Position numbers and translations under genes: made by a program. A model generated the notes under the pieces. That model was given only the letters and a program-made list of their open reading frames with translations. It had not been told where the DNA came from and did no database searches. From Acidobacteriota bacterium (GTDB taxonomy: Bacteria; Actinomycetota; Acidimicrobiia; Acidimicrobiales; CADCSY01), in NCBI GenBank assembly GCA_019510095.1, contig JAEKLB010000029.1, forward strand, positions 1-34,744: a stretch of DNA of 34,744 bases, written 5' to 3'. This document shows, one piece after another, positions 1 to 34,744 of this stretch. How positions within the stretch are numbered: position 1 is the first letter of the stretch; every line of letters begins with the position of its first letter.

Positions 1-2
1 GG

Positions 3-257
3 GTGATCGATGTCGGGGTCCGTACCCGCCTGTTCAAGGGTGGGTTGCGGCGAGCGGTCCAGGTCCGTGACCGGGAGTGCTTCGAAGAGATCTGCGACGA
101 ACCCGCCGACCGTTGCCAGGTCGACCACATCCAGCCCTATGAGCACGGCGGGGAGACCGTCCAAGACAACGGCCGCTTGGCCTGCGGCTTCCACAACCGC
201 CTCCGCAACCGCCAATCCCGAACCAGCAACAACGAAGACGGCGACCCCGACCCATGA
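3..257 (+). CDS. HNH endonuclease, C-terminal fragment cut by the window edge
   Basis: Only the last 84 or so codons are inside the window; the gene very probably begins upstream, so the GTG at position 3 should not be taken as its start. The fragment carries an HNH nuclease core: two early cysteines (CFEEIC), the VDHI motif with the metal-binding His, a GG-E-T turn, an Asn, and the terminal C-x-x-HN. HNH enzymes cut DNA using one divalent metal. In actinobacteria this core usually sits at the end of DUF222-HNH proteins, which are abundant, often repeated and of unclear role; that parent assignment is inferred. The next 447 bp hold no gene. Confidence 0.8.
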   Translation: MIDVGVRTRLFKGGLRRAVQVRDRECFEEICDEPADRCQVDHIQPYEHGGETVQDNGRLACGFHNRLRNRQSRTSNNEDGDPDP

Positions 258-704
258 CCAGCCTGATCAGCCGGCTGCCGTCGAAGTAGCCGCACATCCA
301 ACTGGTGCACAACCACGAGGAGCCGCTCTTGGCCGCCCTCACTAGGTGTCCCGCATCGGCACCTGGTTGCTAGCCCACTGCCATCGCGAACCGTCTTCTA
401 TCCGCGGTCGCTGCCCGTTATCTGTCCCATCCGGCGTGAGCGGTTCGTGAGAAGGCTTCGGAGATTGTCACTGCGCCTATACGGGCCGAGGGCCCGGTCG
501 GCGCGACGAGCGGGAGTCGAGGCAGGGCCGTTGGAGCAGAGGACGAAAGCCCAGCGGGTTCGGCCGCCGCGGTGACAAGCCCGGTGGGGCGTAAACGCCG
601 TGGGTGCCGGATGGCCGAACCGACTGGGTAGGAAGCGTCTGGTCACGGGTCCGGAGCCGAGCCAGCTGAGTCGACTCGTCTGAGGGGCGGGAAAGGAGTC
701 TCCC
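258..704. other. Gene-free stretch with multiple small hairpins; identity unknown
   Basis: I see no convincing coding frame here; open frames on the minus strand have no homology-like features. The second half is rich in short hairpins: CGGGCC-GAG-GGCCCG at about 527 minus 40 (near 482-496), GGCG-TAAA-CGCC near 587-598, and paired GACTGG/GTCTGGTC-type segments near 620-645, together with GACGAAAG and GGTGACAAG purine motifs. This looks like structured RNA rather than a plain promoter, and faintly resembles the 5' domains of group II introns, but no reverse transcriptase or domain V was seen. It ends in a good Shine-Dalgarno site (AAAGGAG) for the membrane protein gene at 705. Confidence 0.35.
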
Positions 705-2279
705 ATGGCACCGACGGATACTCAGCCGGCACTCGTTCGTCGGCGGATCCTTGCTGGCGGTGAGCTTGCCAAGTTCACTGCGGCGGTGGCACTGCTGGCC
801 ATCCTGGCGGACGCGGTTCTCGGTCACGCGTTGGCGTGGGAGAACGACCCCTACTGGACGTACTGGGTCACGAAGACATTCCTGATAGCGACGATCTTCG
901 GGTTCGGCACTGCCTGGCTCGGGGTCGGCGTCACGCAGGGCGCTGCCATCACGGTCATCCACACGATCGTGCTGACCGTCTACTACTGGTCGCTTTCACC
1001 GATTGGCCTACCGTCCCATCCTGACTGGCTCGATCTAGAACACACCTGGATCACCGGTGTCCCGATCCATTTCGGCGTGATCTACCTCGGCTACCTCGCA
1101 GCGCTTTGGCTGTGGTGGCATCGTCAGCGGATCATCGCCTCGGACGATGGTCACCCAACCGGCACGCCGCGCGCCTTGGGAGTGCTAGCGGTCACGGTCG
1201 TTGCGGTGATGGTGATGGGCGCGCTCGAGGCGGTTGCTATCGGCGAGTTCGAGGGCGTCACTTGGTACGTCGTCCGGCTGCTGATCGCCGGGGCCTTTCT
1301 GCTCGCCTGGTCTGACTTCGCCGGGCGGTCGCTACGTGCGGCGGTCGCGGGCACTGTCATTCTGACCGGCGCGCTCACTGCCTATAGCCACTTCCTCGGC
1401 CCTGTTGGGTTGCCAGATACGCCGATCCGCGTCTTCGAACGTGCGGCACCGGGTGCCACGGTTCACTGGCTGACCTATCGGCAAGAGGCCTTCATGGCCC
1501 TGCCGATCACGTTTCTCACATTGCTGGGGGCCACGTGCTGGATGGCTCGCGACGACCTCGGTCGGCTCCGCCGAGAGCGTCGCAGCGCACTCGGCTTCGC
1601 CGCTGGCGTGCTTGTGCTCGCGGCCGTCGGCGCTGTCATCGCCCCGAGCGTCGGGCCGAACAGCAACCGCGTCGCGGTGCGCGCCACCGGCAGCACTGAA
1701 GTTGAGACCGGCTCGTTCTTCAGGGGACCCTTCCAGCCCGGCGATGGACGCCTGACCCTAAGTGCCATCGACCGCAACCCGCGCGTCAGTCCGCTGCCGC
1801 CGCACGACATCGTCCGTCTCACAGCGGAGCTCACCGGATCCGATGGACACCGATACGTCGTTAAAGCGGACCGGCCGATGGTCGACGACCCCCTCGGCAG
1901 GTTCACAACATGGTGGGGGGTCGGCACGAACGTCTGGCATCACGGCCGCAGCGGAATCGGAACGCCGCTGATCCCCGCCACCCTGTCGAAGGTCGCCGTC
2001 TTCGCCCTCGGTGACGTCACCCGCGACGGCACACCTGTCGCGGTTGCGGTGCCCCTACACGTCATGACGATGGCCGACGACATGGTCGAACTCGATGTCG
2101 GCGACCCATCGGTCGCCATCCCAGCGCTACCACAAGGCCATCTCCGCGCCCGCTGGCTCACAGCCAGCGTGGTGAACCACCAACCGAAGGTCCCGCACTA
2201 CACATGCGGTGTCGTCACTCTCTTCGCGCTCTTGGCCCTGGTCGGCGCCGCCCTCAGAGAAGACCGGCTGCAGTCTTGA
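705..2279 (+). CDS. Unrecognised polytopic membrane protein with large extracytoplasmic domain
   Basis: A 524-residue protein I do not recognise. Hydrophobic segments suggest about nine membrane helices in the first 312 residues (roughly 20-42, 57-75, 78-100, 117-140, 155-180, 185-203, 210-230, 262-280, 292-312). A hydrophilic stretch of about 180 residues follows (315-500), then one final helix (about 500-517) and a short basic tail. The hydrophilic part, with DGxxLTLSAIDRNP-like and ELDVGDP-like text, looks like a beta-rich extracytoplasmic domain. The ATG at 705 is preceded by AAAGGAG at good spacing. No enzyme motif is visible. It stands alone, with an HNH fragment upstream and a convergent transporter component downstream, so context gives no role. 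Confidence 0.8.
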   Translation: MAPTDTQPALVRRRILAGGELAKFTAAVALLAILADAVLGHALAWENDPYWTYWVTKTFLIATIFGFGTAWLGVGVTQGAAITVIHTIVLTVYYWSLSPIGLPSHPDWLDLEHTWITGVPIHFGVIYLGYLAALWLWWHRQRIIASDDGHPTGTPRALGVLAVTVVAVMVMGALEAVAIGEFEGVTWYVVRLLIAGAFLLAWSDFAGRSLRAAVAGTVILTGALTAYSHFLGPVGLPDTPIRVFERAAPGATVHWLTYRQEAFMALPITFLTLLGATCWMARDDLGRLRRERRSALGFAAGVLVLAAVGAVIAPSVGPNSNRVAVRATGSTEVETGSFFRGPFQPGDGRLTLSAIDRNPRVSPLPPHDIVRLTAELTGSDGHRYVVKADRPMVDDPLGRFTTWWGVGTNVWHHGRSGIGTPLIPATLSKVAVFALGDVTRDGTPVAVAVPLHVMTMADDMVELDVGDPSVAIPALPQGHLRARWLTASVVNHQPKVPHYTCGVVTLFALLALVGAALREDRLQS

Positions 2280-2449
2280 CCGACCCCGGAGTACGTACGC
2301 CCTCGGCGGATTACCCGACTGTGCCCGAAGCCCGAACGCCTGCATCATGTCAAACGCGACACCGGACCCGGTGTTTGGACCCGCCCCGCGATCCTCCAAG
2401 ACCGCGCGCCGAGTCATCGCCCAGCATCACCGACCGCCGGCAACGCGAG

Positions 2450-2479
2450 ACCGGCCCCCGGCGGGCGCCGGGGGCCGGT
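2450..2479. terminator. Perfect GC hairpin between convergent genes
   Basis: A 13-bp perfect stem (ACCGGCCCCCGGC / GCCGGGGGCCGGT) closes on the 4-nt loop GGGC. It lies 171 nt past the stop of the membrane protein gene and 37 nt past the stop of the convergent solute-binding protein gene. There is no T-tract on either side, so it is a candidate bidirectional, L-shaped terminator of the kind common in high-GC actinobacteria. Confidence 0.6.
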
Positions 2480-2516
2480 TCGGGACGTGGTCAGGTTGTG
2501 TTCGACCCGGCGGATC

Positions 2517-3905
2517 TCAACCCAGGGCGGGCGGACCGGTTGAGGTGTAAACGGCCCCGGTGCCACAGATGAAGGTCAGCTTGGTGACGATCTGGCCGTG
2601 GGTGTCCATGTGGTAGAGCTTGCCGTCCTTGACGATGTGCTCGGTCCAGCAGTCGCTCGCGGCGTGCTTGCCGGTACCGGGTCGTTGTACGGAGTAATCC
2701 TGCGGCGCGATCTGGCCGCCGAGGTCCTCGTGGTGGATCGTGTAGATCGTGTCGATGAACTGTTGGCGGGTCGGGACGCCGGTGGTGGTGAGGCGCTTGG
2801 TGATCGCTCCGATCATCTCCATGGCGAGCCACACCTGCACCGATGACTGGGTGGCCGTGCCGTCTTCGACCTTCTGGTCGGTGTGGGCCAGGGCCTGGCG
2901 GAACCGCTGGACTTCGGGACCGTTGTAGAAGATGCCGAACTCGAAGAGGTTGCCGGCAACGTTCTCGCCCTTGGCCGCGTCGATGACTGCCTGGTTGGCG
3001 GCGCCGCCCTGGGCGTAGGTCGGGTGGTAGTTCTGCCGTGAGCAGTCACGAATGACGTTGGCGAAGTTCAGGCCGTTCGACTGGAAGAAGTCGACGCCGT
3101 CGTTCTTCGCAGATAGGCAGAGCGCCGTGTAGTCGGGCGCGACCGCTGATGCGCCCTGCGAGGAGAACTTCAGACCCTCTCGATCAGCGGCGTACTTGGT
3201 CTTGCCGACCGAGGTGGCGCACGCAGCGACCTCGGCGCAGTAGGCGTTCAGGAAGTGCTTGGCGCCGACATCACGAGCGGCGGCCACCTGGCCATAGGTA
3301 CCGGCTCCCGTTCCGGCCTGCACCTGGAAGAACATCGGGTGCCAGTCGAACTCGTTGGTATAGGGCTGGCCGCCGATCACCGGCAGGTTGAGCTTGGTCA
3401 TCTCGTCGCGCAGCGGGGGGAGGACCGAGGCGTCGGTCTGGGTGAAGGCGATGACGCCGGCCTTGTCCAGTTCCTTGAGGGCGTTCAGGGCCCGGGCCGG
3501 GTCGCCGTTGACGTTCTTGTAGACGAGCTCGAACTTGTAGCCGTTGATCCCGCCCGCAGCGTTGACGGCGTCGATCCACGCCTGGCCCATCTGCTTGCCC
3601 TCAGGCGCCTGGGCCTGGCCACGGCTGTTGATCTGGCTTTCGATGACGCCGAGCTTGATCGTGCCCTTGTTGGCGTTGGCCGTCTTGGCTGTCGTCGTGG
3701 TCGCTCCGCTCTTGGCGGTGGTCTTCTTGGTGGTGGCCGCCTTCTTGCGCACGCACTTGCGGGCCTTGTTGCGGGCGAAGCCCTTCTTGCAGGCCTTCCT
3801 GGTCGCGGCCGACGCCGTCGACGTGCCCGCGAGCGTCGTCAGCAGCCCGAGCGTCAACAGGATGGCCAGGCCACGGCGTATCCGGCCGCGGGCGATCTTG
3901 GTCAT
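2517..3905 (-). CDS. Secreted ABC transporter substrate-binding protein, branched-chain amino acid type
   Basis: A 462-residue periplasmic-binding-fold type 1 protein of the LivJ/amide-binding kind, expected to capture a small organic acid, amino acid or amide outside the membrane. Residues 1-33 form a classic signal peptide (RR-basic n-region, LAILLTLGLL core, cleavage after ASA). No lipobox cysteine follows. An unusual Lys/Thr-rich segment (about 34-77) contains a C-KKGFARNKARK-C pair before the binding domain starts at GTIKLGVI. The body carries the expected NAAGGINGYKFELV and ALNALKELD features. The ATG at 3905 has GGGGGGAG upstream. No permease or ATPase gene lies nearby, so it is an orphan component; proximity to the CoA-catabolic genes suggests, but does not prove, that it delivers their substrate. 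Confidence 0.88.
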   Translation of the reverse strand: MTKIARGRIRRGLAILLTLGLLTTLAGTSTASAATRKACKKGFARNKARKCVRKKAATTKKTTAKSGATTTTAKTANANKGTIKLGVIESQINSRGQAQAPEGKQMGQAWIDAVNAAGGINGYKFELVYKNVNGDPARALNALKELDKAGVIAFTQTDASVLPPLRDEMTKLNLPVIGGQPYTNEFDWHPMFFQVQAGTGAGTYGQVAAARDVGAKHFLNAYCAEVAACATSVGKTKYAADREGLKFSSQGASAVAPDYTALCLSAKNDGVDFFQSNGLNFANVIRDCSRQNYHPTYAQGGAANQAVIDAAKGENVAGNLFEFGIFYNGPEVQRFRQALAHTDQKVEDGTATQSSVQVWLAMEMIGAITKRLTTTGVPTRQQFIDTIYTIHHEDLGGQIAPQDYSVQRPGTGKHAASDCWTEHIVKDGKLYHMDTHGQIVTKLTFICGTGAVYTSTGPPALG

Positions 3906-3933
3906 TTGAGTACTCCCCCCTGGAGTGTCCTAC

Positions 3934-3953
3934 GACGTGACTGATGTCACGTC
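3934..3953. promoter_or_regulatory. Palindromic operator candidate upstream of the substrate-binding protein gene
   Basis: Perfect 8-bp inverted repeat GACGTGAC-TGAT-GTCACGTC, 29-48 bp upstream of the ATG at 3905 and in the most AT-rich part of the divergent 3906-4079 interval. Its length and symmetry fit a dimeric repressor of the TetR or GntR type; no regulator gene is in the window. A TATTTT hexamer at 3996-4001 could be the -10 of the hydrolase gene on the other strand. Confidence 0.5.
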
Positions 3954-4079
3954 TCTCTAGAAGTAGTACACGAGAATGAATTGAGACACCAGTGATATTT
4001 TGGAGCTGCCAGGACCGCACCTGCGCGGTGGTAGACCAGCCCGAACGGGGCGCACGGACGACGAGAAGGGGAGGGGCTC

Positions 4080-4988
4080 GTGACGTCGATCGAGGTTCGG
4101 GTCAACATCGACGATCTGGTCAGCCTGCCCGGTGCAGGCACCACCGCGGCGACGGTGTATCTGCCAGAGCAGTTCACGTCGCCGCAGGGAGTGATCCTCG
4201 CCTTCCCCGGTGGTGGTGGTCTCCGACAGAGCTGGGATCTGCACGTCGAGGGCCTGTCCGGCTACAGCGCGGCGGAGTACTACGTCGGACGCGGGTTCGT
4301 GTTCGTCGCCATCGACCACGCCGGCGTCGGCGACAGCACGCCGCTGCCGGATCTCGAGGCTGTGACCTACACCAGCTTGGCCGAGGCGGACGCTGCGACC
4401 GTGGAGGGCGTGCTGGCCCGGTTGCGCGAGGGCATCGCGCCGGGCGTCGCGCCCATGCCGGAGGTCAAGACCGTCGGGATGGGCCACTCCATGGGCGGCC
4501 TGCTCGTAACGGCGATGCAGGCCAACCACCGCTGCTTCGATGCCATCGCAGTCCTGGGCTGGAGCAACGTGCACAACCGGGTGCCACCCATGGCCGAGGA
4601 CGGCCGCCAGGACTGGTGGCTGCGATGGGGCGACGAGCCAGAAGCGGCCTGGGCAACCAGGGTCAACCGCCCACCCGCGGTGATCCCGCTCAAGGGTGCC
4701 GACATGTTGAGCCCCGGGCTCGTGGCGCGCGAGGCAGCGCTCGTCGATGTCCCCGTCTTCGCCGGTCTCGGCGAACGTGACGTGACCTTCTGGCCGAACT
4801 TGGAGCCGACGGCGTACCGCAGCGCACGGGACATCACCCTCGCGGTCATCCCGAGGATGACCCATTCCCATAACACTGCCAACACCCGGGAAGAGCTCTG
4901 GAGCCGGGTCGCTGACTGGGCGACCGCGGCGCTCGTCAGGCCCCCGTCATCCGGCATCACCACCGTGTACTTCCCCGGCGGATCGTGA
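4080..4988 (+). CDS. Alpha/beta hydrolase
   Basis: A 302-residue alpha/beta-hydrolase-fold protein. The nucleophile elbow GHSMGG places the catalytic Ser at residue 137; an oxyanion-type FPGGGG loop is at 42-46; a possible acid Asp sits in GERDV, and the late MTHSH segment supplies a candidate catalytic His. It is therefore probably an esterase, lipase-like or thioesterase enzyme of the cytoplasm, as no signal peptide is present. The GTG start at 4080 is chosen because GAAGGGGAGG lies just upstream. It diverges from the substrate-binding protein gene and converges on the VOC gene. Substrate unknown. Confidence 0.85.
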   Translation: MTSIEVRVNIDDLVSLPGAGTTAATVYLPEQFTSPQGVILAFPGGGGLRQSWDLHVEGLSGYSAAEYYVGRGFVFVAIDHAGVGDSTPLPDLEAVTYTSLAEADAATVEGVLARLREGIAPGVAPMPEVKTVGMGHSMGGLLVTAMQANHRCFDAIAVLGWSNVHNRVPPMAEDGRQDWWLRWGDEPEAAWATRVNRPPAVIPLKGADMLSPGLVAREAALVDVPVFAGLGERDVTFWPNLEPTAYRSARDITLAVIPRMTHSHNTANTREELWSRVADWATAALVRPPSSGITTVYFPGGS

Positions 4989-5072
4989 CCGTTTCGCCGA
5001 ACGCGACCAGGTCGGGGACGGCCATCCGCCCTTCATCGCATGGGTCGGGACGCGAGTGCGGCCTTGTTCGCT

Positions 5073-5576
5073 TCAGTCGTCGACGTAGCCGGGCGGCCCG
5101 TTCGGGTCGGTCCGCGGCTGCTTGAGCTCGATCAGGATGCCACCGAGCGGCTGGGTGTTGACGAAGGCGATGCCGCCGCCAGCCTTGAACCGGTCGTACG
5201 TGGTCACCTCGACGCCCATGGCCTCGAACCGCGCCATGGCCGCGTCGAGGTCGTCGACGACCACCTGCACGTGGTGCATGCTCGGTCCCCAGGCGTCGCG
5301 CTGCTCCTTGTAGATGTTGTCGCCGGTGAGCGGCTGGATCAGCTCGAGCTGCACCTGGCCCTGCATCGAGAACGCCAGCTTGGCCTCGTACGCCTTCTTC
5401 TCGCCGTGGATGCGCGCCGCCGGGTGCACGCCGGTCTTCACCTCGAATGGGCCGAGCCCGACGGCGGTGAGGAACTCGACGGCGCGGTCGATGTCGTCGA
5501 CGATCACGGCGACCTGGACGAACGCGGTCTGGTCGCCGGTGAGCGGCGCCACCGCCGCCTGCTCGGCCTGGGTCAC
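5073..5576 (-). CDS. VOC (glyoxalase-fold) family protein
   Basis: A 167-residue protein with two beta-alpha-beta-beta-beta modules of the vicinal oxygen chelate fold. The four positions that bind metal in methylmalonyl-CoA epimerase-like members appear as Q21, E78, H102 and E150, so an intact metal centre is likely. Such enzymes epimerise, isomerise or cleave via an enediolate; methylmalonyl-CoA epimerase-like or ring-cleavage-like activity are both possible. The start is the GTG at 5576, whose first bases overlap the stop of the upstream cupin-like gene (GTGA, 4 nt); the longer upstream frame is out-of-frame shadow of that gene. It is the last gene of a coupled three-gene unit with the cupin-like protein and an SDR. 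Confidence 0.88.
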   Translation of the reverse strand: MTQAEQAAVAPLTGDQTAFVQVAVIVDDIDRAVEFLTAVGLGPFEVKTGVHPAARIHGEKKAYEAKLAFSMQGQVQLELIQPLTGDNIYKEQRDAWGPSMHHVQVVVDDLDAAMARFEAMGVEVTTYDRFKAGGGIAFVNTQPLGGILIELKQPRTDPNGPPGYVDD

Positions 5577-6601
5577 GGCTCGACCAGGTGCAGCTCGGGC
5601 CGGTCGGTGTCGTCGACGAAGGGGCGAACGTTGAACTGCTTGAGGTCGGCGAGGCCCGGCAGGAGCGTCTGGACCAGCTCCTCGATGCGCTCGGCCCACC
5701 CGTTGTCGGGACCTTCCACGGTGGCCTGCCGGCCGCTGCGGTCGCCGATGATGATGATCTCGTCGAGGCCGTCGGGCCCGGCGGTGACCGCTTCCCACGG
5801 GACGCCCGGCGCATGCGCGCGGCCGTCGCCCATCTCGACGATCTCGCCGTCCTCACGGCGGTACGACCCGCTGATCACGCAGCGGAACACGTCGGATCCG
5901 ACGGTCATCCTCGGCGTGGCCATGGCGCCGGCTGGCGTCCGCTGGACGATGAAGATCGGCCCGACCTCGTGGTCGGCGAGGAGGTTCACGCACACCCGCC
6001 CGCCGTCGCCGATCGCCGGCCACTCGCCCGCGTCGTGGACGCTGGCGTCGATGTGCTGCACCTTGCTCCACGGCTTGTCGAGCGTGGTCACGAGTCCGTT
6101 GATGCCCGGGTCGTTGGGCGGGAGGATGTCGAAGCCGGTGGCCTCGCGCTGCTTCTGGATGGCCTCGTCGTTCTCGACCTGGGCCCGCAGCTCGGGTTTC
6201 GTGGGCCGAGTGCGCGCGCCACGGCGGTCGGCGAAGGCGATGATCCGCCAGTTGCCCTCCGGGTGCGGCGCGTCACCGTCGGCCCCGTAGGGACGGGCGG
6301 ACCGTTGGATGCGGAACTCGCCGTGGTGGTACCGCTCGCGCCCGACCCACAGCTCGCCCTTCATCACGATGCGGAAGTTGTCGCAGACGTGGCCGTGTGC
6401 CGGGGTGAGGTCGATCGGTGCGGCCATCTCCTCGGGGGTCGACGGCGCGTCGAAGAACAGCCCGACCCCGGGGCCGCGGTCGTCGTCGCCGATGTACAGC
6501 CGGAACGGCTTGTGGTTCCACTCGCTCAAGGGGGGCTTGCGGAACGACAACTCGACGACCTGGTTGTCGTCGAGCTCGAACCCACGGGCCGTGATCGTCA
6601 T
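5573..6601 (-). CDS. Cupin-like protein of unknown function
   Basis: A 342-residue protein. The N-terminal half has a degenerate cupin signature: AHGHVCDNFRIVMKGELWVG, then YHHGEFRIQ, then NWRIIAFADRRGA; the second half (about 190-320) again looks like a beta-barrel and ends with a short helical tail, suggesting a bicupin. Cupins include dioxygenases, isomerases and small-molecule sensors, so the function is open. The ATG at 6601 overlaps the stop codon of the SDR gene by one base (TGATG), and its own stop overlaps the VOC start, indicating translational coupling. The three products probably act on the same compound. Confidence 0.75.
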   Translation of the reverse strand: MTITARGFELDDNQVVELSFRKPPLSEWNHKPFRLYIGDDDRGPGVGLFFDAPSTPEEMAAPIDLTPAHGHVCDNFRIVMKGELWVGRERYHHGEFRIQRSARPYGADGDAPHPEGNWRIIAFADRRGARTRPTKPELRAQVENDEAIQKQREATGFDILPPNDPGINGLVTTLDKPWSKVQHIDASVHDAGEWPAIGDGGRVCVNLLADHEVGPIFIVQRTPAGAMATPRMTVGSDVFRCVISGSYRREDGEIVEMGDGRAHAPGVPWEAVTAGPDGLDEIIIIGDRSGRQATVEGPDNGWAERIEELVQTLLPGLADLKQFNVRPFVDDTDRPELHLVEP

Positions 6602-7464
6602 CAGTTCCTCCCTTCGGCGGCCGCCGCCATGGCGGCTCGCCTGCGCTCGCGCTCCACCTCGAACACGCGGTGCACGCCGTCCATCCCCTTGAGGGTCTGC
6701 CCACCGTCGACGATGAAGTTCTGGCCGATGGCGAAGGTCCCCGACGGCGACGCCAGCCACACGACGCACCCGGCGATCTCGTCGGGCGTGCCCGGACGCT
6801 GCATCGGCGTGCCGCTGGTCGCGCTGGCACGCGAGTCGCTCGCTGGCACCGGCCCGCGCGAGGCGACGATGCCCGGCGACACCGTGTTCACCCGGACGTT
6901 GTAGGGCCCGAGCTGCACGCCCAGGATCCTCGCCATGTGGATCAGCCCCGCCTTGGCCACGCCGTAGGCGAGGTGCTCCTCGAGGGCGGCGGTCCCGGCA
7001 GCCGAGGCCGTGTAGATGATCGACCCGGAGCCCTGCTTGCGCATCGTCGGCACGACGAGCTGGGTCAGCAGGAGGTTGTTGGTGATGTTGCCCACCAGCG
7101 ACTCGGTCATCGACGCCAGCGGCGCCTTCTCGACCCACGACGTGCCGCTCGAGCTCACCAGGGCATTGCCCACCATGGTGTCGACTCGGCCCCAGTGCTC
7201 GAGCGTTCCTGCCACCAGCGCCCGCACGTCGTCCTCCACCGACATGTCGCAGCGGATGGCGATGGCACGCTCCTCACCGGCAGCATCGTTGACCGCCTTG
7301 GCCCGGTCCTCGCAGTCGGCGAGGGTCCGGCTGGAGAACACCACCTTGGAGCCGTGGGCGGCGAGCCCCTCCGCGCACGCCCGGCCGATGCCCTGGCTCG
7401 ACCCGGTGACCACCGCGACCTGGCCCGTCAGGTCGAACAGGTTCTTCATTCCCCCTTGTTTCAT
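6601..7464 (-). CDS. Short-chain dehydrogenase/reductase (SDR)
   Basis: A 287-residue classical SDR that should oxidise or reduce an alcohol/ketone with NAD(P). The cofactor motif TGSSQGIG is near residue 19, and the catalytic Ser (IIYTAS), Tyr and Lys (YGVAK) are present with the usual 13-residue Ser-Tyr spacing. The usual NNAG motif reads GNAL, and a basic C-terminal tail of about 25 residues is extra. Two starts are possible: ATG at 7464, and ATG at 7449 just after AAGGGGGA. I prefer 7464 because a -10-like TACGGT lies exactly 7 nt upstream, as expected for leaderless transcription. First gene of the SDR/cupin/VOC unit. Confidence 0.88.
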   Translation of the reverse strand: MKQGGMKNLFDLTGQVAVVTGSSQGIGRACAEGLAAHGSKVVFSSRTLADCEDRAKAVNDAAGEERAIAIRCDMSVEDDVRALVAGTLEHWGRVDTMVGNALVSSSGTSWVEKAPLASMTESLVGNITNNLLLTQLVVPTMRKQGSGSIIYTASAAGTAALEEHLAYGVAKAGLIHMARILGVQLGPYNVRVNTVSPGIVASRGPVPASDSRASATSGTPMQRPGTPDEIAGCVVWLASPSGTFAIGQNFIVDGGQTLKGMDGVHRVFEVERERRRAAMAAAAEGRN

Positions 7465-7471
7465 GTCCGGG

Positions 7472-7477
7472 ACCGTA
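7472..7477 (-). promoter_or_regulatory. Putative leaderless -10 element of the SDR gene
   Basis: On the minus strand TACGGT is followed by 7 nt and then the ATG at 7464, the TANNNT-N7-start geometry of leaderless actinobacterial promoters. The same hexamer and spacing precede the ATG at 31699. On the plus strand TATGCT at 7492-7497 may serve the divergent gene at 7530, which has a Shine-Dalgarno site. Confidence 0.45.
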
Positions 7478-7529
7478 CAGCGTGACCTCCGTATGCTGCT
7501 CTCAAGCTGTCGGTGAACGGAGGCTTGCC

Positions 7530-7934
7530 ATGCCCAGCCCGGAGGAAGTCGTCCGCCAGTTCTGCGCGGTGGTGTCGAAGCGTGAACCGGACCTGGTGCG
7601 GCCCTTGTTGGCCGACGGGATCGTGTACCACAACATCGGGATGGCCCCCACAGCTGGCATCGACGACGTGCTCGACAACCTCGCCGGCCAGTGGGCGATG
7701 TTCAGCGGGACCTACGAGTTCGAGATCCACAACCTCGCGGTCGACGGCGACCGGGTGCTCACCGAGCGCACGGACACCGTCGGCGCCGAAGGAACGGATC
7801 CGTTCCCGTATCCGGTCATGGGCATCTTCGTCATCGACAACGGCAAGATCGCGGCGTGGCGCGACTACTTCGACAGCGCCATCACCACCAAGGCGAAGAC
7901 ACAGGACATCACGCAGCTCCTCCCGAGTCTTTGA
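7530..7934 (+). CDS. Limonene-1,2-epoxide hydrolase family protein
   Basis: A 134-residue NTF2-like protein with the complete limonene-epoxide hydrolase active site as known from Rhodococcus: Tyr and Asn in VYHNI (Y33, N35), the Arg/Asp pair in TERTD (R80, D82), and the final Asp in WRDYFD (D112). These residues position water and protonate an epoxide in a one-step hydrolysis to a diol. SnoaL-like proteins share the fold but normally not this set, so real epoxide hydrolase activity is likely; terpene or steroid epoxides are plausible substrates. The ATG at 7530 follows ACGGAGG; the in-frame upstream codons to 7482 are not needed. It is divergent from the SDR unit and convergent with the alcohol dehydrogenase gene. 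Confidence 0.87.
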   Translation: MPSPEEVVRQFCAVVSKREPDLVRPLLADGIVYHNIGMAPTAGIDDVLDNLAGQWAMFSGTYEFEIHNLAVDGDRVLTERTDTVGAEGTDPFPYPVMGIFVIDNGKIAAWRDYFDSAITTKAKTQDITQLLPSL

Positions 7935-7961
7935 GCAGCCCACCCCGGTCGGCGCCTTGAC

Positions 7962-9119
7962 TCAGTCGAAGACGAGCACGCCCCGGACGTTGCGGTCGTT
8001 GCGAAGGTCCTCGTAGCCCTGGTTGATGTCGTCGAGGGAGTAGCGGCGGGTGATCAGCTCATCGAGCTTGATCTGGCCCGACTCGTAGAGGCCGATGATG
8101 CGGGGGATGTCGGCGCGCGGGTTCATGGCGCCGTAGAGGCAGCCACGGAGCTCCTTGCTCCACGCGGCCAGGTGCTGGACCGAGAGCGTTGCCGTGCGGT
8201 CGAGGCTGGCGCCCATGCCGGCGATGACGCAGACACCACCTTTGCCGATCAGGTCGAGGGCTTCCTTGATGTAGTCGCCCTTCATCACGCCGGGGGTGCA
8301 GATGAGGCGCTCGGCGCCCCGGCCCCAGGTGATCTCCCGCACCAACGGCAAGGCATCCCTCAGCGACGGGGCGTCATGCGTGGCGCCGAACTCGTAGGCC
8401 TTCTCCCGCTTCCAGTCGACCGGGTCGATGGCCACGATGTGGCGGGCGCCGGCCAGGCGAGCACCTTGGATGGCGTTCATGCCGAGGCCGCCGCACCCCA
8501 TGACCGCGACGGTGTCGCCGACCTCGATGCCGGCCCGCTTCACCGCCGAGCCCCAGCCGGTGAGCACGCCGCACGAGATCAGAGCGATCGCCTCGAGGTT
8601 GATGTAGTCGGGCACCTTCACCAGGGACTGCTCGGCCACGACCGAGTGCTCGGCGAAGCAACCGAGCTTCGAGTAGAAGGCCAGCTCCTGGCCATTGAGC
8701 CAGTGGCGGCTGGTGCCATCGGTGATCTGCCCGGGCTGGAACAGGAACGCGGTGTTGTCACACAGGTAGGTGCGGGCGCTCTGGCAGTAGTGGCACCGCC
8801 CACACGACGGGGCGAAGGTGGTGCTGACGTGGTCGCCGGCCTTGAGGGTGGTGACGCCGTCGCCGACCTCGACCACCACGCCGGAGCCCTCGTGGCCGCC
8901 GATGATCGGGAACTGCCGGGGCCAGCCCTTGGCATCGGCCACCGCGTTCGGAACGGCCGCGTCGCCGGTGGCCAGGTGCTCGTCGGAGTGACACAGCCCG
9001 GCAGCGGCGTACTTGACCAGGACCTCCCCGGCTTTGGGGGGATCGAGGTCGATGGTCTCGATCTCCCACTTCTCGCCAACATCGTGCAGGACCGCGGCTC
9101 GTGTCTTCACGCCGCGCAC
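7962..9119 (-). CDS. NDMA-type zinc alcohol dehydrogenase (Rxyl_3153-like)
   Basis: A 385-residue medium-chain zinc alcohol dehydrogenase. The catalytic zinc ligands are C43 and H76-E77 (GGHEGSG), the structural zinc site is C106/C109/C112/C120, and the Rossmann motif reads GCGGLG. The opening KTRAAVLHDVGEKWEIE and overall text match the actinobacterial NDMA-dependent family, whose members hold nicotinamide cofactor tightly and are linked to the electron carrier mycofactocin; that link is family knowledge, and no mycofactocin genes are visible here. It would oxidise an alcohol to an aldehyde. The start is uncertain: GTG at 9119 or, nearer the family norm, GTG at 9110. It is the last gene of the long minus-strand run, 18 nt after the preceding SDR gene. 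Confidence 0.9.
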   Translation of the reverse strand: MRGVKTRAAVLHDVGEKWEIETIDLDPPKAGEVLVKYAAAGLCHSDEHLATGDAAVPNAVADAKGWPRQFPIIGGHEGSGVVVEVGDGVTTLKAGDHVSTTFAPSCGRCHYCQSARTYLCDNTAFLFQPGQITDGTSRHWLNGQELAFYSKLGCFAEHSVVAEQSLVKVPDYINLEAIALISCGVLTGWGSAVKRAGIEVGDTVAVMGCGGLGMNAIQGARLAGARHIVAIDPVDWKREKAYEFGATHDAPSLRDALPLVREITWGRGAERLICTPGVMKGDYIKEALDLIGKGGVCVIAGMGASLDRTATLSVQHLAAWSKELRGCLYGAMNPRADIPRIIGLYESGQIKLDELITRRYSLDDINQGYEDLRNDRNVRGVLVFD

Positions 9120-9137
9120 GCTAGTCAGCCGATGGCC

Positions 9138-9911
9138 TCAGAGAACTGGGCTCGACCCTCCGTCGAGGTTGATGGCCGAGCCGGTGACATACGACGATCG
9201 TTCGGAAAGGAGGTACGAGACCAAGTCGGCGTACTCGTCGCCCCGGCCCACCCGGCCGAGCGGGATCGCGGCCCCCATCTGGTCGTAGATCTGGGCCAGG
9301 GGCTGGCCCGACGCCTCGGCCCGGCGCCGCCACTGACCGCTCTCGAGCAGTCCCACCAGCACGGCGTTCACCCGAATGCCGGCCGGGCCGAGCTCCTTCG
9401 ACAGGGACTTGGTGATGGCCAACCCGGCGGCCCGGGACGCGGTGGTCGGCAGGGATCCGGCGCCGGGCGCCTTCGACCCGGTGTTGAGCACGTTGACGAT
9501 GGAGCCGTGGCCCGACGCCCGCAGATGGGGGATGGCCAGGCGGGTCAGGCGCACCGCGGCCATGACCTTCAGCTCGAGATCGCCCGCCCACTCGTCGTCG
9601 GAGACCGACTCGAACGGCCCGCCCGACGCCTTGCCCGCGTTGTTGACGAGGCCGTCGATCCGGCCCCACCGCTCGACCGCAGCGCCGACGAACGCCTCGA
9701 TGTCGGCTGGCACGGTCACGTCGGCACGGATGACGAGCGCGTCGCCGCCCAAGGCGGTGAGGCGGGTCGCCGTCGACGCCAGCCGCTCCTCGTCCCGGCC
9801 GCACACCGCGACGCGGGCGCCCTCCTCGACGAGGCGGCCGGCCAACGCGGCGCCGAGACCATCGGTGCCACCGGTGATCACGACCACCGAGTCCTTCAGT
9901 GCGAGATCCAT
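9138..9911 (-). CDS. SDR-fold protein lacking the catalytic Ser-Tyr-Lys
   Basis: A 257-residue SDR-fold protein. Cofactor-binding motifs are intact: TGGTDGLG (13-20), a probable NADP-selecting CGRDEER, and NNAG (90-93). The active site is not. At the positions of the catalytic Ser, Tyr and Lys the sequence has N143, T156 and R160 (NVLNTGS ... TTASR), with the normal 13- and 4-residue spacing, so the alignment is unambiguous. It may bind NAD(P) or a ligand without classical chemistry, or use a variant mechanism. The ATG at 9911 overlaps the ACAD stop codon by one base (TGATG), so the two are coupled. The C-terminal LDGGSSP region is normal for SDRs. Confidence 0.88.
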   Translation of the reverse strand: MDLALKDSVVVITGGTDGLGAALAGRLVEEGARVAVCGRDEERLASTATRLTALGGDALVIRADVTVPADIEAFVGAAVERWGRIDGLVNNAGKASGGPFESVSDDEWAGDLELKVMAAVRLTRLAIPHLRASGHGSIVNVLNTGSKAPGAGSLPTTASRAAGLAITKSLSKELGPAGIRVNAVLVGLLESGQWRRRAEASGQPLAQIYDQMGAAIPLGRVGRGDEYADLVSYLLSERSSYVTGSAINLDGGSSPVL

Positions 9912-11161
9912 CAGCGTGTGCTCCTCGTCTGGGGGCCGTCGTCGGCCCGGGGCTCTCGGGGGAGGCCGAGCACCTGCTCGCCCAGGATGTTGCGTTGCAC
10001 CTGCGACGTGCCGGCGTAGATGGTGCCGGCCCGGGCGGTGATGAACGTGCCGACCCACGACGCGCTGTCGTTGGGCGCCCCCGGATCATCGGTGCGCACG
10101 CTGCCAGTTGGCCACCGGCCGGTCGGCGTCAACGCGTCGGCACCCAGGATGTCGACGGCCAGCTCCGTCACCCGCTTGTGGTACTCGCTCCAGTACAGCT
10201 TCGACACCGAGGCGGCCGGTCCCGGGTCGTGGCCCTTCAGCAACGGGCCGAGCGCCCGCATGCCGAGCCAACGCATGATCTCGACCTCGGCGTGAGCCTG
10301 GGCGAGGCGCTGGCGGAAGGCCGGCGAGGTGGCGGCGCCACGCTCCTTGGCCATCGCCAGCAGGCGGTCGAGCTCCTCGCGGAACTTGATCGGGAAGGTC
10401 GCGGCCGCCTCGCCCCGCTCGAAGCCGAGGAGGGTGTTGGCCACCGCCCAGCCGCCGTTGACCTCGCCGACCACGAGGTCGGCATCGGTGACGGCGTCGG
10501 TGAAGAACACCTCGCAGAAGTGGTGCTGGTGGCCGGCGGTCTTGATCGGCCGTCGCTCGATGCCCGGCTGGTCCAGGGGACACAGCAGGAAGCTGATGCC
10601 CTTGTGTTTGGCCGCTGCCGGATCGGTCCGGGTGAGCAGGAAGATCCAGTCGGCCCGCTCCGCCCACGACGTCCACAGCTTCTGGCCGTTGAGCACCCAC
10701 CTGTCGCCGACCAGCTCGGCCCGCAGCGAGAGGTTCGCCAGGTCGGAGCCGGCCGACGGCTCGGAGAAGCCCTGGCACCAGTGGTCGTCGCCCGAGAGGA
10801 TGCGGGGGAGGAACCGCTGCTTCTGCTCCTCGGTGCCCCACCGCAACAGCGTGTTGCCCAGCATCTTCATGCCGAATCGGTCCCAGACGCTGACATCGGG
10901 GAGCCCGGCCTTGACCAGCTCCTCGGCGAGGATGACCTGTTCGTTCTGGCTGAGGCCGCGGCCGCCGTACTGGGTCGGCCAGGTGACCGCCAGCAGGCCG
11001 GCCTCGTAGAGCTTGCGGCGGAACTGCTCGGTGAACGCCTCGAAGGCGTGCTCGTCGAGGGCCCCGGAGCCCTTCCAGCCGGGCGGCAGGTTGGCGGCGA
11101 GGAAGTCGCGCACCTCGGTCCGGAACGGCTCGACGGTGGTCGGTGTCGCCGTGCCGGTCAT
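9911..11161 (-). CDS. Acyl-CoA dehydrogenase (FadE-like)
   Basis: A 416-residue flavoprotein that introduces an alpha,beta double bond into an acyl-CoA. Typical features are WPTQYGGRG, the flavin/substrate signature GFSEPSAGSDLA, and the C-terminal YAGTSQVQRNI. In the last motif the Glu that is the base in medium-chain enzymes is Ala, so the base, if any, must be elsewhere, such as the Glu of GFERGE in the helix used by isovaleryl-CoA dehydrogenase. The ATG at 11161 overlaps the stop of the fused CoA-transferase (ATGA), and its own stop overlaps the following SDR start. Steroid-type ACADs with this look often act as heteromers; no adjacent ACAD partner exists in this run, so a partner could come from elsewhere. 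Confidence 0.9.
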   Translation of the reverse strand: MTGTATPTTVEPFRTEVRDFLAANLPPGWKGSGALDEHAFEAFTEQFRRKLYEAGLLAVTWPTQYGGRGLSQNEQVILAEELVKAGLPDVSVWDRFGMKMLGNTLLRWGTEEQKQRFLPRILSGDDHWCQGFSEPSAGSDLANLSLRAELVGDRWVLNGQKLWTSWAERADWIFLLTRTDPAAAKHKGISFLLCPLDQPGIERRPIKTAGHQHHFCEVFFTDAVTDADLVVGEVNGGWAVANTLLGFERGEAAATFPIKFREELDRLLAMAKERGAATSPAFRQRLAQAHAEVEIMRWLGMRALGPLLKGHDPGPAASVSKLYWSEYHKRVTELAVDILGADALTPTGRWPTGSVRTDDPGAPNDSASWVGTFITARAGTIYAGTSQVQRNILGEQVLGLPREPRADDGPQTRSTR

Positions 11162-12825
11162 GACAGCAGGATCCGCTCTCGGTCCCAGCCCCGCAGGGTC
11201 AGGATCTCCTTCATGGTCGGCGCCGTGATCTCGGCCACGTTGCGGTCGACCTCGAGCGGCCAGCCGCACGCGCCCACGGCGGCCCGCACCCGCTCGTCGA
11301 GCGATCCCTCGCCGGCGATGACCGCGGCCAGCTGCAGCTCGCCGTCACGCTTGCGCAGGATGCCCAGGTCGGTGCAGACCGTGGCCACCTTGTCGCCGGG
11401 GCTGGTGACGAATGCGCACCGTTCGACCAGCCGGCGGGGCGAGGCCACCAGCGCCAAGACCGTCTCGTCGCAGCCAGCGGCCACGTCGGCGCCGCCGCCG
11501 GAGCCGGCCAGGAACGAGGTGCCGGGGATGATCGTGGAGTTGATGTTGCCGCGACGATCGACCTCGGCGCCGCTCATGCAGCCGATCGTCACCGTGCCCG
11601 GGCCGCCCACCACCGTGCCCAGGATCGTCGAGCAGTCGCTCAGCATCTCGGCGCCGGGGAAGACGCGATGGTTGAAGATGAAGGGATCGGCAGGGGTGGG
11701 CTGGTAGCCCCACATGCCCATCTCGGCGGTCAGGCGCACCTCCGTGCCCTCCTGGCGCGCCAGTCCGGCGCCGGCCCACGACGCCAGGTTGGAGATCCCG
11801 GCGCCGGCGAGGATGGCGTGGGCGCCGAGGGCGATCACCCGGTCGCTCAGCTCTCGAGCGCAGATCGCTGCCGCGATCTCCTGCTTGGTGATCGGCGCGT
11901 CCTCGTCGATCGGCTGGGCGCTGTCGTCCTCGCGCCACGAGTCGGCCTCGCCCCGTCGCAGCAACCACTGGAGATGGTCGGCGCCGAGCTTGTCGTTCCA
12001 GGTCTGCTGATCAGGGACCTCGAGCACCCATTCCTTGATCCAGGCGTCGTAGTCGGCCCGGCTGTGCCTGGCGATCTCGTTCCAGAAGGGGATGTCCTCG
12101 CCGTAGCCCTGCGACGGCAGGTCACCGGCATAGACGCCGCCGGGGTGGGCCCCGAACGGGGCCTCCACCACTGCGAGCACGCGGTGGGCGGGCAGCTTCA
12201 CCGACGCGTTCCACGGCGACAGGTCGTCGACGACCTTGTCGACGGTGACGATGGCGCCGCGCCGGGCGCCCCAGCCCGCCCACAGCCCCTCCATCAGCGG
12301 GCCGGTGAGCGCCACGTTGCCGTGCACATCGGCGACGGGGGCGTGCAGGAGGAACACGTCGGTCCCCATCGGCGCCACCAGTCCGACCTCGCCGAACGGC
12401 GTGTCGACCGACGTGTAGGCGTCATTGCCCGCCATGTCCGTGCCCCGGAGCGATGCTGTGACCGACGCCGGAAGGCCGCGGGCGGCGGCCTCGTTGCGTT
12501 GCTGGTAGGTCAGGATCGACCAGTGCTCGATGTCGATCTCGGCGTCGCCCACTGCTCGGGCGTAGATCGGGTTCGGGCCGCCGGTGGGGAAGCCGTCGCC
12601 GGCGTAGGCGGTCGTGAGCTTGCGGAGCAGCTTGCCGTGGAGGAAGAGGGTGCCGAGGTTGCCGCACGACAGGAACTGGAGCTCGAACTGTGGATCGGTT
12701 CCCCAGAACTGGCGGCAGACCTCGCGGGCCACCGCGCTCCATCGGCTGTGGCCGTAGAAGATCTGGAGCGAGTCGCCCGGGCGGACGTGCTTCTCGACCG
12801 CGTCGGCGAGGCTCAGATGCTCCAA
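11158..12825 (-). CDS. Class I CoA-transferase, alpha and beta subunits fused (IpdAB-like)
   Basis: A 555-residue protein combining both subunits of a class I CoA-transferase: alpha-like residues 1 to about 290 and beta-like about 325-555, joined by a polar linker (RRGEADSWREDDSAQ). The beta half carries GAEVDRRGNINST (419-431) and AEMGMWG, in which E368 aligns with the catalytic Glu of the ENG motif. Its closest look-alikes by eye are the IpdA/IpdB proteins of actinobacterial steroid C/D-ring degradation, where CoA-transferase-fold proteins hydrolyse a ring ketone; whether this one transfers CoA or opens a ring is unknown. Mycobacterial IpdA and IpdB are separate proteins, so the fusion is notable. 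Start is TTG at 12825, six nt after the ECH stop; no better start lies upstream. Confidence 0.85.
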   Translation of the reverse strand: MEHLSLADAVEKHVRPGDSLQIFYGHSRWSAVAREVCRQFWGTDPQFELQFLSCGNLGTLFLHGKLLRKLTTAYAGDGFPTGGPNPIYARAVGDAEIDIEHWSILTYQQRNEAAARGLPASVTASLRGTDMAGNDAYTSVDTPFGEVGLVAPMGTDVFLLHAPVADVHGNVALTGPLMEGLWAGWGARRGAIVTVDKVVDDLSPWNASVKLPAHRVLAVVEAPFGAHPGGVYAGDLPSQGYGEDIPFWNEIARHSRADYDAWIKEWVLEVPDQQTWNDKLGADHLQWLLRRGEADSWREDDSAQPIDEDAPITKQEIAAAICARELSDRVIALGAHAILAGAGISNLASWAGAGLARQEGTEVRLTAEMGMWGYQPTPADPFIFNHRVFPGAEMLSDCSTILGTVVGGPGTVTIGCMSGAEVDRRGNINSTIIPGTSFLAGSGGGADVAAGCDETVLALVASPRRLVERCAFVTSPGDKVATVCTDLGILRKRDGELQLAAVIAGEGSLDERVRAAVGACGWPLEVDRNVAEITAPTMKEILTLRGWDRERILLS

Positions 12826-12831
12826 CGAGCG

Positions 12832-13634
<803 letters not shown>

Positions 13635-13638
<4 letters not shown>

Positions 13639-14057
13639 GGCGCGGACAGGCCCATGGCGGCGACGCCGGTCTGGGCCAGATCGATGTCCTCCTCGCCGGT
13701 GCGGCCGCTCACGCCGATGGCGCCCACCACCTGGCGGTCGACCCGGATGCACACACCGCCGCCAGCGAACACCAGCTTGGGATCGCCGAGGTTGCCGAAC
13801 TCGAACCCGATCCCGCGCATGCGTTCGGCGAAGGCGGCCGAGTCAGCGCCCATGCGGGCTGCCGTGTAGGCCTTCCGCATGGCCATGTCCCGGGGCAGGT
13901 AGCCGGACCCGTCCATGCGAGCGAGCGCAATGGCCTCACCTTCCGCGTCGACCACCACCACCGTGATCGCCCGACCCGCCTCGGCGGTTGCCTTCTCCAG
14001 CACCGCGTCGATTGCCTTGCGGGCGTCGTCGAGGTCGATCTGCTTCTTCTCGTACAT
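13635..14057 (-). CDS. GlcG/HbpS-type heme-binding-fold protein
   Basis: A 140-residue GlcG/HbpS-fold protein, recognisable by the [13 protein letters not shown] start, [20 protein letters not shown] core, KAYTAARMG helix and [19 protein letters not shown] end. HbpS of Streptomyces binds heme and senses redox stress; many relatives sit in catabolic operons with no known job, and some are thought to be enzymes or chaperones. No signal peptide is present, so it is cytoplasmic. It starts at ATG 14057, 27 nt after the thiolase stop, with a weak ribosome site, and its end overlaps the ECH start. Confidence 0.85.
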
Positions 14058-14084
14058 GGGGCAGGAGTCTGCCCGCGCCGGCGC

Positions 14085-15284
14085 CTAGATGCGCTCGATG
14101 ATGGTGCCGGTGCCGAGGCCGCCGCCGCAGCACATCGAGACGAGGCCGTAGCGGCCCCCGGTGCGCTCGAGCTCGTTGAGGGCCTTGGTGATGAGGATGG
14201 TGCCGGTGCCGCCGAGCGGGTGGCCGAGGGCGATGGCGCCGCCATTGGGATTGACCTTGTCGATGTCGACGTCGAGCTCCTTGCGCCACGCCAGCACCAC
14301 GGACGCGAAGGCCTCGTTGACCTCGAAGACGTCGATGTCGCCCAGCGACAGGCCGGAGCGCTCGAGCAGGAGGCGGGTGGCGGGCATCGGGCCGGTGAGC
14401 ATGAGCTCGGGATCGGAACCGGCGAGCACCGAGTCGACGAGACGGGCTCGGGGCGTGAGCCCGAGCTCGTCGGCCTTCGCTGCCGTCATGAGCAGTGCGG
14501 CGCCGGCGCCGTCGGAGACCTGTGACGAGGTTCCGGCGGTGTGGAGGGAGGGCCGGTCGGACTCGCGGGGGTTGGTGCGGAGCTTGGCCAGCCCTTCGAG
14601 GGTGGTCTCCCGCAGCCCCTCGTCGCGGTCGAAGGTCTTGGTGCCGACCACCGCGCCCTTGTCGTCGAGCACCGGCGCCTCGACCGGGATGATCTGGCCG
14701 TCGAACCGGCCCTCGGCCCAGGCCGCGGCGGCTAGGTCCTGCGAGCGCTTGCCGAAGGCGTCGAGCTCATCGCGGCTGAGGCCCCACGACTCGGCGATGC
14801 GGTCGGCCCCCTCGAACTGCACGGTCGGCTCGTAGACCTCGGGATAGCGGCCGCCGCGGGGCTGGCCGAAGTCGGGCTCCTCCGGCGCGTTCGAGCCCAT
14901 CGGGATGCGGCTCATCCCCTCGACGCCGCAGGCGACGGCGATGTCGACCAGGCCACTCCCGATCATGGCGTGGCAGAGGGTCACGGCCTCCTGGGACGAC
15001 CCGCACTGGTTGTTCACGGTGACCGCCGGGACCTCGAGCGGCAGGCCGGCCATCAGCCAGGCGTTGCGGATCACGTTGCCCGACTGGTCGCCGATCTGGA
15101 TGACGTTGCCGCCGACGACGTGGCCGATCGACTGAGGATCGACTCCCGGGTTGCGGGCGAGCAGGCCGTTGAGCACCTGGACCAGGATCTCCCGCGACGG
15201 CATCGTCGAGAGGGCGCCGTTCCGCCGGCCCACCGCCGATCGCACCGTGTCGACGATCACCACGTCGTTCTTGGAACCAGCCAT
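14085..15284 (-). CDS. Acetyl-CoA acetyltransferase / 3-ketoacyl-CoA thiolase
   Basis: A 399-residue thiolase expected to cleave a 3-ketoacyl-CoA with CoA, releasing acetyl- or propionyl-CoA. The nucleophile is C94 (NNQCGSS), the His is H355 (GHPLGGTG) and the second Cys is C385 (CCGGGLGTG). NEAFASV and the SDGAGAALL segment are standard. Overall it resembles the steroid thiolases FadA5/FadA6 of mycobacteria, but a general degradative thiolase cannot be excluded. It lies in the middle of the long minus-strand run, 59 nt after the SDR gene and 27 nt before the GlcG-like gene. Confidence 0.93.
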   Translation of the reverse strand: MAGSKNDVVIVDTVRSAVGRRNGALSTMPSREILVQVLNGLLARNPGVDPQSIGHVVGGNVIQIGDQSGNVIRNAWLMAGLPLEVPAVTVNNQCGSSQEAVTLCHAMIGSGLVDIAVACGVEGMSRIPMGSNAPEEPDFGQPRGGRYPEVYEPTVQFEGADRIAESWGLSRDELDAFGKRSQDLAAAAWAEGRFDGQIIPVEAPVLDDKGAVVGTKTFDRDEGLRETTLEGLAKLRTNPRESDRPSLHTAGTSSQVSDGAGAALLMTAAKADELGLTPRARLVDSVLAGSDPELMLTGPMPATRLLLERSGLSLGDIDVFEVNEAFASVVLAWRKELDVDIDKVNPNGGAIALGHPLGGTGTILITKALNELERTGGRYGLVSMCCGGGLGTGTIIERI

Positions 15285-15343
15285 CCCATGTCCTCCCTCG
15301 GTCGGCGAGCCAACGGTAGCGGCGAGCTCCTCCCGAGGCTCGG

Positions 15344-16258
15344 TCAGAGCTTGGGCATGAACTCCGGGATGCCGGTGTCGCGGTCCTTGAACAGCTCGCC
15401 GCGCAGCGACTCGATGCGGTCGATGCTCCAGTCCTTGCCGTCGGCGTCGATCTGGGTGACCGGGTGCCAGCCCTGCACCACTTGGATGCGCCTGCCGTTC
15501 ACGGCGAAGACCTGGCCGTTGACGTCCTTGGCCAGATCGGTGCAGAGCCAGACCACCAACGGGGAGATCTGGTGCGGGCCCCGCGGGTCGTAGGTGCCGG
15601 GCGGCGGTGCCTCCTGGTCGCCGGTGATGGTGGCGAGCAGTCGGGTCTGGGCGGCGGGCGCGACGGCGTTGGAGCGCACGCCGATGCGCTCGAGGTCGCG
15701 GGCCATGGTGATGGTCAGGGCGGCGATCCCCATCTTGGCCGAGCCGTAGTTGGCCTGGCCGAAGTTGCCGTAGAGGCCGGCTTCCGACGAGGTGTTGACG
15801 ATCACGCCGTTCACCAGCTCGCCGGTCTTCTTGTTGAGGTCCTTCCAGTACGCAGCAGCATGGCGGGAAGGGCCGAAGCTGCCCTTGAGGACGACCGCGA
15901 CCACGGCGTCGAACTCCTCCTCCGACATGTTGAAGGTCATGCGGTCGCGGAGGATCCCGGCGTTGTTGACGAGGATGTCGAGCCGCCCGAAGGTGTCGAC
16001 CGTCTGGGCGACCAGCTCCTCGGCCGCCTTCCAGTCGGCGACGTTGGCGCCGTTCACCGCGGCCCGCACGCCCAGCGCCCGCACCTCCTCGGCGACCTCC
16101 TGGGCCGGCGTGAGGTCATGGCCCTCGCCCCGGCCATCGCCGCCGAGGTCGTTGACCATCACGTCGGCGCCCTCCTTGGCGAGAAGCAGCGCGTGCTCAC
16201 GCCCGATGCCGCGCCCGGCGCCGGTGACGATGGCGACCTTGCCGTCGAGCAGTCCCAT
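15344..16258 (-). CDS. SDR, (3R)-hydroxyacyl-CoA dehydrogenase / 17beta-HSD4-like
   Basis: A 304-residue SDR of the multifunctional-enzyme-2 type. It has TGAGRGIG (12-19), the diagnostic VNDLGGDGRG stretch, NNAGILRDRM (98-107), S158, Y171 and K175. Relatives oxidise 3-hydroxyacyl-CoAs, including steroid side-chain intermediates in mycobacteria. About 50 residues after the core (IQVVQGWHPV to the end) are an extension shared with this type. The ATG at 16258 has AGGAG at good spacing and lies 5 nt after the stop of the CaiB gene. A second protein of the same class is encoded at 32912-33829, so the two blocks may handle different intermediates. Confidence 0.9.
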   Translation of the reverse strand: MGLLDGKVAIVTGAGRGIGREHALLLAKEGADVMVNDLGGDGRGEGHDLTPAQEVAEEVRALGVRAAVNGANVADWKAAEELVAQTVDTFGRLDILVNNAGILRDRMTFNMSEEEFDAVVAVVLKGSFGPSRHAAAYWKDLNKKTGELVNGVIVNTSSEAGLYGNFGQANYGSAKMGIAALTITMARDLERIGVRSNAVAPAAQTRLLATITGDQEAPPPGTYDPRGPHQISPLVVWLCTDLAKDVNGQVFAVNGRRIQVVQGWHPVTQIDADGKDWSIDRIESLRGELFKDRDTGIPEFMPKL

Positions 16259-16263
16259 GGTGG

Positions 16264-17499
16264 TTACTCCTGTTCTGGCGCCTGGAAGATGGCGCCGGTC
16301 GATTCGAGCGATGCGAGGTCGGCGTCGCTGACGGTGACCCATTCGCGAAGGATCTCGTGCGTGTGCTCACCGAGCATGGCACCTGCAGTGTCCAGCCGGC
16401 CTGGTGTGCGGCTGAGGTGCTGGATGGGGCCGGGGTAGGTGACGACGCCGTAGGTCGGTTGGTCGAGCCGCACGTGGTAGCCGCGGACGCGGAGCTGGGG
16501 GTCTCGCCAGATGTCCTCGCTGTCGTGCACGGCCGAGGCTGCCAAGCCCGCCTTCTGGAGGAGGTGGGCGCCGGTGTGGTTGGTGTACTGCGCGAGCCAG
16601 ACCAGGAGCTCCACCTCGAGCTCGCCGCTCCGTTCGCCCGCCTCGGCCTGATCGGCGACCTCGAGATCGGGCCGCTCGAGGAACCGGCACAGCGTCGACC
16701 AGTCGTCGTGGTCCTCGAGCTCGATGGCGAGCCAGGCGTCGTGGCCGAGGCATTGGAACACGCCGGTGAACCACGAACCGGGCACGACGTTGTCGGCCCG
16801 CTCGTAGTCGCGCCCGTTGTTCAGCGGCTCGGCGTACAGGGGTGCCATCAGTGTGGCCATGGCGTCGATCTGGGCGACGTCGACGTACACGCCCGCGCCC
16901 GTGCGTTCGACCTCGGCCAAGGCGCCGACGGCACCGAGCGACGCGGTGACACCAGTGACGTAGTCGGACTGGGTCCCGTGGCTGTAGCCCCAGGCCGAGG
17001 TCAGCCCGATGTAGCCGGCAATGTTCGACGCGTAGGCAAGGTAGTTGGCGCGTGGGCCCGTGCGGCCGTACCCCGAGAGCGAGACCCATACCAGGCGGGG
17101 GTTGTCGACGAGCAGGTCCTCGAACGAGCAGCCCCACCTGGCAAGTGTCGGGCCGGCGAAGTTCTCGATGAGCACGTCGGCGCCCTTGACCAGCTCGTGG
17201 AAGAGGGTCCGGGCCGCCTCTTGCCGCATGTCGATCGACAGGTTGCGGACGTTACGGGTCAAGGTGCCGTACATCACCGTCTGGGGCGCACCCGACTGCT
17301 CGGTGAAGGTGGGGCCGATGGCGAACGATGGCAGCCGCAGGACCTCGGGCCGGTCGAAGGCCTCGATCTTCACCACGTCGGCGCCCAGCTCGGCCAGGTG
17401 GCCGCCGGCCGTTCCGCCTGCGACGAAGGTGCCGAAGCTCAGCACCCGCACGCCGTCGAGCGGGCGCGGGCCTCCATGCGCGGTGCGCTGCTCAGACAA
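16264..17499 (-). CDS. CaiB/BaiF family (class III) CoA-transferase
   Basis: A 411-residue class III CoA-transferase, which moves CoA between acids through an aspartyl-CoA mixed anhydride. The N-terminal PLDGVRVLSFGTFVAG and LGADVVKIE motifs are standard, and the likely catalytic Asp is D179 in SDYVTG. The start is a TTG at 17499, overlapping the last 8 bases of the upstream CaiB gene (TTGTCTGA); the frame further upstream is the antisense-like shadow of that gene and reads as low-complexity Arg/Ser text. Together with the preceding CaiB it forms a tandem pair, which may be a heteromer or two enzymes for successive acids. Confidence 0.9.
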   Translation of the reverse strand: MSEQRTAHGGPRPLDGVRVLSFGTFVAGGTAGGHLAELGADVVKIEAFDRPEVLRLPSFAIGPTFTEQSGAPQTVMYGTLTRNVRNLSIDMRQEAARTLFHELVKGADVLIENFAGPTLARWGCSFEDLLVDNPRLVWVSLSGYGRTGPRANYLAYASNIAGYIGLTSAWGYSHGTQSDYVTGVTASLGAVGALAEVERTGAGVYVDVAQIDAMATLMAPLYAEPLNNGRDYERADNVVPGSWFTGVFQCLGHDAWLAIELEDHDDWSTLCRFLERPDLEVADQAEAGERSGELEVELLVWLAQYTNHTGAHLLQKAGLAASAVHDSEDIWRDPQLRVRGYHVRLDQPTYGVVTYPGPIQHLSRTPGRLDTAGAMLGEHTHEILREWVTVSDADLASLESTGAIFQAPEQE

Positions 17500-18715
17500 G
17501 GCCCGCCTGCTTCCAGCCGTCCAGCTCGGCGGCCGCATGACCGAGCTCGTCCAGATAGAGCTCGCGGTTGTGCTGGCCCAGCGTCGGGGCGGGTCGGCGC
17601 AACGTGAGGAGGGCGGGCGACGACTTGAACGAGCCCCATGGCAGCTCGACGGTGCCGGTCCCCTCGTTGGTGGTCGACACGAACATGCCCCGGGCCCGGG
17701 CGTGGTCGTCGCGCACGAACTCGCCTGGTGTGTTCGACGGGTTGCACGGCAAGCCGAATCCCTGACCCCGCTCGAACAGGTCGAGCCGCGACTCCTTGGC
17801 CAGCAGGTCGGCGATGGTGTCCCGGAGGCCTTCGAACAGGTCACGCCGCACCAGCGGGTCGCTGAGCGATGGCTCGGCCAGCTCCTCGGGATGGCCGAGC
17901 ATGGCCAGGAAGGCCTCCCAGTGGTACAGCTGGTGGGTCGACACCTGGAGCTCGCCGTCGGCGCACGCCCAGGCTCCGGTCGGCGGGTAGCCGACGAGGA
18001 TGGAACGCCCCCAGCCTCCGAGCCCTGTCATGTCGTACCGCTCGAGCAGGAAGTCCTTCGACGCCGCCACCTCGTGCACGGCGAGATCGAGGACCTGGCC
18101 GCCGGCGGTGGGCCGGGCCCGCAGGCCGGCCATGGTGCCGAGCGCGGCGTAGATGCCGGCCTCGTCCCACTGCTGCTGGCCGGGGACCGCCACCGGGGGG
18201 CCGTCGGGTGCGCCCGTTCGGTGCATGCCGCCCCCGGCGGCATAGGACGTGAACGCGGTCGCCCGGTGATCGCGCATGGGGCCGGTGAGCCCGAACGGCG
18301 TAACGGCGGTGACGATGGCGTCCGGCCGGGCCCACGCCAGTGTCATGGCGTCGCGGTCCCAGCCGGCCAGGGGCGCGCGCCGGGACGGCGAGATCACGAC
18401 CGCGTCGGCAGTGGCGCCCAGCTCGGCGAGCAGGGGGAGTGCAGCGTCGCTGGTGGCATCCAGCGTGATGCCGCGCTTGTTGGCGTTGTGGCAGGCGAAG
18501 ACCAGGCTGGCCTCTGGAGCGGTGACGCCGTCCTTGAACGGCGGCCGCCGGCGAAGGGCATCCCCGGTCGGCGGCTCGACCTTGACCACGTCGGCGCCGA
18601 GGTCGGCGAGGAGGCGGGTGCCGTAGGCGCCGATGGCACCGGAGAGGTCGAGCACGCGCACGCCGTCGAGCGGCTGTGGCGCGTCTCTCTCGGCTGGGTC
18701 GTGCTGGTCCGCCAT
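17492..18715 (-). CDS. CaiB/BaiF family (class III) CoA-transferase
   Basis: A 407-residue class III CoA-transferase. It opens with PLDGVRVLDLSGAIGAYGTRLLADLGADVVKVE-type text, contains ACHNANKRGITLD, and has its probable catalytic Asp at D184 (QWDEAG). It differs from its downstream neighbour enough to be an old duplicate or a separate specificity. The ATG at 18715 has a strong GGGGAGGA site. A 66-nt gap separates it from the uncharacterised 341-residue gene upstream, and its end overlaps the next CaiB by 8 nt. No terminator is seen in that gap, so it probably belongs to the same transcript. Confidence 0.9.
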   Translation of the reverse strand: MADQHDPAERDAPQPLDGVRVLDLSGAIGAYGTRLLADLGADVVKVEPPTGDALRRRPPFKDGVTAPEASLVFACHNANKRGITLDATSDAALPLLAELGATADAVVISPSRRAPLAGWDRDAMTLAWARPDAIVTAVTPFGLTGPMRDHRATAFTSYAAGGGMHRTGAPDGPPVAVPGQQQWDEAGIYAALGTMAGLRARPTAGGQVLDLAVHEVAASKDFLLERYDMTGLGGWGRSILVGYPPTGAWACADGELQVSTHQLYHWEAFLAMLGHPEELAEPSLSDPLVRRDLFEGLRDTIADLLAKESRLDLFERGQGFGLPCNPSNTPGEFVRDDHARARGMFVSTTNEGTGTVELPWGSFKSSPALLTLRRPAPTLGQHNRELYLDELGHAAAELDGWKQAGLV

Positions 18716-18781
18716 GGTCCTCCCCGGGTGCGGACGGCGGTCTACCGCGCCAGCGAGGCGAAGTCCAGCACAGCCCGTGCG

Positions 18782-19807
18782 CTAGGGGATCGCGACCGTC
18801 TGGGAGAGGGTGGCGCCCCAGCTGTGCAGGGCAGCGGCGTGGAGGTTGCCGAGGCCGCCGGCAACACAGAAGAGCATGGCCTCCTCGTCCTGCACGAGGT
18901 GGACGCGGCCGTCGTGGCCGACGCGGCCGTGGGCGTTCAGCGAGGGGTGGTAGGCGGGCGGCCACCAGTCGACGGGCAGCGCGGCGTGGTCCCAGAGCAG
19001 CCGCCTGACCTCGTCGGCCTCGGGGATGTCGCGGGCGATGATCTCGGCCCAGACCGGGTTGATGCAGACGAGCATCTCCGAGAACGCCGACGAGGTGAGG
19101 AAGCCGTTGGCACCCGGGTAGGCGCACGACTTGCCGATCAGCTCGAGCAGGTCGGGACCGTTGTCGGCGACCAGGTCGCAGATGTTGGCCGTGCCCATGG
19201 CGCCGTACACCGTGACGGCGTCGCCGCTGACGCCTCGGCGTTCGGCCAGGGGCGCCCAGGGCGACCGCTCCTCCCACTCGCCGAACACGATGCCGGTGAC
19301 TCGCCCCGGTGTTCCGAAGACGCTCTGCGACGTGGTCCCGATGCGCTGGCCGCCGACGTTGCGCATCACCAGGCGCACGGCCCGGCCGATGGTGGGTGCC
19401 GAGCCGGCCACGCCGCCGAGGCAGCCGGCGCCGAACGGGATGCCGAGCTGGTGGCGGATCGGGCCGTTGACGAGCATGGCCGGCACGACCGAGCCGGTGG
19501 TGGCGTTCAGCGCATGGAGGTCGAAGTCCTCGATGGCCATGGCCTCGATCGACGCCCGGAGGAGCGGCAGCGCCGCTGCCGGGGCGCCGGCCATCACGGC
19601 GTTGATGGCGAGCTTCTCCATCGTGCAGGGCGCGCCCGACGGCGGGAGCGTTGCGATGACGTCGTCGGGGTCGGCGCCGCCGAGGAACCGGGTGACCCGC
19701 TCGGGCGTGGGCGGGATCAGGGGGAGGCCGTCACCCCAGCCGCGCGCCAGGGCGTCGGCGGTGAAGGCTTCGATGTCGGCCGGTACCTCGAGCGCGGCGC
19801 TGGGCAC
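18782..19807 (-). CDS. Uncharacterised partner of the CGSC protein
   Basis: A 341-residue cytoplasmic protein with no function I recognise. It opens with a conserved-looking motif RGWGDGLPLIPPTPERV (22-38), followed by C61 in PCTMEKLAINAVMAG, FGAGCLGG, ANICDLV, KSCAYPGANG, LVCINP and LFCVAGG. Several Cys thus sit in glycine-rich contexts, which may indicate metal or thiol chemistry. Proteins opening with a DGLPxxPPT motif are, from memory, found beside UGSC-family proteins, as here. The start is GTG at 19807, one base after the stop of the CGSC gene (TGACGTG), so the pair is tightly coupled. It is not a known CoA enzyme, yet it lies inside a CoA-catabolic operon. Confidence 0.7.
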   Translation of the reverse strand: MPSAALEVPADIEAFTADALARGWGDGLPLIPPTPERVTRFLGGADPDDVIATLPPSGAPCTMEKLAINAVMAGAPAAALPLLRASIEAMAIEDFDLHALNATTGSVVPAMLVNGPIRHQLGIPFGAGCLGGVAGSAPTIGRAVRLVMRNVGGQRIGTTSQSVFGTPGRVTGIVFGEWEERSPWAPLAERRGVSGDAVTVYGAMGTANICDLVADNGPDLLELIGKSCAYPGANGFLTSSAFSEMLVCINPVWAEIIARDIPEADEVRRLLWDHAALPVDWWPPAYHPSLNAHGRVGHDGRVHLVQDEEAMLFCVAGGLGNLHAAALHSWGATLSQTVAIP

Positions 19808-19808
19808 G

Positions 19809-20648
19809 TCAGCCCGTGGTGATGCCGAGCACGTCGACGAGCGTGTCGAAGAGCTGGCTGCCGATGGCCCGGACCTCGTCCTCGGGGCGGGTGTCGAGCG
19901 GGTACGGCAGGACGACGAAGCGGAGGTTGGGCCGGCCGTACTGGCTCGCCAGCATGCGACCCAGCCCTTCGAAGTGCTCGGTGACCACCGCGACGGTCGC
20001 GAGACCGGCATCGGCGGCCGCCACCGCGTCCTTGATCGTCCACGACGTGCACGAGCCGCAGTTGCCGAGGCCGACGACGGCCACGTCGAGCTCCTCGAGG
20101 AACCTGGCGTAGGCGTGATGGTGCTCGGCGCCCTCCGGCCCAGCCAGGCCCTGGATGTGCCGGAACGACGAGGTCGCCGCGCCGGCCGCGGTCAGGCGCG
20201 CCGACCACTCCTCGCTCATCCAGTCCCACGATCGCCACAGGACGTCGACGCGGAAGCCGACCCGGCGCCCGGCGATCGGACCGGCGTCAGGGCCGGGGTC
20301 GCGGTTGCCGCCCTCGGGCCGGCTGGTCGGGTCGAGCACCAGCAGGGTGCCGGGTCCCGCGGGCGCGGGGGCGCCCGCCATCTCGCGCGGGTCCTCGACC
20401 ACCACGCCACCGGCGGGCGGGAGGCTGGGCCGCAGGCGGGACTCGATGACCTCGCGGAGGGCGGTTGGCGGCAGGACGCAGTCGAGGCACTCGACTCGGG
20501 CGAGGTCGATGGCGACCCTCGCGGTGGCGCCGTCCCACGCGGTGAGCCTCAGTTCGACGCCGTCGCCGCTGACGATGGCCCGGAGGTGGTCGAGGGCCTG
20601 CTCCACGCCGTCACGAGAGGCCTGAACGTCGATCGCCACCGGACGCAC
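19809..20648 (-). CDS. UGSC-family protein, Cys form, with NifU-like N-terminal domain
   Basis: A 279-residue protein with two parts. Residues about 1-85 resemble the NifU C-terminal Fe-S domain: GDGVELRLT, a beta strand, then C54-L-D-C57, PPTALREVIESRL and VVVEDP. Residues about 100-279 carry LGNCGSCTSW, with C197-G-S-C200 matching the redox-like motif of the UGSC family, where the first Cys is often selenocysteine. Here the codon is TGC, so no selenocysteine is needed. Two CxxC-type sites in one protein suggest an Fe-S or disulfide redox role, but the activity is unknown. It starts at GTG 20648 (an in-frame GTG three codons later is an alternative) and heads the 12-gene minus-strand run. 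Confidence 0.75.
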   Translation of the reverse strand: MRPVAIDVQASRDGVEQALDHLRAIVSGDGVELRLTAWDGATARVAIDLARVECLDCVLPPTALREVIESRLRPSLPPAGGVVVEDPREMAGAPAPAGPGTLLVLDPTSRPEGGNRDPGPDAGPIAGRRVGFRVDVLWRSWDWMSEEWSARLTAAGAATSSFRHIQGLAGPEGAEHHHAYARFLEELDVAVVGLGNCGSCTSWTIKDAVAAADAGLATVAVVTEHFEGLGRMLASQYGRPNLRFVVLPYPLDTRPEDEVRAIGSQLFDTLVDVLGITTG

Positions 20649-20677
20649 GGTACTGCGGTGGGCGGTAGAACGTCCGG

Positions 20678-21805
20678 GTGCCTCCCCTCGCCACCGGTGG
20701 GCCGCTCGCCGGCCTGCGCGTCCTCGACACCGCCACCTTCTATGCCGGGCCGATGATCTCGACCCTGCTCGCCGACCAGGGGGCCGACGTGGTGAAGGTC
20801 GAGCCGCCGGGCGGGGACGACTACCGCCACCAGATCGGGCGCATGTGGACGCTCTTGGCCCGCAACAAGCGGTCGATCGTGCTCGACCTGGCCACCGATG
20901 GCGGGCGCGACGAGCTGCTCGAGCTGGTGGGCGCGGCCGACGTGATCGTCCTCAACATGCCGCTGGCCACCTTGGCCAAGCGGGGGCTCGACCACGCGAC
21001 CCTGCTGGTCCGCAACCCGGCGTTGGTCATCGCCCAGGTCACCGCGTTCGGCATGGACGGCCCAGAGGCCGACAGGCCAGGCAACGGCACCGTGGCCGAG
21101 GCCTACAGCGGCCTCACCCACATGACCGGCGACCCTGCCGGCAGCCCGGTGCTGGCGTCGGTGCCGGTCGGCGATGCCGTGACCGGCTTCGCCGGCGCCT
21201 TCGCCGTGCTGGCGGCCTGCTACCGGCGGCTGGCGACCGGAGGTGGCGGGGTGGTGATCGACGTCAATCCGTTGGAGGCCATGCTGCATGTGGCCGGGAC
21301 CATGCTCACCGCTCACTCCGGGGACGGCCAGCCGCCGAGCCGGCTCGGCAGCCAGCTGCTGGGGTCGGTGGTGCGCAACGTCTTCCCGACCGCCGACGAC
21401 CGATGGGTGGCGATCAGCCTCTCCTCGGCGCGCCACGTGGCGGACGGCGCCGCGCTGGTGGGCCACGACGGCCGCAGCAGCGAGCTCGACGACAGCGTCC
21501 GGGCCTGGACGTCGAGGCACACCCAGGACGAGGTGCTCGCCGCGTTCGTGCAGGCCCGCCTCCCGATCGGGCCGGTGCAGGATGCCGCCGAGGTCGTCGC
21601 CCACCCGCACGTGGTGGCGCGGGGCAGCGTGCGGCGGGTGCAGACGGCCGAGGCCGGCCCGGTGTGGTCGCCGGGGCCTGCCCCTCGTGTGCTCGGCGCC
21701 GAGGCCGATCTGCCGTGGCGCACGCCCGATCTCGACGAGCACCACGCCGACGTCCGCCACGACTGGCTGGGCCGGCCCGCGAAAGAACAACTTGGGCGGC
21801 CGTAG
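20678..21805 (+). CDS. CaiB/BaiF family (class III) CoA-transferase
   Basis: A 375-residue class III CoA-transferase with GLRVLDTATFYAGP, LADQGADVVKVEPP, ARNKRSIVLDL and the likely catalytic Asp D166 in PVGDAVTG. It is the third CaiB in the window and the only one on the plus strand. The GTG at 20678 has no clear Shine-Dalgarno; TAGAAC six nt upstream could be a -10 for a leaderless or near-leaderless message. Only 29 bp separate it from the divergent CGSC gene, so the two must share one small control region. It converges on the ligase gene, with a hairpin between them. Confidence 0.9.
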   Translation: MPPLATGGPLAGLRVLDTATFYAGPMISTLLADQGADVVKVEPPGGDDYRHQIGRMWTLLARNKRSIVLDLATDGGRDELLELVGAADVIVLNMPLATLAKRGLDHATLLVRNPALVIAQVTAFGMDGPEADRPGNGTVAEAYSGLTHMTGDPAGSPVLASVPVGDAVTGFAGAFAVLAACYRRLATGGGGVVIDVNPLEAMLHVAGTMLTAHSGDGQPPSRLGSQLLGSVVRNVFPTADDRWVAISLSSARHVADGAALVGHDGRSSELDDSVRAWTSRHTQDEVLAAFVQARLPIGPVQDAAEVVAHPHVVARGSVRRVQTAEAGPVWSPGPAPRVLGAEADLPWRTPDLDEHHADVRHDWLGRPAKEQLGRP

Positions 21806-21832
21806 GCCGATCCGCACCGCACGTCTACGGCC
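21798..21832. terminator. Possible bidirectional hairpin between convergent genes
   Basis: GGCCGTAG (21798-21805, containing the CaiB stop) pairs with CTACGGCC (21825-21832), giving an 8-bp stem with a 19-nt loop; CTT and AAG just outside can extend it past a bulge. There is no T-tract and the loop is long, so this is a weak terminator candidate. Confidence 0.3.
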
Positions 21833-21877
21833 AAGCCGTCGCGGCCGGGCAAGTGGTTCTACAGCGGGCTGGGTGGG

Positions 21878-23311
21878 CTAGCCCTCCCGGAGGCGGCGGC
21901 GGAGGAGCTTGCCGGTCTCGTTGCGGGGGAGCTCGTCGCGGAACTCCCACAGGGTGGGGACCTTGAAGCCGGCCAGCCGCTCGCGCGCGAACGCGCGGAG
22001 GTCCTCCGGCAGTGGGTCCCTGCCGGGGTGGGCGGGGACGACGTAGGCCTTGACGACCTCGCCCCAGCGGCGGTCGGGCACACCGACGACACCTGCCTCG
22101 CGCACCATGGGGTGGGTGGCCAGCACGTCCTCAACCTCGAGGGCTTCGACGTTCTCGCCGCCCCGGATGATGCGGTCGCCGGCCCGGCCCACCAGGTAGA
22201 GGTAGCCCTCGTCGTCGAGGCGGCCGAGGTCGCCGGTGTGCACCCAGCCGTCGTCGGCCGGCAGGTAGACGTGGTCGGCCCGGTAGTGCACCTCGCCCAC
22301 GCCGCCGTCGTCGGGGCCGACCACCTTCAGCTCGACACCTGGCGCCGCACGACCGACCGACTGGAGGATGTGGCGCTTGCCGGCCAGCGCCTCGCGGTGG
22401 TCGTCGATGGTGAGCGCGGTGATCGGGCTCCCCTCGGTCATGCCGTAGACGTTGCAGAGGCCGACGCCGGGCATGGCCCGCTGCATGGCATCAAGGGTGT
22501 CGGGGTGGATCGGCGCCGCGCCGTAGGACAGGACCTGCAGCGTGCCGATGTCGAGACGCCCGTCCTCGAGCAGGCGGTCGATCATGGTCGGCACCAGCAG
22601 CGCATGGGTCGTGCCCAACGTGCCGAGCCACTCCCACGCCTCGATCGTGAACGGTGGCGACAACACGATCGTGCCGTTGCGGGCGAGGGTGATGAGCACG
22701 TTGCCGACGCCGGCGATGTGCTGGAAGGGCGACATCGTGCAGTACACGGAGTCGGGGCCCACCTTGGTGATCGGCACGCTGTTGCGGACCCGTGCGGCCA
22801 GGCGCCACTGGGGGACCGGCACCGACTTGGGCACGCCGGTCGTTCCCGAGGTGTGCATGATGACCACGATCTCGTCGGGCCCGGGATCGTCGTCGAGCGA
22901 CCGCGACGAGAGGCCGAAGTCGGGTATGGCCTCGACTCGCTGCCACGGGTGCGCCGCGGTGGCCGCGGCCTCGACGTAGTCGGCGTCGGCGACGACGACG
23001 GGCGAGTGGTACCGGGCCAGGCAGGCGGTCAGCTCCCGCGAGGCCTGCCGGGGGCCGACGGCGGCGAGGGGCCGCCGGGAGTGCGCCCCCGCCACCAGCA
23101 GGGCCACCGCACCGAAGCCGGACGCGACGAGCGCTGGCACCGGCTCGCCCGGGGGCGCGCCGATCTCGTCGAGCCAGTCGGCGGCGGCCGCCGCCCGCTG
23201 CCAGAGCTCGTGGCCCGTCCACTGCCCGGCCGGCGTGATGACGGCGATGCGGTCCGAGCCCTTGAGGGCCCGCACGCCTTGGCTCCAGGTGTGCAGCGAG
23301 TCGATGCCCAA
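21878..23311 (-). CDS. AMP-forming acyl-CoA ligase (ANL superfamily)
   Basis: A 477-residue acyl-CoA synthetase that would activate a carboxylic acid through an acyl-AMP. All core motifs are there: P-loop HTSGTTGVPKS (153-163), YGMTEGSP (289-296), GWVHTGDLG, the hinge GRAGDRIIRGGENVE, and the adenylation Lys K468 in NETGKLL. At 477 residues it is shorter than most FadD proteins because the N-terminal domain is compact. The start is TTG at 23311, one base after the ECH stop (TGACTTG), so translation is likely coupled; an internal start cannot be excluded as no Shine-Dalgarno is obvious. With the ECH it forms a two-gene unit. Confidence 0.9.
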   Translation of the reverse strand: MGIDSLHTWSQGVRALKGSDRIAVITPAGQWTGHELWQRAAAAADWLDEIGAPPGEPVPALVASGFGAVALLVAGAHSRRPLAAVGPRQASRELTACLARYHSPVVVADADYVEAAATAAHPWQRVEAIPDFGLSSRSLDDDPGPDEIVVIMHTSGTTGVPKSVPVPQWRLAARVRNSVPITKVGPDSVYCTMSPFQHIAGVGNVLITLARNGTIVLSPPFTIEAWEWLGTLGTTHALLVPTMIDRLLEDGRLDIGTLQVLSYGAAPIHPDTLDAMQRAMPGVGLCNVYGMTEGSPITALTIDDHREALAGKRHILQSVGRAAPGVELKVVGPDDGGVGEVHYRADHVYLPADDGWVHTGDLGRLDDEGYLYLVGRAGDRIIRGGENVEALEVEDVLATHPMVREAGVVGVPDRRWGEVVKAYVVPAHPGRDPLPEDLRAFARERLAGFKVPTLWEFRDELPRNETGKLLRRRLREG

Positions 23312-23312
23312 G

Positions 23313-24101
23313 TCAGCGGATGCGGGGCTTGGGCCGGACGACCTCGCCCCGGTCGACGTCGTTCTCGCCGATCGTGTTGCCGAGCTGCACGTACATCAGG
23401 GCCATGCCGAGGGCTGCCGATCGGGTGAGGTCGAGCGACTGCCACATCGCCTTGACCGTTCCCTGGGTGGCGACCGACGGCTTGGCCGCGACGGTGGCGG
23501 CGATCCAGTGGGCGTGGTCCCAGAGCTCGTCGCGCGGGATGATCTCGCTGACCAGGCCGATCTGGAGGGCCCGGTCGGCGCTCATGCGCTCGTCGAGCCC
23601 CATCAGCGCCCATCGGATCGCTTCGCCGTAGGGCACCCGGTGGCGGAGTCCGATCGGCTCGCACGCCGAGGTCATGCCATAGGTGACGTGGGGATCGAAG
23701 AACTGGGCGTCATCGGAGCAGATCACGATGTCGCTCTCGTTGATCCAGTACTGGGCGCCGCCGGCGACGATGCCCTGCACCGCGCACACGATCGGCTTCC
23801 ACACGAGGTTGCTCTTCGGCCCGAGGCGCATGCCGGGGTCGATGCCCATGAACGGGATCGGGGGCTCCGATTCAGTTCCCTCGGTGGCCCGCTCGGTCAC
23901 GTCGACGCCGGCGCTGAAGGCGCGGCCGTTGGCCCGCAGCACGACGACGTTGACGCGGTCGTCGTCACGGATCTCGCCCCAGAGGGCGAAGAACTCCATC
24001 CGCATCTGGTCGTTGAACGAGTTCAGCTTGTCGGGCCGGTTGAGGGTCACGGTTGCGACCTTGTCGTCGCCCACCTCGTAGAGAAGCGTCTCGTAGGCCA
24101 T
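23313..24101 (-). CDS. Enoyl-CoA hydratase/isomerase family protein
   Basis: A 262-residue crotonase-fold protein. It has VATVTLNRPDKLNSFN, the oxyanion loop GRAFSAGVDV and the second loop QGIVAGGAQYW. The Glu positions of classical hydratases are again altered: VAGGAQYWINESDI and FFDPHVTYGM lack the usual GxGxE and PE motifs, so the reaction may be other than simple hydration. It starts at ATG 24101; a GAGAGAGG stretch about 12 nt upstream may bind ribosomes. The much longer frame reading upstream of this ATG is antisense to the ACAD gene and is not coding. It pairs with the ligase downstream and diverges from the ACAD. Confidence 0.87.
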   Translation of the reverse strand: MAYETLLYEVGDDKVATVTLNRPDKLNSFNDQMRMEFFALWGEIRDDDRVNVVVLRANGRAFSAGVDVTERATEGTESEPPIPFMGIDPGMRLGPKSNLVWKPIVCAVQGIVAGGAQYWINESDIVICSDDAQFFDPHVTYGMTSACEPIGLRHRVPYGEAIRWALMGLDERMSADRALQIGLVSEIIPRDELWDHAHWIAATVAAKPSVATQGTVKAMWQSLDLTRSAALGMALMYVQLGNTIGENDVDRGEVVRPKPRIR

Positions 24102-24142
24102 GGTCGTCGTGCCGCCTCTCTCGGTCGGTCGGAAGGGGGGCG

Positions 24143-24152
24143 AGGTTACTGT
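24143..24152. promoter_or_regulatory. Overlapping divergent -10 elements
   Basis: The 10-bp AGGTTACTGT contains TACTGT on the plus strand (24147-24152) and TAACCT on the minus strand (24148-24143), sharing two bases. Start sites about 7 nt away would give leaders of about 33 nt for the ACAD (with GGGGAG) and 35 nt for the ECH. The element matches 8 of 10 bases of the one at 34335-34344. Confidence 0.4.
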
Positions 24153-24191
24153 TCGAGGCTCGCGTGCGAAGAGGGGATCGGGGAGCCGACC

Positions 24192-25526
24192 ATGGCATGG
24201 GACTTCGAGACTGAGCCCGAGTTCGAGCGGCAGCTGGCGTGGATGCGGGCGTTCGTCCGCGATGAGATCTTGCCCCTGGAGACCCTTGTCGACGAATGGC
24301 GACGCGCCGGCGGTTCCGCCCGGTTCGCCCGGGCCACGGCGCCATTGAAGGAAGAGGTCAAGCGGCAGGGGCTGTGGGCCGCCCACCTCCCGCCCGAGCT
24401 CGGCGGCCACGGTTTCGGCCAGGTCCGCCTCGGCCTCATGCACGAGATCCTCGGGCGCTCCGAGTTGGCCCCGGCGATCTTCGGCAACAACGCGCCCGAT
24501 TCCGGCAACGCCGAGCTGCTGGCCATCGGCGGCACCGAGGAGCAGAAGAAGACCTGGATGGAGCCGCTCCTCGCCGGCGAGCTGCGATCGGCGTACTCGA
24601 TGACCGAGCCGGGCGCCGGCGCCGATCCGACGATGCTCACCACCGCTGCCGTTCGCGACGGTGGTGAGTGGGTGATCAACGGCCACAAGTGGTTCACGTC
24701 GAACGCGTCGGTGTCCGACTTCTTGATCGTCATGTGCCGCACCAACGACGATCCCGACTCGGAGCCTCGCAAGAGCTACTCGATGATCGTGGTACCGACC
24801 GACACGCCGGGCGTCGAGGTGGTGCGCGACATCGCGTGCATGAGCGACCCGGAGCCGGTGCCCGGCATGCCCGGCCATCACTGCGAGGTGCTCTATCGCG
24901 ACGTCCGGGTGCCGTTCGACAACGTGATCGGCGGGGAGGACGGCATCGGCCAGGGCTTCGTGCTGGCCCAACGCCGGCTCGGGCCCGGCCGCATCCATCA
25001 CGCCATGCGCTGGCTCGGCCAGTGCCAGCGGGCGTTCGACACCATGTGCGAGCGGGCCGTGACCCGGCGGGCGTCGGGCTCCTTGCTGGCCGAGAAGCAG
25101 CTCGTCCAGGAGATGGTCGCCGAGAGCTGGGCCGAGATGCAGGCAGCCCGGCTGGTCACGCTTCAGGCCGCGTGGAAGATGGACCAGCTGGTCGCCGCCG
25201 GTGGCCACCACAGCGATGCCCGCATCGAGATCGGCGTCATCAAGTTCTGGGGCGCGCGCGTCCTGCACAACGTCATCGACCGGTCCATCCAGGTCTATGG
25301 CTCGCTGGGCTACAGCAGCGACCTGCCCCTCGAGGCCATGTACCGGCGGGCTCGCGCCGCCCGCATCCTCGACGGCCCCGACGAGGTGCACAAGGTCAGC
25401 GTCGCCCGCCAGCTGCTGAAGGGCTACCGCCCGGCCGACATCCCGACTGAGCACGTCCCCACCCGCCGCGCCGCCGCCCTCGCCAAGCTCGGGGACCTCC
25501 TCGACCTCGAGGCCGCCAACACCTGA
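24192..25526 (+). CDS. Acyl-CoA dehydrogenase, ACAD10/11 (LvaC-like) type
   Basis: A 444-residue ACAD. It has YSMTEPGAGADPT, the nucleotide-handling WVINGHKWFTSNAS segment, and the C-terminal ARILDGPDEVHKVSVARQLL. In that motif the medium-chain catalytic Glu is replaced by Asp (D394), a feature of the ACAD10/ACAD11 group. In that group some members act with an APH-fold kinase on phosphorylated 4-hydroxyacyl-CoA, removing phosphate. Such a kinase is encoded at 27295-28329, about 1.8 kb away, so a shared pathway is plausible though not shown. The ATG at 24192 follows GGGGAG. No membrane or signal sequence. Confidence 0.9.
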   Translation: MAWDFETEPEFERQLAWMRAFVRDEILPLETLVDEWRRAGGSARFARATAPLKEEVKRQGLWAAHLPPELGGHGFGQVRLGLMHEILGRSELAPAIFGNNAPDSGNAELLAIGGTEEQKKTWMEPLLAGELRSAYSMTEPGAGADPTMLTTAAVRDGGEWVINGHKWFTSNASVSDFLIVMCRTNDDPDSEPRKSYSMIVVPTDTPGVEVVRDIACMSDPEPVPGMPGHHCEVLYRDVRVPFDNVIGGEDGIGQGFVLAQRRLGPGRIHHAMRWLGQCQRAFDTMCERAVTRRASGSLLAEKQLVQEMVAESWAEMQAARLVTLQAAWKMDQLVAAGGHHSDARIEIGVIKFWGARVLHNVIDRSIQVYGSLGYSSDLPLEAMYRRARAARILDGPDEVHKVSVARQLLKGYRPADIPTEHVPTRRAAALAKLGDLLDLEAANT

Positions 25527-25540
25527 CGCACGCCCCCTAC

Positions 25541-25591
25541 CGTTCTTCGGCGACTCATGGGTGGCTGGGAGGCACGAGACGCCAAAGAACG
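25541..25591. terminator. Long interrupted hairpin between convergent genes
   Basis: CGTTCTTCGGCG (25541-25552) pairs with CGCCAAAGAACG (25580-25591) with one mismatch. Past an A/A bulge, CTCATG and CACGAG extend the stem with one further mismatch, and outside it CCTA (25536-25539) can pair with TAGG (25595-25598). It sits 15 nt past the ACAD stop and 31 nt before the end of the convergent amidohydrolase gene, so it is well placed as a bidirectional terminator. A short ATTTA follows on the plus strand. Confidence 0.65.
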
Positions 25592-25621
25592 ATTTAGGTC
25601 GCCCTCTGCCATGCGTTCGCG

Positions 25622-27274
25622 CTACGCCTTTGCTCCGCGCCATGCCGCGCCGCGGATGACGTGGCCGGGGCGAGCGCCGTCGCCGGGAAGGTCGTGGCCA
25701 TCGCAGCGGGTGGCTGTGCCGTTCACCCACATGTGGTGGATGCCGATGCTGTCGGCCAGGAGCCGGTCGGCGCCGCCAGGCAGGTCGTGGACGCGCCGAA
25801 GGGGGCCGTGACCGATGGCGGCAGGGTCGAACGCCACCAGGTCGGCGAACGAGCCGGGCGTGATCGATCCCCGTCCCGTCAGCCCGAAGACCGATGCCGG
25901 GTGCGATGTCAGATGGCGCACGCCCTGCTCGAGGGTGAGCACGCCACGCTCGCGGACCCATTCGGCCAGCAACGACGTGGCGAACACGGCGTCGCAGATC
26001 TGGCTGGCGTGGGCGCCTGCGTCGGAGAGGCCCACCACGGTTCGCTCATCGCGCAACATGGCGCCGAGGGCGGCGATGTCGTCGTTGCCGAACACCACGC
26101 GGAACCGAGTGCGCAGTTCCTCGGCGAGCGCGAGATCGACGAGGGCATCGATGGGATGGACGCCTCGCTCGGCTGCGATGTCCATCACCGATCGGTCGAG
26201 GAGGTCGCGGTGCAGCTCGGTGTCGGCCACGAAGAACTGCGTGAGCTGCCGCGCCGTCGGCGCGTGCTGGTCGAAGCCCTCCCGGGCCCGGTGCCGCCAG
26301 CGCTCGTCGCGGTACAGCGCGGCGCGATCCGCTCGCCCGGCGGCCAGGACCTCGTGGAACGCGGGGATCACGCCCAGTGGGAACGGGTCGATCATCGACA
26401 CCTGGAACACGAGCGGCCGGCACGGGACCTGGAGCGACATCCCCGCTCGCTCCAGGCGGTCGAGCCGGCCCAGCGCATCCGGCGTTCCCGAGCCCGGTAC
26501 GCAGATCGAACGGCCAGCGGCCCGGCTGAGCTCCTCGAGCTGCTCATCAGCGAAGCCGGCCGCCTCCATGAGCCCGGCGCCGACCGCCCGCAGGGCGCCG
26601 GCCAGGGCGAGGTGCTCGTCCCACTCGGCCAACCGGCTCGGCACCGGCTTGCCGTAGGCCCCGTTGTGGATGGCGACGTTGGAGGTGGCCAGGCCCAGGG
26701 CCCCGCCGCGCATGGCATCGACGACGAGCCCCGTCATCGTGGCGATCTCGCCGGCGCTGGCGGCCCGATCGGAGGCCTCGCTGCCGAGCACGTCGATGCG
26801 CACGGGGGAGTGCCCGACGAAGGCGCCCGCATTGACTCGGAGCGGGCGGCGGCTGAGGGCATCGAGGTAGTCGGCGAACGACTCGAAGCACCAGTCGATG
26901 CCGGCGGTCAGGGCGTCGGCGCTCATCCCCTCCACGTTCTCGAGGGTGCGGATGAGGGTCTCGCGGTTCTCCGCCCGGGCGGGGGCGATGCCGAAGCCGC
27001 AGTTGCCCATCACGATCGACGTCACGCCGTGCGCCGACGACGGCGAGACATCGGGGTCCCAGAGGATCTGGGCGTCGTAGTGGGTGTGGATGTCGACGAA
27101 GCCGGGAGCGAGCGCCAGCCCGTCGAGGTCGACGACCTCACCATCCCGTGCGTCGCCCGCGTCGACGACGGCCGCGATGCGCCCCCCTTCGACGACCACG
27201 TCACCCGAGCGAGCCGGTGCGCCGGTGCCGTCCACGACCAAGCCGCCTCGCAGGATCAACCTCGCCTCAGTCAC
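25622..27274 (-). CDS. Amidohydrolase, N-acyl-D-amino-acid deacylase-like
   Basis: A 550-residue metal-dependent amidohydrolase of the D-aminoacylase group. It has the N-terminal beta-sandwich (LILRGGLVVDGTGAP), HTHYD (H63, H65, D67), the bridging-type Cys of MGNCGFG (C92) and the catalytic Asp of GLSDAGAH (D418). The H-x-R and S-H-x-K motifs that normally complete the metal site are not visible where expected; the regions read LMEAAGFA and ICVPGSGT. Activity on N-acyl amino acids is therefore uncertain and another hydrolysis or lyase reaction is possible. It starts at GTG 27274, 20 nt after the kinase stop, so the two genes are probably co-transcribed. Confidence 0.85.
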   Translation of the reverse strand: MTEARLILRGGLVVDGTGAPARSGDVVVEGGRIAAVVDAGDARDGEVVDLDGLALAPGFVDIHTHYDAQILWDPDVSPSSAHGVTSIVMGNCGFGIAPARAENRETLIRTLENVEGMSADALTAGIDWCFESFADYLDALSRRPLRVNAGAFVGHSPVRIDVLGSEASDRAASAGEIATMTGLVVDAMRGGALGLATSNVAIHNGAYGKPVPSRLAEWDEHLALAGALRAVGAGLMEAAGFADEQLEELSRAAGRSICVPGSGTPDALGRLDRLERAGMSLQVPCRPLVFQVSMIDPFPLGVIPAFHEVLAAGRADRAALYRDERWRHRAREGFDQHAPTARQLTQFFVADTELHRDLLDRSVMDIAAERGVHPIDALVDLALAEELRTRFRVVFGNDDIAALGAMLRDERTVVGLSDAGAHASQICDAVFATSLLAEWVRERGVLTLEQGVRHLTSHPASVFGLTGRGSITPGSFADLVAFDPAAIGHGPLRRVHDLPGGADRLLADSIGIHHMWVNGTATRCDGHDLPGDGARPGHVIRGAAWRGAKA

Positions 27275-27294
27275 CCGCGCTCACCCGGCCACGG

Positions 27295-28329
27295 TCATCG
27301 AGCGGCCGCGACGCGCTGCGCCCACTCGAGGGCGAGGTCGGCCAGCACCAGCGGGCGGCTGCGGAGCTGGTCGACGTCGAGCTCCTTGTCGCCGAGGGCC
27401 CCGCTGGCCGCCCGGTGGTACACGCCCTCGACGATGCAGGCGACCCGCCAGTAGGCGAGCGCCACGTAGAAGTCGATGTGGCTCGAGTCGCGTCCAGCTC
27501 GCTCGGCGTAGGTGCCGACGAGCTCGTCACGAGAGGCGAAGCCGGGCAGCCGGCTCGGGCCGGGAAGGGCGAGGTGCTCACGCTCGTCCTGGGGCCAGGA
27601 CATGGCGAGGTAGCCGATGTCGGCCAACGGATCGCCGAGGGTGGACAGCTCCCAGTCGAGGACGGCGAGGACCTCACCGTGCCGGTCGATGATGCAGTTG
27701 CCGAGCCGGTAGTCGCCGTGCACAAGGGCCACACCGCCCTGCTCGGGGACCCGCGCCGCCAACAGGTCATGCGCCTGCTCGACGGCCGGGATCTCGCGGG
27801 TCTTGACCTTGCCGAACTGCTCCCGCCAGCGCCGGAGCTGGCGCCCGGCGTAGTCGTCCCGGCGGGCGAGGTCGCCGAGCCCGGCGGGATCGACATCGAC
27901 GGCGTGCAAGGTGGCGAGGGTCTCGGCCACGGCGAGCCCCGACCGGTGACGGGTCGCGTCGTCGAGCGGTCCGGCGTCCTCCTCTTCGGCGACGACCCGC
28001 CCTTCGACGAAGGCCATCACGTAGAACGGCGCCCCCAGCACCGACGGGTCGTCGCACATCGCCAGCGCTCTGGGCACCGGAACATCCGTGGGCCCCAGGG
28101 CGGAGATGATGCGGTGCTCGCGGCCCATGTCATGGGCGGTGGGGAGGACGCTGTGCAACGGGGGGCGGCGGAGGGCCACCGACTGGCCGTCGGCGTCGCC
28201 GACCCGGTAGGTGAGGTTCGACTTCCCGCCGGCGATCAGGGTCGCCGTGAGCGGTGGTGCCAGCTCCGGCAGTGCGTCGGCCGCCCACGCCGACAGCCTC
28301 TCGACGTCGACGCCGGCTCCCCCTGCCAC
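27295..28329 (-). CDS. APH-fold kinase, ACAD10/LvaA-like
   Basis: A protein of 344 residues with the aminoglycoside phosphotransferase/kinase fold: GGKSNLTYRV nucleotide loop, Brenner motif HGDYRLGN with the catalytic Asp, and the Mg-binding Asp of LDWELSTLGDP. Its nearest known relatives by motif are the kinase domain of ACAD10/11 and LvaA, which phosphorylate 4-hydroxyacyl-CoA so that an ACAD-family enzyme can remove the phosphate. It is unlikely to be an antibiotic resistance enzyme. The start is the GTG at 28329, preceded by TACAGT with 8 nt spacing (leaderless pattern); a GTG at 28362 would add 11 residues. It diverges from an ACAD gene and precedes the amidohydrolase gene. Confidence 0.85.
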   Translation of the reverse strand: MAGGAGVDVERLSAWAADALPELAPPLTATLIAGGKSNLTYRVGDADGQSVALRRPPLHSVLPTAHDMGREHRIISALGPTDVPVPRALAMCDDPSVLGAPFYVMAFVEGRVVAEEEDAGPLDDATRHRSGLAVAETLATLHAVDVDPAGLGDLARRDDYAGRQLRRWREQFGKVKTREIPAVEQAHDLLAARVPEQGGVALVHGDYRLGNCIIDRHGEVLAVLDWELSTLGDPLADIGYLAMSWPQDEREHLALPGPSRLPGFASRDELVGTYAERAGRDSSHIDFYVALAYWRVACIVEGVYHRAASGALGDKELDVDQLRSRPLVLADLALEWAQRVAAAR

Positions 28330-28337
28330 CAGGCCCG

Positions 28338-28343
28338 ACTGTA
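28338..28343 (-). promoter_or_regulatory. Putative leaderless -10 element of the kinase gene
   Basis: TACAGT on the minus strand, 8 nt before the GTG at 28329, has TANNNT geometry for leaderless transcription and is the main reason for choosing that start. Confidence 0.35.
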
Positions 28344-28382
28344 CGGCGGGGCGCTTCGGCACGTTCCGAATCGACCTGCCAT

Positions 28383-28405
28383 GATCGAAGCGACGCGATT
28401 CGATC
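28383..28405. promoter_or_regulatory. Inverted-repeat operator candidate in the kinase/ACAD divergent region
   Basis: GATCGAA-N9-TTCGATC, a perfect 7-bp inverted repeat of 23 bp total. It lies 18 bp upstream of the preferred ACAD start (GTG 28423) and 54 bp upstream of the kinase start, where a dimeric repressor could control both. It overlaps the alternative ATG start at 28381, which argues for the GTG start. A second repeat, TTCGG-N6-CCGAA, lies at 28355-28370. Confidence 0.45.
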
Positions 28406-28422
28406 CAAGGTGGGGATGGGCT

Positions 28423-29550
28423 GTGAACCTTGAGCTGAGTGAGGACCAGGAGTTCTTCCGGGAGACGACCCGGAAGTTCTTGGAGAGCGAGATGCCGCTC
28501 ACGGCGGTCCGCGAGCTGTACGAGAGCGCCGACGGCTTCGACCGCGACTGGTGGCGGCAGGCTGCCGAGCTGGGCTGGACGTCGCTGTACGTGCCGGAGG
28601 CGCACGGGGGCGGCAGCCTGTCGGGCAGCCCCACCCGCGACGCCGTGATCGTGGCCGAGGAGATGGGCCGACTGGTCTCGCCCGGCCCGTTCCTGCCGGT
28701 GAACGTGGTGGCCGCCGCCCTGGCCCGCGCTGGTTCAGCCGACCAGCAGGCCGAGGTGCTGCCCGGCCTGCTGAGCGGCGAGGAGATCGCCACCTGGGCG
28801 TTCTCGGAGCCCGGTGGTCACTGGGACGCTGCGTCAGTGGCGGCCACGGCCACCCCCGACGGTGGCGACATCGTCCTGTCCGGCACCAAGTCCTATGTCG
28901 AGGCGCTCGGCGTCGCTGATCGGGTGCTGGTCACGGCCCGGACGGGCGACGGCCTGACCCAGGTGCTGGTGCCGACCGGAACGCCTGGGGTCACCGTGAC
29001 CCGGGGCCGCAGCGTCGACATGACCCGTCGGTTCGGGAAGGTCACCTTCGACGGCGCCCGCCTCCCGCTGGCGGCCGTGGTCGGCGAGGTGGGTGGTGCC
29101 GGAGACATCGTCGAGCACCAGCTCGAGGTGGCCCTGGCGCTCCAGTGCGCCGAGCTGGTGGGCGTCGCCGACCGCACGATGGAGTTCACGGTCGAGTACG
29201 GGCGGGAGCGCTATGCGTTCGGTCGCCCGATCGTGTCGTTCCAGGTGCTGAAGCATCGGATCGCTGACATGACCCACTGGCTGGAGGGGTCCAAGGCGGT
29301 GTCCGACGCGTTGGCCGGCGCCATCGACGACGCCAAGCCCGATGCCGCCCGACTGGCCAGCGTGGCGAAGGCCTTCGTCGGCGAGCGCGGCCCCGACATC
29401 GTCGACGAGTGCGTGCAGATCACCGGCGGGATCGGTGTGACCTGGGAGCACGACATCCACCTGTACAGCCGGCGGGCGGTCGTCGACCGCGCCCTGTTCG
29501 GCTCGCCCGAAGAGCACAAGGAGCGCGTCTACGCGCTCCTCGACGTCTAG
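28423..29550 (+). CDS. Acyl-CoA dehydrogenase, divergent heteromer-type subunit
   Basis: A 375-residue ACAD-fold protein. Recognisable parts are YVPEAHGGG, WAFSEPGGHWDAAS, TKSYVEALGVADRVLVTAR, GRERYAFGRPIVSFQVLKHR and ITGGIGVTWEHDIHLYSRR. The usual YEGTSE motif is missing: the segment reads LFGSPEEHKE, so the medium-chain base is absent. Its gene is followed after 18 nt by another ACAD gene. Adjacent ACAD genes in steroid-degrading actinobacteria often encode alpha2beta2 enzymes with one degenerate subunit, and I infer that here. GTG 28423 is chosen because AAGGTGGGGA lies upstream and the text then begins NLELSEDQEF, typical of the family; ATG 28381 has no ribosome site. Confidence 0.87.
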   Translation: MNLELSEDQEFFRETTRKFLESEMPLTAVRELYESADGFDRDWWRQAAELGWTSLYVPEAHGGGSLSGSPTRDAVIVAEEMGRLVSPGPFLPVNVVAAALARAGSADQQAEVLPGLLSGEEIATWAFSEPGGHWDAASVAATATPDGGDIVLSGTKSYVEALGVADRVLVTARTGDGLTQVLVPTGTPGVTVTRGRSVDMTRRFGKVTFDGARLPLAAVVGEVGGAGDIVEHQLEVALALQCAELVGVADRTMEFTVEYGRERYAFGRPIVSFQVLKHRIADMTHWLEGSKAVSDALAGAIDDAKPDAARLASVAKAFVGERGPDIVDECVQITGGIGVTWEHDIHLYSRRAVVDRALFGSPEEHKERVYALLDV

Positions 29551-29568
29551 ATCGCGGAGGCAGACGAC

Positions 29569-30819
29569 ATGACGGTGACTGAAGAGAATGTCGAGACCCT
29601 CGACGTGTTCGGCAGCCGGGCCCGGGCCTGGATCGAGGCCAACCTGCCGAGTTGGGACGACGACGAGGTCGACTCCCACACCCTCCAGAACCTGCTGTTC
29701 GACAACGGGTTCGCCGGCATCGCCTTCCCCCGGGAGTACGGCGGCGCCGGTCTGACCTTGGCGCACCAGAAGGTGTTCTACGACACCGCCGCCGAGCTGC
29801 GCCGCCAGGTCCCGAGCACCTACATGGTGTCGATCGGGATGATGGCGCCGACCATCCTCGACAGCGCCTCACACGAGGCCAAGCTCCGCTTCCTACCCAA
29901 GGCCCTCCGCGGCGACGAGACCTGGATGCAGCTGCTCTCCGAGCCGCGGGGCGGCTCCGACATGGCCGGCTCGACCACCCGCCTCACCCGCGACGGCGAC
30001 ATCTATGTCCTCAACGGGGCGAAGATGTGGAGCAGCGGCGCCTACGAGTCGACCTACGGCCTGTGCCTGTGCCGTTCCGACTGGAACGCCCCCAAGCACC
30101 GCGGCCTGTCGATGATCGCGGTGCCACTCCAGGGCACGCCGGGCCTGGAGCTTCACCGAACGAGGGCGGCGAACGGGAACCTCGGCGAGTTCTGCGAGGA
30201 ATCCTTCGTCGATGTGCAGCTTCCGGTCGACAACCTCATCGGCGAGGAGAGCAAGGGGTGGTCGGTGGCCCAGACGCTGCTGTTCCACGAGCGCAACGCG
30301 GTGGCAAACATCGGCTACGGCTATCTGGGTCGCACGGCGGCCCGGTCCGGCTCGGCGCAACGCAGCAACTTCGGCGTCCTCGCCGTTCCCGAGATGGTTG
30401 AACGGGCCCGGGCCCGCGGCGGGAGCCCGGAAGCGCGCCAGGCGATCGCCGACGCGTTCATCGAGGAGACCGTGCTCGGTATCACCAGCGGCCGCATCAT
30501 GGCAGGCATGCGTGTCGGCACCCACAAGGGTCAGTGGGGCTCGATGCTCAAGCTGCAAGGGTCGGTCGCCGCCCACGAGCGGGCGAGGACCGCGCTCGTC
30601 GTCAGCGGCGCCGACGGCGTGATCTGGGACGGGGACGAGGTCCGCATCGACAACCCCGGCACGACCTGGCTCGGCTGCCGAGGCGGCACCCTCGCGGGCG
30701 GCAGCAACGAGATGCAGCGCAACATCGTCAGCGAGCGACTGTTGGGCCTGCCTCGTGAGCCGTCGTTCGACCGCGACCTGCCGTTCAACGAGGTCATCCG
30801 CAACCAGGGCAAGCTCTAG
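29569..30819 (+). CDS. Acyl-CoA dehydrogenase, probable partner subunit
   Basis: A 416-residue ACAD with the flavin signature LLSEPRGGSDMA, the LNGAKMWSSGA strand, and the C-terminal LAGGSNEMQRNIVSERLLGLPREP. The medium-chain catalytic Glu is Ala in AGGSNE; a Glu in FHERNA lies near the helix position used by isovaleryl-CoA-type enzymes and might serve. It follows the previous ACAD by 18 nt with GGAGG before the ATG at 29569, so the two are probably made in equal amounts. This subunit has the better-preserved FAD and acyl-CoA motifs and is likely the catalytic half if they form a heteromer. Confidence 0.9.
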   Translation: MTVTEENVETLDVFGSRARAWIEANLPSWDDDEVDSHTLQNLLFDNGFAGIAFPREYGGAGLTLAHQKVFYDTAAELRRQVPSTYMVSIGMMAPTILDSASHEAKLRFLPKALRGDETWMQLLSEPRGGSDMAGSTTRLTRDGDIYVLNGAKMWSSGAYESTYGLCLCRSDWNAPKHRGLSMIAVPLQGTPGLELHRTRAANGNLGEFCEESFVDVQLPVDNLIGEESKGWSVAQTLLFHERNAVANIGYGYLGRTAARSGSAQRSNFGVLAVPEMVERARARGGSPEARQAIADAFIEETVLGITSGRIMAGMRVGTHKGQWGSMLKLQGSVAAHERARTALVVSGADGVIWDGDEVRIDNPGTTWLGCRGGTLAGGSNEMQRNIVSERLLGLPREPSFDRDLPFNEVIRNQGKL

Positions 30820-30836
30820 GAGCCGAGCCCCGCAGG

Positions 30837-31610
30837 TCAGTAGCGGGCGCGGATCGCCATTCCCCCGCCGTCGAGCACGAGCATGGTGCCGGTCACCCAC
30901 GAGGCCGCGGGCGAGCTCAGGTAGAGCGCGGCCTGGGCCACGTCGACCGGCTCGCCCACGCGGCCGAGGGGGTAGGCGTCGACCACGGCCTGCTCGTCGC
31001 TGAGCAGCACCTCCGAGAACTTGGTGCGGACGATCGCCGGCGCCAACGTGTTGACCCGCACGTTCGGGCCGAGCTCGCCGGCCAGCACCCGGGTCAGCTG
31101 GTGCAGGGCCGCCTTCGAGATGGCGTACGAGCCGGTGTCGCGCACCGGCTGGAGGGCCGCCACGCTGGCCAGGTTGATGATCGAGCCACCGTGGTCTCGC
31201 AGGCTGGCCCGCCACGCGGCCTGCGACCACACCAGCGGTGCCCGGACGTTGGTCGCCATGACCTTGTCGTAGGCGCCGAGGTCGGCGTCGATGAGCGGGC
31301 CGAACTGGGGATTGGTGCCGGCGCCGTTGACGAGGATGTCGAGGCCGCCAAACGCGTCAAGGGCGAGGGCGCACGTCTCGTCGGCCATGGCGTCGTTGCC
31401 GACCGACCCGGCCAGCCAGCGGGCGTCAGCACCCAGTGGCTCGGCTGCCGAGGCGAGGGCGTCGGCGTTCCGGCCGGTGATGACGACCTTGGCGCCGGCG
31501 CCCACGAAGGCCTCGGCGATGGCGAGCCCGATGCCCCGGCTGGCACCGGTGATCACCGCCACCTGGCCATCGAGCCGGAACCCGCCGCTCGGTTGCTCCC
31601 AGCGATTCAC
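30837..31610 (-). CDS. Short-chain dehydrogenase/reductase (SDR)
   Basis: A 257-residue classical SDR with TGASRGIG (21-28), the catalytic Ser S149 (NLAS), Tyr Y162 and Lys K166 (YAISK), and a LDGGGM end. The Asn motif reads NGAG rather than NNAG, a common variant. It would oxidise a hydroxy-intermediate or reduce a ketone. The GTG at 31610 is preceded by GGAGG at slightly long spacing; the frame continues far upstream but there it is antisense to the ACAD gene. A likely -10 (TACGCT, 31652-31647) lies inside the inverted repeat described next. Its end converges on the ACAD gene pair with only 17 bp between stops. Confidence 0.9.
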   Translation of the reverse strand: MNRWEQPSGGFRLDGQVAVITGASRGIGLAIAEAFVGAGAKVVITGRNADALASAAEPLGADARWLAGSVGNDAMADETCALALDAFGGLDILVNGAGTNPQFGPLIDADLGAYDKVMATNVRAPLVWSQAAWRASLRDHGGSIINLASVAALQPVRDTGSYAISKAALHQLTRVLAGELGPNVRVNTLAPAIVRTKFSEVLLSDEQAVVDAYPLGRVGEPVDVAQAALYLSSPAASWVTGTMLVLDGGGMAIRARY

Positions 31611-31625
31611 GATGGTGTTGCCTCC

Positions 31626-31662
31626 AGTCGGAACAGCACGGGCGGCAGCGTACGTTCCGACT
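31626..31662. promoter_or_regulatory. Long-spaced inverted repeat in the SDR/ACAD divergent region
   Basis: AGTCGGAAC (31626-31634) and GTTCCGACT (31654-31662) are perfect 9-bp inverted arms with a 19-bp spacer. The spacer contains the likely -10 of the SDR gene (TACGCT on the minus strand), so occupation of both arms would block it. The 9-mer ACGTTCCGA (31652-31660) recurs exactly at 28361-28369 in the kinase/ACAD control region. Confidence 0.5.
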
Positions 31663-31685
31663 CGGCGCCCGGCGGATGGCCGCCG

Positions 31686-31691
31686 TACGGT
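31686..31691 (+). promoter_or_regulatory. Putative leaderless -10 element of the ACAD gene
   Basis: TACGGT followed by 7 nt and the ATG at 31699. No Shine-Dalgarno is present, which fits a leaderless message. The hexamer and spacing are identical to those of the SDR gene at 7464. Confidence 0.5.
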
Positions 31692-31698
31692 CTGCGCG

Positions 31699-32850
31699 AT
31701 GGACTTCGGCTTCACCGAGGAGCAGGAGCTCCTCCGCGACACGGCCCGCACCTTCGTCGAGCGCAACTGCCCGCCCGAGAAGGCCAAGCAGTGGGACGAC
31801 GAGTCGTACTTCCCGGCCGACGTGGTTGCGGCCATGGGCGACATGGGCTGGTTCGGGCTGCCCTTCCCCGAGGCGTGGGGCGGCGGTGGCGGCGGTCCCA
31901 TCGAGCTCGCCGTGCTGGCCGAGGAGCTCTCGCGGGCCAGCTTCGACATCGGGATGCTCTACATCGGGACGTTCATCCCCGGTCTGGCCCTCTACGACTG
32001 GGGCAACGAAGAACAGCGGGCCCGGTACCAGGAAGGGATGCTCACCGGCTCCCAGCGATTCGCGGTGTCGATCAGTGAGCCCGATGCCGGCTCGGATCTG
32101 GGCGCCATCCGGGCGTCAGCCGTCCGCGACGGCGACCACTACGTGCTCAACGGCACCAAGATGTGGTGCACCGGCGCGGGGCTGCCCAACTGCGTGATCG
32201 TCATGTACGTCCGCACCGATCCCGGCTCGTCCCGCCACAACGGCCTCTCGGTCCTGATCGTCGACCCGTCGATGGACGGCGTCGAGATACGCAGGACGCC
32301 CACCCTCGCCCGGCACATCCTCGGCACCAACGAGATCTACCTGCGCGACGTGCACGTCCCCGCCGAGAACCTGGTGGGCCCGGAGAACCAGGGGTGGGAC
32401 GTGCTCATGTCCAACCTCGAGCTGGAGCGCACGATCATCAGCGGCAGCTACGTCGGCGCGGCCCAGTCGACCCTGGACATCGCGGTGGCGTACGCGAAGG
32501 AGCGCGAGCAGTTCGGCCGCAAGGTCGGCAACTTCCAGGCCATCACCCACCAGCTCGCCGACCTCCAGGTCGACATCGACAGCGCCCGCCTGCTCACCTA
32601 TCGCGCCGCGTGGCTCCTGGCCCAGGGCAAGCCGGTGGCCCGCGAGGCGTCCATGGCCAAGCTCAAGGGCTCGGAGACCTACGTCAACGTCGCCCGCTGG
32701 GGCATGCAGATCATGGCGGCCTACGGCTTCTCCACCGAGAGCGTCATGAGCCACCGCTACCGCGAGTCGATCGTCGCCCCCATCTCCGGTGGCACCAGCC
32801 AGATCCAGCGCAACGCCATCGCCCGCAGCATGGGCCTCAAGGGCACCTGA
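31699..32850 (+). CDS. Acyl-CoA dehydrogenase (FadE-like)
   Basis: A 383-residue ACAD, the most canonical of the set. It starts DFGFTEEQELLRDTARTF and has PEAWGGGGGG, SISEPDAGSDLGA, VLNGTKMWCTGAG, EREQFGRKVGNFQAI and the C-terminal ISGGTSQIQRNAIARSMGL. The MCAD-type Glu is Gly in SGGTSQ; the Glu of LELERTIIS sits at the isovaleryl-CoA-dehydrogenase-like position and is a good candidate base, suggesting a branched or bulky substrate. The ATG at 31699 follows a TACGGT-N7 leaderless promoter pattern. It ends 9 nt before a very strong hairpin. Confidence 0.92.
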   Translation: MDFGFTEEQELLRDTARTFVERNCPPEKAKQWDDESYFPADVVAAMGDMGWFGLPFPEAWGGGGGGPIELAVLAEELSRASFDIGMLYIGTFIPGLALYDWGNEEQRARYQEGMLTGSQRFAVSISEPDAGSDLGAIRASAVRDGDHYVLNGTKMWCTGAGLPNCVIVMYVRTDPGSSRHNGLSVLIVDPSMDGVEIRRTPTLARHILGTNEIYLRDVHVPAENLVGPENQGWDVLMSNLELERTIISGSYVGAAQSTLDIAVAYAKEREQFGRKVGNFQAITHQLADLQVDIDSARLLTYRAAWLLAQGKPVAREASMAKLKGSETYVNVARWGMQIMAAYGFSTESVMSHRYRESIVAPISGGTSQIQRNAIARSMGLKGT

Positions 32851-32859
32851 CCCGATCCC

Positions 32860-32908
32860 GTTCTGTGTCGTCGGGTGGCCCTCAGAGGGCCAACCGACGA
32901 CACAGAAC
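32860..32908. terminator. 49-nt near-perfect inverted repeat, bidirectional terminator
   Basis: Two 24-nt arms (32860-32883 and 32885-32908) are complementary except at one position and are separated by a single A, so the real loop must open a few innermost pairs. Arms begin GTTCTGTGTCGTCGG and end CCCTC. It fills almost the whole gap between the convergent ACAD and SDR genes (stops at 32850 and 32912). No T-tract follows on either strand. It is far longer than most actinobacterial terminators and could alternatively be a small palindromic repeat. Confidence 0.75.
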
Positions 32909-32911
32909 CTG

Positions 32912-33829
32912 TCAGATGAGACCCTCGGCGACGACGTCGCCCCGGGGGTCGGAGTTGCGCCGGGCCTCCGCGAGCAGGGGGCGGATGACGGCGTCGACCT
33001 CGTCGGGCTCGGCCGGTGCGTCGGTGCTGGGGCCCTTGACCCATCCCTCGGCCACCGCGAGGAACCGGCCGGAGCTGGCGAAGACCCGCCCGGTCACGTC
33101 CTTCGACTGCTCCGACGCCAGCCACACGCAGATCGGCGCGACCCAGCGGGGGTCGATGAGCCCGGCTTCGGCCTCGGGGGTCTTGGCCACCGCGACGTCC
33201 TCGGTCATGCGGGTGAGCGCGGTCGGGGAGATGGCGTTCACCGTGACCCCGTACCGCTGGAGCTCGCGGGCGGTGATGATCGTGAAGGCGGCGATGCCGG
33301 CCTTGGCGGCGCCGTAGTTCGACTGCCCGACCGCGCCGTAGAGCCCCGACGACGAGGTCGTGTTGATGATGCGGGCGTCGACCGCCTTCTCGGCCTTGAC
33401 CATGTCGCGCCAGTGGTTGGCGACGTAGTTGGTGGTGAGGAAGGTGCTCTTGAGATGGACGCGGAGCACGGAGTCCCAGTCGTCCTCGGTCATGTTCACG
33501 ACCATCCGGTCGCGCAGGATGCCGGCGTTGTTGACGACGACGTCGATCTTCCCCCAGGTGTCGATGGCCTGGTCGATCAGCGTCTTGGCGCCGTCGGAGG
33601 TCGACACGTCGGCGGTGTGGGCCGCGGCCTCGCCACCCCTGGCCACGATCTCGTCGACCACGCCCTGGGCGGCGTCGGCTGACTCGGGCACGCCGTCGCG
33701 GCGGACGCCGATGTCGTTGACGAGCACCTTGGCGCCCTCACGGGCGAGCAGCAAGGCGTACTCCCGGCCGAGCCCGCGCCCGGCACCGGTGATGGCGACG
33801 ACGCGCCCCTCGGTCATCTTCCCTGCCAT
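32912..33829 (-). CDS. SDR, (3R)-hydroxyacyl-CoA dehydrogenase / 17beta-HSD4-like
   Basis: A 305-residue SDR of the same type as the one at 15344-16258. It has TGAGRGLG (14-21), VNDIG, NNAGILRDRMVVNM (100-113), S159, Y172, K176, and the extended end ASSGRFLAVAEGWVKGP. It probably oxidises a 3-hydroxyacyl-CoA. The ATG at 33829 follows the MaoC stop by 3 nt with AGGGC upstream; ATG 33817, five codons on, is an alternative with AGGGAAG. Paired with a hot-dog protein, it recalls the hydratase/dehydrogenase halves of peroxisomal multifunctional enzyme 2, which are fused in eukaryotes. Confidence 0.9.
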   Translation of the reverse strand: MAGKMTEGRVVAITGAGRGLGREYALLLAREGAKVLVNDIGVRRDGVPESADAAQGVVDEIVARGGEAAAHTADVSTSDGAKTLIDQAIDTWGKIDVVVNNAGILRDRMVVNMTEDDWDSVLRVHLKSTFLTTNYVANHWRDMVKAEKAVDARIINTTSSSGLYGAVGQSNYGAAKAGIAAFTIITARELQRYGVTVNAISPTALTRMTEDVAVAKTPEAEAGLIDPRWVAPICVWLASEQSKDVTGRVFASSGRFLAVAEGWVKGPSTDAPAEPDEVDAVIRPLLAEARRNSDPRGDVVAEGLI

Positions 33830-33832
33830 GCG

Positions 33833-34327
33833 TCAGCCCTTCGCCACGAAGTCGCGTCCCCGGATCATGCGAACCGGCGTGTACTCCATCACCGCGTCGC
33901 CCTTTTGGTTGAACACCGTGTTGCGGGCGGTGACGATTCCGGTTCCCGCGCGGCTGGATGCCCGCGACTCGGTGATCTCGACGACGACCTCGATGGTGTC
34001 GCCGACGTAGACGGGCTTCTTCACGTCGAGCTCCATGTGCATGAAGGCCATGCCGGTGCCGTGGATGGCGTTGGTCTGCATGACCAGGCCCTCGGCGAGG
34101 CAGAAGGTCAGGGAGCCCGGAACCAGCCGCCCGGTGTAGCCACCCTCGGCGGCGTTGCGGGCGTCGAGGAACAGCGGCTCGGTGAAGCCGCACAGGGCGA
34201 CGAAGCCCATGAGGTCGGTCTCGGTGACCGTTCTGGCCGCCGTCCGGAACGCGTACCCGGCGGGGGTTTCTTCCCAGGTCAGGCCGTGGGCCAGGAAGGG
34301 CACGGTTGATGGATCGAGAGTCGTCAC
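33833..34327 (-). CDS. MaoC-like hot-dog protein with altered active site
   Basis: A 164-residue MaoC/R-hydratase-like hot-dog protein. The fold is indicated by VTETDLMGFVALCG, the GYTGRLVPGSLTFCLAEGL helix and the KKPVYVGDTIEVVVEITESR strand. The catalytic D-x-N-P-x-H motif of hydratases is replaced by CGFTEPLFLDA, so the Asp and His are missing at those sites. It may be a non-catalytic member, a thioester-binding protein or a dehydratase of another type. The start is GTG 34327, with TAACGT 7 nt upstream on the minus strand and no Shine-Dalgarno, hence probably leaderless. It is co-transcribed with the SDR. Confidence 0.82.
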   Translation of the reverse strand: MTTLDPSTVPFLAHGLTWEETPAGYAFRTAARTVTETDLMGFVALCGFTEPLFLDARNAAEGGYTGRLVPGSLTFCLAEGLVMQTNAIHGTGMAFMHMELDVKKPVYVGDTIEVVVEITESRASSRAGTGIVTARNTVFNQKGDAVMEYTPVRMIRGRDFVAKG

Positions 34328-34334
34328 GCGCGGG

Positions 34335-34344
34335 ACGTTACCGT
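34335..34344. promoter_or_regulatory. Overlapping divergent leaderless -10 elements
   Basis: ACGTTACCGT holds TACCGT on the plus strand (34339-34344, 8 nt before GTG 34353) and TAACGT on the minus strand (34340-34335, 7 nt before GTG 34327). The two hexamers overlap by two bases. Both genes lack Shine-Dalgarno sites. The whole 25-bp gap therefore seems to be a minimal two-way leaderless promoter. Confidence 0.5.
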
Positions 34345-34352
34345 CAGCGGCC

Positions 34353-34744
34353 GTGAGCCGGGCCTTCCGCTTTTCGGTCACCGCACCGCCCCTGACCCCG
34401 TCCATGGCGGACTGGACCGACGGCCTGCGGCGCATCGAAGCCATGGGGTTCGACACCGTCGTGATGGCCGACCACTGGACCGACGGCTACGGCTCCGAAC
34501 CGATGGTGACGCTCACCGCGGCGGCCATGGCCACATCGACCTTGCGGCTCCAGACCGGTGTGCTCGGCAACGACTATCGCCACCCGGTCCTGACCCACCG
34601 CATGGCTGCCACGCTCGACGTCGTCTCCGGCGGCCGCTTCGTGCTCGGGATGGGTGCCGGCTGGCTGCGCTCCGACTACGAGACTGCTGGGCTGCCGATG
34701 GACGAGCCCGGCGTGCGGGTGAGCAGGCTCGAGGAGTCGATCGC
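34353..34744 (+). CDS. Luciferase-like, probably F420-dependent oxidoreductase (5' part)
   Basis: The first 130 codons of a gene that runs off the window. The translation begins SRAFRFSVTAPPL and continues with LRRIEAMGFDTVVMADHW, TLRLQTGVLGNDYRHP, ATLDVVSGGRFVLGMGAGW and a YETAGLPMDEPG segment. These are the standard early strands of luciferase-like monooxygenase-fold enzymes; in actinobacteria this text is typical of the F420-dependent subgroup, which reduces or oxidises ketones, enones or alcohols. The GTG at 34353 is preceded by TACCGT at 8 nt, so a leaderless message is likely. It is divergent from the MaoC/SDR unit. Confidence 0.85.
   Translation, partial: MSRAFRFSVTAPPLTPSMADWTDGLRRIEAMGFDTVVMADHWTDGYGSEPMVTLTAAAMATSTLRLQTGVLGNDYRHPVLTHRMAATLDVVSGGRFVLGMGAGWLRSDYETAGLPMDEPGVRVSRLEESI

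Follow-up and report, generated by a model that had tools for sequence, protein, structure and literature searches.

Members of the UGSC family, a known orphan family of (seleno)proteins (PF24696, NF041046), form a real, near-obligate pair with a second protein, referred to here as P2, in both bacteria and archaea. One such pair, in which the UGSC member (P1) carries an additional NifU-like domain, is encoded in the stretch of DNA analyzed here (the window; contig JAEKLB010000029.1, positions 1 to 34,744, assembly GCA_019510095.1), which comes from an Acidobacteriota bacterium assigned by GTDB to Actinomycetota (Acidimicrobiales). We put at about even the chance that P1 and P2, each as one subunit, make up a reductase that is linked to thioredoxin, uses a thiol (a selenol in most relatives), and resembles GrdB/PrdB, the selenocysteine (Sec)-containing subunits of glycine, sarcosine, betaine, and D-proline reductases, with P2 as the substrate-binding subunit. 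A broader proposal is offered more tentatively, as somewhat short of an even chance: UGSC and P2 would represent a new, widespread class of thioredoxin-dependent reductases of Actinomycetota, Proteobacteria, and haloarchaea, with a GrdB-like subunit and a substrate subunit of an undescribed family and fold that replaces the pyruvoyl subunit, cleaving a carbon-heteroatom bond in a carboxylate or a CoA ester; the form in the window would be wired to a NifU-type CxxC motif.

Through the pairing, the fusion to thioredoxin, and the connection to GrdB/PrdB, the orphan UGSC family becomes a testable candidate for a two-subunit reductase, and P2, a protein not covered by any Pfam or NCBIfam model, acquires a specific function that experiments can address. 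If P2 is indeed the near-obligate partner, the true enzyme would go unnoticed in assays restricted to UGSC. In the open-access literature, we found no paper naming P2, the UGSC-P2 pairing, the thioredoxin fusion, or the relation to GrdB, and no functional study of UGSC in connection with NifU, GrdB, or operons. A 2008 survey mentions a fusion of UGSC to an unnamed domain, “Unknown_1” (PMC2398784), which may or may not be P2.

Domain architecture of the two proteins

The two genes and the sequence features discussed below are as follows.

19809..20648, reverse strand: P1, a NifU-like/UGSC fusion in the cysteine (CGSC) form, 279 amino acids (translation, Pfam, AlphaFold2 model)
20403..20606, reverse strand: NifU-like domain of P1, residues 15-82 (PF01106 and a profile compared with PDB NifU/NFU chains)
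20478..20489, reverse strand: C54-x-x-C57 motif of the NifU-like domain (conservation, alignment to 1xhj)
19824..20339, reverse strand: UGSC domain of P1, residues 104-275, predicted Rossmann-like α/β and likely GrdB-like catalytic half (PF24696, model, hhalign)
20049..20060, reverse strand: C197-G-S-C200, predicted catalytic motif of P1 (conservation and TGA scan of relatives)
18782..19807, reverse strand: P2, the DGLPLIPPT protein, 341 amino acids, a near-obligate neighbor of UGSC with no named family (translation, Pfam/NCBIfam, surveys, AlphaFold2 model)

Both genes start with GTG, and the junction between them reads TGA-C-GTG, so that P2 begins exactly one base past the stop codon of P1, as originally described. 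Residues Cys54, Cys57, Cys197, and Cys200 of P1 are all encoded by TGC codons. The C-terminal part of P1 is a clear member of the UGSC family, scoring 123.1 bits against PF24696 (cut-off 25, residues 104-275) and carrying the [C/U]GSC motif at positions 197-200; it differs from typical members in having the added N-terminal domain and in the Cys form of the motif. With the NCBIfam model NF041046 (“UGSC family (seleno)protein”), P1 scores 71.9 bits over residues 178-274 and does not reach the threshold of 125, which makes it a UGSC_fam homolog and not the same equivalog. Translation, Pfam, and profile comparison thus agree with the initial description of P1 as a NifU-like C54-x-x-C57 domain joined to a C197-G-S-C200 UGSC domain. 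Searching the PDB with the sequences of P1 and P2 returned nothing useful.

P2 had been described as an unrecognized protein, and it is one: it has zero matches in Pfam and NCBIfam, and none of its 47 relatives has a credible family match there either. Its constant residues are D26, G27, P29, T103, T104, R142, and E177, along with several Gly residues. The original prediction also drew attention to several Cys residues of P2; each of the six is found in only 1 to 18 of the 47 aligned sequences, so this feature is weaker than described, and the notion of P2 as itself a cysteine redox protein was rejected. P2 was modeled by AlphaFold2 with high confidence (pLDDT 92.7, pTM 0.91), but Foldseek found no PDB match with E ≤ 1e-3 (best TM ~0.24), and nothing usable came from a fold search of PDB and viral libraries. 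An origin of P2 from UGSC by duplication was rejected.

Pairing and phyletic distribution

In 298 genomes of the order, UGSC was found in 145 and P2 in 148; both were present in 141 genomes, UGSC only in 4, P2 only in 7, and neither in 146. These are raw genome counts that ignore kinship, with positives spanning ~80 genera. Gene neighborhoods were surveyed in 40 actinobacterial loci from 38 genomes (21 chosen by the presence of P2 and 19 by that of UGSC) and in 20 control regions. UGSC adjoins P2 in every one of the 21 loci picked for P2, and P2 adjoins UGSC in 17 of the 19 picked for UGSC; the 20 controls contain neither gene. The expected co-occurrence of the two genes is therefore evident both in the neighborhoods and in the ratio of 141 genomes with both genes to 11 with just one.

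In the P2 tree, the copy from the window clusters with those from Nocardia, Frankia, and Blastococcus (support 99/92). The pair is plasmid-borne in haloarchaea, Paracoccus, Acidovorax, Variovorax, Roseovarius, Neorhizobium, and Arthrobacter. UGSC and P2 are fused in a single open reading frame in loci L022 and L023, in Sporomusa (L082), and in Vibrio (L129); the L022 fusion (967-2733, reverse strand) has a variant U-D-G-C motif, with U encoded by TGA. In two haloarchaeal loci (L083, 5983-8645, and L128, 5279-7978), P2 paralogs flank a single UGSC gene on both sides, suggesting a heteromeric P2.

The UGSC motif and the Sec/Cys exchange

With TGA read as Sec, the positions of C197 and C200 are invariant in all 44 UGSC sequences, and G198, S199, T201, D207, and F226 are nearly as constant; Cys54 and Cys57 are likewise invariant in the 12 NifU-like copies, so that all four Cys residues singled out in the original prediction proved to be conserved. 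The codon at the C197 position is TGA in 42 of the 62 motif-bearing loci scanned, including the majority of actinobacterial relatives. SelB scored above the curated cut-off in 19 of the 21 genomes with TGA and in none of the 6 Cys-only genomes. The genome of the window itself encodes a SelB fragment (G000:C59:23744-24373, 219 bits) that runs into the contig end. The Sec machinery is thus probably present in this organism although P1 uses Cys, and the Cys form of P1 was probably not forced by its loss.

The motif is not universal. Three of the fused relatives, L023 (700-2499), Sporomusa L082 (6284-8008), and Vibrio L129 (6335-8020), lack the Cys residues and have GDMGTSSATT or similar motifs instead; the C197/C200 chemistry is therefore unavailable to some members of the wider family. 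The Sporomusa and Vibrio fusions adjoin aconitase X/DUF126 genes and may represent a non-redox branch of the family. Because these Cys-less proteins retain P2, they lend some credence to the view that the entire pair is a non-redox enzyme acting on small acids (a lyase, hydratase, or racemase) in which Cys or Sec serves as a base or a covalent catalyst. The neighboring genes for acid and CoA catabolism fit such an activity, as do the weak Foldseek matches of P2 to class I fumarases and to cyclic amide hydrolases, albeit at TM ~0.24; these matches were given no weight in the preferred reading. We nevertheless regard it as unlikely: a single catalytic Cys would not require the invariance of both C197 and C200, and Sec in the motif, the fused thioredoxin domain, and the trxA/trxB neighbors (see below) all point to redox turnover.

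Predicted fold of UGSC and its probable relation to GrdB and PrdB

In the AlphaFold2 model of P1 (pLDDT 89.9, pTM 0.67), the UGSC part is a Rossmann-like α/β domain built of successive strand-helix units, with strands at residues 129-135, 158-164, 189-195, 217-223, and 243-247; C197 lies where the helix after the third strand begins. Foldseek matches of this domain are weak and flavodoxin-, LarB-, or NQO-like. The thioredoxin fold proposed for UGSC in the 2008 survey (PMC2398784) is not supported by this model. That work placed UGSC with thiol oxidoreductases, which, like the UxxC motif, would suit a generic thiol peroxidase or disulfide reductase that guards the CoA pathway, with P2 as its chaperone or scaffold. 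Such a role seems very unlikely, since the modeled fold is neither that of thioredoxin nor that of peroxiredoxin, P2 is a near-obligate partner with strongly conserved polar residues of its own (D26, T103, T104, R142, and E177), and the neighboring genes serve catabolism and transport (ABC and TRAP transporters among them) and not the stress response.

An hhalign comparison of the UGSC profile with a GrdB/PrdB profile (13 sequences from Actinomycetota) gave an 88.5% probability (P 2.8e-6) for an alignment of ~82 columns that surrounds the motif and keeps Sec and Cys in register; the similar region comprises the U/C-G-x-x motif plus the helix and strand that come after it. Comparisons with 30 column-shuffled decoys, one reversed decoy, GrdE, and P2 were all below 1%. 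With only the long or only the short GrdB-like sequences, the probability dropped to 49% and 66%, respectively; the relation is therefore probable, though not firmly established. In contrast to GrdB/PrdB, UGSC lacks the N-terminal region of GrdB, and none of the 44 UGSC members has a direct match to PF07355. Shared traits of the two groups include the Sec/Cys exchange and a connection to thioredoxin, which is the reductant in glycine reductase.

The partner subunits are different. By profile, P2 is unrelated to GrdE/PrdA (0.5% probability against PF09338), and its identification as a GrdE/PrdA counterpart was rejected on that basis; nor is any of its conserved residues a Cys from which a pyruvoyl group might arise. 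This difference need not be prohibitive: a GrdB homolog predicted to remove fluoride from fluoroacetate has a partner that lacks the pyruvoyl site and the pyruvoyl-forming Cys (PMC10838667), and the pyruvoyl group is therefore not essential to enzymes of this type. The survey of GrdB-like sequences also brought up short proteins of Actinomycetota (L074-L077 and similar loci) that match PF07355 positions ~213-345 and have an in-frame TGA in a U-x-x-C motif right past the end of the model; several of these are possible unannotated selenoproteins.

Links to thioredoxin

P2 is extended at its N terminus by a further domain in 12 of the 40 actinobacterial loci. Compared with the PDB, this domain matches thioredoxins (best E 6.7e-7) and has both the CxxC motif and the VPT/cis-Pro in place. 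These 12 proteins (Trx-P2) form one fully supported clade in the P2 tree; their individual sequences fall below the Pfam reporting level, and the window has no such domain. Separate thioredoxin genes are found near the pair elsewhere: trxB adjoins it in Variovorax (L084), Roseovarius (L125), and Neorhizobium (L130), and in Arthrobacter (L126) the genes are consecutive in the order trxB-trxA-P2-UGSC. No separate trxA or trxB gene is found within ~8 kb of the pair in any of the 40 actinobacterial loci. The recurrent ties to thioredoxin genes suggest that the pair reduces a small organic acid or a CoA compound. The initial idea of a redox pair not described before is in keeping with the fused thioredoxin domain and with trxA/trxB as neighbors, although P2 itself is not a cysteine redox protein.

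The NifU-like domain

The single-sequence score of P1 residues 15-82 against PF01106 is 26.8 bits, just under the curated cut-off of 27; other copies score 27.2 (Arthrobacter), 33.4 (L055), 23.8 (L061), and 18.2 bits (L062). A profile built from 12 NifU-like relatives matches the PDB entries 2z51 (E = 1.8e-7), 1xhj (1.3e-4), and 2jnv (1.6e-4), with the CxxC motif in register with that of 1xhj, so the predicted NifU fold has significant support. The domain differs from the typical NifU C-terminal (NFU) domain in its motif, ECLDCVLPP where CxxCPSS is usual, and in its fusion to UGSC. A relationship of its CxxC motif to thioredoxin was rejected (hhalign 11%, not significant).

The NifU-like domain is an optional accessory that is missing from most relatives: it is found near the pair in 13 of the 56 sequences of the P2 tree and in none of the Trx-P2 clade, a distribution that takes at least six changes on the tree to explain. 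In the window, in Blastococcus (L061), and in Nocardia flavorosea (L062), the domain precedes UGSC as an N-terminal fusion; in Arthrobacter (L126), it is fused to the C terminus instead. The two fusion arrangements and the patchy but recurrent association argue that this domain works with UGSC, either through a cluster or through a thiol relay. In the Frankia metagenome-assembled genome (L063, 9935-10745), the frame of the NifU-like part is not that of the UGSC part, and there is an internal stop; this may reflect an assembly error, separate genes, or decay.

The Fe-S or metal site originally proposed for this domain, and the binding or transfer of an Fe-S cluster by it, are putative features suggested by sequence similarity. 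P1 might accordingly be viewed as an iron-sulfur protein whose NifU-like domain holds a cluster or delivers it to UGSC or P2, with the pair carrying out Fe-S redox chemistry. The invariant, in-register CxxC motif and the linkage of the domain to UGSC/P2 loci in several lineages, with fusions at either end of UGSC, speak for this possibility, which we consider quite improbable: most UGSC/P2 pairs have no NifU-like gene nearby, P2 offers no conserved Cys ligands, and UGSC supplies just two invariant Cys residues. The lack of overlap between NifU-like loci and the Trx-P2 clade (2.1 of 40 expected, p ~0.06) would fit an alternative thiol relay as well; with this p value and a Trx group that is a single clade, the mutual exclusion is suggestive only.

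Proposed mechanism

Returning to the GrdB-like reductase, its reaction can be sketched by analogy with glycine and D-proline reductases. In the mechanism proposed for them, a selenolate takes over the carbon of the substrate; cleavage of the C-Se bond then yields a selenenylsulfide, which is reduced by a dithiol (PMC10298544). By this analogy, P2 would bind the substrate, for which a small carboxylate or the CoA ester of one is the most likely candidate. The thiolate of Cys197, at the N terminus of a helix in the UGSC domain, would attack the substrate and displace the leaving group, and Cys200 would resolve the adduct, producing a C197-C200 disulfide (an Se-S bond in the Sec forms). Thioredoxin would then reduce P1 again, either directly or via the CxxC motif of the NifU-like domain. 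We infer the mutual binding of P1 and P2, the nucleophilic attack, the holding of the substrate by P2, the path of electrons, and the part played by the NifU-like domain.

The near-obligate pairing, the Sec/Cys exchange, the thioredoxin fusion and neighbors, and the in-register similarity to GrdB/PrdB count in favor of this scheme. The shortness of that similarity, the lack of a PF07355 match, the dissimilarity of P2 to GrdE/PrdA, the absence of separate trxA/trxB genes within ~8 kb of the pair in the 40 actinobacterial loci, and the Cys-less fusions count against it.

CoA-related gene neighborhood

The genes surrounding the pair in the window are as follows.

20678..21805, forward strand: third CaiB-type CoA-transferase, divergent from P1 (PF02515, 318 bits)
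17492..18715, reverse strand: CaiB-type CoA-transferase (family III), 66 bases after P2 (PF02515, 215 bits)
16264..17499, reverse strand: second CaiB-type CoA-transferase (PF02515, 257 bits)
11158..16258, reverse strand: rest of the probable operon, encoding an SDR, a thiolase, an HbpS-like protein, an enoyl-CoA hydratase, and a family I CoA-transferase (Pfam/NCBIfam)

The second CaiB gene has a probable TTG start that overlaps the stop codon of the first, and the genes at 11158..16258 probably belong to the same operon, judging by strand and spacing. The genes for the thiolase, the HbpS-like protein, the enoyl-CoA hydratase, and the 555-amino-acid family I CoA-transferase occupy positions 11158-15284 of the reverse strand. 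The closest model for the thiolase is the steroid 3-ketoacyl-CoA thiolase (below the cut-off), and the enoyl-CoA hydratase scores above the cut-off of PRK07327.1 (NCBIfam).

The original prediction had placed the pair at the head of a CoA-catabolic operon with two CaiB enzymes. The two CaiB genes and the other CoA-related genes do lie downstream on the same strand, and a CaiB gene is also found near the pair in the relatives of the same subclade (L061, L062, and L063) as well as in L083, L125, L127, and L128. In the broad survey, CaiB genes were found near the pair in 5 of the 40 actinobacterial loci and in none of the 20 controls, which is not significant (Fisher p 0.16). A CaiB neighborhood as a general rule was therefore rejected; the proximity is a property of the subclade of the window and some others only. 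It is these neighboring genes that suggest a CoA link of the substrate, and the link holds for the subclade of the window. In Arthrobacter sp. ERGS1:01 (L126, 4716-6995), a gene annotated as phosphosulfolactate synthase lies directly upstream of trxB-trxA-P2-UGSC and may point toward a sulfonate or a sulfur compound as the substrate.
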